Source of the DNA: Ottowia testudinis
GTDB taxonomy: Bacteria; Pseudomonadota; Gammaproteobacteria; Burkholderiales; Burkholderiaceae_C
Length of the DNA stretch: 64,000 nt
Assembly: GCF_017498525.1 (NCBI RefSeq)
Contig: NZ_CP071796.1
Coordinates: 4,030,001-4,094,000, forward strand
Direction: 5' to 3'
The notes beneath the pieces are model-generated. The model was not told the origin of the DNA. It ran no database searches and was given only the letters and a program-made list of their open reading frames with translations. Positions 1 to 64,000 of the stretch are shown one piece after another; position 1 is the first letter of the stretch; each line of letters begins with the position of its first letter. The translations under genes were made by a program, and so were the position numbers.

Positions 1-1591
1 CCGTGGGCAGCGCCGCGCAGGCCGAGCTGGCGGGCCTGTGCCTGCACGCCGGCTGCAAGCCGCCGCAGCCCCGGCTCGACTGGCGGCCCGCGCCGGGGGG
101 CGACCAGCTGCGCATTGCCTACCCCATCCTCAACCAGCAGCGCTGCGTGCAGTGCCACGGCACGGCCGACAGCCGCCCCGTCAATGGCGTGCTGCTGGTC
201 GATTTCGAGCCGCTGGCGCCCGTCACCCCGCTGGGCGGGCCGGGCCTGCTGCTGACGGGGGCCGGGCTGGCCACGCTCGCGCTGTTCGCCGCCATCATGG
301 GCTTCACGCTGCGGCGGCAGGTGGCCTGGCCGCTGGCGCGGCTGGCCGCCGCCACCGACCGCCTGGCCCAGGGCGAGCTGTCGGCGCGCGTCGGCGCCCC
401 CGCCCACGGCCCCGACGAGCTGGGCCGCGTGGCGCACGGCTTTGACGACATGGCCGCGCGCGTGCAAACCATGGTGGGCGATCTGGCCGAGCAGCACCGC
501 TTCTTGCAGACGCTGATCGACGCCATCCCCGACCCGGTGCTCGTCATCGCGCCCGATCACCGCATCCGCTTGGCCAACAGCGCCTATGGCGCGCTCACCG
601 GACACGACGTGGCGCAGCTCGTCGGCCAAGCCTGCCACCGCGCCAGCCGCGGGCTGGACGAGCCTTGCCCCGTCACCCTGCTGCACTGCCCGGTGGCCGA
701 GATACGGGCGCGCCCGCAGCGCCTGCGCAGCATGATGAGCCTGCGCCGCGCCGACGGCAGCGCTGTGGAGGTCGACATCGAAGCCGCGCCGCTCGTCACG
801 CGCGCGGGCGAAACCCTGGTGGTCGAGGTGATGCGCCCGCTCGACCGCGCGGTGCGCTTTTCGCAGGAGCAGCGCCTGTCCACCATCGGCCTGCTGGCCA
901 ACGGCGTGGCGCACGAAATCCACAACCCGCTGGCTTCCATCCGCCTGGCGCTGCAAGCCAGCCTGCGCGGCCTGCGCGCCGGTGACATGGGGCGCGACGA
1001 GCTGGTCGACTACCTGCAACTGGTCGACCGCGAAATCGACCGCTGCGTGGCCACCACGCAGCGCCTGATGCAGATGAGCCAGACGCCTGGGCAAACGCTG
1101 CAGCCGGTGGCCTTGCGCCCGGCGGTGGACGACGTGCTGGCCCTGCTGGGCGAGGAATGCCGCAGCCGTGGCGTGCAGGTGCACATCGACATCGAACCCG
1201 CCGCCGCGCGCGTGATGGCCGACGAGGCCGAGCTGCGGCAGGTGCTGGTCAACTTGATCCACAACGCGCTGCACGCCATGGCGCAGGGCGGGCGCATCGA
1301 GGTGCAAGGCAGGCCCGCGCCCGCCAGCCCCGAATCGCCCGGCACCGACTACCAATTGAGCGTGCGCGACACCGGCTGCGGCATCGGCCCCGACGAGCAG
1401 ACGCTGATCTTCATGCCCTTCTTCAGCCAGCGCTCCGATGGGCAGCGCGGCACCGGCCTGGGCCTGGCCATCTGCAAGGCGGCGCTGGAGCGCTTTGGCG
1501 GCCGCATCACGGTGCAAAGCAGCCCCGGCGCCGGCGCCTGCTTCACGCTGCACCTGCGCACGCCGCAGGCCGAGAGCGCAGGAGATTCGGC

Positions 1592-1595
<4 letters not shown>
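1..1595 (+). CDS. Sensor histidine kinase with CxxCH haem motif (5' partial)
   Basis: This is the C-terminal part of a membrane sensor kinase that enters the window already open; the first in-frame start-like codon is GTG at 3, but the gene almost certainly begins upstream. Counting from that codon, a periplasmic segment carries CVQCH (residues 48-52), a c-type haem attachment motif. A membrane helix (about 78-100), a HAMP region (about 100-155), a PAS domain (about 165-280), the HisKA box AHEIHNP with His304, and an ATPase domain with DTGCGIG and GTGLGLAI follow. The layout resembles kinases with a DUF3365-like haem sensor, so redox or gas sensing is inferred. Its stop overlaps the ATG of the response regulator (ATGA), so the two are translationally coupled partners. 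Confidence 0.9.
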
Positions 1596-2956
<1,361 letters not shown>

Positions 2957-2970
2957 ATTCGCCAAATGCT

Positions 2971-3025
2971 ATTTAATTCATAGCTGTCCGCGCTTTAAAC
3001 ACGTGGACAAACGCTCTGTTTGACC
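2971..3025 (+). repeat. Family A palindromic element, copy A1
   Basis: A divergent copy of the family A element begins about 15 bp after the response regulator stop. It keeps ATAGCTG, GCGCTT and an AACGC-like right arm. It fills most of the gap before the hemerythrin gene. Confidence 0.5.
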
Positions 3026-3042
3026 AATATTGGAGGCCCTTC

Positions 3043-3582
3043 GTGACCACACCCACCACCGCCGCGCCCCTGCTGTTCGACTTTCTCGACCACAGCCACC
3101 AGCAGCTGCAACGCCAGCTGGGCGTGCTCAAGCGCCTGGCCCGGCAATTGGCCCAGGACGAGCTGACCGCGCGCGAGCGCGACGAACTGCGGCAAGTCAT
3201 CGCCTGGTTCAACACCGACGCGCGCCAGCACCATCTGGACGAGGAAAAGCACGTCTTTCCCGCCCTGCTGGAGAGCAGCGACGAGCACGTCGTCCACACC
3301 ACGCGCCGCCTGCGGCAGGACCACGGCTGGATCGAGGAGAACTGGCTTGAACTGGCGCCCTCGCTGGAAGCCGCCGCGGGCGGCTACTCGTGGTTCGACC
3401 GCGACACGCTGGCGCACGGCGTGGCCGTGTTCGAGCAGCTTTGCCTGGACCACCTGGTGCTGGAAGAGTCGCTGGCCTACCCCGAGGCGCGCGAGCGCAT
3501 CCACCCCGCCGACCTGGAGCGCGCCGGCGTCGAGATGGCGCGCCGCCGCGCCGAGCGCGAGGCGCGATCGGCCAAGCGCTGA
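3043..3582 (+). CDS. Hemerythrin domain protein
   Basis: This 179-residue protein is a four-helix bundle expected to bind a di-iron site and oxygen-related ligands. Metal-ligand-type residues lie in DHSHQQ (about 16-21), HHLDEEKH (about 62-69), DHGWIEE and LDHLVLEE, in the HxxxE and HxxxH pattern of the family. It is a cytosolic stand-alone domain with no signal peptide. The start is GTG 3043, preceded by TGGAGG at 3031. It lies about 85 bp downstream of the haem-type two-component system in the same direction. I infer that it is part of, or controlled by, the same oxygen, NO or redox response. Confidence 0.85.
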   Translation: MTTPTTAAPLLFDFLDHSHQQLQRQLGVLKRLARQLAQDELTARERDELRQVIAWFNTDARQHHLDEEKHVFPALLESSDEHVVHTTRRLRQDHGWIEENWLELAPSLEAAAGGYSWFDRDTLAHGVAVFEQLCLDHLVLEESLAYPEARERIHPADLERAGVEMARRRAEREARSAKR

Positions 3583-3585
3583 GGC

Positions 3586-5178
3586 TCAATCGCCCGCGCG
3601 CAGCAGCGCCGCCGCCCGCTCGGCGATCATGATCACCGGCGCGTTGGTGTTGCCGCCCACGATGCGGGGCATGACGGAGGCATCGACCACGCGCAGCCCC
3701 GCTACGCCGCGCACCCGCAGCCGCTCGTCCACCACGTCCATCGCGCCCGGCCCCATGCGGCAGCTGCCCACCGGGTGGTAGATGGTGTCGGCGTGCTGGC
3801 GGATGAAGGCCGCGATCTCGGCATCGCTTTTCGCCGCCGCCGAACGCTCGACGCCGCCGTGGCGCGCCAGCGCGGGCTGGTTCAGCAGCTCGCGCATCAG
3901 CTTGAAGCCCGCCACCATGCGGCGCATGTCGTCGGCGTCCTGCAAAAACGCCGGGTCGATCAGCGGCGGCGCCAGCGGGTCGCTGCTGGCCAGGCGCAGG
4001 CTGCCGCGGCTGCGGGGGCGCAGCACGCACACATGGCACGAAAAGCCGTGGCCCGTGACCGTGGCGCGCCCGTGGTTGACCAGCTTGCCGACCACGAAAT
4101 GCAGTTGCAGATCGGGCACGGGTTCAGCCGCATCGCTCTTGATGAAGCCGCCCGCCTCGGCGAAGTTGCTGGTCAGCAGGCCGCGCCGCTCACGCCGCCA
4201 CTGCCGGATCGCCCGCGTGGTGCGCCAGCTGCCTTGCAGCGATAGGCCAAACAGGTCGTAGGCGCGGTTGGCGTCCCACACCTGCACCACGTCGGGGTGG
4301 TCGTGCAGGTGCGCGCCCACGCCGGGCAAATCGTGATGCACCGTGATGCCATGCTGGCGCAGGTGGTCGGCCGGGCCGATGCCCGAGAGCATCAGCAACT
4401 GCGGCGACTGAAAGGCCCCGGCGCTCAGAATCACCTCGCGCGCGGCGCGCACCGTGTGTTCGCGCCCGCCCTGCACATAGGCGACGCCCACGGCGCGCCC
4501 GCGCTCCAGCAGCACGCGCGTGGCGTGGGCGCCGGTCAGCACGTGCAGGTTGGGGCGGGCGCGGTTCGGCGTCAGGTAGGCCTTGGCGGCCGAAAAGCGC
4601 TCGCCGCCCTTGTGCGTGACCTGGTACAGGCCCACGCCTTCCTGGCTTGCGCCGTTGAAGTCGCGGTTGTGCGCATGGCCAGCCTGCACGCCGGCTTCGA
4701 CAAAGGCGTGCGAGAACGGGTTGGGGTCGCACAAGTCCATCACGTTCAGCGGCCCGCCGGTGCCGTGGAAAGCGTCGGCACCGCGCTCGTTGTGTTCGGC
4801 CTGCTTGAACACCGGCAGCACATCGGCCCAGCCCCAACCCGCGTTGCCTTCATCGGCCCAGCCGTCGTAGTCCTGCGGCACGCCGCGCGTGTAGATCATG
4901 GCGTTGATCGAACTGGAGCCGCCCAGCACCTTGCCGCGCGGCTGGTAGCCCCGGCGGCCGTTCAGGCCCGCTTGCGGCACGGTCGAGAAGGCCCAGTTGA
5001 AGGCGTGCCGCGCCGTGGGCGAGCGCGCCATCACGCCCAGCCCGGCGGGGCAGTGGATGAGCACGCTGGTGTCGGGCGGGCCGGCTTCGAGCAGCGTGAC
5101 CTGCACGCAGGGGTCTTCACTCAGGCGCGCGGCCAGCACGCAGCCGGCCGAGCCGGCGCCGACGATCACGTAGTCCAT
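3586..5178 (-). CDS. GMC-family FAD-dependent oxidoreductase
   Basis: This 530-residue flavoprotein belongs to the glucose-methanol-choline family (choline or alcohol dehydrogenase type), which oxidises primary alcohols with FAD. The N-terminal dinucleotide-binding motif is VGAGSAGCVLAARLSE. The GMC signature region RGKVLGGSSSINAM lies near residue 85. The C-terminal active-site His is in HPVGSCRMG, and NTNAPVIMIAERAA closes the FAD domain. The length is typical. The start at 5178 has a GGAG-type ribosome site. It is convergent with the hemerythrin, only 3 bp from its stop. Substrate cannot be told from sequence; BetA- and AlkJ-like enzymes are the nearest named relatives. Confidence 0.9.
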   Translation of the reverse strand: MDYVIVGAGSAGCVLAARLSEDPCVQVTLLEAGPPDTSVLIHCPAGLGVMARSPTARHAFNWAFSTVPQAGLNGRRGYQPRGKVLGGSSSINAMIYTRGVPQDYDGWADEGNAGWGWADVLPVFKQAEHNERGADAFHGTGGPLNVMDLCDPNPFSHAFVEAGVQAGHAHNRDFNGASQEGVGLYQVTHKGGERFSAAKAYLTPNRARPNLHVLTGAHATRVLLERGRAVGVAYVQGGREHTVRAAREVILSAGAFQSPQLLMLSGIGPADHLRQHGITVHHDLPGVGAHLHDHPDVVQVWDANRAYDLFGLSLQGSWRTTRAIRQWRRERRGLLTSNFAEAGGFIKSDAAEPVPDLQLHFVVGKLVNHGRATVTGHGFSCHVCVLRPRSRGSLRLASSDPLAPPLIDPAFLQDADDMRRMVAGFKLMRELLNQPALARHGGVERSAAAKSDAEIAAFIRQHADTIYHPVGSCRMGPGAMDVVDERLRVRGVAGLRVVDASVMPRIVGGNTNAPVIMIAERAAALLRAGD

Positions 5179-5310
5179 GCTTGCAGCTCTCCTCGGAGTT
5201 TGATTGTGCGCGCTGCAAGCGCTGCGTCATAGGCTGCCGCTACCATCGAGGTGTCGCGGCCGGCACCGCCGGGCGCCCCACTTTTCATCCCACTTCACAG
5301 GAGAAATCAC

Positions 5311-6165
5311 ATGAGCATCACCACCGTTGGCATCGTCGGCGCAGGCACCATGGGCAATGGCATCGCACAGGCGTGCGCCGTGTCGGGCATTGACGTCGTC
5401 ATGGTCGACATCGCCCAGGCGGCGGTCGACAAAGGCATCGCCACCGTCGGCAAAAGCCTGGACCGCCTGCTGCAAAAGGAAAAGATCACCGAGGCCGACA
5501 AGGCCGCCGCGCTGGGCCGCATCAAGGGTTCGACCAGCTACGACGACCTGAAAAGCGCGCAACTGGTGATCGAGGCCGCCACCGAGAACCACGAGCTGAA
5601 GAATAAGATCCTCAAGCAGCTCGATGAGCTGCTGCCGCCCGAGGTGATCATTGCCACCAACACCTCGTCGATCTCGATCACGCAGCTGGCAGCGGTGACG
5701 AAGCGCGCCGACAAGTTCGTCGGCATGCACTTCTTCAACCCGGTGCCGATGATGGCGCTGGTGGAAATCATCCGCGGCCTGCAAACCAGCGACGCCACGC
5801 ACGATGCGGTGAAAGCGCTGGCCGAAAAGCTGGGCAAGTCGCCCATCACGGTGAAGAACGCGCCCGGTTTCGTGGTCAACCGCATCCTGGTGCCGATGAT
5901 CAACGAGGCGTTTTTCGTGCTGTCGGAAGGGCTGGCCACGCCCGAGGACATCGACGCCGGCATGAAGCTCGGCTGCAACCACCCCATCGGCCCGCTGGCG
6001 CTGGCCGACATGGTGGGGTTGGACGTGTGCCTGGCCGTGATGGAGGTTTACCTGGAGCAGTTTGGCGACAGCAAATACCGCCCCTGCCCGCTGCTGCGCG
6101 AATACGTGGCCGCCGGCCGCCTTGGCCGCAAGACCGGCAGGGGTGTGTACAGCTACGCCAAGTAA
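5311..6165 (+). CDS. hbd: 3-hydroxybutyryl-CoA dehydrogenase
   Basis: This 284-residue enzyme interconverts 3-hydroxybutyryl-CoA and acetoacetyl-CoA with NAD(P)H, in beta-oxidation and short-chain acyl-CoA or PHA metabolism. The Rossmann motif GAGTMGNGIAQ is at about residue 10. The catalytic His lies in MHFFNPVP (about 139-146). The second domain carries KNAPGFVVNRIL and ends with GRKTGRGVYSY. Length matches the single-domain Hbd/PaaH family rather than the fused FadB type. ATG 5311 follows AGGAGA with good spacing. It is divergent from the GMC oxidoreductase. Confidence 0.93.
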   Translation: MSITTVGIVGAGTMGNGIAQACAVSGIDVVMVDIAQAAVDKGIATVGKSLDRLLQKEKITEADKAAALGRIKGSTSYDDLKSAQLVIEAATENHELKNKILKQLDELLPPEVIIATNTSSISITQLAAVTKRADKFVGMHFFNPVPMMALVEIIRGLQTSDATHDAVKALAEKLGKSPITVKNAPGFVVNRILVPMINEAFFVLSEGLATPEDIDAGMKLGCNHPIGPLALADMVGLDVCLAVMEVYLEQFGDSKYRPCPLLREYVAAGRLGRKTGRGVYSYAK

Positions 6166-6219
6166 GACGGGCGATCGCCCGGCATACTGGGGCTTTCCAC
6201 ATACCGTAAGGAGAGCCCC

Positions 6220-6648
6220 ATGGTCACACCCCTCGACAAAGTCCTCTACACCGCCAAGGCCCACAGCAAGGGCGGCCGCGACGGCAGCGCGCGCAGCGAC
6301 GACGGCCTGCTGGATGTCAAGCTGGACCCGCCGCCGTCGATGGGCGGCAAGGGCCAGGGCACGAACCCCGAGCAACTGTTTGCCGCCGGCTATTCGGCCT
6401 GCTTTCTGGGCGCGCTGAAGGCGGTGGCCGACAAGCAGAAGGTCAAGCTGCCCGACGACCGCAGCATCGACGCCGAAGTCGACATCGGCCCCACGTCCCA
6501 CGGCTTCGGCATCGCCGTGCGCATGACGGTGCACCTGCCCGGCATGGAGCGCAAACAGGCGCAGGCGCTGGTCGATGCGGCGCACCAGGTGTGCCCGTAC
6601 TCCAACGCCACGCGGGGCAATATTCCGGTGGAATTGACGCTGGGCTGA
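6220..6648 (+). CDS. ohr: Organic hydroperoxide resistance protein Ohr
   Basis: This 142-residue protein is a thiol peroxidase of the OsmC/Ohr family that reduces organic hydroperoxides. The two catalytic cysteines are visible: Cys61 in AAGYSACFLGAL and Cys125 in HQVCPYSNATRGN. Length and motif order are those of Ohr rather than OsmC. AAGGAG lies just upstream of ATG 6220. It follows the dehydrogenase at 54 bp. I do not see a neighbouring OhrR-type MarR repressor gene. Confidence 0.95.
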   Translation: MVTPLDKVLYTAKAHSKGGRDGSARSDDGLLDVKLDPPPSMGGKGQGTNPEQLFAAGYSACFLGALKAVADKQKVKLPDDRSIDAEVDIGPTSHGFGIAVRMTVHLPGMERKQAQALVDAAHQVCPYSNATRGNIPVELTLG

Positions 6649-6656
6649 AGCAGCTG

Positions 6657-7160
6657 TCAGTGCGTGGGCGGCGGCATTTCGCCGCTCGCGCGGATCGCCG
6701 CCGCACCGGCTTCGGCGCGCAGCAGCTCTTCGGTGCTGGTATGCGTCTGGATCGCCAGCACCTCGGCGCGCAGGCTGGCGATGTCGCGCTTGATGCCGGA
6801 CATCTGGCGCAGCAGGTCGCGCTCGATCTGGCGCTCTTCCTCGTCCACCTCGCGCTCGACGAAGATCGCCGCCAGCGAGGCCGTGACCAATGACAGTACC
6901 GCCAGCCCCAGCAGCACCACCACGAAGGCGAACAGGCGCGAGCCGAAGGTGGACGGCACCACGTCGCCATAGCCCACCGTGGCGGCGGTGGTGAAGGACA
7001 GCCACAGGCCATCGCTCAAGGTCTTGATGCGCGGATCGAGCATCCAGAAGCCGACACCGCCGAAACCCAGGATCACGCAGGCCAGCACCAGTGAATAGAC
7101 CAGGCCGCGCCGCACGATGTGGCGCTGCCGGTCGCGCAGGCGCTGGCGTCGGGAGCTCAT
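6657..7160 (-). CDS. Two-helix potassium channel-like protein
   Basis: This 167-residue inner-membrane protein has one helix at about 20-40, a pore loop with the selectivity filter TVGYGD (61-66), a second helix at about 75-98, and a charged C-terminal coiled-coil-like tail (EEERQIERDLLRQMSG...). This is the minimal pore architecture of the Ion_trans_2 family, probably a K+ channel that assembles as a tetramer. No RCK or cyclic-nucleotide domain is present. It is convergent with ohr, 8 bp apart. Confidence 0.85.
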   Translation of the reverse strand: MSSRRQRLRDRQRHIVRRGLVYSLVLACVILGFGGVGFWMLDPRIKTLSDGLWLSFTTAATVGYGDVVPSTFGSRLFAFVVVLLGLAVLSLVTASLAAIFVEREVDEEERQIERDLLRQMSGIKRDIASLRAEVLAIQTHTSTEELLRAEAGAAAIRASGEMPPPTH

Positions 7161-7224
7161 GGGGCGATTTTGCTACGGCGCGCCACGGCACCGCCCCGGG
7201 CCACATCAAACTTTGCAGCGCGCG

Positions 7225-9477
7225 TCAGCGCGACAGCGACAGCTGCTTCAACGCGCCCAGCACGTCAGCGACGCTGAGAATTTCGCTCAACACCAGCGGC
7301 GGCTGGCCGGGGGCTTGCAGCACGTACACCGGCACGCCGCTGCGGCCCAGCCGGGTCAGCTCGGCGGTGATGGCGGCGTCGCGCCGTGTCCAGTCGGCGC
7401 GCAGGGTTTGCACCTTGGCGGCGTCCAGCGCGGCCAGCACCTCGGGGTGGGCCAGCGTGGTCTTCTTGTTGTACTGGCAGGTCACGCACCAGGCGGCGGT
7501 GAAGTCCACGAACACCGGCTGACCGGCACCCAGTACCGTCTGCACGCGCGCGGCCGACCACGGCTGCCAGCGCGCGTCGGGCGCCTCGGCCGCCAGCGCG
7601 GCCGGCTCCACGGTTTTGATGACATTCGGGCCGAGAGTCGTAGCCAGGAAAGCACCTATAGCTATAGAAATAGTAGCAATCACGATCCGCGCCCGGCCCG
7701 ACAACCCAAGCGCCCACAGCACCAGCGCCAGCGTCACCAGCAGCGCCAGCAGCGCGCCCGCGCCGTCGATGCCTGTCTGCTGGCCCAGCACCCACAGCAG
7801 CCAGACGGCGGTGCCGAACATCGGGAAGGCCATGAACTTCTTGAACGTGTCCATCCACGCGCCCGGCCTGGGCAGCAGGCGCGCCACCGCCGGCCACCAG
7901 CTGGCCGCCAGGTAGGGCAGCGCCATCCCGAAGCCGATGGCGGCAAAGATCAATAGCGCCTGCACCGCAGGTAGCCCCACCGCCAGCCCGAGCGACGCAC
8001 CCATGAAGGGCGCGGTGCAGGGCGAAGCCACCGCCACGGCCAGCATGCCGGTCAGGAACGAATTGGCCACCGGATTGCGCGCCTCCAGCGTGGCCAGACC
8101 GCTGGGCAGAAAGTGGCCGAACTCGAACACGCCCGCCAGGTTGAGCCCGATCACGGTGAACAGCACCGTCAGCGCCGCCACCACGGCGGGCGATTGCAGC
8201 TGAAAGCCCCAGCCCAACTGCTGCCCCGCCGCGCGCAGCGCGAGCATCAGCGCGCCCAGCGCCAGAAACGACAGCACCACACCGGCGGTGTAGGCCAGGC
8301 CGCTGGTGCGGTGCGCGCGCCGGTCGTCGGCGTGCTGCGTGAAACCCAGCACCTTGATCGCCAGCACCGGAAACACACAGGGCATCAGGTTGAGCACCAG
8401 GCCGCCGATCAGCGCGCCCAGCAACGCCAGCGCGAAGGTGGCGGCGGGCACGGCGGTGGTACCCGCGGGCAGCACCGGCGCGGCGGCGCCGGCGTTGGCT
8501 TTCAACGCCGCCTCCAGTGCGGGCGAGACCACGGCCACCGGGTTGATGACGGGCCAGGTGCCGGTCACCGGCGCGTCGGCACGCCAGCCCTGGCCGCCCG
8601 CCACCAGCACCAGCGGCATGCGCTCGGGCGATTCGGCGCGGTCGGGCGAGACGGGGATGTCGGCCGTCCACACGTCGCCGTCCCATTGCTGGCGCCAGTC
8701 GCGCTCGCCCAGCGGCTGACCGGGCGGGGCCAGCGTGGCGGCGGTGACGATGACGTTGGGCGTTTCGGGAAACAGATCCAGCGGCTGCCCACGCACGCGG
8801 GCGGGCAGACCGGCCACGCGCACCGACAGGCGCTTGCCGCCGTCTTTCAGCGTCACCTGATGCGCGCCCTCAACAGCGATTGGCTGTGCCTTCAACGCGG
8901 CGTCAAACGCCGCGCCGTGCAGGGCCGTCGAGCTGCGCAGCGGAATCTTCAGCGCAAATTCGCCCTCCTGCGGAATGCACTCTTGCCGGCAGACCAGCCA
9001 GGTCGCCTTCAGCTTCACGTCGAGCGCATCGGCCATCACGCCGGGCTTGAATTCGGGCGTGACGATGAGTGGCACCGGCAGCAGCACCGTGCCTTCGTAG
9101 CCATAGTTGGCCAAGTGGCCGATGGGAATCTTCCTGGGCACAGGCCAGGCGATGTCGCCGGCCATCACACCGGGCGGCAGCGTCCACTGCAGTTCAGTCG
9201 GCATGCCGGAATCGCCGGCGTTCTTCCAATACGTGTGCCACTGGGGCGCATGGGTGATCTGCAGCCCGACCCACAACGGCTGACCAGCGACGGCCTCGGG
9301 CGCCAGACCCACGGGCACGCCCTGCGGCGCGTGGGCCAGCAGCGTGGCCTGCACCTGGTCGGTGCGCACCACTTCGGACTGAGAGTGATTCTGGGCATTG
9401 GCGCCCGTCCACCAAGCGCTGGCAGCCACAAAAAACGCAGCAATCAATGGGGTGGACAAGCGGCGCATGGAGTTCAT
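7225..9477 (-). CDS. DsbD/ScsB-like protein-disulfide reductase
   Basis: This 750-residue membrane protein passes electrons from cytoplasmic thioredoxin to periplasmic disulfides. It has a signal peptide (MNSMRRLST...GANA), an N-terminal DsbD-alpha-like domain with Cys in CRQECIPQEGEF, a central multi-helix domain with one Cys in LNLMPCVFPV and one in VASPCTAPFMG, and a C-terminal thioredoxin fold with WCVTC. ATG 9477 is chosen because it gives the signal peptide directly; GTG 9507 would add ten residues. The long N-terminal region suggests the ScsB branch, often linked to copper tolerance. A family-A-like sequence lies in-frame near residue 601. Confidence 0.88.
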   Translation of the reverse strand: MNSMRRLSTPLIAAFFVAASAWWTGANAQNHSQSEVVRTDQVQATLLAHAPQGVPVGLAPEAVAGQPLWVGLQITHAPQWHTYWKNAGDSGMPTELQWTLPPGVMAGDIAWPVPRKIPIGHLANYGYEGTVLLPVPLIVTPEFKPGVMADALDVKLKATWLVCRQECIPQEGEFALKIPLRSSTALHGAAFDAALKAQPIAVEGAHQVTLKDGGKRLSVRVAGLPARVRGQPLDLFPETPNVIVTAATLAPPGQPLGERDWRQQWDGDVWTADIPVSPDRAESPERMPLVLVAGGQGWRADAPVTGTWPVINPVAVVSPALEAALKANAGAAAPVLPAGTTAVPAATFALALLGALIGGLVLNLMPCVFPVLAIKVLGFTQHADDRRAHRTSGLAYTAGVVLSFLALGALMLALRAAGQQLGWGFQLQSPAVVAALTVLFTVIGLNLAGVFEFGHFLPSGLATLEARNPVANSFLTGMLAVAVASPCTAPFMGASLGLAVGLPAVQALLIFAAIGFGMALPYLAASWWPAVARLLPRPGAWMDTFKKFMAFPMFGTAVWLLWVLGQQTGIDGAGALLALLVTLALVLWALGLSGRARIVIATISIAIGAFLATTLGPNVIKTVEPAALAAEAPDARWQPWSAARVQTVLGAGQPVFVDFTAAWCVTCQYNKKTTLAHPEVLAALDAAKVQTLRADWTRRDAAITAELTRLGRSGVPVYVLQAPGQPPLVLSEILSVADVLGALKQLSLSR
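7628..7681 (-). repeat. Family-A-like sequence inside the DsbD-like gene
   Basis: On the coding (minus) strand the left half reads TGCTACTATTTCTATAGCT, close to the left half of the intergenic family A elements. The right half is much more diverged. It is read as IATISIAIGAFLATTLG in a membrane segment. The GCT codon is in the same frame as in the yggS, phaM and oxidoreductase copies. This is the weakest of the in-gene candidates. Confidence 0.35.
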
Positions 9478-9665
9478 TGGGGCAAGCAGGCAGCAAGGTG
9501 GGAGCACAACGCGGCCCTAAGGTTCCGCCATTCGCACGAACGTGCGCGCCATCGTCCTACGCCCGGAGGCTGTGCGAATTTCACGAAAGACGGACTTTTG
9601 ACCAGCACGATGTCACGATCTCGCAAAGCCCCAAAAACTCAAACAACACCTTGTTGGGCTGTTCT

Positions 9666-9703
9666 TTTGCGTCCTTCGCGAATCCTTCGCGCCTTCTGCG
9701 TCC
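9666..9703. repeat. Family C element, single arm
   Basis: The 261-bp gap 9478-9738 between the DsbD-like gene and the DUF411 gene has no ORF I support. Within it this segment repeats TGCGTCC/TCGCG units like the arms of the two long hairpins at 42.3 and 53.4 kb. I find no matching second arm nearby, so it looks like a decayed or half copy. Confidence 0.45.
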
Positions 9704-9738
9704 GATTTTCGTTTTTGGTTTTCCGCGGACGCCGCCGC

Positions 9739-10221
9739 TTACGAATGACTGCGAAACACCTGACTGCTGCCATCGCGCAGCACCAGCAGCGTGTCGTACT
9801 TGTCGCGCCGCCCGCCATACACCGGGCCGTCCATGCCGGGTGAACCCACCGGCATGCCCGGCACGGCCAAACCCAGCGCCATCGGCTTCTCACGCAGCAG
9901 GCGCCGCACATCGTCGGCATGCACGTGGCCTTCCACCACATAGCCGCCCACCAGCGCGGTATGGCACGAGCCGTATCGGGCCGCAAGCCCCAGGCGAGCG
10001 CGTACCGCGTGGTGGCCGGTGTCGTGCGCCGTGACCGTGAAACCGTGCTGCTTCATGTGCGAGATCCAATCCCCGCAGCAGCCACAGCTGGCATCCTTCC
10101 ACAGCTCAACGCGTGCCGGTTCAACGCGTTTTTGCGCCCACGCAGAGGGCAGCAAGGCCGCCCCGGCGGCAGCGGCAAAAGCGCCCAGGGCGCGGCGGCG
10201 ACAGGGATGTGAAGAATTCAT
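9739..10221 (-). CDS. DUF411 metal-binding periplasmic protein
   Basis: This 160-residue exported protein has a twin-arginine-like signal (CRRRALGAFAAAAGA, ending SAWA). The mature part has the DUF411 hallmark KDASCGCCGDW (about 42-52) and further His and Met residues (DTGHHAVRA, GHVHADDV, PGMPVGSPGMDG). DUF411 proteins are commonly found in copper and silver resistance loci. Two nested Cys in CGCC plus the Met-rich stretch suggest Cu(I) binding, which is inference. The start is ATG 10221. It is divergent from a truncated metal-sensor-like kinase at 10336. Confidence 0.82.
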   Translation of the reverse strand: MNSSHPCRRRALGAFAAAAGAALLPSAWAQKRVEPARVELWKDASCGCCGDWISHMKQHGFTVTAHDTGHHAVRARLGLAARYGSCHTALVGGYVVEGHVHADDVRRLLREKPMALGLAVPGMPVGSPGMDGPVYGGRRDKYDTLLVLRDGSSQVFRSHS

Positions 10222-10335
10222 GGCTTGATCTCCCGAAGAACGGCAGCGGTGCCTGCGTGCGGCAATCGCAGGCACACTGGCACCTTTCACCGGCATTGTC
10301 CCGCAGCGCCTCGGCCGCTGCAGCACCAAACCCCG

Positions 10336-11022
10336 ATGTCCTCTTTTCAGCCGCGGGCCTCATCCATGGATGCCACGGCGCCGGCCACGCGCCTGGCGGC
10401 CTTGCTGGCCACCGCATGCGCTCTGCTGCTGGGGCTGCTGGCGGCCGTCAGTCTGCTGGCGCTGCACCTTCACTTTGAAGCGCGCGACCGCGCGTTGCTG
10501 CACACGCACCTGCAGGCGGCGCGAGCGCTTCTGGTGGGGATGGACAACACCGCCGCCCTGACGGCCTTGCCGGCGCGCTTCGAGGCCGCGTTTGCCGACG
10601 AGCCAGCGCTGGCCGTCCGCGTGCAGGGCGCCTACGGACAGCCGCTGTACGAACAAGGGCCCGCGGCCGGCCTGCCTCCCGCGCTGCTGACGCGGCCCAG
10701 CGTCAGCGCGCAGCCGGCGCCGCTAGTCACCTGGCGCGGCGGCGATGGCCGCACCTGGCGCGGCAGCGCGCTGGCGATGCGCCTGCCGCTGGAAGGTGCG
10801 TCGACGCTGACGGTGGCGATGGCGCTGGACATCGAGCCGCACGAGTCCTTCATGGCCAGCTTTCGCTGGACGCTGATCGGCTACGTGCTGCTGGCGGTGG
10901 CGGCGTTTGCGCTGCTGGCGCGCTGGGCGGCGGGGCGGGCACTGGCGCGTTCAGCGCGCCCCGGGGCTATCGCCTCAACACCCATAGGTGTCAACGAACC
11001 CGCGCTCGATCCCCACCGGTAA
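10336..11022 (+). pseudogene. Truncated CusS-type sensor kinase (N-terminal half only)
   Basis: The reading frame encodes about 228 residues: a first membrane helix (ATRLAALLATACALLLGLL...), a periplasmic domain of about 130 residues and a second helix (TLIGYVLLAVAAFALLARW). It stops shortly after, at the point where a HAMP linker should begin. No HisKA or ATPase domain follows. The layout and residues after helix 1 (HFEARDRALL) resemble heavy-metal sensor kinases of the CusS/IrlS type. No response regulator is adjacent. It looks like the remnant of a copper two-component system left beside DUF411. The start is uncertain: ATG 10336 or ATG 10366, neither with a clear ribosome site. Confidence 0.65.
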
Positions 11023-11051
11023 TCGAGGTGAACTGAGCGCGGCCCCGCGCG

Positions 11052-13010
11052 TCAGCCGCGCGCCAGCAGCGCGCTCACCTGTTCATGCAGCGCTTCGGGC
11101 GCGACCTGCGCGGCCAGCACCGCCGCGCCCACATTCAACCCCACCCGGCTGAACATGCCGCGTCTGAAGGGCCGCACCATGGCGCCTTCTTTCTCGATGC
11201 GGCTGAAGTACGAGCCCCACAGGTTGGTCAGCGCCATCGGCACCACGGGCACCCGCAGGCCATCGGCCCGCGCGCGTTCAAGGATCTTCATCACGCCGCC
11301 CTTGAACGGCTGCAGTTGCCCGTCGCGCGTGATGCCCCCTTCGGGGAAGATGCCAAGCAAATCGCCCTCGCGCAGCACCTCGGCCGCCTGGTCGAAGGCG
11401 CGCTGATAGGCCGCCGGATCTTCTTTTTGCGGCGCGATCGGGATGCACCTGGCCAACTTGAACAGCCACCCCAGCACCGGCACCTTGAAGATGCGGTGGT
11501 CCATGATGAAGCGGATCGGGCGCGGGCTGGCGGCCATCAGCAGCACGGCGTCGACAAAGCTGACGTGGTTGGCCACCAGCACGGCGGGGCCGCCGGTCGG
11601 AATGTGCTGCTCGCCCGTGACCTTGAAGCGGTACACCAGCCGGGTGAGAACCCACGAGACAAAACGCAGCAAGTATTCCGGCACCAGCATGAAGATGTAG
11701 AACGCCACCACCGCGTTGGCCAGCGCCACCACCAGGAACACCTGCGGGATGCTGAAGCCCGCCTTCAGCAACAGCCCCGCCATCACGCTGCTGGCGATCA
11801 TGAACAGCGCGTTCAGGATGTTGTTGGCGGCGATGATGCGCGCGCGGTGCGTGGGCGCGCTGCGCAACTGGATCAGCGCGTACATCGGCACGCTGTAAAT
11901 GCCCGCCGACAGCGCCAGCAACGCCAGATCGGCCATCACGCGCCAATGCGCGGGCTGGGCCAGAAAGCTGGTCAGCGTGTGTCCGCCGGCGACCGGCGGC
12001 AGGCCGCTGGCGGCGAAGTACAAGTCCACGCCAAACACCGTCATACCGATGGCGCCCAGCGGCACCAGGCCGATCTCGACGTGGCGGTGGCTGAGCATCT
12101 CGCACAGCAGCGAGCCGATGCCAATGCCGACGGAGAACACCACCAGCAGCAGCGAGGCGACCTGCTCGTTGCCATGCAGAACCTCCTTGGCGAAGGCCGG
12201 AAAATTGCCCAGGAACACCGCGCCGAAAAACCACATCCAGCTGATGCCCAGCAGTGAGCGGAACACCGCGATCTGCTCGTGCGCGAGCTTGAGGTTGCGC
12301 CAAGTTTCGGTCACCGGATTCCAGTTGATGACCAAGCCCGGATCGGTGGCCGGCGCGCGCGGCACGAACTGCGCCACGGCGCGCCCGGCCAGCGCCAGCA
12401 CCACGCAAGCGATGGCCACCGACGCGTGCCCCACCCGCGGCATCGCCACCAGAAGCCCGCCCACGACGTTGCCCAGCAGGATGGCGACGAAGGTGCCCAT
12501 CTCGACCATGCCGTTGCCGCCGGTCAATTCGCGCTCGTTCAGCACCTGCGGCAGATAGGCAAACTTCACCGGCCCGAAGAGGGTGGAATGCAACCCCATC
12601 AGGAACACGCAACCCAGCAGCACCGGCACGTTGGCGGCGATGAAGGCCCACGCCGCCAGCAACATGATGGCGATCTCCAGATCCTTGACCAGACGGATCA
12701 TCAGCGTCTTGTCGTACTTGTCGGTCAGCTGGCCGCTGGTGGCCGAGAACAGCAGAAACGGCAAGATGAACAGCGCGCCAATCGCCAGCCCCGCCATGGC
12801 CGGTGGCAGCCAGCCCACGCTGAGCTGGTAGGTCACCATCACCGTGAAGGCAAACTTGAACAGGTTGTCGTTGGCGGCGCCGGCAAACTGCGTCCAGAAG
12901 AAGGGCGCGAAGCGGCGCTGCTTGAGCAGCGCGAACTGGTTGGGCGCGCCGTGCGCATCGGTGGCGTGCAGGGGCGTGTCGGGCGCAAGGGCGCCGGGGT
13001 TCTGGCTCAT
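11052..13010 (-). CDS. MFS lysophospholipid transporter-acyltransferase fusion
   Basis: This 652-residue membrane protein joins a 12-helix major-facilitator domain (about 30-430, LplT-like) to a PlsC-type acyltransferase domain (about 450-645). The acyltransferase shows the catalytic motif NHVSFVD (HX4D) and FPEGGITRDG. Such fusions import lysophospholipids across the inner membrane and re-acylate them. Related proteins often carry a third AMP-dependent acyl-ACP synthetase domain (Aas), which is absent here. The start at 13010 is the only good one. It is convergent with the kinase remnant and downstream of the ceramidase-like gene on the same strand. Confidence 0.88.
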   Translation of the reverse strand: MSQNPGALAPDTPLHATDAHGAPNQFALLKQRRFAPFFWTQFAGAANDNLFKFAFTVMVTYQLSVGWLPPAMAGLAIGALFILPFLLFSATSGQLTDKYDKTLMIRLVKDLEIAIMLLAAWAFIAANVPVLLGCVFLMGLHSTLFGPVKFAYLPQVLNERELTGGNGMVEMGTFVAILLGNVVGGLLVAMPRVGHASVAIACVVLALAGRAVAQFVPRAPATDPGLVINWNPVTETWRNLKLAHEQIAVFRSLLGISWMWFFGAVFLGNFPAFAKEVLHGNEQVASLLLVVFSVGIGIGSLLCEMLSHRHVEIGLVPLGAIGMTVFGVDLYFAASGLPPVAGGHTLTSFLAQPAHWRVMADLALLALSAGIYSVPMYALIQLRSAPTHRARIIAANNILNALFMIASSVMAGLLLKAGFSIPQVFLVVALANAVVAFYIFMLVPEYLLRFVSWVLTRLVYRFKVTGEQHIPTGGPAVLVANHVSFVDAVLLMAASPRPIRFIMDHRIFKVPVLGWLFKLARCIPIAPQKEDPAAYQRAFDQAAEVLREGDLLGIFPEGGITRDGQLQPFKGGVMKILERARADGLRVPVVPMALTNLWGSYFSRIEKEGAMVRPFRRGMFSRVGLNVGAAVLAAQVAPEALHEQVSALLARG

Positions 13011-13140
13011 GGCGAGAGGGTCTCCTCGGAGGGAATGCTTAGGCTGAACCGACGCAAAAGGGGAATTTCTCCCGGCGCCATGCAGGACGCGTCACCGTCA
13101 AGTGCAAGGCGAATGGCGTCAGCCCTGTTTGATTTTTTGG

Positions 13141-13974
13141 TCAACGCATTGTGACGCGCGCCGCCGGCACCGGGCCCGCCCACGCGGCGCGTTGCAGCGC
13201 GCGCACCACAGGCCAGGCGGCCCACGCGGCGGCGACATGCTTGGCGCTGTGGCCCGAGATGAACTCCTGCGTCAGCGCAAAGACGGGCGCATCGGCCAGC
13301 TCCAGCACCTTGGCCACGGCATAGAACGCGATCACACCAACGATTGAAAAGCCCAGCGCGCGCGGCTGCGGGCGGCGCAGCGCCAGCGCGGCCAACAGCA
13401 CCAGACCGCCGCCTTGCAGCACGGCCCACGGCGTCATGTTGCCGGCCCACCCGTCGATGAGGGCGGCGGTGGGCGCCGCCACCGCCACCACCACGGCCAG
13501 CGCGGCGCCGGCGCGCGCGTTGATGCGGTCGGCCGCCGCCAACCCCAGCAGGCCGGCAAAGGCCAGGCTCATGCCCAGGCGGTCGATGCACAGGCCGATG
13601 TGATCGGGCGCCAGGTGGTACACGGCGGAACAGAAAGTGGTGGCGATGAGCCCAAGGAAGAACAGCCCCGCCAGCCCACGCTGCGCCACGCCAATGCGGC
13701 CCGCCGGCAGGCGGCGCAGCCACGCCAGACCCCAAACGCCCATCGCGGCGAACGGCAGGTTGCTGAGCACATCCGCCGCGTGCGGCAGACCCAGCCACAC
13801 GCGCTGATCGGCAAAGCCGTGGTAGGCGGCGGGCAGCGCGATGGCCGGCAACCACGCGGCCAGCGCGCAGAGTGCGACAACGGCCAGCAACAGCGCGCCC
13901 TCGGCGGCAGGCGGGCCGCCGGCGGTATCGACATGCTGGCCCAGCCAGCGGTGGGAAGCGGTGTGCAAACGCAT
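13141..13974 (-). CDS. Alkaline-ceramidase-like integral membrane protein
   Basis: This 277-residue protein has about seven hydrophobic helices. Conserved polar residues fit the CREST/ceramidase superfamily of membrane hydrolases: SAVYHLAPDHIGLCIDR (about 108-124) and GHSAKHVAAAW near the C terminus, which can supply metal-binding His and Asp. ATG 13974 is taken as start because a longer reading runs back into the divergent XRE gene. Substrate in a bacterium without obvious sphingolipid genes in view is unknown. A hydrolase on membrane lipids is inferred from the family only. Confidence 0.7.
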   Translation of the reverse strand: MRLHTASHRWLGQHVDTAGGPPAAEGALLLAVVALCALAAWLPAIALPAAYHGFADQRVWLGLPHAADVLSNLPFAAMGVWGLAWLRRLPAGRIGVAQRGLAGLFFLGLIATTFCSAVYHLAPDHIGLCIDRLGMSLAFAGLLGLAAADRINARAGAALAVVVAVAAPTAALIDGWAGNMTPWAVLQGGGLVLLAALALRRPQPRALGFSIVGVIAFYAVAKVLELADAPVFALTQEFISGHSAKHVAAAWAAWPVVRALQRAAWAGPVPAARVTMR

Positions 13975-14110
13975 GATGAACAGGCCTGGTAGGCGTGAGT
14001 GAATCGGTGCAGCCACTGTCGCTGCCCGCCGCGCCCCCTCAGGCGAACTTTGCAACCTGGTCGCCGCATGGCCACCGCTGGTATCGAATTTCGATGCTCT
14101 AATCGGCTGC

Positions 14111-14842
14111 ATGAGCACCACCGCCGACCTTGTCACCGTTCTCAAGAAAGAGCTGAAAGCCGCCCAGATGACGTACGCCGACCTGGCGCGCGAACTGGGC
14201 ATGGCCGAATCCAGCGTCAAGCGCATGCTGGCCAAGGGCGACATGCCGCTGTCACGCATCGATGCGATCTGCCGCGCGCTCAAGCTCGACTTTGCCGAGT
14301 TGGCCCAGCGCGTGGCCGACGCGCAGCCCATGCTGAAAGAGCTGACGGCCGAGCAAGAGCGCGCCGTGGTGGCCGACGAAAAGCTGCTGCTGGTGGCCAC
14401 CAACGTGCTGAGCCAATGGACGCTGGAGCAGATGACCGCCGCCTACCGCCTGACCGAGGCCGAGGTGATCAAGTATCTGGCGCAGCTCGACCGCATCGGC
14501 GTGATCGAGTTGAAGCCCCTCAACCGCTACCGCCTGAAGGTGGCCAAGACGTTCCGCTGGCGACCGCACGGCCCGGTGATGCAGTACGTGCGCGAACACG
14601 TGGTGCTGGACTATTTCGGCGGCGGCTTCGACGGCTCAGCCGAAGGCCTGCTGCTGGTGCACGGCAGCGTCAGCCGCGCGCTGGCGCCCTCTTTTCTGGA
14701 GCGCCTGCAGCGCGTGGCACAGGACTTTGCGCAGCAGCACCAGATGGACCAGAAGCTGAAAGACAGCGACCGCGAAGGCTACACGCTGATGCTGGGCATG
14801 CGCAGCTGGGAGTTCGCGGCGTTCGCGCGGCTGCGCCGTTGA
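14111..14842 (+). CDS. XRE-family transcriptional regulator
   Basis: This 243-residue protein has an N-terminal helix-turn-helix of the Cro/C1 type (MTYADLARELGMAESSVKR, about 20-38). A longer C-terminal region contains a second winged-helix-like stretch (LTEAEVIKYLAQLDRIGVIEL). No metabolite-binding or membrane motif is seen. It is divergent from the ceramidase-like gene with 136 bp between the start codons, so it may control that promoter, but no operator was identified. Confidence 0.82.
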   Translation: MSTTADLVTVLKKELKAAQMTYADLARELGMAESSVKRMLAKGDMPLSRIDAICRALKLDFAELAQRVADAQPMLKELTAEQERAVVADEKLLLVATNVLSQWTLEQMTAAYRLTEAEVIKYLAQLDRIGVIELKPLNRYRLKVAKTFRWRPHGPVMQYVREHVVLDYFGGGFDGSAEGLLLVHGSVSRALAPSFLERLQRVAQDFAQQHQMDQKLKDSDREGYTLMLGMRSWEFAAFARLRR

Positions 14843-14853
14843 TGCTTTGTTTT

Positions 14854-14905
14854 TTATAGCTGCCTGCGCTTGCCACACAAGCGCCAGAGGCCGATTTCAT
14901 TGCCA
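14854..14905 (+). repeat. Family A palindromic element, copy A2
   Basis: A well-preserved copy starts about 11 bp after the XRE stop codon: ATAGCTGCCTGCGCTTG, a 3-5 bp loop, then CAAGCGCCAGAGGCCGATTT. It can form a short hairpin of CGCTTG with CAAGCG. The remainder of the gap to 15031 shows nothing else I recognise. Confidence 0.75.
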
Positions 14906-15031
14906 ACACCGGTTGGGGCGAATGCGATGAAACCCACCCTTCGGCAGCTCGCAATCCACCGCCCCTTGTGGGGTCTCGCCGCGCTCAACACCAGCCTGCG
15001 CGCCCGCCGGCAAGCCAGCAGGCCGCCAGAT

Positions 15032-15439
15032 CTACGGCCAGCTGAGTTGGTGATCCGCCCGGTCGTGCCGCGCTTCCGTCCAGGTGAGCGGCATGCCGCC
15101 GCGCGACTGCACCAATTTGGCGATTTGGCGTGAATAGTGGCTCAGGCTGTCGAACGCGTCTTCGCCGTGCGAGTGCAGGTACAGCGTGGCGCCGGCATCC
15201 GTTTTATCCAGATAGCCGCGCACGCCGCCAGCGTAAAACACGTCACGCACGCAACCATCGACCTCGGCCGGCTCGCTGCCTTGCCGCGCCACCCAGTCGG
15301 CCAGCGCCTGGGCGGTGCCTTCGTCACCTTGGGTTTGCGCGATCAGCATGACATCGGTCAGCTCGCTCCAGGGGCCGCCGCGCTGGGACCAACCGTAGTC
15401 GAGGGGCCAGTACGCATGCCGAGGTAATGTGCGGTTCAT
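15032..15439 (-). CDS. Hypothetical protein, partner of FIST gene
   Basis: I do not recognise this 135-residue soluble protein. It is rich in Asp, Gly and aromatic residues, has one Cys (DGCVRDVFYAGG) and no signal peptide or membrane helix. ATG 15439 is chosen because AGGAAAG lies 10 bp upstream; TTG 15448 is too close to that site. It starts 15 bp after the FIST gene stop, on the same strand, so the two are probably co-transcribed and functionally linked. Confidence 0.6.
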   Translation of the reverse strand: MNRTLPRHAYWPLDYGWSQRGGPWSELTDVMLIAQTQGDEGTAQALADWVARQGSEPAEVDGCVRDVFYAGGVRGYLDKTDAGATLYLHSHGEDAFDSLSHYSRQIAKLVQSRGGMPLTWTEARHDRADHQLSWP

Positions 15440-15454
15440 TGAATTCAAGCTTTC

Positions 15455-16741
15455 CTAAACAATTGCGTCGCCAACGAATACCGTCAACACCGCCGTATAC
15501 CCATACAGGTGGTGGCGCGCGATTTCGCCACCGGCGAAAAAACCCACCAGGGGCACATCGCCCAGCGCGTGGCGCACGATCTGCAGTTCGGCATTGGGGC
15601 CACCAAAGTGCGGGCCGCCCCGGCCGGCGCAGCTGATGTAGACCGCGCCACGGATGCGCCGCGCGGGGTGCGGTGACGCTGCCTCCTGTGGCGCTGCCAG
15701 CCCGGCGGCGGTGGCGTCCAGGACTTCCTCCGGCTCCAGCTCTTCGCGGATTTCGGCGCATATGCGCATCAGGTCAGCACGCGCGGCCTGGGGGTTGCGC
15801 TGACAGAACGCGGCGCGCTGGCCAACGCGCGGGTGCTCGGCAATCGCCACGCCGCGCCGGTGGGGGTCCACGCCGATGATGTGGCGCACCACCACTGCGG
15901 CGCCAAAGTTGCCTCCGCGGTGCACCGCCTGCTCGCCAGGGCTGGACAGGCCGACCAGCGTGCGGCGCATCGCCTCGACCGCCTCGCGCGGCTGCTCCAG
16001 GCTGACGGCCAGGTCGTCCAGCATCAAATCAAGCGCCGGCTCGCCGCCGAGCGTGAGCAGCACGTTGCCGTCGACAGCGGTGATTTCGCGCTCCCGCGCC
16101 ACCGGCTGCGCGCCTTGCGTGACGCGCGAGATGAGCGCCACGCCGTCGCCAAAGGCCACGCCCGACAAGCCGCCGCGAAACACCGCGCCGGCCGCGCCCT
16201 GCCCCGGCGCGTGGCCATTGGCGGAAAAGGCAAACTGCACCGCGTCGCCACGGCTGGCGGCCAGGCCGCCAAACAGGTAGCCGGTGGCGGTGCGCTCGGC
16301 CATTTCGGCGATGAGTTCGGCCAGGTCCGGCGTTTGCGCGTCAGCATGGATCAGCGCGGTGTGCGGCGCGAAGCCGCGCCCGGACGCCAGCGGCGCCACG
16401 CCAGAGAACACGCGGTACTGGTCCGCCGGCAGCTCGCACAGCATCACGCTGAGCGCCGGCTCGTCGATGTATTCGGCGTTGCCCGCGCACACGCCGACGC
16501 CCACGGTGCCCGCCCAACCGGTCACTTCCGGCAGCGCCGCCTGCAGGTGGTCAAGGATGGCGGACGCCGCGGACGCGTAATGGTCGGTGAGGTAAAGCAG
16601 GCCGAGCGTGGGCGCGCTGGCGTGATCGGGCAGCGCCATCTGGGCGCGCAACTGCGCCAGCACCAGGCCGCAGGCCATGCGCCACTGCGGATGAGTGGCA
16701 TGGCCGCAGGGGAACAGCGTGCTCACGGCGCGCATCGCCAC
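15455..16741 (-). CDS. FIST domain sensory protein
   Basis: This 428-residue protein consists of FIST_N (about 30-220) followed by FIST_C (about 235-390). Typical stretches are GWAGTVGVGVCAGNAEY, FGGLAASRGD, VAFGDGVALISRVTQG and, near the C terminus, GAVYISCAGRGGPHFGG and VGFFAGGEIAR. FIST domains are thought to bind small ligands such as amino acids and often attach to signalling proteins. This one is free-standing with no transmitter domain. The start is 16741, or ATG 16735 six bases on. It leads a two-gene unit with the small hypothetical protein. Confidence 0.85.
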   Translation of the reverse strand: MAMRAVSTLFPCGHATHPQWRMACGLVLAQLRAQMALPDHASAPTLGLLYLTDHYASAASAILDHLQAALPEVTGWAGTVGVGVCAGNAEYIDEPALSVMLCELPADQYRVFSGVAPLASGRGFAPHTALIHADAQTPDLAELIAEMAERTATGYLFGGLAASRGDAVQFAFSANGHAPGQGAAGAVFRGGLSGVAFGDGVALISRVTQGAQPVAREREITAVDGNVLLTLGGEPALDLMLDDLAVSLEQPREAVEAMRRTLVGLSSPGEQAVHRGGNFGAAVVVRHIIGVDPHRRGVAIAEHPRVGQRAAFCQRNPQAARADLMRICAEIREELEPEEVLDATAAGLAAPQEAASPHPARRIRGAVYISCAGRGGPHFGGPNAELQIVRHALGDVPLVGFFAGGEIARHHLYGYTAVLTVFVGDAIV

Positions 16742-16747
16742 GCCACG

Positions 16748-17095
16748 TCAGCGGCCCAGCTTGAAGGGCGGCGGCAATGGCCAGCCCATGGTGGACTTGG
16801 CCGCGCCGTCCTTGGGCGCGGCGGCTTTCTTGGCGGGCGCTTTCTTGGCGGCAGGCTTGGCGCCACCGGCTTTCGGGGTTTTAGGCGCGGCTTTCTTCGC
16901 TGGGCGTTTGGTTACCGCCTTTTTCTCGGTGCTTTTTGAGCCCCCGGCGTTGTTCTGGCGCGCGCCAGCAGCTACCAAATCAGGAGCATTTTCAGTGCCG
17001 CCATCGGCTGCTGGCGCCGCCGCGCGGGCCGCATCGCGCATGGCGGTGGCGGCGATTTGCTGAAACTGCTGCGTCAGCGCGCCCCACCATTGCAT
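16748..17095 (-). pseudogene. phaM: phaM C-terminal fragment (out of frame)
   Basis: This frame encodes MQWWGALTQQFQQIAATAM followed by a Lys-Ala-Pro-rich tail with repeated PAKKA-like motifs, like histone H1 and the DNA-binding tail of PhaM. It is the expected continuation of the N-terminal fragment at 17074-17553 but lies in another frame; the two overlap by 22 bp. Restoring one base near 17095-17125 would give a protein of about 268 residues, close to the length I recall for Ralstonia PhaM. The ATG at 17095 has no good ribosome site, so separate translation is doubtful. Confidence 0.75.
16931..16990 (-). repeat. Family-A-like sequence inside phaM fragment
   Basis: On the coding strand it reads GCTCCTGATTTGGTAGCTGC then TGGCGC and a diverged right arm ending AACGCCGGGGGC. 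It is translated APDLVAAGARQNNAGG. The same frame and start (APDFEAARAVHANARA) occur in the yggS copy. It lies between the conserved PhaM part and the Lys-rich tail. Confidence 0.5.
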
Positions 17096-17553
17096 GGGGT
17101 CGGCCAGGCCCGGCGCGGATCCGGGGGCGGGGCCGCGGGCGCCGGCTTTTCCGCAGCCTGCGGGGCGGGGGCTGACGCAAACGGCCAGTCCTGGGGCGAG
17201 CCGGCCGCCGGGGCGTCTGTGTCGGCAGGCGCGTCGGGTTCGCCCTGGGTGGGCAGGGTAAATGCCTTGGCCACTTCGGCCATGTTCAGGTTCATGCTGG
17301 CCAGCGCGGCCAGCGTCATCTTCTGCACCTCCAGCGCCTGGATGGTGGCCTTGAGCGCAGTGCCGTTCTGCTCCAGCCAGAACAGCACGGCTTTCAGGTC
17401 CTTGATGCGCTTGTCCAGCTCTTCGATGCTGACGGTGGGCGTCACCCAGTTGGCCAGCCCCGCCAGCGCACCCTTGCCGCCACCGGCCAGATGGCCCAGG
17501 AAATCGAATCCCGGAATGCCGTTGCCGAAGGCAAAGGGGTTGGTATCGCTCAT
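17074..17553 (-). CDS. phaM: PhaM N-terminal part, truncated by frameshift
   Basis: These 159 residues match the start of PhaM, the protein that activates PHA synthase, attaches PHA granules to the nucleoid and controls granule number. Visible features are NPFAFGNGIPGFDFLGHLAGG, an amphipathic stretch (VSIEELDKRIKDLKAVLFWLEQNGTALKATIQ, written here as adjoining parts around residues 41-72) and an Ala-Pro-rich linker. The frame then ends in RRAWPTPCNGGAR, which is not PhaM-like, while the true continuation lies in the neighbouring frame. It is either a real inactivating indel or a sequence error in the GC-rich linker. If real, it leaves the synthase-binding part without its DNA-binding tail. 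Confidence 0.8.
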   Translation of the reverse strand: MSDTNPFAFGNGIPGFDFLGHLAGGGKGALAGLANWVTPTVSIEELDKRIKDLKAVLFWLEQNGTALKATIQALEVQKMTLAALASMNLNMAEVAKAFTLPTQGEPDAPADTDAPAAGSPQDWPFASAPAPQAAEKPAPAAPPPDPRRAWPTPCNGGAR

Positions 17554-17620
17554 GCCTGTCTCCCGAGGTTTGGTGTTCAGCAGCAGCTTACCGGATATCG
17601 TTTGTGGGCGGCCTCCGCCG

Positions 17621-18034
17621 TTAGCGCGGCGCGGGCTCGGTCACGAAGCCCAGCTTCCTCAGGCCGGCCTGCTGCGCCGCGGCCAGCGCTTGCGCCACGC
17701 GCTCATACCGCACGGCTTTGTCACCGCGCACGTGCAGCTCGGGCTGGGGCGCCTGTGCGGCGGCGGCTTGAAATGCGGGGAGCAGCGCTTCGTTCGCGAT
17801 GGGCGTGTCGCCTAGAAAATAGCTGCCGTCGGCCGCTACCGTGAGCCGCAGCGCCTCGGGCGGGGCGATCTGCTTTTCGCTGCTGGCGCGCGGCAGCTCG
17901 ACATTGACGGCGTGCTTCATCACGGGCACGGTGATGATGAAAATGATCAGCAGCACCAGCATCACGTCGATGAAGGGCACCATGTTGATCTCGCTCATCA
18001 CCTCGGCGTTGTCGTCGGCTTGAAATCCGGCCAT
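17621..18034 (-). CDS. exbD: Biopolymer transport protein ExbD
   Basis: This 137-residue protein is part of the proton-driven motor that energises TonB. A short cytoplasmic N terminus (EVMSEINMVPFIDVML) leads into a single membrane helix with the essential Asp in PFIDVMLVLLIIF (about residue 23). A periplasmic domain follows. Length and motif order are standard. It is the last gene of the iron-uptake operon, 12 bp after exbB. Confidence 0.95.
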   Translation of the reverse strand: MAGFQADDNAEVMSEINMVPFIDVMLVLLIIFIITVPVMKHAVNVELPRASSEKQIAPPEALRLTVAADGSYFLGDTPIANEALLPAFQAAAAQAPQPELHVRGDKAVRYERVAQALAAAQQAGLRKLGFVTEPAPR

Positions 18035-18046
18035 GGCGCGCGCCTT

Positions 18047-18745
18047 TCAAGCCGCCTTGAGCGCCGGCACCGCTGCCACGCGCTCGCCGGTCAGGTAATA
18101 GGCATGCAGGTCATGGGCAAAGCGCCCCAGCCGGGCCAGCGCCTGCTTGTTGCCGCGCACCAGCGCGTTGTAGCCCAGCACGGCGGGAATGGCCACGGCC
18201 AGGCCCAGGGCGGTCATGATCAGCGCCTCGCCAATCGGCCCGGCCACCTGGTCGATGCTGGCCTGCCCCGCCGCGCCAATGCGCATCAGCGCATGGTAGA
18301 TGCCCCACACGGTGCCAAACAAACCCACGAACGGCGCCGTGGAGCCGACCGAGGCCAGCAGCGCCAGCCCGCCCTGCAGTTGCGCGGTGCTGGCCTCGAT
18401 GCTGTTGCGCAGCGCGCGCGACAGCCAGTCGCTCAAATCCAGCGCACCGGCCAGCTGGCCGCGCCGGTGGCGCTGGTGCTCGGCCGCGCTTTGGCCGGCC
18501 AGGGCCAGTTGGTGAAAGGGGTTGCCGGGCGCCGGGAGCAAGCCGGCCAGCGCCTGCGGCAGATCCGGCGCGCGCCAGAAGCCGTCCACCCGACGCGCCA
18601 GACGGTGGCAGCGCGCCAGATCCAGGGCCTTGACCAGGATCACCACCCACGACAGCAGCGACATGGCGATCAGCGCCAGCAGCACTGCGCGGCTGACCCA
18701 GTCGCCTTGCGACCAGACATGAAAAAGACCCGAGGGAGTATTCAC
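18047..18745 (-). CDS. exbB: Biopolymer transport protein ExbB (MotA/TolQ/ExbB)
   Basis: This 232-residue inner-membrane protein forms the proton channel with ExbD. The first helix is near the N terminus (AVLLALIAMSLLSWVVILVK). The conserved core is STAPFVGLFGTVWGIYHAL (about 140-158), followed by GPIGEALIMTALGLAVAIPAV. The start is GTG 18745, whose second to fourth bases overlap the tonB stop (GTGA), with GGAAGG upstream. Translational coupling to tonB is clear. Longer readings into tonB are shadows. Confidence 0.93.
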   Translation of the reverse strand: MNTPSGLFHVWSQGDWVSRAVLLALIAMSLLSWVVILVKALDLARCHRLARRVDGFWRAPDLPQALAGLLPAPGNPFHQLALAGQSAAEHQRHRRGQLAGALDLSDWLSRALRNSIEASTAQLQGGLALLASVGSTAPFVGLFGTVWGIYHALMRIGAAGQASIDQVAGPIGEALIMTALGLAVAIPAVLGYNALVRGNKQALARLGRFAHDLHAYYLTGERVAAVPALKAA

Positions 18746-19428
18746 AAAACACCTTCCAGAACAAAGTTGATGGGAACGTTGAACCACATGGCTTCGGCCA
18801 CGCCATCGCGCATGCCGGGGCGGTAGCGCCACTGGCGCACCGTCTCCAGCGCGGCCTGATCCAGCCGCTCGAAGCCGCTGGAGCGCGCCAGATGCGCCTC
18901 CTTGGCCAGGCCATCGGCGCCAATCAGCACCCGCAAGATGACCTTGCCCTGCTCGCCCAGGCGGCGACTCATGGGCGGATAAACCGGCGGCGGGTTGCTC
19001 AGGTAGTCGGCACGCGCGGAAGGCAGCACCACGCGCGGCGCGGGCGCTGCGGGCGCGGGTTCTGGCGCGGGTGCCGGGCTGGCCGCTGCCACGACGTGAT
19101 CGGTGGGCGCGGCCGGCGCCGAATCCGCCAGCGCCAGAAGCGCAGCCGGCTGCGGCGGGGGTGGAACCGGTGGCCGGTGCAGCCTGGGCGCTGGCGGCGC
19201 GGCGCGGGGCCTTGGCGGCAGCGGCTGAGGCGGCACCACGCGCTCGGGCGCCACCGCCGGGGGCACCACTTGTGGCGTGATCAGCTCGCTGATCACGCGC
19301 AGGGGCATCACCGGCGGCACGCCGCGCCACAGCAAGCCGGTTTGCATTGCCCACAAGGCGCCCGCGTGCAGCGCCAGCACGGTCAGCAAGATCACCGCAT
19401 TGCGCACGAGGTGACGCTCAGGCGGCAT
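18742..19428 (-). CDS. tonB: Energy transducer TonB
   Basis: This 228-residue protein is anchored by one N-terminal helix (VRNAVILLTVLALHAGALWAM). It spans the periplasm with a Pro-rich region (about 50-130) and ends in the TonB C-terminal domain (YPPMSRRLGEQGKVILRVLI ... VRQWRYRPG). ATG 19428 lies inside the last codons of the PepSY gene (11-bp overlap), and its stop overlaps exbB. The chain of overlaps places it firmly in the receptor-PepSY-tonB-exbB-exbD operon. Confidence 0.93.
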   Translation of the reverse strand: MPPERHLVRNAVILLTVLALHAGALWAMQTGLLWRGVPPVMPLRVISELITPQVVPPAVAPERVVPPQPLPPRPRAAPPAPRLHRPPVPPPPQPAALLALADSAPAAPTDHVVAAASPAPAPEPAPAAPAPRVVLPSARADYLSNPPPVYPPMSRRLGEQGKVILRVLIGADGLAKEAHLARSSGFERLDQAALETVRQWRYRPGMRDGVAEAMWFNVPINFVLEGVL

Positions 19429-20938
19429 GCGCCTGCGGCGCACGCGCCGCCCTGAAAGGCCATTTGCGCGCCACTCGCCGCGCGCCAATCACCACGCCGG
19501 TGGTGCTGATCAGCAGGCCGCCGACGCTGAGCGCGATCATCCACGCATCCCACAGCGGGCGCAGCGCCAGCAGCGCGGGCCAGTCCCAGCTGTGCAGGAA
19601 GGCGAACAGCCAGCGGCCCGCGCGCCGGTGCGCATCCAACTGGTTGATCACGGCGCCGGAGCGCATGTCCAGATGCAGCCAGGTGGCGTGCGGGTCATCA
19701 AACTTCACCCGCAGCACCGGCAGCGCGGGGCGGCTGCCGCCGCTCATGGTGTGGGGTTCGCGCTGGTAGTAATAAAGGTCGTCCCGGGTCAGCACCTCGG
19801 CGCCGGTCACGCGCGCCTCGGGCACCAGCGCCTGCGCCCAGGCGCGCAACGTCGCGGCATCCAGGCCCTGCACCGGCGTGTCGCCAGCGCCGTCCGCGCG
19901 CAGCAGCGCGCTTTGCCCGTGCCTGCCGCGCGCCAGGTAGTAGGCCTGGCCGGCCACGTTGCGCCATTCCAGCTCGCGCACGATCAGGCCGTCATCGGCA
20001 AAGCGCTGGAGCGCCTCGCGCACCGGCAGCGTGAAGCTGACGTGCTGCAACTGCCCGCCCGCGCGCGCCAGCCGCTGCTCCAGCCGCGGGGCGCCCGAGT
20101 CGAGCACCTTGAACGGGTTCATCGACATCAGGCCGCTGAAAATGAAGGTGACCGTGGTCAGCCCGAACAGCAGACCCAGCACGTGGTGCCAGCGCATCCA
20201 GCCTTCGCGGTAAGGGGTTTTGGCGCCGCCCCGGTAGGCGCCGCGAAAGCGCCAGCGCCACACCCCCACCAGCACACCCAGCAGCGACAGCACGGTGGCG
20301 GCGATGGAGCCATACACCACGATGTCGTGCCAGTACGCATCCAGCGCGCCGCCGCGAAACGGGTACAGCCAATGGATCCAGGCGCCCACCCAGTTCCAGG
20401 CGCGCTCGGTGCGGCTGGCGTCGCGCACCACTTCGCCACTGCGGCTGGACACGTACAGCACGGTCTGCGCCGCGTCGGCCATTTGGATGCGATGCAAGGG
20501 GCGGTGCGCGTCCAGCGCCTTCGAGTGCGTCCAGGCGTCTTCGTCCAGCGTGCCTTCATGCCAGGCGGCCACGCCGGGCATGAAGGCTTGCGCCGCCGCC
20601 AGCGCGTGCGCGCCGGTCACTGTCGCGATGGGCTCGCCCGTGACGGCGTCCAGCGCGCGCACCTCGCGTCCGGTGTGCGTCAGCACCCAGCGCGGCGCGC
20701 CGGCCACGCTGACCAGGCGCGCGCCGCGCAGCGTGGCAGGGGCGCGCGTCAGCGTCTGAACCTCGGTGGCGCAGCAGCGCGCGGCATCCAGCGGCGGCAG
20801 CGCGGCCAGCCGCTCGGCCTCGTCCAGCTTGGGGTAGCCCACGTACATCATCACCACGCCCGAGATGAACCACATCGCCATGAACAGCGCCAGCAGCACC
20901 CCCAGCCAACGGTGCAGCAGATAAAGCCAACGTTTCAT
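19418..20938 (-). CDS. PepSY-domain membrane protein, iron-uptake associated
   Basis: This 506-residue protein is of the PepSY_TM (PiuB/FpvG-like) type. Helix 1 is RWLYLLHRWLGVLLALFMAM, and further helices lie near 190-230 and 250-285 and at the C terminus (LSVGGLLISTTGVVIGARR). Two PepSY-like periplasmic stretches lie between. Members sit next to siderophore receptors and are thought to reduce ferric siderophores in the periplasm or inner membrane. ATG 20938 follows AGAGGGG and lies 13 bp after the receptor stop; a start at 20965 would overlap the receptor. Confidence 0.85.
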   Translation of the reverse strand: MKRWLYLLHRWLGVLLALFMAMWFISGVVMMYVGYPKLDEAERLAALPPLDAARCCATEVQTLTRAPATLRGARLVSVAGAPRWVLTHTGREVRALDAVTGEPIATVTGAHALAAAQAFMPGVAAWHEGTLDEDAWTHSKALDAHRPLHRIQMADAAQTVLYVSSRSGEVVRDASRTERAWNWVGAWIHWLYPFRGGALDAYWHDIVVYGSIAATVLSLLGVLVGVWRWRFRGAYRGGAKTPYREGWMRWHHVLGLLFGLTTVTFIFSGLMSMNPFKVLDSGAPRLEQRLARAGGQLQHVSFTLPVREALQRFADDGLIVRELEWRNVAGQAYYLARGRHGQSALLRADGAGDTPVQGLDAATLRAWAQALVPEARVTGAEVLTRDDLYYYQREPHTMSGGSRPALPVLRVKFDDPHATWLHLDMRSGAVINQLDAHRRAGRWLFAFLHSWDWPALLALRPLWDAWMIALSVGGLLISTTGVVIGARRVARKWPFRAARAPQAHAA

Positions 20939-20951
20939 GCCCGCGCCCCTC

Positions 20952-23129
20952 TTAGAAGGCGGCATGCAGCGTCAAATCGAAGGCGCGCGGCGCGCCCAGA
21001 TAGAAGCTGCCGCTGCCCACCGATGCGGCGTATGTGGTGTTGCCCAGGTTTCTGGCGCGCAGCGTGAGCCTGGCGTTGCGATGCACCTGATAGCTCACGC
21101 TGGCGCCCCACAGCGCGTAACCGCTGTCCCACAGGGTGTTGGCGGTGTTGGCGTAACGGCGCGACACCAGGCGCCCATCCACGCCCAGTTCCCACTGCGG
21201 CGCGGGTTTCCAGCGCAGCCACAGGTTGCCCACCCAGGCCGGAATGTTGTTGGGCCGCATGCCGGCGCGCGAGATGGCCTGGCCGCCCACGTTTTCAACG
21301 AAGTTCTCGTACCGCGCATCGGTGTAGGACAGATTGCCTTGCAGCAGCCAGGCGGCGTTCGGCCTGAACGCCGTGGCCACCTCGATGCCGCGTGAGGATT
21401 GCTCGCCCACCGGCAAGGTGCTGCCCGGCTGGTTGGGGTCGGCAATCGCCAGGTTCTTGCGCGTGATCTGGTACAGCGCCAGCGTGGCCGTGCCGCGTCC
21501 GTCCAGATAGTCGAACTTGCTGCCCACCTCGATCTGGCGCCCGCTGGTCAGATCGAAATCGCGCACCTGGCTGAAGGCCGCCGTGGTCAGAACGCCCGCC
21601 GGCGGGTCGGCCGCCGTGCTGTACTGCACGTAGACGTTGGCCTGCGGTGTCAGCTCGTACACCAGGCCCAGGCGGCCGGTGGTGGGTTGGTAGCGGTTCT
21701 TGAAGAACGCCGGGTTGTCGGCGCCCACCGCGCGGTGGTTGGTGCCCGTCAGGTCGATGCGGTCGTGCCGCAAGCCGCTGACCAGCGCCAGTTGCGGCGT
21801 GAGGCGGGTGCGGTTTTCCAGAAACAGCGCCAGCGTGCGCACCGTGTTGGTGCGGTCGGGGTTGAATCCGGGCTTCATGCCCGGCACGTCGAAAAAGCCG
21901 ATGGGCGCCGGCGCGTAGGGATTGACGCTGTCGATGGGCGCCGACAGCGACAGCGGAAACCGCGTTTGCGTGTTGTGGCTGTAGTCCACACCGGCCGACC
22001 AGTCGGACGCGTGCCCGGCCAGCTGCCCCTGGTGCGCCCATTCCAGCCGGTTGCCGGTGAGCTGCTGGTCGTGCCGCTGCAGAAAGGCAGCAGATCGCAG
22101 CACCGCCGTGTTGGCGGGGTTGAAGCGATACGTCTCCACGTTGCGGTAGTCGCGCAGCGCGCTGTAGTGGTACAGCGTGTTTTTCAGCGTGGTGTGGGGT
22201 GAGAGCTTGTAGCTCAGCTCCGAGCGCAGCCACTTCACGTCTTGCTCGTACACGCCATCGGCCGCGTTGTAGTTGACGAAGCGCGTGGCGCGATCGATGC
22301 GGCCCGGCCCCGTCGCCGGGTTGAGCAAGGGCGTGCCCCAGTAGGGGCGATCGGCTTTTTCGTGCTGATACTCCACGGCCAACAGGTGCGACCACCGCGG
22401 GTTGACGTCGGTCAGCAGCGATGCGGCCACATTGATCGCATTGCGCTTTTCGCCCTGCACGAAGCCGCTGGAGCGGCTGCGGTTCACATCCAGCCGGGCG
22501 AAATTCTTCACGCCCTCGCCCGAGCCGAGGCGGCGGTTCAGGCCGATGGCCGCATCCACCGTGCCAAACGAGCCGTAGCGCAACTGGCCTTCGGAAAAAT
22601 CGCCGTCGCGGCGCGCCGTTTTGGTGATGTAGTTGATCGAGCCGCCCACGGCGCCGGCGCCGAACAGATAGGTCGATGGCCCGCCAATGGCCTCCACCCG
22701 CTCGTAAATCCAGCTGTCCACCGGCCGTGCGGCGATCGCGTCGTATTGGGTGGTGATGCCGTTGAACAGCTGCGTCAGGCTGGACGAGCCAAAGCCCCGG
22801 TAAAACACCGAACCGGCCGATCCTGGCGGCGACGCGGCGGTGATGCCCGGCACGCCGCGCAGAATCTCCTGCGTGTTGGCGGCGCCGCGCTGCGCGATGG
22901 CTTCACGATCCACCACCGTGACCGAGGCCGGCGTCTCGCGCGGCGTGAGGCCCAGGCGCGAGCCCGTGCTGCTGGGTTCATCCAGCGCCAGCGCGGGCGC
23001 GTGTGCGGCGCCCTTGACGGTGACGGTGCCCAGGGTTTGCTCGTCGGCAGCTGGCGCGGCTTGCGACCAGGCAGGGCCACAGCAAAGCGCGCTGACGGCC
23101 ACGGCAATGGCGTGCGGATAGCGTTTCAT
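20952..23129 (-). CDS. TonB-dependent siderophore receptor
   Basis: This 725-residue outer-membrane beta-barrel imports ferric siderophores. It has a signal peptide (MKRYPHAIAVAVSALCCGPA, cleaved near WSQ), a TonB-box-like stretch (LGTVTVKGA), a plug with TPRETPASVTVVDREAI and RGFGSSS, and a barrel ending in Phe (HAAF). The siderophore-type plug and short loops fit the FhuA/FoxA/FpvA group; the ligand cannot be named. ATG 23129 follows GGAG. It is first in the operon with PepSY, tonB, exbB and exbD. I could not find a convincing Fur box in the 142 bp upstream. Confidence 0.92.
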   Translation of the reverse strand: MKRYPHAIAVAVSALCCGPAWSQAAPAADEQTLGTVTVKGAAHAPALALDEPSSTGSRLGLTPRETPASVTVVDREAIAQRGAANTQEILRGVPGITAASPPGSAGSVFYRGFGSSSLTQLFNGITTQYDAIAARPVDSWIYERVEAIGGPSTYLFGAGAVGGSINYITKTARRDGDFSEGQLRYGSFGTVDAAIGLNRRLGSGEGVKNFARLDVNRSRSSGFVQGEKRNAINVAASLLTDVNPRWSHLLAVEYQHEKADRPYWGTPLLNPATGPGRIDRATRFVNYNAADGVYEQDVKWLRSELSYKLSPHTTLKNTLYHYSALRDYRNVETYRFNPANTAVLRSAAFLQRHDQQLTGNRLEWAHQGQLAGHASDWSAGVDYSHNTQTRFPLSLSAPIDSVNPYAPAPIGFFDVPGMKPGFNPDRTNTVRTLALFLENRTRLTPQLALVSGLRHDRIDLTGTNHRAVGADNPAFFKNRYQPTTGRLGLVYELTPQANVYVQYSTAADPPAGVLTTAAFSQVRDFDLTSGRQIEVGSKFDYLDGRGTATLALYQITRKNLAIADPNQPGSTLPVGEQSSRGIEVATAFRPNAAWLLQGNLSYTDARYENFVENVGGQAISRAGMRPNNIPAWVGNLWLRWKPAPQWELGVDGRLVSRRYANTANTLWDSGYALWGASVSYQVHRNARLTLRARNLGNTTYAASVGSGSFYLGAPRAFDLTLHAAF

Positions 23130-23271
23130 CAGGAAACTCCAGGAGGTACGAAAGCGGGGAGGCGCGCGCCGTCTGTTCGGCTGCTGCGGCGTTTGTGGGG
23201 GTTTGGAAGCCTTGACGGCGTTGCGCACGCTGGGCGCGCCGCGCGGCGGTAGACGTCGATCACCACCGCGT

Positions 23272-24222
23272 TCATGGCACCAGCCGCGTGATCACCTGCG
23301 ACAGCGGGTAGCCGCTCATGGTGCCGATGGCGCCGTAGCCGGCCACGCTGGTGCCGGTCATGCAGGTGGAGCCCATCATGCCTTCGGGGGCGCAGTCGGC
23401 GTAGGCCAGTTTGTCGATCTGCGCCGGGATCAAGGGCGCGGTGGGGTTTTTGGGGTTGATGAAGACCCGGGCGTAGGCGTTGCCGGGGTTGGCGTTGGGA
23501 AAGTTGTGGTGCAAGCCGCGCCCGGTGCCGGGTGACCAGCCGTCACTGCCGTTCATCACGGCCAGCGTGCGGGTGTTGTCGTTCAAGAAGGTGGTGACCA
23601 GCCAGCCGCCCAAGGCCGGGTCGTACACGGCCGAGAGCTGGTGCTTCAGGTGCAGCACCGACATGCCGTAGCCGGGCGCGGGGGCCAGCGGGCTGCCGGA
23701 CATCGATTCGGTCAGGCTGCCTTGCAGACCACTGATGGCGCCGGTGGCGGTGTCCAGCTCGAAGCTGCCGGTGAACACGCTGTTGCGCGGCTGGGTGTCG
23801 GGCTCGTAGAACGTGGTGACGATCTGGTAGCGCACGCGGCCCGGCGGCAGCGGCGCGGGCGGCGGGGCATCGCCGGTGACGGTGGTGGCCCAGCTGAATT
23901 GCGGCGCTGCCGTATAGGTGGCGTTGCCGCTTTGGTTGACGTTGATCGTGCAGGTGCCGGCGGCCAGCGCTTTGACGGCGCCGCTGGCGGCATCGACGCT
24001 GCATGTGGCGGGCGTGGCGCTGCCATAGGCCACGGGCAAGCCCGAGCTGGCCTGGGCCGCGATGGCGGCGGTGCTGCCCAGGGCCAGCGCGGCGGGCGCG
24101 GGCGTCGCAGCAATGGTTTGCGGCCGCGCCTCGATGGCCGGGCCGTCGCCGCCGCAACTGGCGACAAATGCACAGAAAATAAATGAAATCAGACGCTTGT
24201 CCGCGATTTTATTGGTGATCAT
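23272..24222 (-). CDS. Uncharacterised lipoprotein of the copper locus
   Basis: I do not recognise this 316-residue protein. The N terminus has a lipobox-like FVASC at about residue 23, so it should be a lipoprotein. Next comes an immunoglobulin-like stretch (about 35-115) rich in Ala, Thr and Ser. The C-terminal half has several Met, His and Cys (SVLHLKHQLS, GLHHNFPN, CAPEGMMGSTCMTG), which could bind metal; this is only a suggestion. It is the last gene of the copper module, 38 bp after the receptor stop. ATG 24222 sits in AT-rich DNA. Confidence 0.65.
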   Translation of the reverse strand: MITNKIADKRLISFIFCAFVASCGGDGPAIEARPQTIAATPAPAALALGSTAAIAAQASSGLPVAYGSATPATCSVDAASGAVKALAAGTCTINVNQSGNATYTAAPQFSWATTVTGDAPPPAPLPPGRVRYQIVTTFYEPDTQPRNSVFTGSFELDTATGAISGLQGSLTESMSGSPLAPAPGYGMSVLHLKHQLSAVYDPALGGWLVTTFLNDNTRTLAVMNGSDGWSPGTGRGLHHNFPNANPGNAYARVFINPKNPTAPLIPAQIDKLAYADCAPEGMMGSTCMTGTSVAGYGAIGTMSGYPLSQVITRLVP

Positions 24223-24260
24223 GCTATCAATTTAGTAATAATGGACGAAGGTGAGCCGCC

Positions 24261-26501
24261 TCAAAACGCCACGTTCAGCGCCACATAAAAAGACCGGCCT
24301 TTGCCCGGCACCGGCGTACCCCACGGGATGCCAGCGCTGGTCATCGAGGCGCCTTGCCCCAGGTACGCGCCGCCCAGCGGCGGGTAGTACAGGCGGTTGA
24401 GCAGGTTCTCGACGCCAAAGTCCAGCCGCGTGGCCTTCCACTGGTAGCTGCCGCGCAGGTGCAGCAGGCCGTAGCCGGCGGTTTTCATCTCGTTGCGCAC
24501 GGGGCTGACGCGCGTCTTGGCGGCCACGCCTTGCCATTCCACGGTGCCGGTCCAGCCGCCCAAGCGCTGCTCCAGCGCCAGGCGGGCGTTGAGTGGCATC
24601 AGGTTGTAGAGGCCGTCGCCGGTCTGGCGGTTGCTGCCGCGCACCAGGTTCAGTGCGCCGCTCAAGGCAAAGCGGCCCCATTCGCTGCTGGTGCCCAGCG
24701 GCAGCCGGCCCGACACGTCGAAGCCAACCAGCCGCGCCGACTGGTTGGCGTATTGCAGCAGCACAAAGCTGTTGGCGGCCGTGGCGTTGGCGGCGCTGCA
24801 TTGGCTGAAGGTGCAGCGGCGCGCGTCGATGTAGTTCTCGATCTGCGTGACGTAGGCGTTGGCTTGCAGTTGCCAGCCGTCCTTGTCCGCCGCGCGCCAG
24901 TCGCCGGTGGCGCTCAGGGTATGGGCGATTTCGGGCTTGAGATTGGGGTGGCCGATGTAGCCGTTGCCGTCGCCAGCAAAGTTGTTCATCAGCGCCGCCA
25001 TGGGCTGAGTCGACCAGGCGTAGCGCTGGTACAGGCTGGGCGCGCGCGCCTTGCGGGCGTAGCCGAATTCGTAGCGCGCCGTGTCGCTGGGCTGATGGCG
25101 CACCAGGGCGGTGAAGTCGAGGTTGGTGTCGGTGCGCCGGCGGTTTTGCGCGTTGAAGGCCGCCGCGTCGGCGCCCCACAGCGCCAACATGCCGTCGTTG
25201 TAGCCCTGCACCGGGCCAGCGTCGGTCATCACGCGACCCACGCGCAGGCCGATTTGCGCCGTCCATTGCGGTGACCAGCGGCGCTCCCACTCGGCAAAGG
25301 CATCCAGCTTGTGGCGCTTGCCGTCGTCGATGTTCCAGAACGCGTTCGGCCCCATCGCGCCGCCCACGCCGGGCCACCAGTCGTAGAGGCTGTGGCGCTG
25401 CGCCTCAAGTCCGGCGCGCAGGATGTCGCGCTCGCCCAGCAGCACGTTGGCCTGCGCGGCGGCGCCGGCGGTGGTGGATTTGGCGAGCATGGGCATGCCG
25501 GTGCCGTAGCGGTAGCGGTCGGGGCCCATGTCCATGGCGTGGCGCACGTTCTGCCGCCAGGCGCGCAGTTGCAGCTCGCCCCAGTCGTGCTGGCCGCTGT
25601 AGTGGGCGCTGAACTGGGCGTTGCGGTTGTGCGTCAAGTCCATGCGCTGGTTGGGAAAGCCCTCGAACGGCACGTCTTGCAGGCTGGCGGCCAGCCGCAG
25701 CTGATGGTCGCCCCGGCGCAGCGCCAGCGACAGCGCGTGGTTGCGCGCTTCGTAAGCGGACGAGCCGACCTCATCGCCTGGCAGCGGCGCACCGCCCTCG
25801 GTGCCCGGCGCCACCGGCTTGAAAGCGCCACCCACCGTGTAATTTCGGGCGCGGGCGATGGCGCCGCTGTAGCGCAGGCTGATGTTTTGCGTGGCGAAGG
25901 TGGCCGACAGGTTGCCGCCGCGCGCCGCGCCATTGCTGCGGTAGAACGTGCCGGCGCTGCCCTTGAGCAGATACGGCTGATCGGCCGTTGCGAATTCGGG
26001 CGGCGCGGGCTCGACCTGGATCGTGCCGCCAATGCTGTCGCCGCCCACGCTGACGGGCGTGATGCCGGCGAACACGCGCACGCTGCCGATTTGCGACGGG
26101 TCGATCAGCGACAGCGGCGCATTCATGTGGTTGGGACAGGCGGGCATGGCGTCCATGCCGTCGATCAGCACGCGCAGGCGCTCATCGGCCAGCCCGCGCA
26201 GCACCGGCAGGCTGGAGATGCCGCCCGCGCCGTACAGGCTGACGCCGGGCAGACCATCGAGCAGCGCCGCGCTGTCGCTGCCTGCTGCGCGGCGCGGCAG
26301 CAGCTCATCGGCGCCCAGCGTGGACGCGCCCAGCGTGCTGGCCTGCGCCTCGGGCGGGCGCGGGGCGGTGACGGTGACGGCGGGCAGGCTGGCGTCTTGC
26401 GCCAGGGCCGGTACCGACAGCGCCGCCAGGCAGGCGGCCAGCGGCGTCAGGCGCTGGATTTTGGGTGAAATACGGCGGTTGCCCTGGTGGTTGCTCATCA
26501 T
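24261..26501 (-). CDS. OprC/NosA-like TonB-dependent copper receptor
   Basis: This outer-membrane receptor of about 746 residues has a signal peptide ending ALAQ, a TonB-box-like LPAVTVTAP, and a plug containing MDAMPACPNHMN. The CxxxM in that motif (about Cys122 and Met126) and a later HAMDM (about His321 and Met323) match the CxxxM and HxM copper ligands described for Pseudomonas OprC. The barrel ends in LNVAF. Tandem ATGs at 26501 and 26498 are both possible starts; neither has a strong ribosome site. The neighbouring MbnH and MbnP genes support copper as substrate. An upstream reading through the D repeat is not the start. Confidence 0.9.
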   Translation of the reverse strand: MMSNHQGNRRISPKIQRLTPLAACLAALSVPALAQDASLPAVTVTAPRPPEAQASTLGASTLGADELLPRRAAGSDSAALLDGLPGVSLYGAGGISSLPVLRGLADERLRVLIDGMDAMPACPNHMNAPLSLIDPSQIGSVRVFAGITPVSVGGDSIGGTIQVEPAPPEFATADQPYLLKGSAGTFYRSNGAARGGNLSATFATQNISLRYSGAIARARNYTVGGAFKPVAPGTEGGAPLPGDEVGSSAYEARNHALSLALRRGDHQLRLAASLQDVPFEGFPNQRMDLTHNRNAQFSAHYSGQHDWGELQLRAWRQNVRHAMDMGPDRYRYGTGMPMLAKSTTAGAAAQANVLLGERDILRAGLEAQRHSLYDWWPGVGGAMGPNAFWNIDDGKRHKLDAFAEWERRWSPQWTAQIGLRVGRVMTDAGPVQGYNDGMLALWGADAAAFNAQNRRRTDTNLDFTALVRHQPSDTARYEFGYARKARAPSLYQRYAWSTQPMAALMNNFAGDGNGYIGHPNLKPEIAHTLSATGDWRAADKDGWQLQANAYVTQIENYIDARRCTFSQCSAANATAANSFVLLQYANQSARLVGFDVSGRLPLGTSSEWGRFALSGALNLVRGSNRQTGDGLYNLMPLNARLALEQRLGGWTGTVEWQGVAAKTRVSPVRNEMKTAGYGLLHLRGSYQWKATRLDFGVENLLNRLYYPPLGGAYLGQGASMTSAGIPWGTPVPGKGRSFYVALNVAF

Positions 26502-26540
26502 TTTGCAATCATTTTTATAGTGATCAACGGGATCGGCGCA

Positions 26541-26582
26541 GCCCTCACCCCGACCCTCCCCCAGCGGGGGAGGGAGAGGGCC
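26541..26582. repeat. Family D hairpin element, copy D1
   Basis: This GC-rich palindrome, CCCTCCCCC-AGC-GGGGGAGGG, with flanking CTCACCCCGA, lies in the 88-bp gap between mbnH and the copper receptor. It could act as an mRNA-stabilising or attenuating hairpin within the operon. Confidence 0.7.
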
Positions 26583-26589
26583 GCCGCAC

Positions 26590-28014
26590 TCACGGCTTGG
26601 CTCCAAACGGATCACTCAGCCTGGGGTTGGTCAAGAACTCGTGATCGGTCAGCGTTTTCAAGAACGCCACCAGGTCGGCCTGCTCCTGCGCCGACATCGC
26701 CCGGTCTTTGATGTGGCCGCTCTTGTGCGGGTTGGCGCGGCCGTCGCCCGCGTTCGGGCCGCTCGTCACGTTTCGCCCGCCGCTGGTGAAGATGCGCACG
26801 GCTTCTTCGAGCGTGGCAATGCTGCCGTCGTGCGTGTAGGGGGCGGTGACTTCGATGTTGCGCAGCGTCGGCGCCTTGAAGGCGCCCATGTCGGCCAGGT
26901 TGCTGGTGATTTCGACCGCGCCCTGGCTGTCCGCTGGGTCGTCGCCGGTGCCGCCCACGTTGTACAGACCCTTGTTGTGGAAGCGCACGGCCAGCGACGT
27001 GGTCGCGGCGCTGACGAACTGGCCGCTGAAGTTGGGCTCGGCGTGGCATTTGATGCAGTCGGCGGCCTTGAACAGCCGCAGGCCGTTCAGCTCTTGCGGC
27101 GTGAGCGCGGCGCGGCCTTGCAGGTGCTGGTCGTAGCGGCTGTTGGCGCTGATCAGCGTGCGCTCGAAGGTGGTGATGGCTTTCAGGATGTGATCCCAGG
27201 TCACGGCGTCGCCGGCCGCATCGGGAAAGGCGGCCTTGAATTTGGCCGGGTAGTCGACGTCGGTGGCATTTTTCAGCCGGGCGGGAATGGCGGCAGCAGC
27301 GGCTTCATCCACGCCCATTTCCACCGGCGTCGTGCCGAAAAGGGGATTGGGAATCTGCCGCTCCAGCGAGGCCAGCGCCGGATTCGCCCAGGTGTAGGTG
27401 GCGTTGTAGGCCACGTTGACGAGCGCCATGGCGCCGCGCACGTGCTCCACGCCGGTGGCGCCGATGGCGCGCGGGCGGCCGTCGGTGAACGCCTTGGCCT
27501 GGTGATGGCAACTGGCGCAGGCCATGCTGCCGTTGCCCGACAGGCGCTTGTCATAGAACAGGTGGCGGCCCAGATCGACCTTGGCGGCGCTCATGGGGTT
27601 GTCGGCCGGCACGCGCGGGGGCGGAAAGTGCGCGGGCAAGTCCCACTGCCAGTCGCTGGGCGGCGTGTAGGCGGGGTAAGTCCAGTTCAGTACCGTGGGC
27701 TGAGCGGTTTTCGCTGGTGTGGTGGGCGCGGGTGCCGGAGCGTCGCCGCCGCCGCAAGCGGCCAGGCCCGCGGCCAGCGCCGCCGCGCCCAGCCACCCGT
27801 TGCGCGTCCCCCGCCAGCGTGCCTGGCCTTCCTCCTTCCCCCGCTGGGGGAAGGCAGGGATGGGGACTGCGCCGGATCGTTTGCGCAGGGTGGCTGTGCG
27901 AGGCGTGGGCTGCTGCTCCCACCCCGACCCTCCCCCCACGGGGGAGGGAGCCAACAACCGGAATGCGCCGCGATTGCGCAGCAGTCGCGGCATCGGGGTG
28001 GTGGCGCCCGGCAT
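26590..28014 (-). CDS. mbnH: MbnH-type di-haem peroxidase-like enzyme
   Basis: This 474-residue protein is of the MauG/cytochrome c peroxidase superfamily with two haem motifs, CASCH and CIKCH. It matches the di-haem member of the pair once called metallo-mystery; MbnH oxidises a Trp of its partner MbnP to kynurenine, which helps MbnP bind copper. Its ATG at 28014 overlaps the mbnP stop (TGATG), so the pair is translationally coupled. A lipobox-type LAAC is visible, but only at about residue 87. The first 70 residues are largely encoded by two family D hairpins, so the export signal is displaced from the N terminus. No in-frame ATG, GTG or TTG lies directly before the hydrophobic segment. Confidence 0.88.
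   Translation of the reverse strand: MPGATTPMPRLLRNRGAFRLLAPSPVGGGSGWEQQPTPRTATLRKRSGAVPIPAFPQRGKEEGQARWRGTRNGWLGAAALAAGLAACGGGDAPAPAPTTPAKTAQPTVLNWTYPAYTPPSDWQWDLPAHFPPPRVPADNPMSAAKVDLGRHLFYDKRLSGNGSMACASCHHQAKAFTDGRPRAIGATGVEHVRGAMALVNVAYNATYTWANPALASLERQIPNPLFGTTPVEMGVDEAAAAAIPARLKNATDVDYPAKFKAAFPDAAGDAVTWDHILKAITTFERTLISANSRYDQHLQGRAALTPQELNGLRLFKAADCIKCHAEPNFSGQFVSAATTSLAVRFHNKGLYNVGGTGDDPADSQGAVEITSNLADMGAFKAPTLRNIEVTAPYTHDGSIATLEEAVRIFTSGGRNVTSGPNAGDGRANPHKSGHIKDRAMSAQEQADLVAFLKTLTDHEFLTNPRLSDPFGAKP
27823..27867. repeat. Family D hairpin element, copy D2, inside mbnH 5' end
   Basis: CTTCCTCCTTCCCCC-GCT-GGGGGAAGG, a palindrome like D1, lies within the coding frame of mbnH. It is translated roughly PIPAFPQRGKEEG. 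Read on the mbnH strand it includes AAGGAGG, which looks like a ribosome site but has no standard start codon after it. Confidence 0.65.
27911..27952. repeat. Family D hairpin element, copy D3, inside mbnH 5' end
   Basis: CCCACCCCGACCCTCCCCCC-ACG-GGGGAGGGAG is nearly the same as D1 at 26541. It is translated LAPSPVGGGSGWE near residues 21-33 of MbnH. With D2 it brackets about 45 bp. Confidence 0.65.
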
Positions 28015-29039
28015 CACTTGTTCACCAGTTTGAACACGCTCTGCGTCTTGCCGGCGATGGGCAGCCCGGTGCCCTTGCCGTCGATCTTGGCAAAGCCGTC
28101 TTTGTCCAGCTCGGGTTGGTTATTGGCGCCCAGCAGCACCTTGCCAAAGTCCAGCGCCAGCGCGTCAAACAGCTGGGTGCAGCCACGGTCGGTGGGCGAT
28201 GACATGCAGCCGCTCACACCCTCCCGCTTGCTGGCGATGTCGTAGTTGAACAGCGCCGCCGCATCCAGCGCGATGACCTGTTTGGCGGGGTCGAAGCTGG
28301 CAAACGACAGCGGCACGCGGTTGGGCGCGCTGCAGCTGGAGACGGGCGTGCCCTTGGCCGGATCGCCCAGGCAGCCGGTGGAGCCCAGGTGCAGCAGCAC
28401 GTAGCCGGGCTTGCCGGCGGCGGCGCTCTCCCAGGGCGTGGCGTCGGCGGCCTGGTCCTGGTCGAACTCGATGTTGGTGAACTTGCGCCCGCCGCGCCAG
28501 TTCCACGACATGCCGGGGTGCACGCTGGTTTGCAGCACCGCCGGGGTGCTGGCGTCGGCGGCGTTGAGGTGGTTGATCTCGAACGGCACGCCCAGCACCA
28601 TCTCGGCGCCGGTGTAGCGGCCGGCGGGCACCGTGCCTTCAATGACGGGGTTGGTGGCGGGCGAGCCGTCGCACAGGCCCACGCCCTTTTGCTCCAGATC
28701 GATCAGGCTGACGCTGTGCTTGCCGTCGGCGCTGGTGTAGTTGTAGTTGTCGGTCTGCTTGAGCTTGAGCGCCACCTTGCCGCCGTCTTCCTTGATCAGG
28801 TTGACGTTGGCGATGTAAAAGCGCATGTCGGCGATCTTCACATCGCGCGCCTTGGTGCCCAGCTTGAGCTTGCTGTCGCAGGTGATGGGCGCGGCGCCGT
28901 TGTAGGCGGCAAATTGCAGCTTGACGTTGCCGTCGGTCTGCCAGCCGGCAGGGTCGTCGCTGCCGCCACCGCAGGCCGACAGCAGGGCAAAAGTGGTCAA
29001 CGCGGCCACGGGTGCGAGGGAAAATTTGCGCAAGGTCAT
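28014..29039 (-). CDS. mbnP: MbnP-family copper-binding lipoprotein
   Basis: This 341-residue exported protein has a lipobox (LLSACGGGS). It matches the MbnP family (four-Cys partner of the di-haem enzyme): paired Cys in PITCDSKL, GLCDGS, GSTGCLGD and VSSCSAPN, plus GMSWNWRGGRKFTNIEF, which contains Trp residues of the kind that are oxidised. MbnP binds periplasmic copper after its Trp is converted by MbnH. ATG 29039 follows AAGGAA. It is directly upstream of mbnH with overlapping codons and downstream of the Crp/Fnr regulator in the same direction. Confidence 0.88.
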   Translation of the reverse strand: MTLRKFSLAPVAALTTFALLSACGGGSDDPAGWQTDGNVKLQFAAYNGAAPITCDSKLKLGTKARDVKIADMRFYIANVNLIKEDGGKVALKLKQTDNYNYTSADGKHSVSLIDLEQKGVGLCDGSPATNPVIEGTVPAGRYTGAEMVLGVPFEINHLNAADASTPAVLQTSVHPGMSWNWRGGRKFTNIEFDQDQAADATPWESAAAGKPGYVLLHLGSTGCLGDPAKGTPVSSCSAPNRVPLSFASFDPAKQVIALDAAALFNYDIASKREGVSGCMSSPTDRGCTQLFDALALDFGKVLLGANNQPELDKDGFAKIDGKGTGLPIAGKTQSVFKLVNK

Positions 29040-29088
29040 GAGAAAAATTCCTTGTTTGGATGGGTGGGTGGGAGAGAAAAAACAGGGA

Positions 29089-29715
29089 TCAAGCGGCCAA
29101 TGCCGCAGCCGTGGCTGCGTGGTGACGCGCCGCGCGCCGCCGGGTGCGTTGGGGCGCGGCCTTGGGCATCAGCCGCTTCAGCTCGCGGCACACGGTTTCG
29201 GGCGCGCTATCGACGACCTGCGCCATATCCTTGAGGACGGGCAGCGCCCGCCGCGCCAGGGCGCCGGGGGCGCAGCCGGTGGCTTGCTCTAGCAGCGCCA
29301 GCAGCCACAACATGCGCTCGCGCACCGGGCCGGTGCGCAGGCGCGTGATGTCCAGCGCCTGACGTTGCTGCTGGTGCAGTGCAGCTGTCAGCGTCTGCAC
29401 GCGCGCGGCTTCGCTGTCCAAGGCCAACGGATGGACGCGGCACGGCGTCAGCGCGGCGACGGTGCAGGCGTAGGGTTCGGCGTCGAGCGCGGCCAGGCCC
29501 ACCAGATCGCCCGGGCCGGCCATCTGGATCACCACCGCCTGCTCGCCCACCAGGCGCTGCACGCACAGCAGCCCTTCGCTCACGCGCCACACCGGGCCGG
29601 CGTGGCCGGCGTGCAGCAAGGTGTCGCCAGCGGCCAGCCCAAGTCCCCATTGAGCCTGGGGCGCCGCGGGCGTGATCACATCGGCGCAAGCCAGCGCCGG
29701 GGATGAACTCATCAT
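29089..29715 (-). CDS. Crp/Fnr-family transcriptional regulator
   Basis: This 208-residue regulator has an N-terminal cyclic-nucleotide-like beta barrel (GDTLLHAGHAGPVWRV...GPGDLVGLAAL) and a C-terminal winged helix (VLKDMAQVVDSAPETVCREL). It ends in a basic tail (RTRRRAARHH). The FNR-type four-Cys cluster is not present in the usual places, so an iron-sulfur sensor is not supported. The start is ATG 29715, 8 bp after AAGGAG. It precedes mbnP by 49 bp and probably controls or belongs to the copper module. Confidence 0.82.
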   Translation of the reverse strand: MMSSSPALACADVITPAAPQAQWGLGLAAGDTLLHAGHAGPVWRVSEGLLCVQRLVGEQAVVIQMAGPGDLVGLAALDAEPYACTVAALTPCRVHPLALDSEAARVQTLTAALHQQQRQALDITRLRTGPVRERMLWLLALLEQATGCAPGALARRALPVLKDMAQVVDSAPETVCRELKRLMPKAAPQRTRRRAARHHAATAAALAA

Positions 29716-29819
29716 GAAAAACACTCCTTGTGTTCAGGCAGCGCCCGCGGGCTGCCCAAATCGACTGCGAGGGGCCCGCCGGGGCCGCCCGCGCAATCAC
29801 AAGGCGTGCGGGGGGCGCG

Positions 29820-30233
29820 TCAGGCCGCGAGGAAGAAAAGGAGTGGGGCCGGCGGCGGCCCGCGCGCCAGGGCGGCGCGCAACGGCGCGACGGGCGCCAC
29901 GGTAACGATGAAAGCCGGCGGCGTCTGCGCCACCGCCAGCGCGGGCAGCGGGGCCACACCGGTGGACGGCGGCGCCAGCCGGTCGCTGGCCAGCACACAC
30001 AGCGGGCAGTGGTCGATCTGGATGGCGGCCGGCGCGCTGCCGCGCTCGATGGCCGTGCCGTCGTCACGCACCTGCACCCAGTGCGTGCCGGCGGCCGAGC
30101 ACACCTCGACCCACATCGACTGCCCGCCGCGCGCCGCCGCCAGCGCGCGCGATGCCGTGGGCGCCAGCGCGCCCAGCAGGATGGCCCACAGGGCGATCCA
30201 GGCGAACAGGCGGCGCGCGCGCAAGGCGGTCAT
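29820..30233 (-). CDS. DUF2946 family protein (first copy)
   Basis: This 137-residue protein has one N-terminal helix or signal (FAWIALWAILLGALAPTASRA). It then has the DUF2946 pattern: WVEVCSAAGTHWVQV with a Cys, and IDHCPLC further on. The paired C...HCPLC could bind a metal ion. Such proteins are frequent beside copper receptors and PCu(A)C genes in Burkholderiales. It lies between the Crp/Fnr regulator and the LTxxQ lipoprotein. Confidence 0.75.
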   Translation of the reverse strand: MTALRARRLFAWIALWAILLGALAPTASRALAAARGGQSMWVEVCSAAGTHWVQVRDDGTAIERGSAPAAIQIDHCPLCVLASDRLAPPSTGVAPLPALAVAQTPPAFIVTVAPVAPLRAALARGPPPAPLLFFLAA

Positions 30234-30271
30234 GGGTGCAGCGTCAAGTCAGGTGCGGCGGGCGGATGGCT

Positions 30272-30748
30272 TCAGCGCAGGCCGTCCAGATACCGCTGCG
30301 TGAGCTGCGCGTATTGCGGCGCTGTCAGCGTCTGGCGCATGAATTGCACGCAGCGCTCGCGCGCCTGCATGTGCTCCAGTTCGGTCTGCTGCACCTGGCG
30401 CATCAGTTCAGCGGTGGGCTGGCCCGCCAACATGGCGGCGCGCAGGTTGCCGCGCTGGGCCAGCAGCTGCTTTTGCCCGGCCACGCGCTTGGGCATGTTG
30501 GCGTTGCGGTAGTCGGTCAGTGCCTTCACCTGCTCAGGTGTGAGCTTCAGGTCGGCTTCGTAGCGCATAGTCAGCGGCATCAGCTCGGCAATCGGAATCG
30601 CCGCATCGCCGGGTACCGACTTGGCTTGTGCCGACACCGGCGTGGTCGCCGCCGACGGCGCGGTCACGGGGGCGTTCTGCGCGCAAGCGGCCAGCATCAG
30701 GGCAGCCAGGGTGGTGGCCACGGGCATCATGAAGCGCGGGGTTTTCAT
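30272..30748 (-). CDS. LTxxQ-motif (CpxP/Spy-like) lipoprotein
   Basis: This 158-residue protein has a lipobox (LMLAACAQ) near residue 20. A helical domain with LKLTPEQVKAL and later TAPQYAQL follows, resembling periplasmic CpxP, Spy and ZraP proteins that respond to metal or envelope stress. Many Gln, Glu and Met residues suggest a helical, possibly metal-responsive protein. It lies 29 bp after the PCu(A)C gene on the same strand. Confidence 0.68.
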   Translation of the reverse strand: MKTPRFMMPVATTLAALMLAACAQNAPVTAPSAATTPVSAQAKSVPGDAAIPIAELMPLTMRYEADLKLTPEQVKALTDYRNANMPKRVAGQKQLLAQRGNLRAAMLAGQPTAELMRQVQQTELEHMQARERCVQFMRQTLTAPQYAQLTQRYLDGLR

Positions 30749-30776
30749 AGGTGGTGCTCCTAAAGGAATGAGTGAC

Positions 30777-31247
30777 TCAGTGCTTGCCGTGCTGCATCGC
30801 CGGCGCCGCGTTGCCGCCGCCCAGTGCCGTCACCGGCGCCTTCAGCTCCTGCGTGAAGCGCTTTTTGCTGGCGATGTCTTCAAACGTCAGCGTCACCGGC
30901 ACCATGTCGCCGCCTTTGAGCGTCTGCTTCAGCTCCATCAGCATCACGTGGTAGCCGCCGGGCTTGAGGTTCATGGTGCGGCCCTTGGCGATCTCCAGGC
31001 CGCCCTTGACTTCGCGCATCTTCATCACGTCGCCGTCCATGACCATCTCGTGCACTTCGACCACGCCGGCCACGGGCGACTGGCCGGCCACCAGGCGCAC
31101 GTCCTGCGCGGCGTCGATGTTCATGAACAGGCCGGTGGCCTTTTGCTGCGGCACGGTGCCGCGCACCCACGGGTCGTGGATGCTGACCTGGGCCTGGGCA
31201 GCGCCGGCCAGCAGCAGGGTGGCGAGGGTGAGGGAAATGCGTTTCAT
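30777..31247 (-). CDS. PCu(A)C periplasmic copper chaperone
   Basis: This 156-residue exported protein delivers Cu(I) to the Cu-A or Cu-B site of cytochrome oxidase, often together with SCO. The signal peptide is MKRISLTLATLLLAGAAQA. Copper ligands follow the family pattern: His and Met in EVHEMVMDGDVMKM and GGYHVMLME. A His-tailed C terminus (MQHGKH) is also present. ATG 31247 is chosen for its AAGGAG site and signal peptide. It follows the SCO gene by 47 bp. Confidence 0.93.
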   Translation of the reverse strand: MKRISLTLATLLLAGAAQAQVSIHDPWVRGTVPQQKATGLFMNIDAAQDVRLVAGQSPVAGVVEVHEMVMDGDVMKMREVKGGLEIAKGRTMNLKPGGYHVMLMELKQTLKGGDMVPVTLTFEDIASKKRFTQELKAPVTALGGGNAAPAMQHGKH

Positions 31248-31294
31248 GACTAAGAACTCCTTCGGTTGCAAAAAACGGGGGTGGGCTGAAGCCG

Positions 31295-31924
31295 TCAGCC
31301 GGCGGTTTTCTGCGACATCAGCAGCGCGATGTCGTGCGCGTAGTCCTGCGCGGTCTGCTCGTGGCGCAGCGCCAGGCGCAGGCGGCCCTGGGCGTCGAAG
31401 ATGTAGGACAGCGCCGAGTGGTCCATGGTGTAGCTGCTGCCCGTGGGCACGGCCTTGTAATAGGCCTTGAATTCGGCGGCGGTGGCTTTCAGCTGCTCAG
31501 GGCTGGGGCGCAGCGCGACAAAGCTGGGGTCGAACGCGGCCATGTAGGCCTTCAACACCTCGGGCGTGTCGCGCTCGGGATCGACGGTGATGAACACCAC
31601 TTGCAGCCGCTCGCCATCGGCGCCCAGCAGGCGCCGCGTCTCCACCGCGCGGGTCAGCGCCGTGGGGCAGACGTCGGGGCATTGCACGAAGCCGAAGTAC
31701 AGCAGCACCAGCTTGCCGCGAAAGTCGGCCAGCGTGCGCTCCTTGCCGTCGGCATCGGGCAGTTTGAAATCGCGCCCATACGGCGCGCCCGTGATGTCGA
31801 TGCCGCGAAAACTCTGGCCAGCCTGCGGCAGATTCAGCTTGTCGCAGGCGGCCAGCCCCGCGGCGGCGCATGCACCCAGCGCGGCACGCAACATGCGGCG
31901 GCGCCCCTGCACCATGACAACCAT
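31295..31924 (-). CDS. SCO family copper assembly protein
   Basis: This 209-residue protein is a thioredoxin-fold copper chaperone for cytochrome oxidase maturation. It has a basic N terminus (QGRRRMLRAALGACAAAG) with lipobox-like LAACDK, the copper motif QCPDVCPT (about 80-87), and the distal His in YTMDHSALSY. Length and order are standard. The start at 31924 follows AGGAG. It lies between the second DUF2946 gene and the PCu(A)C chaperone, as is common. Confidence 0.93.
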   Translation of the reverse strand: MVVMVQGRRRMLRAALGACAAAGLAACDKLNLPQAGQSFRGIDITGAPYGRDFKLPDADGKERTLADFRGKLVLLYFGFVQCPDVCPTALTRAVETRRLLGADGERLQVVFITVDPERDTPEVLKAYMAAFDPSFVALRPSPEQLKATAAEFKAYYKAVPTGSSYTMDHSALSYIFDAQGRLRLALRHEQTAQDYAHDIALLMSQKTAG

Positions 31925-31949
31925 GGCTCAACTCCTGAAATATGGATCA

Positions 31950-31998
31950 AACCGCTGCCTTGCCCTTGTGTGGCAAGCGCAAGCAGCTATCAAAAAGA
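31950..31998 (-). repeat. Family A palindromic element, copy A3
   Basis: On the minus strand it reads TTTTTGATAGCTGCTTGCGC then TTGCCACACAAGGGCAAG. It begins 8 bp after the stop of the DUF2946 gene at 32006, in that gene's direction, and ends shortly before the SCO start. Confidence 0.75.
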
Positions 31999-32005
31999 GA
32001 GTTTT

Positions 32006-32368
32006 TCAGGAGGAAATTGGCGGCGCACGCGCCTGCCAGGGCGGTGCGGCATGCCCGGCCACCCAGCGCGCGGGCGCCAGCGGCAGCGCAAACGGCGGCA
32101 GCGGTGGAGCATCGGGCGCCAGCACGGCCAAGGGTGGCGGCGCGCCCGTGGGAATGCACATGGGGCAGTGCATTTGCGCGGCGTTCAGATCCACCGCGCC
32201 CTCTTCGGTGTGCAGCACCAGCTTGCTGCCGCTGGCCGAACACACGATCTCCAGCGCCTGCGGACTGACCAGCGGCGCGGCCACCGCCACGCCGATCGAC
32301 AGCACGAACCACGCCAGCACCAGGCGGGCAATGTGGCGGACGCAGGCGGCGGGCAGCATGGCCGGCAT
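32006..32368 (-). CDS. DUF2946 family protein (second copy)
   Basis: This 120-residue protein has a hydrophobic N-terminal helix (IARLVLAWFVLSIGVAVAA). It then has the DUF2946 pattern EIVCSASGSKLVLHTEEG and MHCPMC, and a Pro-Ala-rich tail. It resembles the copy at 29820 in layout but not closely in sequence. The start is ATG 32368, or ATG 32359 nearby. It is the first gene of the copper module on this strand and is divergent from the GST gene. Confidence 0.68.
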   Translation of the reverse strand: MPAMLPAACVRHIARLVLAWFVLSIGVAVAAPLVSPQALEIVCSASGSKLVLHTEEGAVDLNAAQMHCPMCIPTGAPPPLAVLAPDAPPLPPFALPLAPARWVAGHAAPPWQARAPPISS

Positions 32369-32456
32369 TATGACGAAGGCTGCGGCGCGTACCTTGTTCG
32401 ATGTCAAGGCGCTGCGCACGGGTAAGCTTCGCGGCTTCATCCCAAGGAGACACCCC

Positions 32457-33110
32457 ATGCTCAAACTCTGCGGCTTCGCGGCCAGCAATTACCACAACAA
32501 GGTCAAGCTCGCCCTGCTTGAAAAAGGCGTACCGTTCGAGGAAGTGCTCGCCTGGATCGGCGAGACCGATCCCGCCGCCAGTCCGCTGGGCAAGGTGCCC
32601 TACGCCATCACCGACGAGGGGCCGATCAGCGAATCGACCGTGATCCTCGAATACCTCGAAGACCGCTACCCCACACCGCCGCTGATGCCCGCCAATGCGT
32701 ATGAGGCGGCCAAGGTGCGCGAGTTGGTGCGCTACATCGAGCTGCACCTGGAGCTGGTGGCGCGCAACCTGTACCCCGAGGCGTTTTTCGGCGGCAAGGT
32801 GAGTGATGGCCTGAAAGACAAGCTGAAGCCGCAGTTGGAAAAGAACGTGGCCGGCTTTGCCAAGCTGGCGAAGTTCGCGCCCTTCATGGCGGGTGAGGCC
32901 TTCACCTTGGCCGACTGCGCCGCCGCCGTGCACCTGCCGCTGGTGAGCAGCGCCACCAAGATCGTCTACGGCGAAGACCTGCTGGCCGCGCTGCCGGTGA
33001 AGGATTACCTCAAGCGTGTGGGTGAGCGGCCGAGCGTGCAGCAGGTCAATGCCGACCGCAAGGTGAATACCGATGTGATGCTGGCGCGCGTGGCGAACAA
33101 GGCGGGTTGA
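32457..33110 (+). CDS. Glutathione S-transferase family protein
   Basis: This 217-residue cytosolic enzyme has an N-terminal thioredoxin-like domain (GFAASNYHNKVKLALLEKG, and the cis-Pro glutathione-binding KVPYAI followed by ESTVILEYLE). The C-terminal domain is helical (GEAFTLADCAAAVHLPLV). Substrate is unknown. ATG 32457 follows AAGGAG. It is divergent from the copper module. Confidence 0.9.
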   Translation: MLKLCGFAASNYHNKVKLALLEKGVPFEEVLAWIGETDPAASPLGKVPYAITDEGPISESTVILEYLEDRYPTPPLMPANAYEAAKVRELVRYIELHLELVARNLYPEAFFGGKVSDGLKDKLKPQLEKNVAGFAKLAKFAPFMAGEAFTLADCAAAVHLPLVSSATKIVYGEDLLAALPVKDYLKRVGERPSVQQVNADRKVNTDVMLARVANKAG

Positions 33111-33160
33111 TTTGGTCGATAGCCCAGCCTGCACCTTGCCCCGCGGGCCGATGGCGGCAC

Positions 33161-33247
33161 GCAGATTTGCTTTTAAGCACTTAAGTTGTTGTTACTAAAA
33201 GGAAAGCGGCGAAAAACCATCACCCCGCAGGTTTGCTTTTAAGCACT
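33161..33247. repeat. 21-bp direct repeat pair
   Basis: The sequence GCAGATTTGCTTTTAAGCAC plus one T (33161-33181) recurs with one mismatch at 33227-33247, 66 bp on. Both lie between the GST stop and the stop of the Schlafen-type gene. Each contains the short palindrome TTGCTTTTAAGCA. No transposase or integrase is near. Confidence 0.7.
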
Positions 33248-33250
33248 GCC

Positions 33251-34660
33251 TCATGCCCAGAACGGCAGATAGCGCGCATAGCGGGTTGAAGTGGTCTCGG
33301 TCTCATCCACCTTGATCAAGCCAGCGTCCTTGGTGGCGCCGATGACCTGTGACGCAGTTGCCATTTTTGTCTCTGGCAACTTGAACCGCTCGCGCAGGCT
33401 TTGATTCGACATGCGCTGGTTGCTCACGTATTTCAGGCAACAGTGCTGATAGCACGCCCGCACGCGATCCGGCTTGCTCATGGCCGCGAATTCCTGGTGC
33501 GAAAACAGCACCGCGGTCGTGCGCGTTTCGCCGGTGCGGAAATCCGGCGCGGGCAACTGAAACACCTCCGCCAGACTGACCACCTTGTCCACCCCGCTGC
33601 CTTTTTCCTCGCACAAGCCCATGCGCCGCATCAACTCGGCCAAGCGCTCGTTGCGCGAGCGAAACTCGTCAATGAAGCGCTCGACCTGGATGGACGGCAA
33701 ACCGGGATTGGACACTTCCAGCCGATCGTCATACATCTCGATCATCACCGACTGCCCGCTGGCCTCGAAGTTCTGGTGCACCAGCGCGTTGGCCACCAAT
33801 TCACGAATGGCCTGCTTGGGAAACATCTTGGCTTCCTCACGCACCAGCTGCTCCACGAAACGATTCAGCGGCGCAGACGAATGAATGAATTCGATCAACC
33901 CTTCAAACCCCACGGCGTAGCCTTGGTCGTGGAGACGGTCCTCCCGGGTGAGGAGTTTGTTCGCGCCCTCGTAAATCACGAATCTCGGCGCCTTGCGCGC
34001 CAACTCGGACGAGAACGCATTCAGGCGCTTGGCCAACAGCACCGCCGCCAGATTGGTGATGTCCCACCCCGCTGCTCGCTGGCGCACCAGTCTCTCTTGG
34101 CACAGCCGATCCAGCACGGCCTCGCGGTGGGTGGGATACGGCAGCCGCAACAATTCAAAAAATGACTGCGTGTCCAACAAGGCCACCACCTCGTCCGCAC
34201 TGGCGGCTTGCTTGGCTGGCCGTTCAAACCAGTCTGGCCCGTCCTCGGCAAAGATGCGCTTGAGCTGATCTGGCGTCATCGGCACCAGCTCTTCGCCGGC
34301 GCGCATCAAATAAGCGCCTTCATGGTGCAAGGGCTGCGCCGTGGGGCGCGAAGGAACCTCGAACACCAGCACGCGGCCATCCGGGTGCGCCAGCTCATGC
34401 ACATGCACGCGGATGCGCAGCACCTCCAGAATGCGCCCGGTGATCTGGCCCGTGTTGGCGAAGGCCTGCGTGCCCACGACCGCGCGCGGTCGCCGGTCGG
34501 ACACGCCCAGCACCAGATGGCCGCCACCTTCATTGGCCAGCGCCACGCAGTAGCGCATCAATTTGACACTGTCGTATTGCAGCTTGGCCTCTTTGAATTC
34601 CAGATGCTCGTCCTCGGAAGGCGCATCCATCCATCGAGCCAAGGTGTCAAGGGAAATCAT
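33251..34660 (-). CDS. AlbA_2/Schlafen-type ATP-binding protein
   Basis: This 469-residue protein begins with an AlbA_2 (Schlafen-core-like) domain (HLEFKEAK, then VALANEGGGHLVLGVSDR, about 20-60). A C-terminal ATPase-like region follows (RELVANALVHQNFEASG and MGLCEEKGSGVDKVV), as in the HATPase_c_4 family. A winged helix is likely at the end. Such proteins are predicted DNA- or RNA-binding regulators, some in defence contexts. ATG 34660 is chosen; TTG 34699 would add 13 residues. It is a single gene between metabolic genes, with repeats beyond its stop, and could be an acquired gene. Confidence 0.8.
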   Translation of the reverse strand: MISLDTLARWMDAPSEDEHLEFKEAKLQYDSVKLMRYCVALANEGGGHLVLGVSDRRPRAVVGTQAFANTGQITGRILEVLRIRVHVHELAHPDGRVLVFEVPSRPTAQPLHHEGAYLMRAGEELVPMTPDQLKRIFAEDGPDWFERPAKQAASADEVVALLDTQSFFELLRLPYPTHREAVLDRLCQERLVRQRAAGWDITNLAAVLLAKRLNAFSSELARKAPRFVIYEGANKLLTREDRLHDQGYAVGFEGLIEFIHSSAPLNRFVEQLVREEAKMFPKQAIRELVANALVHQNFEASGQSVMIEMYDDRLEVSNPGLPSIQVERFIDEFRSRNERLAELMRRMGLCEEKGSGVDKVVSLAEVFQLPAPDFRTGETRTTAVLFSHQEFAAMSKPDRVRACYQHCCLKYVSNQRMSNQSLRERFKLPETKMATASQVIGATKDAGLIKVDETETTSTRYARYLPFWA

Positions 34661-34706
34661 TTCATGGGGCTTGCGAAGATCAAGGCTTTCGCCAATCAAG
34701 ACTCAA

Positions 34707-35513
<807 letters not shown>

Positions 35514-35562
35514 CTTGTCTCCTCGTGAATGCGGGCGATGATAGCGGCGCTATGCTGGCCGC

Positions 35563-35976
35563 ATGCACGCACTCTTTCACCTGGCCTACCACGTGACCGA
35601 CCTCGACGCCGCGCGCCGCTTTTACGGCGGCGTGCTGGGCTGCCGCGAGGGCCGCAGCACCGGCACCTGGGTCGATTTCGACTTTTTCGGCCACCAGATC
35701 TCGCTGCACCTGGGCGAGCCGTTCAAGACCAGCGACACCGGCCGCGTGGGCGAGCAGCTGGTGCCCATACCGCACCTGGGCCTGATCCTGCAGCGCACCG
35801 ACTGGCAGGCCATGGCCGACCGCTTGCAGGCGGCCGGCACCGCGTTCGTGATCGAGCCGCACCTGCGCTTTGCCGGCCAGCCGGGCGAACAGTGGACGAT
35901 GTTCTTTCGAGACCCGTTCGGCAATCCGATCGAGATCAAGGGTTTCGAGGATCTGGCGAGCGTGTATCAGGCTTGA
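35563..35976 (+). CDS. VOC (glyoxalase/dioxygenase) family protein
   Basis: This 137-residue protein is a single vicinal-oxygen-chelate domain pair. Candidate metal ligands are His in FHLAYHVTDLDAARRFY, a second His in FGHQISLHLGE, and Glu in NPIEIKGFED. The reaction is not identifiable. It is a short stand-alone gene divergent from the enoyl-CoA hydratase gene. Confidence 0.85.
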   Translation: MHALFHLAYHVTDLDAARRFYGGVLGCREGRSTGTWVDFDFFGHQISLHLGEPFKTSDTGRVGEQLVPIPHLGLILQRTDWQAMADRLQAAGTAFVIEPHLRFAGQPGEQWTMFFRDPFGNPIEIKGFEDLASVYQA

Positions 35977-36007
35977 GACGCGCGGAGGCAAAAACTTCGA
36001 ATGCTCT

Positions 36008-36055
36008 TAAAAAATAGCTGCTAGCGCTCTCCCATCAGGCGCCAGCGCCCGATTC
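36008..36055 (+). repeat. Family A palindromic element, copy A4
   Basis: AAAAATAGCTGCTAGCGCTC and the arm AGGCGCCAGCGCCCGATT begin about 30 bp after the VOC stop, in the same direction. The element runs past the stop (36035) of the convergent fumarylacetoacetase-family gene. Confidence 0.6.
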
Positions 36056-37051
36056 GACCACTTCCTGCTCGATGGCACCAAACACCGATTCGCCGTCCCT
36101 GCCCTTCATCTCGATGCGCACGGTGTCGCCGAACTTCATGTAGCCGGTCTTGGGCGCGCCGTCTTGCAGCGTCTCCATGGCGCGTTTTTCGGCGATGCAG
36201 CCGTAGCCCTTGGGCCATTCACGGCGGCCGTCTTTCTCGATGCCGGCGTTGCTGACGGTGCCGCTGCCGATGATGCTGCCGGCACGCAGGCGCCGCGTGC
36301 GGGCGGCGTGGGCGATCAGTTGGCCGAAGTGAAAGCGCATCTCGGGGCCGGCGTCGCACATCGCCACCTTGCGGCCGTTCCAGCTGACCTGCATCGTCAG
36401 GTGCACGCGGCCTTCCGCCCAGGCATCGCCCAGCTCGTCGGGCGTTACCGCCACCGGGCCGAAGGCGGTGGACGGCTTGCCGTGGAAGAAGCCGAAGCCC
36501 TTGGCCAACTCATCGGGGATCAGGTGGCGCAGGCTGACGTCGTTGGCCAGCATCAGCAGGCGGATCGCCTCCAGCCCCTGCTCGGGCGTGGCGGCCATGG
36601 GGACGTCGCCGGTGACCACGGCCAGTTCGGCCTCGAAGTCGATGCCGAACGCCTCGCTGGCCACGCGGATGCTGGCCTGCGGGCCCAGAAAATCGTCGCT
36701 GCCGCCCTGATACATCAGCGGCTCGGTGAAATAGCGCTCGGGCACCTCGGCGCCGCGCGCGGCGCGCACCAGCTCGACGTGGTTCAGATAGGCCGAGCCG
36801 CCGGCCCATTGGTAGGCGCGCGGCAGCGGGGCCATGCATTGCGCGGGGTCGAACGGAAAGGCGTGGCGCGCACGGCCGGCGTTCAGCGCGTCGGACAGGT
36901 CTTGCAGCTGGGGGCTGATGAAGTTCCAGTCGTCCAGCGCCTGCTGCAGGCGGTGCGCGATGCCGCTCGCATAATGGGCGCTCGTCAGATCGCGCGAGAC
37001 GACCACCAATTGCCCGTCGCGCGAGCCGTCCTTGTAGGTTGCCAGTTTCAT
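36035..37051 (-). CDS. Fumarylacetoacetate hydrolase family protein
   Basis: This 338-residue enzyme cleaves or hydrates beta-diketo or related acids with a divalent metal. Typical features are the acidic metal-binding stretch EAFGIDFEAELAVVTGD (about 131-147) and a conserved C-terminal GSIIGSGTVSNAG. A long N-terminal region (about 1-110) with MKLATYKDGSRDGQ is like Burkholderiales members. No other tyrosine or aromatic degradation gene is adjacent, so the pathway is not assigned. The start is 37051. Confidence 0.88.
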   Translation of the reverse strand: MKLATYKDGSRDGQLVVVSRDLTSAHYASGIAHRLQQALDDWNFISPQLQDLSDALNAGRARHAFPFDPAQCMAPLPRAYQWAGGSAYLNHVELVRAARGAEVPERYFTEPLMYQGGSDDFLGPQASIRVASEAFGIDFEAELAVVTGDVPMAATPEQGLEAIRLLMLANDVSLRHLIPDELAKGFGFFHGKPSTAFGPVAVTPDELGDAWAEGRVHLTMQVSWNGRKVAMCDAGPEMRFHFGQLIAHAARTRRLRAGSIIGSGTVSNAGIEKDGRREWPKGYGCIAEKRAMETLQDGAPKTGYMKFGDTVRIEMKGRDGESVFGAIEQEVVESGAGA

Positions 37052-37201
37052 GGGTGATCCATTGCTTGAGCGCCGTCTGCCGGCGCGGCGCCCGGCGCCG
37101 CTGGCCGGTGTGCGTCAAACCGGTGCGGCCAGCGCCCGTGGCTGTCTTCGGCGCCCGAATCAATCGATTCTAGGCCAGGCATTTTGGGGCGCGGTGCGGC
37201 C

Positions 37202-38236
37202 ATGAGGGGCGCGGCGCACGGCCGCCCATCGCTTGCGCTGGTGGCGGCGGTGGTGCTGGCGCACGCGCTGATGTTGCGCCCGGCGCCGTCCAAACGTCCC
37301 GGCCATGCGGCACGAGCAGCGGCGCCCGCCTTGGCGCTGCGGATGGTGGAGGGGCCAATGGCGCAGGCCGACCCGCGCCCTGCGGCAGCGCCTGTGCCGT
37401 CCGCCGTGGCGCCGGCCTCCCACGACACCGCCCCCGCTGCGCCGCCTCGCCCGGCCGCCGCGCCGCGCCCATCCAGCTGGCGCGGCGCCCCCGCGAAGCC
37501 CCGGCGCGTGGCGGTTTCGGTCGCGCCGTCGAGGCCTGAACCCGAAGCGCCGCCGGCGCCGTCCGCGCACGCCCCGCCTGGCCCGCCTGCGTCAGTGCAA
37601 CCGCCCGGCCCCGCCACGCTCGGCTACCGCGTCAGCGGCACCGCGCGCGGCATCCCGTTCGAGGCCGAGGCGCAGCTCCTATGGCGCCCCGCCACCGGCC
37701 GCTACGCCGCCGAATGGACGGTGCGGCTGCCGCTGGTGGGCGCGCGCAGCCAGCGCAGCGAAGGCGCCCTTACCCCCGCTGGCCTGGCGCCCGAGCGCTA
37801 CGCCGAGCAGTCGCGCGGTGAGCGCGCGGCACATTTCGACGCTGCGGGCGGGCGCATCCGCTTTTCGGCCAACACGCCCGATGCGGTGCTGGAGCCGGGC
37901 GCGCAAGACCGGCTCAGCGTATCGCTGCAGCTGGCCGGCCTGCTGGCCGCCGCGCCCGAGCGCTACCCGCCGGGCAGCGCCATCACCCTGCAAACCGCCG
38001 GCGTGCGCGAAGCCGGCGCCTGGCGCTGGGAGGTGGAGGACGACGAAATCCTACAAATCGACGGGCAAGCCGTGCCCTGCGCCAAACTCTTGCGCCAGCC
38101 GCGCGGCGAGTACGACACCCGCATCGAACTGTGGCTGGCGCGGCCCTTCCATTACCTGCCCGCGCGGCTGCGCGTCACCCAGGCCGGCGGCGACGTGGCC
38201 GACCAGTGGCTGCGCGCGCTGCCGGCCGGGCGTTGA
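37202..38236 (+). CDS. DUF3108 domain protein with Pro-rich N terminus
   Basis: This 344-residue protein has an N-terminal membrane helix (LALVAAVVLAHALML). A long Ala-Pro-Arg-rich, TonB-like spacer follows (about 30-140), then a DUF3108 domain (about 145-340) with YRVSGTARGIPFEAEA and GEYDTRIELWLARP. It is likely anchored in the inner membrane with a periplasmic domain. DUF3108 function is unknown; a link to envelope or cell-wall processes has been suggested for the family. ATG 37202 is preferred to upstream starts. Confidence 0.75.
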   Translation: MRGAAHGRPSLALVAAVVLAHALMLRPAPSKRPGHAARAAAPALALRMVEGPMAQADPRPAAAPVPSAVAPASHDTAPAAPPRPAAAPRPSSWRGAPAKPRRVAVSVAPSRPEPEAPPAPSAHAPPGPPASVQPPGPATLGYRVSGTARGIPFEAEAQLLWRPATGRYAAEWTVRLPLVGARSQRSEGALTPAGLAPERYAEQSRGERAAHFDAAGGRIRFSANTPDAVLEPGAQDRLSVSLQLAGLLAAAPERYPPGSAITLQTAGVREAGAWRWEVEDDEILQIDGQAVPCAKLLRQPRGEYDTRIELWLARPFHYLPARLRVTQAGGDVADQWLRALPAGR

Positions 38237-38375
38237 AAACCCGCCATCAGGCTGATTTGGGCATTTGGCCGACAATGGCCGGTTGCCGCCGCGTACACCT
38301 TGAAAGCGGCTGATGCGTTGTCATATAAGGAACACGAGATTTTTGACACCCCTCCCTGAAAGGCTCAAACCCCTG

Positions 38376-38657
38376 ATGAACACGCTCTACGACTCCGACA
38401 GCTTCGCGGTCGTTCACCTGCTGCCCGACGCGCCCGCCGGCGTGCCCGCGCAGGAGGGCAAACCCATGCTGGCGCGCCACGGATTCGAGATCGTGGACAA
38501 GCGCTCGGGCAAGGAGGTCTATCTCGACGGCCTGTGGGCCGAGCTGTTCCAGCAGCGCATTGCCGCCTGGCAAGAAAACACGCCCACGCAGGAAGAAGTC
38601 GAAGACACGCTCGAAGGCTACGCCGAATTGGCGCAGAACCCGGTCGTCGTGCATTGA
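38376..38657 (+). CDS. DUF3567 family protein
   Basis: This small protein (93 residues) matches the Burkholderiales-restricted DUF3567 family by length and by MNTLYDSDSFAVVHLLPD, GFEIVDKRSGKEVYLDG and a C-terminal acidic helix. It is cytosolic, with no catalytic motif. ATG 38376 gives the usual family length; an upstream extension is not supported. Confidence 0.82.
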   Translation: MNTLYDSDSFAVVHLLPDAPAGVPAQEGKPMLARHGFEIVDKRSGKEVYLDGLWAELFQQRIAAWQENTPTQEEVEDTLEGYAELAQNPVVVH

Positions 38658-38727
38658 TCCTCCCAGAGCGCGCCCTGCGCCCCGCGCGCCCAACACGCCC
38701 GTGCGATTCGCCGGGCCTTTTCTATTC

Positions 38728-38776
38728 TTTTGATAGCTGACCGCGCTCGCTGGACAGGCGCTGGGGCTTCTTTTCG
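38728..38776 (+). repeat. Family A palindromic element, copy A5
   Basis: TTTTGATAGCTGACCGCGCT and the arm GGACAGGCGCTGGGGCTTC lie in the 304-bp gap 38658-38961 after the DUF3567 gene, in its direction. The rest of this gap has no ORF I support. A stray GTAGCTATAGGAGC near 38939 may be a further decayed fragment. Confidence 0.6.
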
Positions 38777-38961
38777 CTTCTATTTCCAGCCCCGATATTT
38801 CATCGTGGCGACGTCCAGCGCGCCCCGCAACGGGATGCGGGGTATTCGCCGCTGCGCATCACAGCGCATAGCGCTGTTGCTAAAAGCGCCGCAAGCAGCG
38901 GGGAATATGACCCCTGGTGATCTAAAGCTTCACTGGGCCGTAGCTATAGGAGCCGCCCCGC

Positions 38962-39429
38962 TCAGCGGCGATAGGGGTCGTTCGGCCGGCGGTCGTAGCG
39001 GTTGGGCACGCCGTCGCGGTCGTTGTCGCGCCAGCCTCGGTGTCCGTAGGGCGCGCGGCCGCGGTGGTCCCACTGGCGCGGCGGCTGCGCGCGCATCGGC
39101 CGCATGTCCCAGCGCTCGGGCTGGTAGGCCCATTGGCCGCCGCGCGACACCCAGGTCGGGCCGACATACGCATAGCCTGGCCGATCGGCCACCCAGTGGC
39201 CACGGCGCCAAACGTAGTTGCCGTGCGCCCACTGATAGTGGCCCGGCGCCCACACGTAGCCGGGACGCGCTGCCGGGACCACCTCCACGCGCGGCGGCGG
39301 CGGGGGCGTGCCGATCTGCACATTGAGATAGGCCTGCGCGCGCGCCGCCGCCGGCAGCGCCAGGCTCGCACCGGCGCCCAGCACCGTGGCACCGGCCAGC
39401 AGCAGGGCCTTGAGGGACGATGTGGTCAT
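38962..39429 (-). CDS. YXWGXW-repeat secreted protein
   Basis: This 155-residue protein has a signal peptide (SLKALLLAGATVLGAGASLALPAAARA). It then has tandem aromatic repeats of the YXWGXW type (YVWAPGHYQW, YVWRRGHWV, YVGPTWVSRGGQW). The C terminus (DNDRDGVPNRYDRRPNDP) is like a thrombospondin type 3 calcium-binding repeat. It is probably periplasmic or surface-exposed; function unknown. ATG 39429 follows GGAGA. A 239-bp gap upstream (39430-39668) holds nothing I recognise. Confidence 0.75.
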   Translation of the reverse strand: MTTSSLKALLLAGATVLGAGASLALPAAARAQAYLNVQIGTPPPPPRVEVVPAARPGYVWAPGHYQWAHGNYVWRRGHWVADRPGYAYVGPTWVSRGGQWAYQPERWDMRPMRAQPPRQWDHRGRAPYGHRGWRDNDRDGVPNRYDRRPNDPYRR

Positions 39430-39668
39430 GGTCTTCTCCTTCGACAAAGTGAACACAACCATTCAACGCGGCAGCCCCGCCGTTTGCTGTAAACCCCTTG
39501 CAAAGCTTTGAAAAATCGGGTTGCGAAGGCAACCCACCAGCCGTCGGCCAAGCCGCGCCGCGCCGTTCGGCATGCATGCGCCAACGCAGGCATGACGCGC
39601 GTTCACTTTAAATTTAGGAGCTGCCACCGCTTGTTGAACGGGCGCCAGCGGCCTAAAACCCTTCGAAC

Positions 39669-41270
39669 TCAGCCAGGCCTCAGCAAGCGCCGCAGCACCT
39701 TGCCCGCGCCCGTCGCCGGCAGTGCATCGATGAACTCGACGTGCTTCGGCACCTTGTAGGCCGCCATGTTGTCGCGGCTCCAGGCGATCAACTCCTCCGC
39801 CGACACCTCAGCGCCCGGCTTGCGAACGACAAACGCCTTCACAACCTCGCCCTTGTCCGCATCGGGTTCGGCCAGCACCGCCGCCTGAGCCACGGCGGGA
39901 TGCTTGATGAGGATGCTCTCGACCTCTTCGGGGAACACGCTGTAGCCCGAGACCTTGATCATCTCCTTGGTGCGGCCGACGAAGGTGAGGTAGCCCTCGG
40001 CATCCAGTTTGCCTTGGTCGCCCGTCCACACCCAGTCATCGCGCAGCGTGGCGGCGGTGGCTTCGGGCTTTTGCCAGTAGCCCTTGAAGTTGCCGGGCGA
40101 ACGTACCGTGATCTCGCCCACCTCGCCGGCGGGCTTTTCAGCGCCGGTGTCGGGGTCGACGATGCGGATCGTCACGCCCGGCATGGGTTGGCCGTGCGTG
40201 CCCCATCGGATGGCATCCGGCGGCATGCCGGTGTCCATGGTGTGCGTCTCGCTCAGGCCGTAGGCGGCTTCGTAGGACAGGCACGGGCCTTGCGTGAAGG
40301 CTTGCCACTGGGCGGCCAATGGCTCGGTGAACGTGATGCCGAAACTGGTGACGGGATTGCGCAGCAAGCTCTTCAAATCGTAGTGATGATGGTCCGCCAC
40401 CTGCATGCAGGCCACGTTCATCGGCGCGATGGAGTACCAGTGCGTGACCTTGTAGCGGTCCATGGCTTGCAGCACCGCCACGGGGTCGAAGCGGAACAGC
40501 AGTACCTGCGTGGCCCCCACCAGGATGGGCACGTTCACGCCCATCAGCATGCCGGCGATGTGGTATAGCGGCGCCACCGACAGCGCCACGTCGCCAGGCC
40601 CGATACCGTTGGACCGCGCGGTGACCGAAGCCTTGAACAGCGCGTTGCCCAAGCTCAGCATCGCGCCCTTGGGCAGGCCCGTGGTGCCGCTGGTGTAGGT
40701 CATCAGGGCGATGTCGTCCATCGCGATGTTTTCAGGCCCTGGCGCTTGTCCCGCCTGAGCACCCTGCTTCGCAATTTGTAGCATATCGGTGCAGCCGGCG
40801 GGCAGCGGCGCGGGCGCGGCCTGCAATTCGGCGGGCAGATCGATGGCGGGCGGTGCCGGCAGCAGATCGGCGTAGCGCACGGCCAGCACATGCTGCAGCG
40901 CCGTCTGGCCGCGCACCTGATTGACGATGGGCAGCAGGTTGTCGGCGGCGATGATCACGCGCGCCTGCAGATCCGACAGCTGGTATTGCAGCTCGTGCGC
41001 CTTGTTCAGCGGCCCGCAAGGGCACACCACGGCGCCGATCTTCTGGATCGCGTAGTGCGCCACCATGTACTGTGGGCAGTTGTTCATGAACAGCGCCACC
41101 GGCTCGCCCCTGGCCACGCCCAGCGACTGCAGGTGCGCGCCCAGTGCGTCGCTCCAACCGTCCAGCTCGCGCCAGGTGATGGCGCGGCCGTACCAGACGA
41201 TGGCCGGCGCGCCGGGCTTCTCACGCGCGTGGCGGCGCAGGTGTTCGTGCAAGGGTTGGTCGGCGAGCAT
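39669..41270 (-). CDS. AMP-dependent long-chain fatty-acid-CoA ligase
   Basis: This 533-residue enzyme activates a carboxylic acid through an acyl-adenylate to its CoA ester. The AMP-binding P-loop is MTYTSGTTGLPKGAM (about 190-204). The later motif is YGLSETHTMDTG. The hinge and C-terminal domain carry DDWVWTGDQGKLDAEGYLTFVGRTKEMIKVSGYS (parts around residue 410) and the catalytic Lys in TGAGKVLRR. Substrate chain length is not determinable. A family-A-like segment near residues 163-180, just before the P-loop, is likely an insertion relative to relatives. The start is 41270. Confidence 0.9.
   Translation of the reverse strand: MLADQPLHEHLRRHAREKPGAPAIVWYGRAITWRELDGWSDALGAHLQSLGVARGEPVALFMNNCPQYMVAHYAIQKIGAVVCPCGPLNKAHELQYQLSDLQARVIIAADNLLPIVNQVRGQTALQHVLAVRYADLLPAPPAIDLPAELQAAPAPLPAGCTDMLQIAKQGAQAGQAPGPENIAMDDIALMTYTSGTTGLPKGAMLSLGNALFKASVTARSNGIGPGDVALSVAPLYHIAGMLMGVNVPILVGATQVLLFRFDPVAVLQAMDRYKVTHWYSIAPMNVACMQVADHHHYDLKSLLRNPVTSFGITFTEPLAAQWQAFTQGPCLSYEAAYGLSETHTMDTGMPPDAIRWGTHGQPMPGVTIRIVDPDTGAEKPAGEVGEITVRSPGNFKGYWQKPEATAATLRDDWVWTGDQGKLDAEGYLTFVGRTKEMIKVSGYSVFPEEVESILIKHPAVAQAAVLAEPDADKGEVVKAFVVRKPGAEVSAEELIAWSRDNMAAYKVPKHVEFIDALPATGAGKVLRRLLRPG
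40729..40785 (-). repeat. Family-A-like sequence inside the CoA ligase gene
   Basis: On the coding strand, TGCTACAAATTGCGAAGC is followed at the usual spacing by GGGACAAGCGCCAGGGCCTG, the right arm of family A. It encodes MLQIAKQGAQAGQAPGPEN. The frame differs from that of the other four in-gene copies. Confidence 0.5.
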
Positions 41271-41361
41271 GGGGTGTCCTTGGTGCGATGCTGCGAATCA
41301 ATATAGCGACGCGCCGGCGCCGCGGCGCCGGCCGCCATCGCCTGCGCGACAATCGCGCCCG

Positions 41362-42210
41362 ATGCAAGACACCTATATCCTGACTCTTTCCTGCCCAGAC
41401 CGCCCCGGCATCGTGCACGCCGTGTCGGGCTTTCTGGCCGAGCGCGGCGGCAACATCGAAGAGGCTGCGCAGTTCAACGACCACGGCACGGGCCTGTTCT
41501 TCATGCGCGTGCAGTTTTCTTGCCCGGCGGGCGATGCGGCGCCCTTGCGCGAGCAGCTGGGCGCGTTGGCCGAGCGCTTTGCCATGCGCTGGCAATTGCA
41601 CGAGCGCGCGCAGCCCATGCGCGCCGTGATCTTCGTCAGCCGCGAGGGCCATTGCCTGAACGACCTGCTGTTTCGCTGGAAATCGGGACTGCTGCCGCTT
41701 CACATCGCCGCCATCGTCAGCAACCACCGCGACTTCTATCAGCTGGCGGCCAGCTACAACGTGCCGTTTCACCACATCGCCGTTACCAAGGCCAGCAAGG
41801 CGCAGGCCGAGGAGCGGCAGTTGGAAATCGTCGACAGCGAAGGCGCCGAATTGGTGGTGCTGGCGCGCTACATGCAAGTGCTGTCGGACGCCATGTGCCA
41901 GCGGCTGGCCGGGCGCGCGATCAACATCCACCACAGCTTTTTGCCCAGCTTCAAGGGCGCCAAGCCGTATTACCAGGCGCACGACCGCGGCGTGAAGCTG
42001 ATCGGCGCCACCGCGCACTACGTGACGGCCGACCTGGACGAAGGCCCGATCATCGAGCAGGACGTGGCGCGCGTGGACCACACCGACACCGTGGAGGACT
42101 TGACGGCCGTGGGCCGCGACACCGAAAGCCAGGTGCTGGCGCGCGCGGTGAAGTGGCACGCCGAACACCGCGTGCTGCTGAACGGCCACCGCACGGTGGT
42201 ATTCAAGTAG
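41362..42210 (+). CDS. purU: Formyltetrahydrofolate deformylase PurU
   Basis: This 282-residue enzyme hydrolyses 10-formyl-THF to formate and THF, balancing one-carbon pools. An N-terminal ACT domain (LSCPDRPGIVHAVSGFL, 1-80) precedes the formyltransferase-like domain with INIHHSFLPSFKGAKPY and GATAHYVTADLDEGPI, which hold catalytic His and Asp. Length is standard. ATG 41362 is chosen because the ACT domain begins there. It is divergent from the CoA ligase. Confidence 0.95.
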   Translation: MQDTYILTLSCPDRPGIVHAVSGFLAERGGNIEEAAQFNDHGTGLFFMRVQFSCPAGDAAPLREQLGALAERFAMRWQLHERAQPMRAVIFVSREGHCLNDLLFRWKSGLLPLHIAAIVSNHRDFYQLAASYNVPFHHIAVTKASKAQAEERQLEIVDSEGAELVVLARYMQVLSDAMCQRLAGRAINIHHSFLPSFKGAKPYYQAHDRGVKLIGATAHYVTADLDEGPIIEQDVARVDHTDTVEDLTAVGRDTESQVLARAVKWHAEHRVLLNGHRTVVFK

Positions 42211-42219
42211 CGGTTACTA

Positions 42220-42272
42220 CATAAAAGTGAGCTGGCCGCGCTGGATGGTCAAGGGTTTGAGGCACTTTTCAC
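42220..42272 (+). repeat. Family A palindromic element, copy A6 (diverged)
   Basis: AAAAGTGAGCTGGCCGCGCT and GGTCAAGGGTTTGAGGCAC retain the shape of family A and begin 10 bp after the purU stop, in the same direction. It lies directly against the large family C hairpin. Confidence 0.45.
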
Positions 42273-42289
42273 TAAAAAACCAAACAGCC

Positions 42290-42396
42290 GGACGCAGAGG
42301 ACGCAAAGGATTCGCAGAGGACGCAGAAGTAAAACCAAATATTCTTTGAATTTTTTTGCGTCCTCTGCGAAATCTCTGCGTCCTCTGCGTCCTTTG
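42290..42396. repeat. Family C long hairpin (perfect-like arms)
   Basis: Two arms of about 36-40 bp, built from GGACGCAGAGGACGCA-like units, are inverted around a 26-bp AT-rich loop. By eye 33 of 36 paired positions match. This would form a very stable stem in RNA or single-stranded DNA. It fills the gap between purU and yggS, whose stop is at 42416. Confidence 0.85.
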
Positions 42397-42415
42397 TATC
42401 TTCTATTCAAGCCCG

Positions 42416-43111
42416 TCAGTCGCGCGGCATGGCGCGCTCGCCGAAGATGGCCGTGCCGATGCGCACCATCGTCGAGCCGGCGGCAATCGCCGCTTCCAGG
42501 TCGTCGCTCATGCCCATCGACAGCGTGTCCAGCGCCAGCCCTTCGGCATTCAAGTGGTCAAAAAGGGCTCTGGCGTTTGCGTGGACAGCGCGAGCAGCTT
42601 CGAAATCAGGAGCAGGCTCGGGAATCGTCATCAAGCCGCGCAGCTTCAGGCGCGGCAGCGCCGCGACGGCGCGCGCCAGCGCCAGCGCATCGCCAGGCGC
42701 GATGCCCGACTTGTTCAAGCCGCCATCGATGTTGACCTGAAGGCAGATGTTCAACGGCGGCCTGTCGGCGGGCCGCTGTGCCGACAGGCGCTCGGCGATC
42801 TTCAGCCGATCCACGGTCTGCACCCAGTCGAAGTGCTCGGCCACGCCGCGCGTCTTGTTGCTTTGCACCGGGCCGATGCAGTGCCACGCCAGCCCCAGCT
42901 CCCGCAGCGCGGTGATCTTGTTCACGCCTTCCTGGATGTAGTTTTCGCCAAAGGCGCGCTGGCCCGCCGCGGCGGCGGCGCGCACGGCATCGGGGCCGAA
43001 GGTTTTGGACACCGTCAGCAGCGTGACTTCCTCCACGTCGCGGCCCGCGCGCTCACACGCTGTAGCAATCCGTGCACGCACGTGTTGGAGGTTGCCGGCG
43101 ATCGTCGTCAT
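42416..43111 (-). CDS. YggS-family PLP homeostasis protein
   Basis: This 231-residue protein has a single alanine-racemase-type barrel that binds pyridoxal 5'-phosphate and controls its free level; it has no known catalytic activity. The PLP Lys is in LLTVSKTFGPD (about residue 36). The family block LSMGMSDDLEAAIAAGSTMVRIGTAIFG closes the protein. It is divergent from pilT with 39 bp between, the arrangement common in proteobacteria. A family-A-like stretch encodes residues 167-182. Confidence 0.94.
   Translation of the reverse strand: MTTIAGNLQHVRARIATACERAGRDVEEVTLLTVSKTFGPDAVRAAAAAGQRAFGENYIQEGVNKITALRELGLAWHCIGPVQSNKTRGVAEHFDWVQTVDRLKIAERLSAQRPADRPPLNICLQVNIDGGLNKSGIAPGDALALARAVAALPRLKLRGLMTIPEPAPDFEAARAVHANARALFDHLNAEGLALDTLSMGMSDDLEAAIAAGSTMVRIGTAIFGERAMPRD
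42561..42615 (-). repeat. Family-A-like sequence inside yggS
   Basis: On the coding strand it reads CTCCTGATTTCGAAGCTGCT, CGCGCT, a short spacer, and GCAAACGCCAGAGCCC. This is close to the full family A element. It encodes APDFEAARAVHANARA. Phase and orientation equal those of the copies in phaM, the DsbD-like gene and the oxidoreductase gene. Confidence 0.55.
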
Positions 43112-43150
43112 AATCCCCGCAGCGTATCAAACTGAAACCAAGGTTTCCCC

Positions 43151-44194
<1,044 letters not shown>

Positions 44195-44202
44195 ACGACT
44201 CT

Positions 44203-44330
44203 CCCCCAGGCTCCACATGCTTCGCATTGTTTCGCCACCCCCCTTCCGGGGGCGCTCCCAGCGGGCGGGCCAAGCCCTTCCGCGGGAGCCCTCGGGCGGC
44301 CTGCTCCGCGGCCATTCGATTGATCGCCGC
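44203..44330 (+). repeat. Family B repeat, copy B1
   Basis: This copy of about 125 bp begins 9 bp after the pilT stop. It shows CCCCAGGCTCCAC, a CCGGGGGCGC hairpin, and the core CGGCCTGCTCCGCGGCC near its end. It is closest to copy B4. Confidence 0.75.
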
Positions 44331-44349
44331 AACTGCGTTTTTGAGTGAA

Positions 44350-44396
44350 ATATGGCCCCAGCGCTTGTGCATCGAGCGCTGGCAGCTATCGTTTAA
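44350..44396 (-). repeat. Family A palindromic element, copy A7
   Basis: On the minus strand: ACGATAGCTGCCAGCGCT, spacer, ACAAGCGCTGGGGCC. This copy is opposite to the flanking pilT and pilU genes, one of only two intergenic copies not aligned with the gene before it. It ends about 40 bp before pilU. Confidence 0.7.
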
Positions 44397-44435
44397 GTAG
44401 CGTGCCAAGCGGCACCGTTGAGAAGGGACACCGTC

Positions 44436-45572
44436 ATGGAACGCGATCAGGCCAGTAAATTCATTAATGATCTGCTCAAGCTCATGCTCACGCGCAAGGG
44501 CAGCGATTTGTTCATCACGGCCGACTTTCCGCCAGCCATCAAGGTCGACGGCAAGGTAACCAAGGTGTCGTCGCAAAACCTCACCGCCGGCCACACGCTG
44601 GCGCTGGTGCGTTCGGTGATGAACGACAAGCAGGCGGCGGAGTTCGAGCGCACCAAGGAGTGCAACTTCGCCATTTCGCCCGCTGGCATCGGGCGCTTCC
44701 GCTGCAACGCCTTCGTGCAGCAAGGCCACGTGGGCATGGTGATGCGGGTGATTCCGCAAGAGTTGCCCACCATCGACTCGCTCGGCATGCCGCAGATCCT
44801 GAAGGACGTGTCGATGTCCAAGCGCGGCCTGACCATCCTGGTGGGCGCCACCGGCTCGGGCAAGTCGACCACGCTGGCCGCCATGGTCGACTGGCGCAAC
44901 GTCAACAGCCAGGGCCACATCATCACGATCGAGGACCCGGTCGAATTCGTGCACCCTCACAAGAACTGCGTGGTGACGCAGCGCGAAGTGGGTCTGGACA
45001 CCGAGGATTGGGACGCGGCGCTGAAAAACACGCTGCGCCAGGCGCCCGACGTCATCCTGATGGGCGAGATCCGCGACCGCGAGACCATGGAGCACGCCGT
45101 GGCCTTTGCCGAAACCGGCCACCTCTGCCTGGCCACGCTGCACGCCAACTCGGCCAACCAGGCGCTCGACCGGATCATCAACTTCTTCCCGGAAGAGCGG
45201 CGCCAGCAGCTGCTGATGGATTTGTCGCTCAACCTGCGTTCGCTGATCTCGCAGCGCCTGATCCCCAAGCAGGACGGCAAGGGGCGCACGGCGGTGGTCG
45301 AGATCCTGCTCAATTCGCCACTGATCAGCGACCTGATATTCAAGGGCGAGGTCGGCGAGATCAAGGAGATCATGAAGAAGAGCCGAGAGCTGGGCATGCA
45401 GACCTTCGATCAGGCCCTGTTCGACGCCTTCGAGGCCAACTTGATCAACTACGAGGACGCGCTGCGCAACGCCGATTCGGCCAACGACCTGCGCCTGCAG
45501 ATCAAGCTGACCAGCAAGCGCGCCAAGTCGCTCGACCTGGCGGCTGGCACCGAGCACTTGCAAATTGTGTGA
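44436..45572 (+). CDS. pilU: PilT-like ATPase PilU
   Basis: This 378-residue ATPase is a paralogue that assists PilT in pilus retraction. Walker A is GATGSGKST, followed by ITIEDPVEFVH and the Walker B stretch VILMGEIRDRETM. The C terminus is longer than that of PilT (SANDLRLQIKLTSKRAK). ATG 44436 follows AGAAGGGA. It lies 241 bp after pilT, with B1 and A7 between, so the two may be co-transcribed with a hairpin-rich spacer. Confidence 0.94.
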   Translation: MERDQASKFINDLLKLMLTRKGSDLFITADFPPAIKVDGKVTKVSSQNLTAGHTLALVRSVMNDKQAAEFERTKECNFAISPAGIGRFRCNAFVQQGHVGMVMRVIPQELPTIDSLGMPQILKDVSMSKRGLTILVGATGSGKSTTLAAMVDWRNVNSQGHIITIEDPVEFVHPHKNCVVTQREVGLDTEDWDAALKNTLRQAPDVILMGEIRDRETMEHAVAFAETGHLCLATLHANSANQALDRIINFFPEERRQQLLMDLSLNLRSLISQRLIPKQDGKGRTAVVEILLNSPLISDLIFKGEVGEIKEIMKKSRELGMQTFDQALFDAFEANLINYEDALRNADSANDLRLQIKLTSKRAKSLDLAAGTEHLQIV

Positions 45573-45695
45573 CATCCCCCTGAGCGGCTGACGCCGCTTC
45601 CCCCTTCTCTCTTCGGGAAGGGGGACACCGCTGGTCGCCGGGGAAACCCCGGCTCGGGCGGTCGCTTGCACGGCCTGCTCCGCGGCCGCCTGATC
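45573..45695 (+). repeat. Family B repeat, copy B2
   Basis: This begins at the pilU stop: CATCCCCCTGAGCGGC, a CCCCCTTCTCTCTTCGGGAAGGGGG hairpin (two halves), then GGTCGCCGGGG and the core ACGGCCTGCTCCGCGGCC. The rest of the gap to the next ATG (45785) carries nothing else clear. Confidence 0.78.
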
Positions 45696-45784
45696 GTTGA
45701 GAATGACGGGTGCTTTTCACGGCACCCGTTTTCATTTCTCGCGGCACCGCCCCTCTTCGATCAACCCCAGACGCTCTTCACACC

Positions 45785-46699
45785 ATGACCGCCATCAACG
45801 CCAAGGCCTACGAACCCGCCACGCCTCGAAAAGTCGCCTTTCTCGGACTCGGCGTGATGGGTTACCCGATGGCCGGACACCTGGCGCTGGCGGGGCATGC
45901 GGTGACGGTCTACAACCGGAATGCTGCGAAATCAGAAGCGTTTTGCGCACAGCTGGCAAGCGCTAGCGCCGTTAAACGCGCCGAAACCCCGCGGCTGGCG
46001 GCGCAGGGCGCCGACATCGTGTTCTGCTGCGTCGGCAACGACGACGACCTGCGCTCCGTGGTGCTGGGCGACGAGGGCGCCTTCGCCGGCATGCAGCCCG
46101 GCGCGATCTTCGTCGACCACACCACCGCGTCGGCCACCGTGGCGCGCGAACTGTCGCAGGCGGCGCGCGCGCGCGGCTTGCAGTTCATCGACGCGCCGGT
46201 GTCCGGCGGACAGGCTGGCGCGCAGAACGGCGTGCTCACCGTGATGTGCGGCGGCGACCAAGCGGCCTTCGATGCCGTCAAGCCCGTGGCCATGGCCTTC
46301 TCGCGCGCCTTCACGCGCATGGGCGACAGCGGTGCCGGGCAGCTGACGAAGATGGTCAACCAGATCTGCATCGCCGGGCTGGTGCAAGGCCTGTCGGAAG
46401 CCATCGCCTTCGGCCAACGCGCCGGCCTGGACATGGCTGAGGTGCTGGGCGTCATCGGCAAGGGCGCCGCGCAAAGCTGGCAGCTGGACAACCGCGGCCC
46501 CACCATGGTGCAAGACCAGTTCGACTTCGGCTTTGCCGTCGACTGGATGCGCAAGGATCTCGGCCTGGTGCTCGATGAAGCCCAGCGCAACGGCGCGCGC
46601 CTGCCGGTGACGGCGCTGGTCGATCAGTTCTACGCCGATGTGCAGGGCATGGGCGGTGGCCGCTGGGACACGTCGAGCCTGATCAAGCGCCTGCGGTAA
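45785..46699 (+). CDS. NAD(P)-dependent oxidoreductase, 3-hydroxyisobutyrate dehydrogenase family
   Basis: This 304-residue beta-hydroxyacid dehydrogenase has an N-terminal Rossmann motif (FLGLGVMGYPMAGHL), the substrate motif FIDAPVSGGQAGA (about 138-150) and the catalytic Lys in GAGQLTKMVNQ (about residue 193). Related enzymes reduce tartronate semialdehyde, glyoxylate or 3-hydroxyisobutyrate; the substrate is not resolved. ATG 45785 is chosen. A family-A-like segment encodes residues 46-62, between the Rossmann start and the following strand. Confidence 0.9.
   Translation: MTAINAKAYEPATPRKVAFLGLGVMGYPMAGHLALAGHAVTVYNRNAAKSEAFCAQLASASAVKRAETPRLAAQGADIVFCCVGNDDDLRSVVLGDEGAFAGMQPGAIFVDHTTASATVARELSQAARARGLQFIDAPVSGGQAGAQNGVLTVMCGGDQAAFDAVKPVAMAFSRAFTRMGDSGAGQLTKMVNQICIAGLVQGLSEAIAFGQRAGLDMAEVLGVIGKGAAQSWQLDNRGPTMVQDQFDFGFAVDWMRKDLGLVLDEAQRNGARLPVTALVDQFYADVQGMGGGRWDTSSLIKRLR
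45922..45970 (+). repeat. Family-A-like sequence inside the oxidoreductase gene
   Basis: TGCTGCGAAATCAGAAGC, then TTGCGC, eight bases, and CAAGCGCTAGCGCC. The two conserved half-arms have the spacing of the intergenic elements. It encodes AAKSEAFCAQLASASA, in the same phase as the yggS copy. Confidence 0.45.
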
Positions 46700-46833
46700 C
46701 CCCCGATCACGGGCCGCGCAGCAAGCGCTTCCAAGGCAGCGGGCCGCGGCGCCGGCGACCCCAGGAACGCCGTGGTCAGGTCTGCGCCGCCCGCCAGCGT
46801 TACGCTCTGGCGAAAAGACGGCTCAGGGACGGA

Positions 46834-47604
46834 TCATTTCACCGGCGGCAAGGTCTGCACCTGAATCGGTTGCGGCGCATTGACGATGGCCGGTTGCGTC
46901 ACCGGGTGCGTTTCAACCCCGGGCACGGACGGCGCGCCCGCGCCAGTGGTTTGCTGCGCCGTGGCGGCCGGCGCCGAGCTGAACACCGTGCCGCCGCCCC
47001 CGGCCGGATCGGCGATCTGGTCGATCACGCGGACCACGCGCTGCACGCCATCGGTCTGGCGCGCGACCTCGGTGGCGAGCGTCGTTTCTTGCGCCGTCAG
47101 GCGGCCCATCAGGTAAGTGGTGCCGCGCTCCGTCACGATGCGCAGACTGCCCGACGGCACGCCGTTCTGGTTGATCATGCGCGTGCGCACCTTGCTGGTG
47201 ATCAGGCTGTCGTTCGAGCGCTGCAGCGCGCTCGACTCAGGCATCACCGCGAGTTCGTTGACCACGCCTTGCACACCCGCGACGGCGCGCACGCGCGACT
47301 CGACCAGCTGGCGATCCTGCTCGGCCGGCACCTCGCCGGTCACCAGCACCTTGCGGTAGTAGCTGGTCAGGTTGACGTGGCCGCGCCCAGGCATGGCCTG
47401 CGTCACCGCCTCGTTGGCCGCGCTTTCAATTTGGCGATCGGCCTCTTGCGTGTCGTTGCTGCGGCGGTCGGACGCCATCAGCAGCGTGCCGGCACCCACG
47501 GCGCCACCCACCAGCGCCACCGGCACGCAACCGGCCAGCGCCGTGCCGGCCGCCAGCGCGAGCGCCAGGCGCGCGGCGCCAAGGTTCTTCATCATTAGGG
47601 GCAT
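46834..47604 (-). CDS. BON-domain lipoprotein (DolP/YraP-like)
   Basis: This 256-residue lipoprotein (lipobox TALAGC) has two BON domains (about 60-120 and 135-205). It belongs to the outer-membrane DolP/OsmY group, which supports envelope integrity. A Thr-Pro-rich tail follows. ATG 47604 overlaps the SIS gene stop (TGATG). The yraN-SIS-BON gene order matches the conserved diaA-dolP cluster. The 134-bp gap downstream (46700-46833) carries no clear feature. Confidence 0.88.
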   Translation of the reverse strand: MPLMMKNLGAARLALALAAGTALAGCVPVALVGGAVGAGTLLMASDRRSNDTQEADRQIESAANEAVTQAMPGRGHVNLTSYYRKVLVTGEVPAEQDRQLVESRVRAVAGVQGVVNELAVMPESSALQRSNDSLITSKVRTRMINQNGVPSGSLRIVTERGTTYLMGRLTAQETTLATEVARQTDGVQRVVRVIDQIADPAGGGGTVFSSAPAATAQQTTGAGAPSVPGVETHPVTQPAIVNAPQPIQVQTLPPVK

Positions 47605-48200
47605 CAGGAAATCTCCTCGTCTCCCAGCAGTTGCAGATCGAGGCCGTCGCACAGGCAGTGCAGCACCAGCTGGTGCGCCTCGTGGATGCGTGGCGTGCGC
47701 TCGTGCGGCACGCACACGTGGACGTCGGTGTCGCGCAGCATGTGGCCCAGCTCGCCGCCGCCGCGGCCCGTGAGGGCGATGATGCTCATCTCGCGTTCGT
47801 GCGCGGCCTGCGCGGCGCGCACCAGGTTGGTGGCATTGCCATTGGACGACAGCACCAGCAGCACATCGCCCGCGCTGCCCAGCGCACGCACCTGCGCCGC
47901 GAAGGCGTCGGCGTACTCTCCCCGCCGCGCCACGGCGGTGAGCGTGGCCGCATCCGTGCCCAGCGCCAATGCGGGCAGCTCCGGGCGCGGGCGTTCAAGC
48001 CCGCCCACCAGCAGCGCGGCCATGTACTGCGCCAGCGCACCCGAGGCGCCGTTGCCGCAAATCAGAATCTTGCCGCCGCCCGTGACGCAGGCCAGCAGCG
48101 CTTGCGTGGCCTCTTCAATCGGGCGCGCCAGGCTTTGCGCCCATTGGTACTTCAGGTCGGCGCTGTCGATGAACTGCTGTTGAATGTGTTGTTCAAGCAT
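47604..48200 (-). CDS. SIS-domain phosphosugar-binding protein (GmhA/DiaA-like)
   Basis: This 198-residue single SIS domain has KILICGNGASGALAQYMAALL (parts around residue 45) and LLVLSSNGNATNLVRA. It is either phosphoheptose isomerase GmhA, acting in heptose synthesis for lipopolysaccharide, or DiaA, which promotes DnaA loading. Its place between yraN and a BON lipoprotein favours DiaA, but sequence alone does not decide. It is translationally coupled to the BON gene. Confidence 0.88.
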   Translation of the reverse strand: MLEQHIQQQFIDSADLKYQWAQSLARPIEEATQALLACVTGGGKILICGNGASGALAQYMAALLVGGLERPRPELPALALGTDAATLTAVARRGEYADAFAAQVRALGSAGDVLLVLSSNGNATNLVRAAQAAHEREMSIIALTGRGGGELGHMLRDTDVHVCVPHERTPRIHEAHQLVLHCLCDGLDLQLLGDEEIS

Positions 48201-48239
48201 CGCCGCCGATCATAGCGCCGATTGCGGCCGTTGATTCAA

Positions 48240-48370
48240 ATTTAGGAGCAGCACAAGCTCCCCCTGTGTCGCCTGCAGCGCCTTCCCCCAGAGGGGGCCA
48301 CACCAGTGGCCGGTGCAAGCCCGGCCGCGGTGTTCGCGTGTCACCTGCTCCGCGGCGGTCTGATGTGGCC
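48240..48370 (+). repeat. Family B repeat, copy B3
   Basis: CTCCCCCTGTGTCGCC, a CTTCCCCC-AGA-GGGGG hairpin, AGTGGCCGGTGCAAGCCCGG and the diverged core CACCTGCTCCGCGGC lie between the yraN stop and the SIS gene start. Confidence 0.72.
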
Positions 48371-48374
48371 GATT

Positions 48375-48761
48375 TCAGGCGGCGTCGAAGGCGGCCTTCA
48401 GCCATTCGACGCGATCCCCCTCGATGGCCACGACGTCGAAGCGGCAGGGCGGCGGGCTGCGGTGGCGCATCAGGTAATGGCGCGCGGCCAGCACGATGCG
48501 GCGCTGCTTGACGGCGCCCACGCTGGCCGCCGCACCGCCATGCGACGCGCCCGTGCGCGCCCGCACCTCGACGAACACCAGCGTGCCGTGCGAATCGCGC
48601 ATCACCAGGTCGATCTCACCGCCGCCGCGACCAGGCGTCCGATAATTGCGCTCGACCAGCGCCAGCCCCGCCGCCTGCAGGTGGGCCAGCGCCGCGTCCT
48701 CGGCGGCGTTGCCGTGGGCCCGCGCCGTCACCTCGGGTCGCTTCAATTTGAATAGCGCCAT
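48375..48761 (-). CDS. YraN family endonuclease-like protein (UPF0102)
   Basis: This 128-residue protein has the restriction-endonuclease-like fold: GRGGGEIDLVMRD, then LVFVEVRAR, giving the usual Asp, Glu and basic catalytic-type residues. The family is conserved beside rsmI, and its role is unresolved. ATG 48761 gives the standard length. It is divergent from rsmI with 33 bp between. Confidence 0.9.
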   Translation of the reverse strand: MALFKLKRPEVTARAHGNAAEDAALAHLQAAGLALVERNYRTPGRGGGEIDLVMRDSHGTLVFVEVRARTGASHGGAAASVGAVKQRRIVLAARHYLMRHRSPPPCRFDVVAIEGDRVEWLKAAFDAA

Positions 48762-48794
48762 GCGCTTTCCCCTGCTGCGCCAGCAGCTTAAAAC

Positions 48795-49718
48795 ATGCCT
48801 CAATCCCCTGCCGCGCTGGGCGCACCCAGCTTTCATCTTGCGCTGGACGCCGCGCGCGCGGCAGCGGGCGCGCAGCATTATCCGGCCGGCGCGCTGTATG
48901 TGGTCGCCACGCCCATCGGCAACCTGGCCGACATTACGCTGCGCGCGCTGCACGTGCTGGCCCTTGCCGACGCCATCGCCTGCGAGGACACGCGTCACAC
49001 CGCGCCGCTGCTGCGCGCCTACGGCATCGACGGCAAGCCGCTGATCGCGCTGCACGAGCACAACGAGGCCCAAGGCGCGCAGGCCGTGATCGCCCGGCTG
49101 CACGCCGGCGAGCGCATCGCCTACGTCAGCGATGCCGGCACGCCCGCCGTCAGCGACCCTGGTGCGCGCCTGGTGGCCGCGTGCGCGGCGGCCAGCCTGC
49201 GCGTGCTGCCGCTGCCCGGCTCCAGCAGCGTGACGACGGCCATCAGCGCCGCCGGGCTGTCGGGCGACGGCCATTTCGTGTTCGCGGGGTTTCTGCCGCA
49301 CAAGGCGGGCGAGCGGCAAGCGGCGGTCGCCACGCTGGCGCAGGAGCCGCGCGCCGTGGTGCTGCTGGAGGCGCCGCACCGCATCACCGCGCTGGCCGAT
49401 GCGCTGGCGGCACTGGGCACGCGCCTGGTGACCGTGGGCCGCGAGCTGACCAAGCAGTTCGAGCAGATCGCCACCCTGCCCTGCACCGAATTACCCCACT
49501 GGCTGGCCGCCGATGCCCAGCGCCAGCGCGGCGAATTCGCCCTGGTGCTGCACCCCGCGCCGGCGGCCACGAAGAGCGCCGACGCCGAGCGTGTGCTGCG
49601 CCTGCTGCTGGCCGAACTGCCGACCAAAAGCGCCGTCAAACTGGCCGCCGACATCACCGGCGCGCCGCGCAACGCGCTGTACGAGCGGGCGCTGGCCCTG
49701 AAATCCACCGGCCAGTGA
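48795..49718 (+). CDS. rsmI: 16S rRNA 2'-O-methyltransferase RsmI
   Basis: This 307-residue SAM-dependent methylase modifies C1402 of 16S rRNA at the ribose. The SAM-binding tetrapyrrole-methylase fold shows LYVVATPIGNLADIT (about 34-48), ACEDTRHT, AYVSDAGTPAVSDPG and LPGSSSVTTAIS. Length is standard. The divergent yraN gene is its usual neighbour. Confidence 0.96.
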   Translation: MPQSPAALGAPSFHLALDAARAAAGAQHYPAGALYVVATPIGNLADITLRALHVLALADAIACEDTRHTAPLLRAYGIDGKPLIALHEHNEAQGAQAVIARLHAGERIAYVSDAGTPAVSDPGARLVAACAAASLRVLPLPGSSSVTTAISAAGLSGDGHFVFAGFLPHKAGERQAAVATLAQEPRAVVLLEAPHRITALADALAALGTRLVTVGRELTKQFEQIATLPCTELPHWLAADAQRQRGEFALVLHPAPAATKSADAERVLRLLLAELPTKSAVKLAADITGAPRNALYERALALKSTGQ

Positions 49719-49729
49719 TTCAATGCAAA

Positions 49730-49780
49730 AAATGGCTTCAGCGCTGATTCATCAAGCGCGAGAAGCTATCATTTTGATAT
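49730..49780 (-). repeat. Family A palindromic element, copy A8
   Basis: On the minus strand: AAAATGATAGCTTCTCGCGC, then TTGATGAATCAGCGCTGAAGCC. It lies 11 bp beyond the stop of the SpmAB gene, in that gene's direction, between two convergent genes. Confidence 0.7.
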
Positions 49781-49790
49781 CTAACGCCGA

Positions 49791-51038
49791 TCATCCGAAG
49801 AACGCATAAGCCACCACCACCGCCGCCACCAGCCCCACCGCGTCGGCCAACAGCGCGCAAGGCAATGCGTGGCGGGTGTGCTTGACGCCCACGCTGCCGA
49901 AGTACACCGCCAGCACGTAGAAGGTGGTCTCGGTCGAGCCCTGGATGATGGCCGCCAACTTGGCTGGGAACGAATCGACGCCGTGCGTCTGCATCACATC
50001 GACCATCAGGCCGCGCGCGCCCGAGCCGCTCAGGATCTTCATCAAGCCCACCGGCACGGCGGGCAAAAAATCGGTCGGCAGGCCCAGCGCCGAAACGGCG
50101 GCGGCGATGCCACCCATCACCCCATCCATCAGCCCCGCCGCGCGGAACACCGCGATGGCCACCAGCATCGCCACCAGGTACGGGATGATCCGCACCGCCA
50201 CGCCAAAGCCGTCCTTGGCGCCATCGACGAAGGCGTCGTACACGTTCACCCCGCGCAGCGCGCCGGCCACCAGAAAGGCCGCCACCACCCCGAGGATGAA
50301 GCCAGCGCCGATCACGCCCATCCACTGCGCGGCCTGCTCGGGCAGAAAACGCGACAGCCACGCCACCAGCGCGCCGACCACGGCACCGAAAGCCGCCAGC
50401 GGCCCCAGCAGACCGGCGCGCCACAACGGGATGCGCTGCACCCAGGCGACGGCCACCAGCGCCGCCAGCAGCGAACAGGCGGTGGCCACCAGCGTGGGCA
50501 AGAAAATGTCGGCCGCGTTGAAGCCCGCCAGCCCCTGCTTGACGGCCAGCGTCTGCCGGATGGCGATGACCGAGGTGGGGATCAGCGTCAGCCCCGCCGT
50601 GTTCAGCACCAGAAACATGATCTGCGCGTTCGTCGCGGTGTCGGGCCGGCCGTTCAGCGCCTGCAACTCCTGCATCGCTTTCAGCCCCAGCGGCGTGGCG
50701 GCGTTGTCCAGGCCGAGCAGGTTGGCGCTGATGTTCATCGTCATCGCGCCCTGCGCCGGGTGCCCCGCTGGCACGCCCGGAAACAGGTGGCGAAACACCG
50801 GGTTCACGCCGCGCGCGAAGGCATCGATCATGCCGGCGCGCTCGCCGATCTTCATGAAGCCCAGCCACAGCGCCATGATGCCAACCAGGCCGATGGAAAT
50901 GTCGAAGCCGGTCTTGGCGGCGTCGAACATCGCCGTCAGCAGCTTCGGAAAGATGGTCAGATCGCCCTGTGCCAGCTGCACGGCGGCGGCGGCAAAGGCG
51001 CTCAGGAAGAAGCCGAGCCAGACAAAATTCAGAACCAA
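49791..51038 (-). CDS. SpmA-SpmB fused nucleoside-recognition membrane protein
   Basis: This 415-residue protein contains two Gate-type (nucleoside recognition) domains in one chain. The N-terminal half resembles SpmA (GERAGMIDAFARGVNPVF, GAMTMNISANLLGLDNAATPLG) and the C-terminal half SpmB (IIPYLVAMLVAIAVFRAAG ... STETTFYVLAVYFGSVG). There are about ten helices. The names come from Bacillus spore maturation; in this non-sporulating group the transported substrate is unknown. Confidence 0.88.
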   Translation of the reverse strand: MVLNFVWLGFFLSAFAAAAVQLAQGDLTIFPKLLTAMFDAAKTGFDISIGLVGIMALWLGFMKIGERAGMIDAFARGVNPVFRHLFPGVPAGHPAQGAMTMNISANLLGLDNAATPLGLKAMQELQALNGRPDTATNAQIMFLVLNTAGLTLIPTSVIAIRQTLAVKQGLAGFNAADIFLPTLVATACSLLAALVAVAWVQRIPLWRAGLLGPLAAFGAVVGALVAWLSRFLPEQAAQWMGVIGAGFILGVVAAFLVAGALRGVNVYDAFVDGAKDGFGVAVRIIPYLVAMLVAIAVFRAAGLMDGVMGGIAAAVSALGLPTDFLPAVPVGLMKILSGSGARGLMVDVMQTHGVDSFPAKLAAIIQGSTETTFYVLAVYFGSVGVKHTRHALPCALLADAVGLVAAVVVAYAFFG

Positions 51039-51083
51039 ATCGGGCTCCAGCGCTTGACCATCAAGCGCAAGCAGCTATGATTA
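51038..51083 (-). repeat. Family A palindromic element, copy A9
   Basis: On the minus strand: AATCATAGCTGCTTGCGC, TTGATGGTCAAGCGCTGGAGCC. It is well preserved and sits against the start of the SpmAB gene, after repeat B4. Confidence 0.75.
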
Positions 51084-51109
51084 GCAGAGCACTCAGCGCC
51101 TCGGCAGCA

Positions 51110-51235
51110 TGCACCCAACGGCTGTGGATCAGGCCGCGCGAGGGCATCCGCGGACGGGCTTGCACCGGCCGCTGGGTGCGCCCCCGGACGGGGCGTGGCG
51201 ACACATCGCGCAGCGAGTGGAGCCTGGGGGCGAGC

Positions 51236-51240
<5 letters not shown>
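51110..51240 (-). repeat. Family B repeat, copy B4
   Basis: On the minus strand: CCCCCAGGCTCCAC, CGCTGCGCGATGTG, CCCCGTCCGGGGGCGC, GGCCGGTGCAAGCCCG and GCGCGGCCTGATCC. It starts at the stop region of the UPF0149 gene, in its direction. It is closest to copy B1. Confidence 0.72.
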
Positions 51241-52075
<835 letters not shown>

Positions 52076-52297
52076 GGGGCGTTCAGCTTCGGGGCGGCAA
52101 ACGCGCATGGTAGCCGGCGCGCGGGGCTGTTTTCTCCGCGTGCCCAGCCAGATCACGGCGCCATCAGCAAGACTGATGACCAGCAACGCCGCCGGGGGCG
52201 CGCGTGGCGCGGGCGGCGGGCTTCGGGCCGTGGCGCCCTGCACCGCGCTTCACCTTGCCGGCGTCCAAGTCTTGGCGCGCCTGCCAGAATCGCCGCC

Positions 52298-53335
52298 ATG
52301 ACTTCACTGGCGCAACGGTTGGGCACTTCGATTCCTCTTTTGCAGGCGCCCATGGCCGGCGTGCAGGACAGTGCGCTGGCGTTGGCTGTGGGTGGCGCGG
52401 GCGGGCTGGGCGCGCTGCCCTGCGCCATGCTGCCGGCGCAGCAGTTGCGCGACGAACTGGCCGTGATGGCCGCCAGCGGCCTGCCGTACAACGTCAACTT
52501 CTTCTGCCACACGCCGCCCGTGCCCGACGCGGCGCGCGAGGCCGCCTGGCGCGCCGCACTGGCGCCGTATTACGCCGAGTTCGGCCTCGACATCGCCAGC
52601 GTACCCTCGGGGCCGGGGCGCGTGCCCTTCAGCGCTGAAGCCGCCGAGCTGCTGGCCGAGTTCAAGCCGCCGGTGATGAGCTTTCATTTCGGCCTGCCAG
52701 CGCCCGAGTTGCTGGCGCGCGTCAAGGCCTGGGGCACTTTCGTGCTGTCGTCCGCCACCACCGTGCGCGAGGCGCTATGGCTTCAAGAGCACGGCACCGA
52801 CGCCATCATTGCCCAGGGGCTGGAGGCCGGCGGCCACCGCGGCCACTTTCTGAGCGATGACCTGAGCGAGCAAATGGGCAGCTTCGCCCTGCTGCCGCAG
52901 ATCGTGGCCGCGGTGCGCGTGCCAGTGATCGCTGCCGGCGGCATTGCCGATGCGGCCGGCGTGCGCGCGGCCATGGCGCTGGGCGCCGCCGGTGTGCAGG
53001 TGGGCACCGCTTACCTGTGCGCCGATGAAGCCACCACCACGCCACGACATCGGGCCGCGCTGCAAAGCGAGTCGGCGCGGCACACGGCGCTGACCACCCT
53101 CTTCACCGGCCGGCCGGCGCGCGGCATCATGAACCGCGTGATGCGTGAGCTGGGGCCGATCAGCGCCGCCGCGCCGGCGTTTCCGCTGGCCACCGCCGCC
53201 ATGGCGCCCTTGCGCGCCGCCGCCGAAAAAGCGGGGCGCGCCGACTTCACGCCGTTATGGAGCGGGCAGAACGCGAGCGCCTGCCAAAGCGCGCCAGCTG
53301 CCGCCATCACGCATGCGCTGGCGGCGGGGTTTTAA
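52298..53335 (+). CDS. Nitronate monooxygenase family flavoprotein
   Basis: This 345-residue FMN enzyme is of the 2-nitropropane dioxygenase/NMO group, which oxidises alkyl nitronates. It has a TIM barrel with PLLQAPMAGVQDS (about 13-25), AQGLEAGGHRGHF with the catalytic-type His, PVIAAGGIADAAG and GAAGVQVGTAYL for FMN phosphate. ATG 52298 is the start that fits the barrel; the longer upstream reading is a shadow. Confidence 0.9.
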   Translation: MTSLAQRLGTSIPLLQAPMAGVQDSALALAVGGAGGLGALPCAMLPAQQLRDELAVMAASGLPYNVNFFCHTPPVPDAAREAAWRAALAPYYAEFGLDIASVPSGPGRVPFSAEAAELLAEFKPPVMSFHFGLPAPELLARVKAWGTFVLSSATTVREALWLQEHGTDAIIAQGLEAGGHRGHFLSDDLSEQMGSFALLPQIVAAVRVPVIAAGGIADAAGVRAAMALGAAGVQVGTAYLCADEATTTPRHRAALQSESARHTALTTLFTGRPARGIMNRVMRELGPISAAAPAFPLATAAMAPLRAAAEKAGRADFTPLWSGQNASACQSAPAAAITHALAAGF

Positions 53336-53339
53336 GCGG

Positions 53340-53389
53340 AATTGGCCGCTTTCCCGCTTCAGTCAAGCGCAGGCAGCTATCAATTTTGA
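53340..53389 (-). repeat. Family A palindromic element, copy A10
   Basis: On the minus strand: AAATTGATAGCTGCCTGCGC, TTGACTGAAGCGGGAAAGCGGCC. It lies 5 bp after the nitronate monooxygenase stop, in the opposite direction, and against family C hairpin 53401. Confidence 0.7.
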
Positions 53390-53400
53390 TGCATCCTTTT

Positions 53401-53503
53401 GAACGCAAAGGTCGCAAAGATTGCGCAAAAGACGCAAAAAATTCATCAAGAAAACTTCTGCGACTTCTGCGACTTCTGCGAAACCTCTGCGCCCTTTGCG
53501 TTC
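53401..53503. repeat. Family C long hairpin, second copy
   Basis: The left arm GAACGCAAAGGTCGCAAAG... pairs with the right arm ...CTCTGCGCCCTTTGCGTTC around a loop near 53440-53456. By eye about 32 of 39 positions match. The units differ in sequence from those at 42290 (CGCAAAG against CGCAGAG), so it is a relative rather than a recent copy. It lies between two convergent genes. Confidence 0.8.
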
Positions 53504-53518
53504 AAAAAAGTTCAGTCC

Positions 53519-54754
53519 TCAAGCCACCGCCAACCCGCCCTTGGTCTCGCGCCCCAGCAGCGCCACCGCCGCCGCGCCCACCGCGATGGTGATGGCGAAC
53601 AGCGCAAAAATCGCCCCAGTGCTCCAACCCTGCGCGCCCAGGTACGGAATGGCCAGCGGCCCCAAAAGGCCGCCCAGCCGCCCCACCGCCGCCGCCGTGC
53701 CAACACCGCTGGCGCGTATCTGCGCCGGGTAGTTCTCGGGCGAATAGGCGTACAGCGCACCCCAGGCGCCCAGGTTGAAGAAGGACAGCAGCGCGCCGAA
53801 CAGCAGCAGCATCCCTTCGGTGCTGGCGTTGCCAAAGGCCCAGGCGCTGGCCGCCGTGCCCAGCAAATACACCACCAGCACGAACTTGCGGCCCACGCGC
53901 TCGATCAGCCAGGCGGCGGTGAAGTAGCCGGGCAGCTGCGCCAGCGTCATCCACAGCACGTATTCAAAGCTCTTGATCAGCGCAAAGCCCTTGCCGATCA
54001 TCACGCTGGGCAGCCACAGGAACATGCCGTAGTACGAGAACACCACGGTGAACCACAGCACCCACAGCATCAGCGTGGCGCGGCGGTGCTCGGCCGACCA
54101 CAGGCGCGCCAGCCGCGCCGTCCATGGCAGGCCGGCCGAGGGCGGCGCGGTGGGCTTGTCATCAGGCAGCTTGCGGCGCAGGTACAGCGCGTAAACGGCG
54201 GGCAGCGCGCCCAGGATCAGCGCCACGCGCCAGCCCATGTCCTTGTCGAACCGCGGCATGACGAAGTAGGCGATCAGCGCCGCCAGAATCCAGCCCAGCG
54301 CCCAGAAGCTCTCCAGCAGCACCACGATGCGCCCGCGCTCGTGCGCCGGCACGCGCTCCGACACATAGGTGCTGGCCACCGGCAGCTCGCCGCCAAGGCC
54401 CATGCCTATAAAGAAGCGCAGCACCATCAGCACCGCCAGCGTGCTGGCAAACGCCGACAGCCCGCTGGCAATGGCAAACAGCAGCAGCGTGATGACGAAC
54501 ACCTGCTTGCGGCCGATGCGGTCGGCCATCATGCCGAACATCATGGCACCCACCGCCATGCCGACGGAGTTGATGGCGCCCAGCCAGCCCATCTGCCCCG
54601 CCGACAGGCCCCAGTCGGCCTTCAGCGCCGCCAGGATGAAGGACAGCAGGCCGACGTCCATGGCGTCGAACATCCAGCCCAGCCCCGAGGTGACGAGCAG
54701 GCGGTTCTTCGACAGCGGCGGCTGGCCGGAGGCAGAAACGGTGGCGCTGGACAT
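53519..54754 (-). CDS. MFS transporter, aromatic acid/sialic acid symporter type
   Basis: This 411-residue protein has 12 predicted helices. The MFS signatures are GMMADRIGRKQVF between helices 2 and 3 (about 75-87) and LESFWALGWILAALIAYF. The loop SERVPAHERGR and GLGGELPVASTYVSE fit the AAHS/NanT branch, H+ symporters for organic acids. The substrate is unknown. ATG 54754 is preferred over TTG 54775. Confidence 0.88.
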   Translation of the reverse strand: MSSATVSASGQPPLSKNRLLVTSGLGWMFDAMDVGLLSFILAALKADWGLSAGQMGWLGAINSVGMAVGAMMFGMMADRIGRKQVFVITLLLFAIASGLSAFASTLAVLMVLRFFIGMGLGGELPVASTYVSERVPAHERGRIVVLLESFWALGWILAALIAYFVMPRFDKDMGWRVALILGALPAVYALYLRRKLPDDKPTAPPSAGLPWTARLARLWSAEHRRATLMLWVLWFTVVFSYYGMFLWLPSVMIGKGFALIKSFEYVLWMTLAQLPGYFTAAWLIERVGRKFVLVVYLLGTAASAWAFGNASTEGMLLLFGALLSFFNLGAWGALYAYSPENYPAQIRASGVGTAAAVGRLGGLLGPLAIPYLGAQGWSTGAIFALFAITIAVGAAAVALLGRETKGGLAVA

Positions 54755-54825
54755 GGCGGCAGTCCCGGTGAGCAAAGGTGGCGCATCGTAGCCGCCTTTG
54801 ACCCGCGCGCGGCACTTTTCTAGCC

Positions 54826-54955
54826 CCAGCGTGGCTCCCCCTTATCAAGTGGCCGCGGAGCAGGCCATGCCGGAACGCCGTGGCCGGACCTGCGCCGGCC
54901 ACTGGTGTTGTCCCCCTCCGGGGGAAGGCGCGCCAGCGCCTCAGGGGGGTACAGT
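54826..54955 (-). repeat. Family B repeat, copy B5
   Basis: On the minus strand: CCCCCCTGAGGCGCTGGCGC, CTTCCCCCGGAGGGGGACA, GGCCGGCGCAGG and the core TGGCCTGCTCCGCGGCC. It fills most of the 206-bp divergent gap between the MFS and radA starts. Confidence 0.78.
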
Positions 54956-54960
54956 TCTTT

Positions 54961-56352
54961 ATGGCCAAGGACAAAAGCATCTACACCTGCAACGACTGCG
55001 GCGCCACCAGCCCGCGCTGGCTGGGCAAGTGCCCTGGCTGCGGGGCGTGGAACACGCTGGTCGAGAGCGTGGCCGAGGCGCCCGCCGCGCCAGGAAAGAA
55101 CCGCCTGGGCGCCAGCTTTGCCGCGCTGGCGCCGGCCAGCGAAGTGCAGCCGCTGTCGGCCATCGAGGCGGTGGACGTGGCGCGCACGCCCACCGGCCAG
55201 GGCGAGCTGGACCGCGTGCTGGGCGGCGGCATCGTGGAAGGCGGTGTGGTGCTGATTGGGGGCGACCCGGGCATCGGCAAATCGACGCTGCTGCTGCAAG
55301 CGGTGGATGCCTTGCAGCGCGCGGGCCTGCCGGCGCTCTACGTCACCGGCGAGGAAAGCGGCGCGCAGGTGGCGCTGCGGGCGCGGCGGCTGGGCATCAC
55401 CGGCTCACCGGTCGCCGTGCTGGCCGAGATTCAGCTTGAAAAAATCATAGCCACCCTCGCAAGCCAGCAGCCGGCCATCGCCGTGATCGACTCGATCCAG
55501 ACCGTGTACTCCGACCAGCTCACCAGCGCGCCGGGCAGCGTGTCGCAGGTGCGCGAGTGCGCCGCGCACCTGACGCGCTTTGCCAAAAGCAGCGGCACCG
55601 CCGTGGTGCTGGTCGGCCACGTCACCAAAGACGGCCAGTTGGCCGGCCCGCGCGTGCTGGAGCACATGGTGGACACGGTGCTGTACTTCGAGGGCGATAC
55701 GCACAGCAGCTTTCGCCTGATCCGCGCCATCAAGAACCGCTTTGGCGCCGTCAACGAAATCGGCGTGTTCGCCATGACCGAAAAAGGCCTGAAGGGCGTG
55801 AGCAACCCGAGCGCCATCTTCTTGAGCCAGCACGCGCAGCCCGTGCCCGGCAGCTGCGTCATGGTCACGCTGGAAGGCACGCGGCCGATGCTGGTGGAGA
55901 TTCAGGCGCTGGTGGACACGGGCGGTGTCAGCCCGCGCCGCCTGTCGGTGGGGCTGGAGCGCGACCGGCTGGCCATGCTGCTGGCGGTGCTGCACCAACA
56001 CGCCGGCGTGGCCACGGGCGATCAGGACGTGTTTGTCAACGCCGTGGGCGGCGTGCGCATCAGCGAACCGGCGGCCGATTTGGCGGTGATGCTGGCCATC
56101 ACCAGCAGCCTGCGCGGCAAGCCGCTGCCCAAGGGCTTCATCGCGTTTGGCGAAGTGGGCCTGGCGGGTGAGGTGCGCCCCGCCCCGCGCGGGCAGGAGC
56201 GCTTGAAAGAAGCCGCCAAGCTGGGCTTTTCCGTGGCCGTGGTGCCCAAGGCCAACGCGCCGAAGAAGGCGGACAAGGCATTCGAGGGCTTGACGATCCA
56301 CGCCGTGGAGCGGGTGGATGAGGCGATGGCGCTGGTGCGCGGGCTGGACTGA
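54961..56352 (+). CDS. radA: DNA repair protein RadA
   Basis: This 463-residue protein drives branch migration in recombination. An N-terminal zinc finger (YTCNDCGATSPRWLGKCPGC) is followed by a RecA-like ATPase with Walker A GGDPGIGKST (about 100-109), the RadA-specific KNRFG motif (KNRFGAVNEIG) and a C-terminal Lon-protease-like domain. Length is standard. ATG 54961 directly precedes the zinc finger, so upstream readings are not needed. Confidence 0.96.
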   Translation: MAKDKSIYTCNDCGATSPRWLGKCPGCGAWNTLVESVAEAPAAPGKNRLGASFAALAPASEVQPLSAIEAVDVARTPTGQGELDRVLGGGIVEGGVVLIGGDPGIGKSTLLLQAVDALQRAGLPALYVTGEESGAQVALRARRLGITGSPVAVLAEIQLEKIIATLASQQPAIAVIDSIQTVYSDQLTSAPGSVSQVRECAAHLTRFAKSSGTAVVLVGHVTKDGQLAGPRVLEHMVDTVLYFEGDTHSSFRLIRAIKNRFGAVNEIGVFAMTEKGLKGVSNPSAIFLSQHAQPVPGSCVMVTLEGTRPMLVEIQALVDTGGVSPRRLSVGLERDRLAMLLAVLHQHAGVATGDQDVFVNAVGGVRISEPAADLAVMLAITSSLRGKPLPKGFIAFGEVGLAGEVRPAPRGQERLKEAAKLGFSVAVVPKANAPKKADKAFEGLTIHAVERVDEAMALVRGLD

Positions 56353-56361
56353 GATTACTAT

Positions 56362-56414
56362 TATAAAAATAGCTGCTTGCGCTTGCCACATAAGCGCAAA
56401 CGGCCAATTTCGCT
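56362..56414 (+). repeat. Family A palindromic element, copy A11
   Basis: TTATAAAAATAGCTGCTTGC, GCTTGCCACATAAGCGCAAACGGCCAATT. It is well preserved and begins 10 bp after the radA stop, in the same direction. Confidence 0.8.
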
Positions 56415-56477
56415 TCATAAATTGGCGTTCTGGCGTCGTGACCGAACCGCCCGCTTCATTACAAAACCACGACTATT

Positions 56478-56507
56478 TCAACACTCTCATACGATTGTTG
56501 ATATAAT
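56478..56507 (+). promoter_or_regulatory. Predicted sigma-70 promoter of proVWX
   Basis: A perfect -10 hexamer TATAAT (56502-56507) follows a -35-like TCAACA (56478-56483, four of six matches) with 18 bp between. The surrounding DNA is unusually AT-rich. Transcription would begin near 56514, about 270 bp before proV. Confidence 0.6.
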
Positions 56508-56513
56508 GCTCGG

Positions 56514-56784
56514 CTTTCCAAACCCCCTTGCCGCGTTCTGAACGCGGCAGCAAGCGGGGTTTGCCGGGCGGTCTTGATCGCCCACCGTCCTTGGTGGACT
56601 TGCTGCGCGCCCCTTGCCGCACATCGCCCACCCGCGGGCTTCGCTTGAAGTCCGTGACGCAAATCCAAACCCGCAACCAGGCCTTGGCATCTGCACAGCC
56701 TCCCGTTGTCGGCGTCCTTGGCGTCGTCCTTGTAGCGCAGCACCTTGCCGTGGCCGGTTACACAAGAGAACCGGAGGAATCACC
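56514..56784 (+). promoter_or_regulatory. Long structured 5' leader of proVWX
   Basis: This stretch of about 270 bp has no supported ORF and several hairpins: GCCGCGTT-CTG-AACGCGGC (56530-56548) inside an outer AACCCC.../...GGGGTTT stem, GGGCG...CGCCC (about 56566-56583), and CCACCGTCCTTGGTGG (about 56583-56598). It could be an osmo- or metabolite-responsive leader or an attenuator. I cannot assign it to a known riboswitch class. GGAGG precedes GTG 56785. Confidence 0.5.
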
Positions 56785-58041
56785 GTGGCCAAGCAAATCG
56801 TGGTCGAACATCTGTTCAAGGTGTTCGGCGACGCCCCCGAGCGTGCCCTGACACTGGCGCGCCAGGGCCTGTCCAAACAGGACATCGTTCAGCAGAGCGG
56901 GCAATCCATCGGCGTGTTCGACGCCAGTTTCACCATCGAAGCGGGCGAGATCTTCGTCATCATGGGCCTGTCGGGCTCGGGCAAATCGACGCTGGTGCGC
57001 ATGTTCAACCGCCTGATCGAGCCCACCGCCGGGCGCATCGTGGTCGATGACGAAGACATCGCCCAGTACGACGAGCGCCAGCTGCGCGACTTTCGCCGCC
57101 GCCACATCAGCATGGTGTTTCAGTCGTTCGCGCTGCTGCCGCACTTGACGGTGCTGCAAAACACCGCCTTCGGGCTGGAGCTGGCCGGCGTGCCGCGCCA
57201 AGAGCGCGAAGCCGCCGCCCACGCCGCACTGGAGCAGGTGGGCCTGGCCGTGTGGGCCAGCAGCTACCCCGATGAGCTGTCGGGCGGCATGCAGCAGCGC
57301 GTGGGCCTGGCACGCGCGCTGGCGGCCGACCCGTCGATCCTGCTGATGGACGAAGCCTTCTCCGCACTCGACCCCATCATCCGCACCGAGATGCAGGACG
57401 AGCTGCTGCGCCTGCAGCAGATCAAGCGCCGCACCATCGTCTTCATCTCGCACGACCTGGACGAGGCCATGCGCATTGGCGACCACATCGCCATCATGAA
57501 AGACGGCCAGGTGGTGCAGGTGGGCACGCCGGAAGAAATTCTGCGCCGCCCGGCCGACGACTACGTGCGCCAGTTCGTGCGCGGGGTGGACCAGGCGGCC
57601 GTGTTCAAGGCCGGCGACATCGCGCGCAAGACGCAGGTGGAAGTGTCGGAAAGCCCCACGCGCGGCTGCCGCCCGGCCCTGAAGCGCCTGCAAGACCAGG
57701 ACCGCGAATGGGCCTACGTGGTTGATCCGGCGCACCGCTACCTGGGCGCCGTGTCGGCCGATTCGCTGCGCGCCGCGCTGCACGGGCATGAGGGCACGCT
57801 GGGGCTGAAGCACGCCTTTGTGCCCGCCGTGGCGCCGGTGCCGGCCGACACGCCCATCACCGAGCTGTACCGCCTGATGGTGGCGCAGCCCGCGCCGCTG
57901 CCCGTGGTGGCGAGCGACGGGCGCTTTCTGGGCACCGTGAGCAAGAACCGGCTGCTCACCTTCCTCGACCCCTACACCGACGCCGACGGCAACCCGCTGC
58001 CCGAGCCCGCCACCGCCGATGCCGACGCCGTGGCCGCCTGA
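56785..58041 (+). CDS. proV: Glycine betaine/proline ABC transporter ATPase ProV
   Basis: This 418-residue ATPase powers the osmoprotectant importer. Walker A is GLSGSGKST (about 63-71), the signature [15 protein letters not shown], Walker [15 protein letters not shown]-terminal tandem CBS domains (about 285-405), as in ProV/OpuAA, sense ionic strength. A family N-terminal helix precedes the ABC domain. The start is GTG 56785 after CGGAGGAA. It leads the proV-proW-proX operon. Confidence 0.95.
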
Positions 58042-58078
58042 AGCGCCGCCGCCGACCGAAATCATCCAGACACACCCC

Positions 58079-59314
58079 ATGAGTACAAGCACGACCTTCG
58101 TAGATCCCTACCAGGCGCCGCCCGCCGACGCCCACCCCGAATGGCTGGGCGGCCCCGCCGCCGTCACGCGCGACGTGAGCGGCGCTGCGGCGCCCGCCGA
58201 CTTTGCCGACCCCTACCAGGCGCCCCCGCCCGATGCCAGCCCGCAGTGGCTGGGCGGGCCCGAAGCGGTGACGCACGACGTCACCGCCACAGGCGACGGC
58301 CTGCTGTCGGCCGCCGACGCCGCCACCAGCGCCGCGCCTGCGGCCACCGGCACGCTGGCCCGCTGGTTCGACGGCGGCCTGCCGGTGCAGGACGGCATCA
58401 ACCGCGCGCTGGGCTGGTTCGTCGGCCAGTTCCGCCCCTCCTTCCAGGCGCTGCGCCAGCCGGTGGACGCGCTGCTGTCGGGCGTGGAGGCGGTGCTGCT
58501 GTACCCGCCCACGCTGGTGATGGTGGGTATTTTGTCGCTGCTGGCCTGGCAGCTGGCCGGCGCGCGCATGGCCGTGGCCACGGGGCTGTCGCTGCTGGTG
58601 CTGGGCCTGCTGGGCATCTGGGCCGAGTCGATGACCACGCTGTCGCTGGTGCTCACCGCGCTGTTCTTCTGCGTGCTGATCGGCCTGCCGCTGGGCATTG
58701 GCCTGGCGCGCAGCGAGCGCGCCAACCAGCTGGTGCGCCCGCTGCTGGACGCCATGCAGACCACGCCCGCCTTCGTCTACCTGGTGCCGGTGGTGATGCT
58801 GTTTGGCATCGGCAACGTGCCGGGCGTCATCGTCACCATCATCTTTGCGCTGCCGCCGCTGGTGCGCCTGACCAACTTAGGGATACGCCAGGTGCGGCCC
58901 GATTTGATTGAGGCCGCGCAGGCCTATGGCGCCTCGCCGTGGCAATTGCTGACGCGCGTGCAGCTGCCGCTGGCCATGCCGTCCATCATGGCCGGCATCA
59001 ACCAGACGCTGATGCTGAGCCTGTCGATGGTCGTCATTGCCTCGATGATTGCCGTGGGCGGGCTGGGCCTGATGGTGCTGCGCGGCATTGGCCGGCTCGA
59101 CATGGGGCTGGCCACCGTGGGGGGCTTAGGGATAGTGATCCTCGCCATCGTGCTGGACCGCCTGACGCAGGCGCTGACCCACACCGACCGCCACGCCGCC
59201 GCCTGGCACCAGCGCGGCCCCGTGGGCCTGCTGCGCCGCCTGGCCGGCGGCGTGCGCGCCAACGCCACCGTCGCCGCTACACCCCAAGCCGGCGCCGCTG
59301 CCGCTGCGGCCTGA
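58079..59314 (+). CDS. proW: Glycine betaine/proline ABC transporter permease ProW
   Basis: This 411-residue permease has a long hydrophilic N terminus (1-95), then about seven helices. The EAA loop is [17 protein letters not shown]. The N terminus holds a tandem duplication of about 40 residues: [18 protein letters not shown] at about 10-27 and [18 protein letters not shown] at about 44-61, each followed by an AVT-DV element. ATG 58079 lies 37 bp after the proV stop. Confidence 0.93.
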
Positions 59315-59351
59315 CGCCGCGGCCCTTTCAGAACACAAGGAATTCATCCCC

Positions 59352-60395
59352 ATGACATTTGCAGTCACCTCACACTTCACCCCGCGCGCCTGGCGCCGCC
59401 TGGCCGCTGGCGCGCTGGCGGCCCTGGCCTTCATCGGCGCGCCCGCCCTGGCCGCCGCCGACCCGCAACTGCCCGGCAAGAGCATCACGGTGCAGCCCAT
59501 CAAAAGCTCAATCGCCGAGGAAACCTTTCAGACCCTGCTGGTCATGAAAGCCCTGCAGCGGCTGGGCTACGACGTCAAGCCGATGCGCGAGGTTGAATAC
59601 GCCACCGGGCACCTGGCGCTGTCCAACGGCGACGCCACCTTTCTGGCCAGCCACTGGGACCCGCTGCACGATAACTACTACGCCAACTCCGGCGGCGACG
59701 CCAAGCTGTGGCGCGACAACACCTATTCGGCCGGCGCCATCCAGGGCTACCTGGTGGACAAGAAAACCGCTGACGCGCACGGCATCACCAACCTGAGCCA
59801 GCTGGCCGACCCCAAGATCGCAGCGCTGTTCGACGCCAATGACGACGGCAAGGCCGACCTGACCGGCTGCACCCCCGGCTGGGGCTGCGAGGCGCAAATC
59901 GAGGCGCAACTCACCGCCTACAAGCTGCGCGATACGGTGACCCACGTCACCGGCAACTATTCGGCCCTGATCGCCGACGTGATCCAGCGTTACAAGACCG
60001 GACAGCCGGTGCTGTATTTCACCTGGACGCCGTACTGGGTCAGTTCCGTGCTGGTGCCGGGCCGCGACGTGACCTGGCTGCAAGTGCCCTTCTCGGCCCT
60101 GCCCGGCGCGCAGGCGGGGCAGGACACCGCGCTGCCCAACGGCCGCAACTACGGCGCGGTGATCAACCACCAGCGCATCGTCGCCAACCGCGCCTTCGTC
60201 GAGGCCAACCCGGCGGCCAAAAAGCTGTTCTCCGTCATGCAACTGCCGGTGGGCGACATCACGGCGCAGAACAACGCGATGAACGAAGGCGCCGCCTCCG
60301 AGCGCGACATCGAGCGCCACGCCGAGGGCTGGATCAAGGCGCACCAGACGCTGTTCGACAGCTGGATTGAGGCGGCGGCCAAGGCCGCGCGCTGA
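59352..60395 (+). CDS. proX: Glycine betaine-binding periplasmic protein ProX
   Basis: This 347-residue substrate-binding protein has a signal peptide ending PALAAAD. Aromatic-cage residues are in [11 protein letters not shown] and YFTWTPYW. The paired-Cys element GCTPGWGCE is typical of ProX and holds a disulfide. It captures glycine betaine or proline betaine for ProVW. ATG 59352 lies 37 bp after proW. Confidence 0.95.
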
Positions 60396-60402
60396 TCAAT
60401 TA

Positions 60403-60463
60403 ATTTTGATAGCTGCTTGCGCTTGATTGGCGCGGGGAAGCGGCCAGTTTGACCTAAAAATCG
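60403..60463 (+). repeat. Family A palindromic element, copy A12
   Basis: AATTTTGATAGCTGCTTGCG, CTTGATTGGCGCGGGGAAGCGGCCAGTTTGA. It begins 8 bp after the proX stop, in the same direction. Its right arm is diverged like that of A10. Confidence 0.75.
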
Positions 60464-60496
60464 GGGCTGCAACCGCACCGCGAGACAATTCAAACC

Positions 60497-60931
60497 ATGA
60501 CTTGGCAACGCATCCTCACTCTCCTGGCCGCCATCGCCCTGGGGGCCCTCGCCTGGCGCGCCGGCGGCTGGGCCGGGCTGGCGCTGCTGGCCAGCGGCCT
60601 GGTGCTGTGGTTCATGCTGAACTACACGCGCATCGTCACCATCATGAAGCGCGCCGCCGACCGGCCCATCGGCCACGTTGACAGCGCCGTGATGCTGAAC
60701 GCACGGCTGAAGCCCAAAATGCCGCTGCTGAACGTGATCGGCCTGACGCGCGCGCTGGGCGAGCGCCTGTCGCCCGACGGTGCCGAGCCCGAGGTCTACC
60801 GCTGGCGCGATGCCGGCGATTCGCACGTCACGGCCGAGTTCGAAAACGGCCGGCTGGCGCGCTGGCAGCTGGCGCGCCCGACGGGCGAGGCCGCGCCCGC
60901 CGGCACGCCCGCGCCCGGCGCCGCGTCTTAG
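60497..60931 (+). CDS. Hypothetical two-helix membrane protein
   Basis: This 144-residue protein has two N-terminal helices (RILTLLAAIALGALAW and GLALLASGLVLWFML) followed by a soluble domain of about 95 residues with basic (NYTRIVTIMKRAADRP) and acidic stretches. I do not recognise the family. It lies just upstream of ilvE, 54 bp from its ATG, in the same direction. Confidence 0.72.
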   Translation: MTWQRILTLLAAIALGALAWRAGGWAGLALLASGLVLWFMLNYTRIVTIMKRAADRPIGHVDSAVMLNARLKPKMPLLNVIGLTRALGERLSPDGAEPEVYRWRDAGDSHVTAEFENGRLARWQLARPTGEAAPAGTPAPGAAS

Positions 60932-60985
60932 AATTGGCGTTTGCGCCAGGCCCGGCGCTCGACCGCTGACTTCAGGACCTTTCCC

Positions 60986-61924
60986 ATGAGCACTCCCCCC
61001 CTCTCCATGGCCGACCGCGACGGCCAGATCTGGTTCGACGGCCAGCTGGTCGACTGGCGCGACGCCAAGATCCACGTGCTGACGCACACGCTGCACTACG
61101 GCTGCGGCGCGTTCGAGGGGGTGCGGGCCTATAACACGGTCAATGGCACGGCGATCTTCCGGCTGCAGGAGCACACCCAGCGCCTGTTCAACAGCGCCAA
61201 GATCCTGCGCATGAAAATCCCGTTCACGCCCGAGCAGGTGAACGAGGCGCAGAAGGAAGTGGTGCGCGTGAACCAGCTGGAGAGCTGCTACCTGCGCCCG
61301 CTGACCTGGATCGGCTCCGAAAAGCTGGGCGTGTCACCCAAGGGCAACACCATCCACCTGATGGTTGCCGCCTGGGCCTGGGGTGCCTACCTGGGCGAAG
61401 AGGGCATGCGGCGCGGCATCCGCGTCAAGACCAGCAGCTACACGCGCCACCACGTCAACATCACGATGACGCAGGCCAAGGCCGTGAGCAACTACAGCAA
61501 CTCGATCCTGGCCAACATGGAGGCGCTGGACGACGGCTACGACGAGGCCCTGCTGCTCGATTCGGCCGGCTTCGTGAGCGAAGGCGCGGGCGAGAACGTG
61601 TTCCTCATCAAGGACGGCGTGGTCTACACGCCCGATCTGTCGGCGGGTGCGCTGAACGGCATCACGCGCAACACGGTGCTGCACATCTGCAAGGATCTGG
61701 GGCTGGAGCTGGTGCAAAAGCGCATCACGCGAGACGAGTGCTACATCGCCGACGAGATGTTCTTCACCGGCACCGCGGCCGAGGTCACGCCCATCCGCGA
61801 ACTCGACCGCGTGCAGATCGGCGAAGGCCAGCGTGGCCCGGTGACCGAAAAAATCCAGAGCGCCTTCTTCGACATCGTGAACGGCCGCAACCCCAAGTAC
61901 GCCCATTGGCTGACCAAGGTCTGA
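60986..61924 (+). CDS. ilvE: Branched-chain amino acid aminotransferase IlvE
   Basis: This 312-residue PLP enzyme transfers amino groups between glutamate and the keto acids of Leu, Ile and Val. It is of fold type IV, with HYGCGAFEGVRAY near residue 35, the PLP Lys in TQAKAVSNYSNSILA (about residue 159), and the phosphate-binding GALNGITRNTV. Length is standard. ATG 60986 is chosen. The zinc-finger gene starts 11 bp on. Confidence 0.95.
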   Translation: MSTPPLSMADRDGQIWFDGQLVDWRDAKIHVLTHTLHYGCGAFEGVRAYNTVNGTAIFRLQEHTQRLFNSAKILRMKIPFTPEQVNEAQKEVVRVNQLESCYLRPLTWIGSEKLGVSPKGNTIHLMVAAWAWGAYLGEEGMRRGIRVKTSSYTRHHVNITMTQAKAVSNYSNSILANMEALDDGYDEALLLDSAGFVSEGAGENVFLIKDGVVYTPDLSAGALNGITRNTVLHICKDLGLELVQKRITRDECYIADEMFFTGTAAEVTPIRELDRVQIGEGQRGPVTEKIQSAFFDIVNGRNPKYAHWLTKV

Positions 61925-61935
61925 AGGAGCACGCC

Positions 61936-62142
61936 ATGAGCACGCAGCAAGCCGTCGAACTGCTGGCCAAGGACCTGACCCCGGCCGGCGAAACCTATTG
62001 CCCCAACCCCAAGGCCGGCATGAAGATCTGGAACACCCACCCGCGCGTGTTCCTGAATTTGTCGGAGGGTGAGGCCAAGTGCCCGTATTGCGGCACGCTT
62101 TATCGCTTGAAGTCAGGTGAAGTCGCACGCGCAAGCCACTGA
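61936..62142 (+). CDS. Small CHCC zinc-finger protein
   Basis: This 68-residue protein has a single zinc-finger of the zf-CHCC type, with ligands Cys in TYCPNP, His in WNTHPRV and the pair CPYC. Related small proteins include mitochondrial complex I subunit NDUFS6-like zinc domains; the bacterial role is unknown. It is co-directional with ilvE (AAGGAG before ATG 61936). Confidence 0.88.
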   Translation: MSTQQAVELLAKDLTPAGETYCPNPKAGMKIWNTHPRVFLNLSEGEAKCPYCGTLYRLKSGEVARASH

Positions 62143-62220
62143 AGCCCTGGCCCCCGTCTGCACGGGCAGGACGGCGGAGGAGGTGATGCCTGCACGGCCT
62201 TGGATGTCCGCAGGGAAAAG

Positions 62221-63336
62221 ATGCAATCGCAGGCACGGACTGGACTGAAAGTGCTTCACTTTGTGACCGGAGGCTTCTCCGGCGCCACACAGGTGGCGAT
62301 TGATCTCTGCCAAGCCGCGCAGCGCACGCCAGGCATGGAGGTGATGCTGGTGCTGCGCCGCAAGCGCGGCACCACGCCGGAGCGGGTGCAGGCGCTGCGG
62401 GCGCAGGGGCTGCAAGTGCGCGTGGTGTCCAACTGGCTGCATGCGCTCACCGTTTGGGAGCTGCGTCGGATCATCCGCGCCTGGCGGCCCGACGTCGTGT
62501 TCGCGCACGGATTCAGCGACCACATCTGGGGCCGGCGGGCGGCGGTGGCCGAGAGCGTGCCCTGCATCTTCCATGTCGAACACAATTCGCGCGAACGCTA
62601 CACGCGGCGGCGCCTGGCCCAGGCACTGGCGCTGGCGCCGGCGACGCGGGCCAGCATCGGCGTTTCCGAGGGTGTGCGCACCAGCCTGATCGAGCGCGGC
62701 TTTCCGCCCGAAAAATGCCTGGCCATTCCCAACGGCATTGCCACCGAACGCTTTCCCGACAGCCTGCTGCCCGCGCGCTGGCCGGAGCGGCGGCCGGCCA
62801 TCCTGATGGCGTCGCGCTTTGCACGCCAAAAAGACCACGACAGCCTGATTCGCGCCTTGGCTCTGCTGCGTGAACAAGGCCTGACACCCGACTTGCATCT
62901 GGCGGGCGGCGGCAGCCAGCGGCGGCTGCGCCACGCCCAGGCGCTGGCGCGGCGCCTGGGCTTGCAGGCGCAAGTCCATTTCCTGGGCAATGTGGCCGAC
63001 TTGCCCCAGCGTCTCGCGGCGACGCGGATCTTCGTGCTGTCCACCCATTGGGAAGGGATGCCGCTGGCGCTGGTGGAAGCCATGGCGGCGGGCTGCGCCT
63101 GCATCGGCACCGATGTGCTGGGCGTGCGCGAGGTCATCGAGCATGGCCGCACGGGGCTGCTGGTGCCGCCAGAGGATGCGCCGGCGCTCGCGGCCGCGCT
63201 GCAGCGCTTGCTGCACGACGCGGCGCTGGCCGAGCAGCTCGGACAGGCCGCGCGCCAACAAGCCCTGGCCGCCCATGGGCGGGAACTGATGTGGCAGCGT
63301 TACCAAACCCTGCTCTTCGCCGAGAACATGGCATGA
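62221..63336 (+). CDS. Glycosyltransferase family 4 protein
   Basis: This 371-residue GT-B enzyme has an N-terminal acceptor domain (VLHFVTGGFSGATQVAIDL) and a C-terminal donor domain with HWEGMPLALVEAMAAGCACIGTDVLGVREVI, which includes the E(x7)E-type motif (E-GMPLALVE). It probably adds a sugar during lipopolysaccharide or O-chain assembly. ATG 62221 follows AGGGAAA; TTG 62200 is an alternative. Its stop overlaps the next ATG (ATGA). Confidence 0.9.
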   Translation: MQSQARTGLKVLHFVTGGFSGATQVAIDLCQAAQRTPGMEVMLVLRRKRGTTPERVQALRAQGLQVRVVSNWLHALTVWELRRIIRAWRPDVVFAHGFSDHIWGRRAAVAESVPCIFHVEHNSRERYTRRRLAQALALAPATRASIGVSEGVRTSLIERGFPPEKCLAIPNGIATERFPDSLLPARWPERRPAILMASRFARQKDHDSLIRALALLREQGLTPDLHLAGGGSQRRLRHAQALARRLGLQAQVHFLGNVADLPQRLAATRIFVLSTHWEGMPLALVEAMAAGCACIGTDVLGVREVIEHGRTGLLVPPEDAPALAAALQRLLHDAALAEQLGQAARQQALAAHGRELMWQRYQTLLFAENMA

Positions 63337-64000
63337 CGCGGCGCGACAAGATCATCCAGTTGGCGGTGCGCGGCAACACCGCGGCCGCCTTTCTGCTGCC
63401 GGCACTGGCGTTGTGGGTGCCCTCGGGGTATTCCTATGCCGCGCTGCTGATGCTGCTCGGGGCTGTGTGCTTCGCGCCCGCCTGGTTGCGGCACAAGCCC
63501 GACCGCGCCACGTGGGGGCTGGCCATGCTGATGGTGGGCATGGGTTGCATGTGGTTCATGCTGACGGTCGACACCGGTGTGAACCGCTGGGACAAGGGCC
63601 TGAAGTGGCTTCTGGGCGCATGGTGTCTTTTGTATTTGACCGCCTGTCCGCCGCGCCCGCAAGCATTTCTGGCGGGCTTGCCGATCGGCTGCGCCGGCAT
63701 GGGCTTGCTGGCCTTGTGGCAGGTCTGGGGCTTGGGAATGGAGCGTGCCACGGGCTACACCAATGCCATTCAGTGGGGCAATCTGGCCTTGTTGTTGGCC
63801 TGCCTGAATGCCGTATCGCTCGCGGTTTTCTGGCGTCAGCACGGCGCACTCTGGCGCGCCGGGATGGCGCTGGCCGTGACGTTGAGCTTGGCCGCCTCGC
63901 TGCTGTCGCAATCGCGGGGGGGCTGGCTGGCGCTCGCGGCGATCTTCCCGCTGTGGTTGTGGCTGACGTGGCGTTTGCGCCGCCGCGTGTTCGGGCGTTT
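63333..64000 (+). CDS. O-antigen-ligase-like membrane protein (3' partial)
   Basis: This frame starts at ATG 63333, overlapping the glycosyltransferase stop, and runs open to the window end, giving 222 residues. It has about seven hydrophobic helices and SQSRGGWLALAAI, a stretch typical of O-antigen ligase/polymerase (Wzy/WaaL) proteins. With the preceding glycosyltransferase it marks a glycan assembly cluster. The remainder lies outside the window. Confidence 0.78.
   Translation, partial: MTRRDKIIQLAVRGNTAAAFLLPALALWVPSGYSYAALLMLLGAVCFAPAWLRHKPDRATWGLAMLMVGMGCMWFMLTVDTGVNRWDKGLKWLLGAWCLLYLTACPPRPQAFLAGLPIGCAGMGLLALWQVWGLGMERATGYTNAIQWGNLALLLACLNAVSLAVFWRQHGALWRAGMALAVTLSLAASLLSQSRGGWLALAAIFPLWLWLTWRLRRRVFGR

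Follow-up and report, generated by a model that had tools for sequence, protein, structure and literature searches.

Does the palindromic stretch inside yggS of Ottowia testudinis represent a repeat that entered the gene, or native coding DNA that has come to resemble one? The gene lies within the window, by which we mean the whole stretch of 64,000 nucleotides that was analysed, in a genome of 4.32 Mb on a single contig. A sequence-only reading had seen a dispersed palindrome, family A, translated in frame in yggS and again in the tail of phaM, and had proposed that a mobile palindrome was being domesticated as peptide after the manner of the Rickettsia palindromic elements (RPE).

Family A in the genome and in the window

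Family A is a quasi-palindromic DNA motif of ∼65 bp. Its core, ATAGCTGCNNGCGCTTG, occurs 618 times genome-wide against two occurrences of the reversed control, with one mismatch permitted. From this genome, 120 intergenic copies outside the window went into a profile, which was scanned against the window together with 40 spread 20-kb stretches, 864 kb in all or 20% of the genome. This sample gave 239 matches of at least 15 bits, which extrapolates to ∼1,195 for the whole genome, an estimate of ∼1,200 copies. By gene calls from a simple codon-score script, a non-standard tool, 62 of the 239 matches lie more than 70% inside genes, 150 lie less than 30% inside and 27 straddle gene ends. The copies in the window are collected in Table 1.

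Rfam at the gathering threshold gave no family corresponding to family A within the window. A BLAST search with one copy, a weak query given that copies share only ∼58% identity, found 4 of 72,556 plasmid records and none of 50,697 phage records. Among the matches listed in the open-access PMC literature, there was no description of the family A repeat or of a Comamonadaceae uptake motif.

Table 1. Copies of family A in the window and the two host genes named in the sequence-only reading
Positions	Strand	Feature	Score or basis
2958..3045	+	Intergenic copy	29.5 bits
9358..9449	-	Motif inside 5′ part of DsbD-type gene (7226-9477, minus)	21.9 bits; Pfam matches of the gene: DsbD_N, DsbD_TM, Thioredoxin_7
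14825..14920	+	Intergenic copy	60.8 bits
16748..17553	-	phaM, frameshift-split into overlapping ORFs 17074-17553 and 16748-17095	Gene name from the sequence-only reading
16939..17007	-	Motif in variable tail region of phaM	22.2 bits, E 4e-5
31934..32022	-	Intergenic copy; same-orientation counterpart at matching place in relative G026 (55 bits)	45.5 bits
35981..36059	+	Intergenic copy; same-orientation counterpart at matching place in relative G026 (42 bits)	33.1 bits
38718..38792	+	Intergenic copy	39.0 bits
39584..39675	+	Intergenic copy	36.1 bits
42206..42293	+	Intergenic copy between gene ending at 42210 and yggS	34.5 bits
42416..43111	-	yggS (pyridoxal phosphate homeostasis protein), 231 aa	ORF; best PDB match 1w8g, E 1.8e-73
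42555..42617	-	Motif inside yggS, coding strand, in frame, without added residues	29.7 bits, E 2e-7
44325..44412	-	Intergenic copy	52.7 bits
49707..49796	-	Intergenic copy	49.9 bits
51016..51105	-	Intergenic copy, highest score in window	61.2 bits
53315..53396	-	Intergenic copy	42.4 bits
56340..56430	+	Intergenic copy	58.6 bits
60401..60472	+	Intergenic copy	43.9 bits

Other repeats were seen in the same DNA. A second dispersed family of ∼105 nt is represented at L208:8731-8861 and at window positions 54844-54948, 48260-48364 and 46701-46801; relatives have dozens of matches to it, including one in G026 immediately downstream of yggS. A GCGTCCTCTGCG-like unit characterizes further repeats, at 42290-42400 (just downstream of yggS), 9662-9703 and 53453-53503. 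A CRISPR-like array with 95 exact repeats spaced at ∼66 nt occupies L197:11612-18085 (∼483.6-490.1 kb of the genome), and the window has an Rfam match to Bcj11 (Burkholderia RNA 11) at 12177-12298, minus strand, 76.5 bits.

The yggS patch has no added residues

The presence of family A on the coding strand of yggS (APDFEAARAVHANARA) and in the phaM tail (APDLVAAGARQNNAGG) was borne out. With the profile built from intergenic copies, both patches scored above all shuffled-coding controls. On the sense strand of yggS, the best score was 7.1 bits among 2,000 synonymous within-gene shuffles and 8.7 bits among 2,000 sequences drawn from genome codon usage, and the real score was never reached (0/2,000 in each set). 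For phaM, the corresponding counts were also 0/2,000 and 0/2,000, with best scores of 17.0 and 8.5 bits.

The proposal that the yggS residues are an insertion did not survive alignment. PDB entry 1w8g, named YGGS and which we take to be the protein of E. coli, aligns without gaps across the patch. Of 136 aligned family rows, 111 show no net change of length around the patch, and the Comamonadaceae rows that lack the patch mostly hold the same residues at the same place. The 72 patchless rows, taken from genomes with less than one copy per Mb, conserve F184 in 62, A167 in 60, D169 in 55 and P168 in only 39. A motif of at least 12 bits was found at the yggS position in 31/136 rows and elsewhere in the gene in 0/136. 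The bearing rows include some titled Ottowia, Rhodoferax, Curvibacter, Hylemonella and Polaromonas, as well as Acidovorax at only 12.2 bits, and by inspection the patch codons of the bearing rows fall in one register.

It is in the codons that bearing and patchless rows differ. GCT encodes residue 167 in 28/31 bearing rows as against 8/72 patchless rows, and AGA is used at residue 181 in 19/31 bearing rows. At residue 173, alanine is present in 30/31 bearing rows, while the 72 patchless rows have 33 alanines and 30 glutamines. For bearing rows, the frequency of A or T at third positions is 0.64 within the patch as opposed to 0.20 over the remainder of yggS; for patchless rows the two values are 0.25 and 0.20. 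A few genomes enter these codon tallies, the copy-number tallies and the yggS alignment twice under two ids. Within the genus, codon identity is no higher inside the patch (0.685) than in the rest of yggS (0.693), and in the same set the patch codons are rarer and A/T-ending (0.48 vs 0.14). Some Acidovorax rows have raised third-position A/T yet weak scores (L121: 0.65 vs 0.20, 7.0 bits). As judged from these alignments, the native residues of YggS mostly stay, the codons appear shifted towards the repeat and nothing is inserted. That codons changed in place without added protein suggests that the DNA sequence itself is maintained.

Family A copies in other genes

In-gene copies of family A are a genome-wide fact at the DNA level, to which the yggS and phaM patches belong. 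The 748 called genes of the sample hold 65 matches of at least 15 bits, against a mean of 2.3 (maximum 5) in ten synonymous shuffles; ten codon-order shuffles and the reversed genes gave no match at this threshold. Among 57 copies lying fully within called genes, 24 are sense and 33 antisense, and by frame class the counts are 9, 13 and 2 (sense) and 24, 3 and 6 (antisense). The sequence-only reading had stressed that the yggS and phaM copies share strand and frame. Both indeed read GCT CCT GAT TTN in one register on the sense strand, but this carries little weight as all six frame classes are used.

The phaM tail is less widely shared among relatives. Only the window genome and relative G013 (33.4 bits), of 25 rows, exceed 12 bits; the score is 11.0 in G019, about 8 in G017 and G026 and below 5 in the other 20 relatives. 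The ORF holding the tail had no Pfam match. phaM is split upstream of the patch, where a frameshift lies close to a C-rich run. A single frame of 222–338 residues is present in 22 of 24 relatives; the other two, G001 (L063) and G018 (L071), appear to be shifted at roughly this position. The frameshift may reflect sequencing error or phase variation.

Comparison of sequences points to two modes among host genes: in place, as in yggS and tsaD, and as added residues, as in MetH and probably TrmJ and GluQRS. In-frame insertion into proteins, as originally proposed, thus fails for yggS; the repeat nevertheless stands in frame in many genes, with extra residues in MetH and probably in TrmJ. The TsaD motif scores 28.9 bits in this genome and up to 39.6 in a relative. 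All 26 genus genomes with a match (29 searched) have 35 residues over the TsaD patch, and the alignment with PDB 3zet is gap-free there, only the codons being motif-like. MetH has 17 additional residues with the motif: the 10 bearing rows have 42 residues (one has 45), 6 of 25 rows are empty at 25 residues, and the gap to PDB 9ssp is also 17 residues. The MetH loop is variable in itself, since the other 9 rows hold 26–49 residues of different sequence. In G014 (L334) and G021 (L339), the inserts in this loop are also in frame and repeat-like but of another sequence, rich in CTCTCCC and GGGAGAGGG; because these differ from family A, the loop appears to accept several kinds of repeat.

TrmJ rows with the motif have 36–42 residues (89 in G014), low-copy rows have 22–46, with 5/9 at 22–27, and the PDB relative 4cnd is without ∼16 residues, in three pieces around the motif site. 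TrmJ thus probably carries the motif as inserted residues, judging by the aligned lengths. The same is probable for GluQRS, which has 84 residues around the motif compared with 47 in 1nzj. For a flavoprotein copy, insertion and in-place change are ambiguous. ArgS (18.1 bits) and a thiolase (17.1 bits) show no gap relative to their PDB relatives, at scores reachable by chance.

Pairing, genealogy and placement of the copies

In 174 intergenic copies of at least 20 bits, pairing between the two arms was 0.722 against a column expectation of 0.719, and in 51 in-gene copies of at least 20 bits it was 0.653 against 0.661; there was no arm covariation in either set. An RNA hairpin function is disfavoured by this lack of covariation and by the use of both strands in genes. 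The column information of in-gene and intergenic copies correlates with r = 0.92, and the motif holds about 60 bits across 68 columns.

The mobility assumed by the sequence-only reading was unsupported: same-locus duplicates aside, sequences drawn independently from the profile would resemble one another almost as much as the dispersed copies do. The mean pairwise identity of intergenic copies is 0.584, and 0.583 after column shuffling. Identity exceeded 0.80 in 13 of 22,996 pairs of all copies, 11 of them within one locus and two dispersed (0.80 and 0.82), where shuffled columns predict 0.74 pairs. Under a plain column shuffle, the identity spread and nearest-neighbour identity of the real copies were higher. 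When same-locus duplicates were dropped, leaving 201 copies, and columns were shuffled only within a score class, the identity spread was 0.0642 vs 0.0639, pairs above 0.75 identity numbered 34 vs 31.0 ± 8.7, and nearest-neighbour identity was slightly high at 0.700 vs 0.686 ± 0.002. Some old copying among dispersed copies may therefore have taken place. The only clear near-identical groups in the sample were local motif duplicates, at L202:6195-6623, L204:27-4547, L214:2176-4655 and L231:12510-15672.

Intergenic copies at matching places in relatives have an identity of 0.613, compared with 0.560 for unrelated copies (18 pairs, Mann–Whitney p 0.005), and their flanks are near random (0.459 vs 0.426). 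Place-matched in-gene pairs are more alike (0.744, 15 pairs). For the L208 stretch, a counterpart of at least 12 bits was present in at least one of six relatives for 3/5 in-gene and 6/6 intergenic copies. In gaps of 80–250 nt, copies occupy 25/36 convergent, 46/166 tandem and 5/45 divergent gaps; orientation relative to tandem genes is even (48 and 51). This picture fits a DNA recognition motif kept in place and not a family now spreading by copying.

Patch presence follows genomic copy number

Grouping 124 yggS orthologs by copies of family A per Mb, the patch is present in 0/41 genomes with none, 1/32 with less than 1, 6/19 with 1–3, 12/17 with 3–20 and 10/15 with at least 20. The Spearman correlation is 0.75, and 0.70 among the 102 orthologs outside the genus. 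Of the genomes with at least 3 copies per Mb, 22/32 have the patch and 10/32 lack it. Six paralogue-like rows (40–45% identity) and 6 of the 136 aligned rows that fell outside the count table were excluded; the genomes of L086-L088, L096 and L165 were uncounted, and G013 is absent from the copy-number counts. Counting used the core of the window genome itself, which underestimates copy number in relatives whose consensus has shifted.

Similar distributions were seen within the genus at the other host genes. A TsaD motif of at least 12 bits occurs in 10/16 genomes with at least 3 copies per Mb vs 0/9 below, the TrmJ motif in 14/17 rows vs 0/9 (G014 contributing two rows) and the MetH motif in 10/15 vs 0/10.

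Kinship among the genomes confounds the association of the patch with copy number: the independent well-supported pairs number only 6, of which on average 2.4 agree, 0 disagree and 3.6 show no difference (median p 0.5). A quick, weakly supported yggS tree of 120 rows, 8 duplicate ids having been removed, needs 14 patch changes, with gain and loss indistinguishable.

Comparison with known systems

RPE were found in 19 reading frames, and in-frame copies of ERIC and Correia elements have also been reported (PMC2229807). RPE, in-frame ERIC and the 107-bp Correia elements resemble family A in being short palindrome-like repeats that are both intergenic and in frame in conserved proteins, and MetH and probably TrmJ are RPE-like cases here. 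Family A differs from RPE in that yggS and tsaD gain no residues, in that its copies show almost no genealogy and in its length, ∼65 bp compared with 105–146 bp for RPE.

Uptake sequences offer another comparison. According to excerpts of PMC1939737, 65% of copies in H. influenzae and 35% in N. gonorrhoeae lie in ORFs. Like the DUS of Neisseria and the USS of Haemophilus, family A occupies permissive sites on both strands, intergenic as well as in ORFs (62/239 in genes here), and maintenance in situ without insertion at orthologous coding sites, as in yggS and TsaD, is a further likeness. The family A motif is much longer. A short-core uptake motif was considered and rejected: with profile matches of at least 8 bits masked, the 12-/13-base cores alone show no excess in genes (AGCTGCTYGCGC 1.09-fold; GCTGCTYGCGCTT 0 vs 1.2 expected). 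Single 8-base pieces of the motif outside profile matches ranged from 0.41- to 2.11-fold. DUS are described as absent from acquired DNA (PMC2397512). For family A such absence is only hinted at, with 4/40 of the 20-kb stretches lacking the motif and counts correlating weakly with GC (rho 0.31, p 0.05) and codon typicality (rho 0.28, p 0.08).

A transformation-linked drive is described for Neisseria and Haemophilus uptake sequences in passages of PMC2397512 and PMC1939737. Passages of PMC4212676 report that Verminephrobacter transformation is sequence-specific and that Acidovorax temperans is transformed only by DNA of its own species, and name no motif. ComEC was of no use as a marker of the process, being present in 75/80 genomes and in 34/34 with low contamination and a completeness of at least 90%.

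REP/BIME elements with RAYT transposases form hundreds of hairpin-like copies, mostly intergenic and scarce in divergent gaps; by this general description family A is alike in hairpin-like look, number, intergenic bias and scarcity in divergent gaps. It differs in that a quarter of its copies are in genes, the arms do not covary and there is no clear RAYT neighbour. The genome has 20 Y1_Tnp matches, some of which plainly belong to repeated insertion sequences. Of three candidates that occur at a single place, two fall below the Pfam cut-off; within 4.0–4.5 kb the three have 0, 3 and 1 copies of the motif scoring at least 20 bits, against a background of ∼1.2 per 4.5 kb, so nothing clear links family A to a RAYT.

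Discussion

We lean towards family A being a candidate DNA recognition motif that is maintained in situ at ∼1,200 sites, coding DNA included. The native YggS and TsaD proteins would have happened to be encodable by motif-like DNA, and synonymous and mild amino-acid changes, such as alanine for glutamine at residue 173, would have shifted their codons towards the motif. We infer that the force acts on the DNA sequence itself, as selection for a bound site or as a drive linked to transformation, like that of uptake sequences. In MetH and probably TrmJ, where loops are tolerant, the motif is carried as extra residues too. We favour this account because the match is at the DNA level, without added residues and at the same position in several genera; because the patch is absent from nearly all genomes with less than one copy per Mb; and because there is next to no genealogy and no covariation, with both strands and all frame classes in use. 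Counting against it, at ∼60 bits and 68 columns the motif is long for a bound site, its 12- and 13-base cores alone show no excess in genes, the insertions in MetH and probably in TrmJ and GluQRS suit a mobile element better, and there remain the nearest-neighbour excess, the confounding by kinship, the 10 of 32 high-copy genomes without the patch and a codon identity that is not raised.

A more specific version, tentative and on present comparisons rather doubtful, is that in Comamonadaceae the motif is what gives natural transformation its sequence specificity, or is read by some other process acting genome-wide; it would then be a long counterpart of the Neisseria and Haemophilus uptake sequences, written by codon choice and loop residues. 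This version fits the sequence-specific transformation reported for Verminephrobacter and the same-species transformation of A. temperans. The length of the motif, the lack of enrichment of its 12–13-base core alone and the failure of ComEC to separate high- from low-copy genomes count against it.

How else might yggS have acquired the patch? Insertion of a mobile palindrome in frame, domesticated as peptide like the Rickettsia elements, has a clear precedent in MetH and probable ones in TrmJ and GluQRS; we nevertheless consider it very improbable for yggS, as YggS and TsaD have no extra residues relative to their PDB relatives, much the same residues run through the site in patchless YggS rows, and hardly any copying is seen among the dispersed copies. 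A single ancient event in the yggS of a Comamonadaceae ancestor, either a templated replacement or an insertion with compensating deletion, inherited and unevenly decaying since, deserves more attention, though we judge it unlikely. It would account for the single position shared by rows titled Ottowia, Rhodoferax, Curvibacter and Polaromonas, for a tree with 14 changes in which gain and loss look alike, and for the Acidovorax rows in which third-position A/T is raised and scores are weak. Such decay sits poorly with the persistence of rare A/T-ending codons in a gene otherwise 20% A/T at third positions and with the lack of these codons where the genomic family is scarce, and a foreign replacement is hardly compatible with the retention of native residues.

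Ectopic gene conversion, homogenizing the dispersed copies and capturing look-alike native stretches in yggS and tsaD, would explain why the family stays near its consensus while flanks are near random between relatives, and why in-gene copies share the intergenic column profile. The mean pairwise identity of the copies is only 0.57–0.58, which is too low for ordinary homologous recombination, and there are no clusters of near-identical dispersed copies; we regard conversion as improbable. That the matches reflect chance or codon bias is scarcely credible. Synonymous shuffles do yield a few matches of at least 15 bits, and the weak ArgS and thiolase cases may be of this kind, but the real excess is 65 to 2.3, codon-order shuffles and reversed genes have none, and for yggS itself, at 0/4,000, the synonymous, codon-order and reversed controls rule chance and codon bias out.

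In-frame repeats in proteins are already known from RPE, ERIC and short Correia elements, and MetH and probably TrmJ add to them. What appears to be new is the recolouring in place of conserved genes by a 65-bp motif, across genera and with protein length constant. One caution follows for sequence annotation: in-frame repeat matches need not mean insertions. If our reading is correct, a selfish-looking palindrome would be a maintained DNA signal, strong enough for yggS, tsaD and other housekeeping genes to show it in their codons and in a few of their residues. It would also explain how related species can share the location of such repeats in the absence of recent copying, and would provide a concrete candidate for the unnamed transformation specificity reported in the family.
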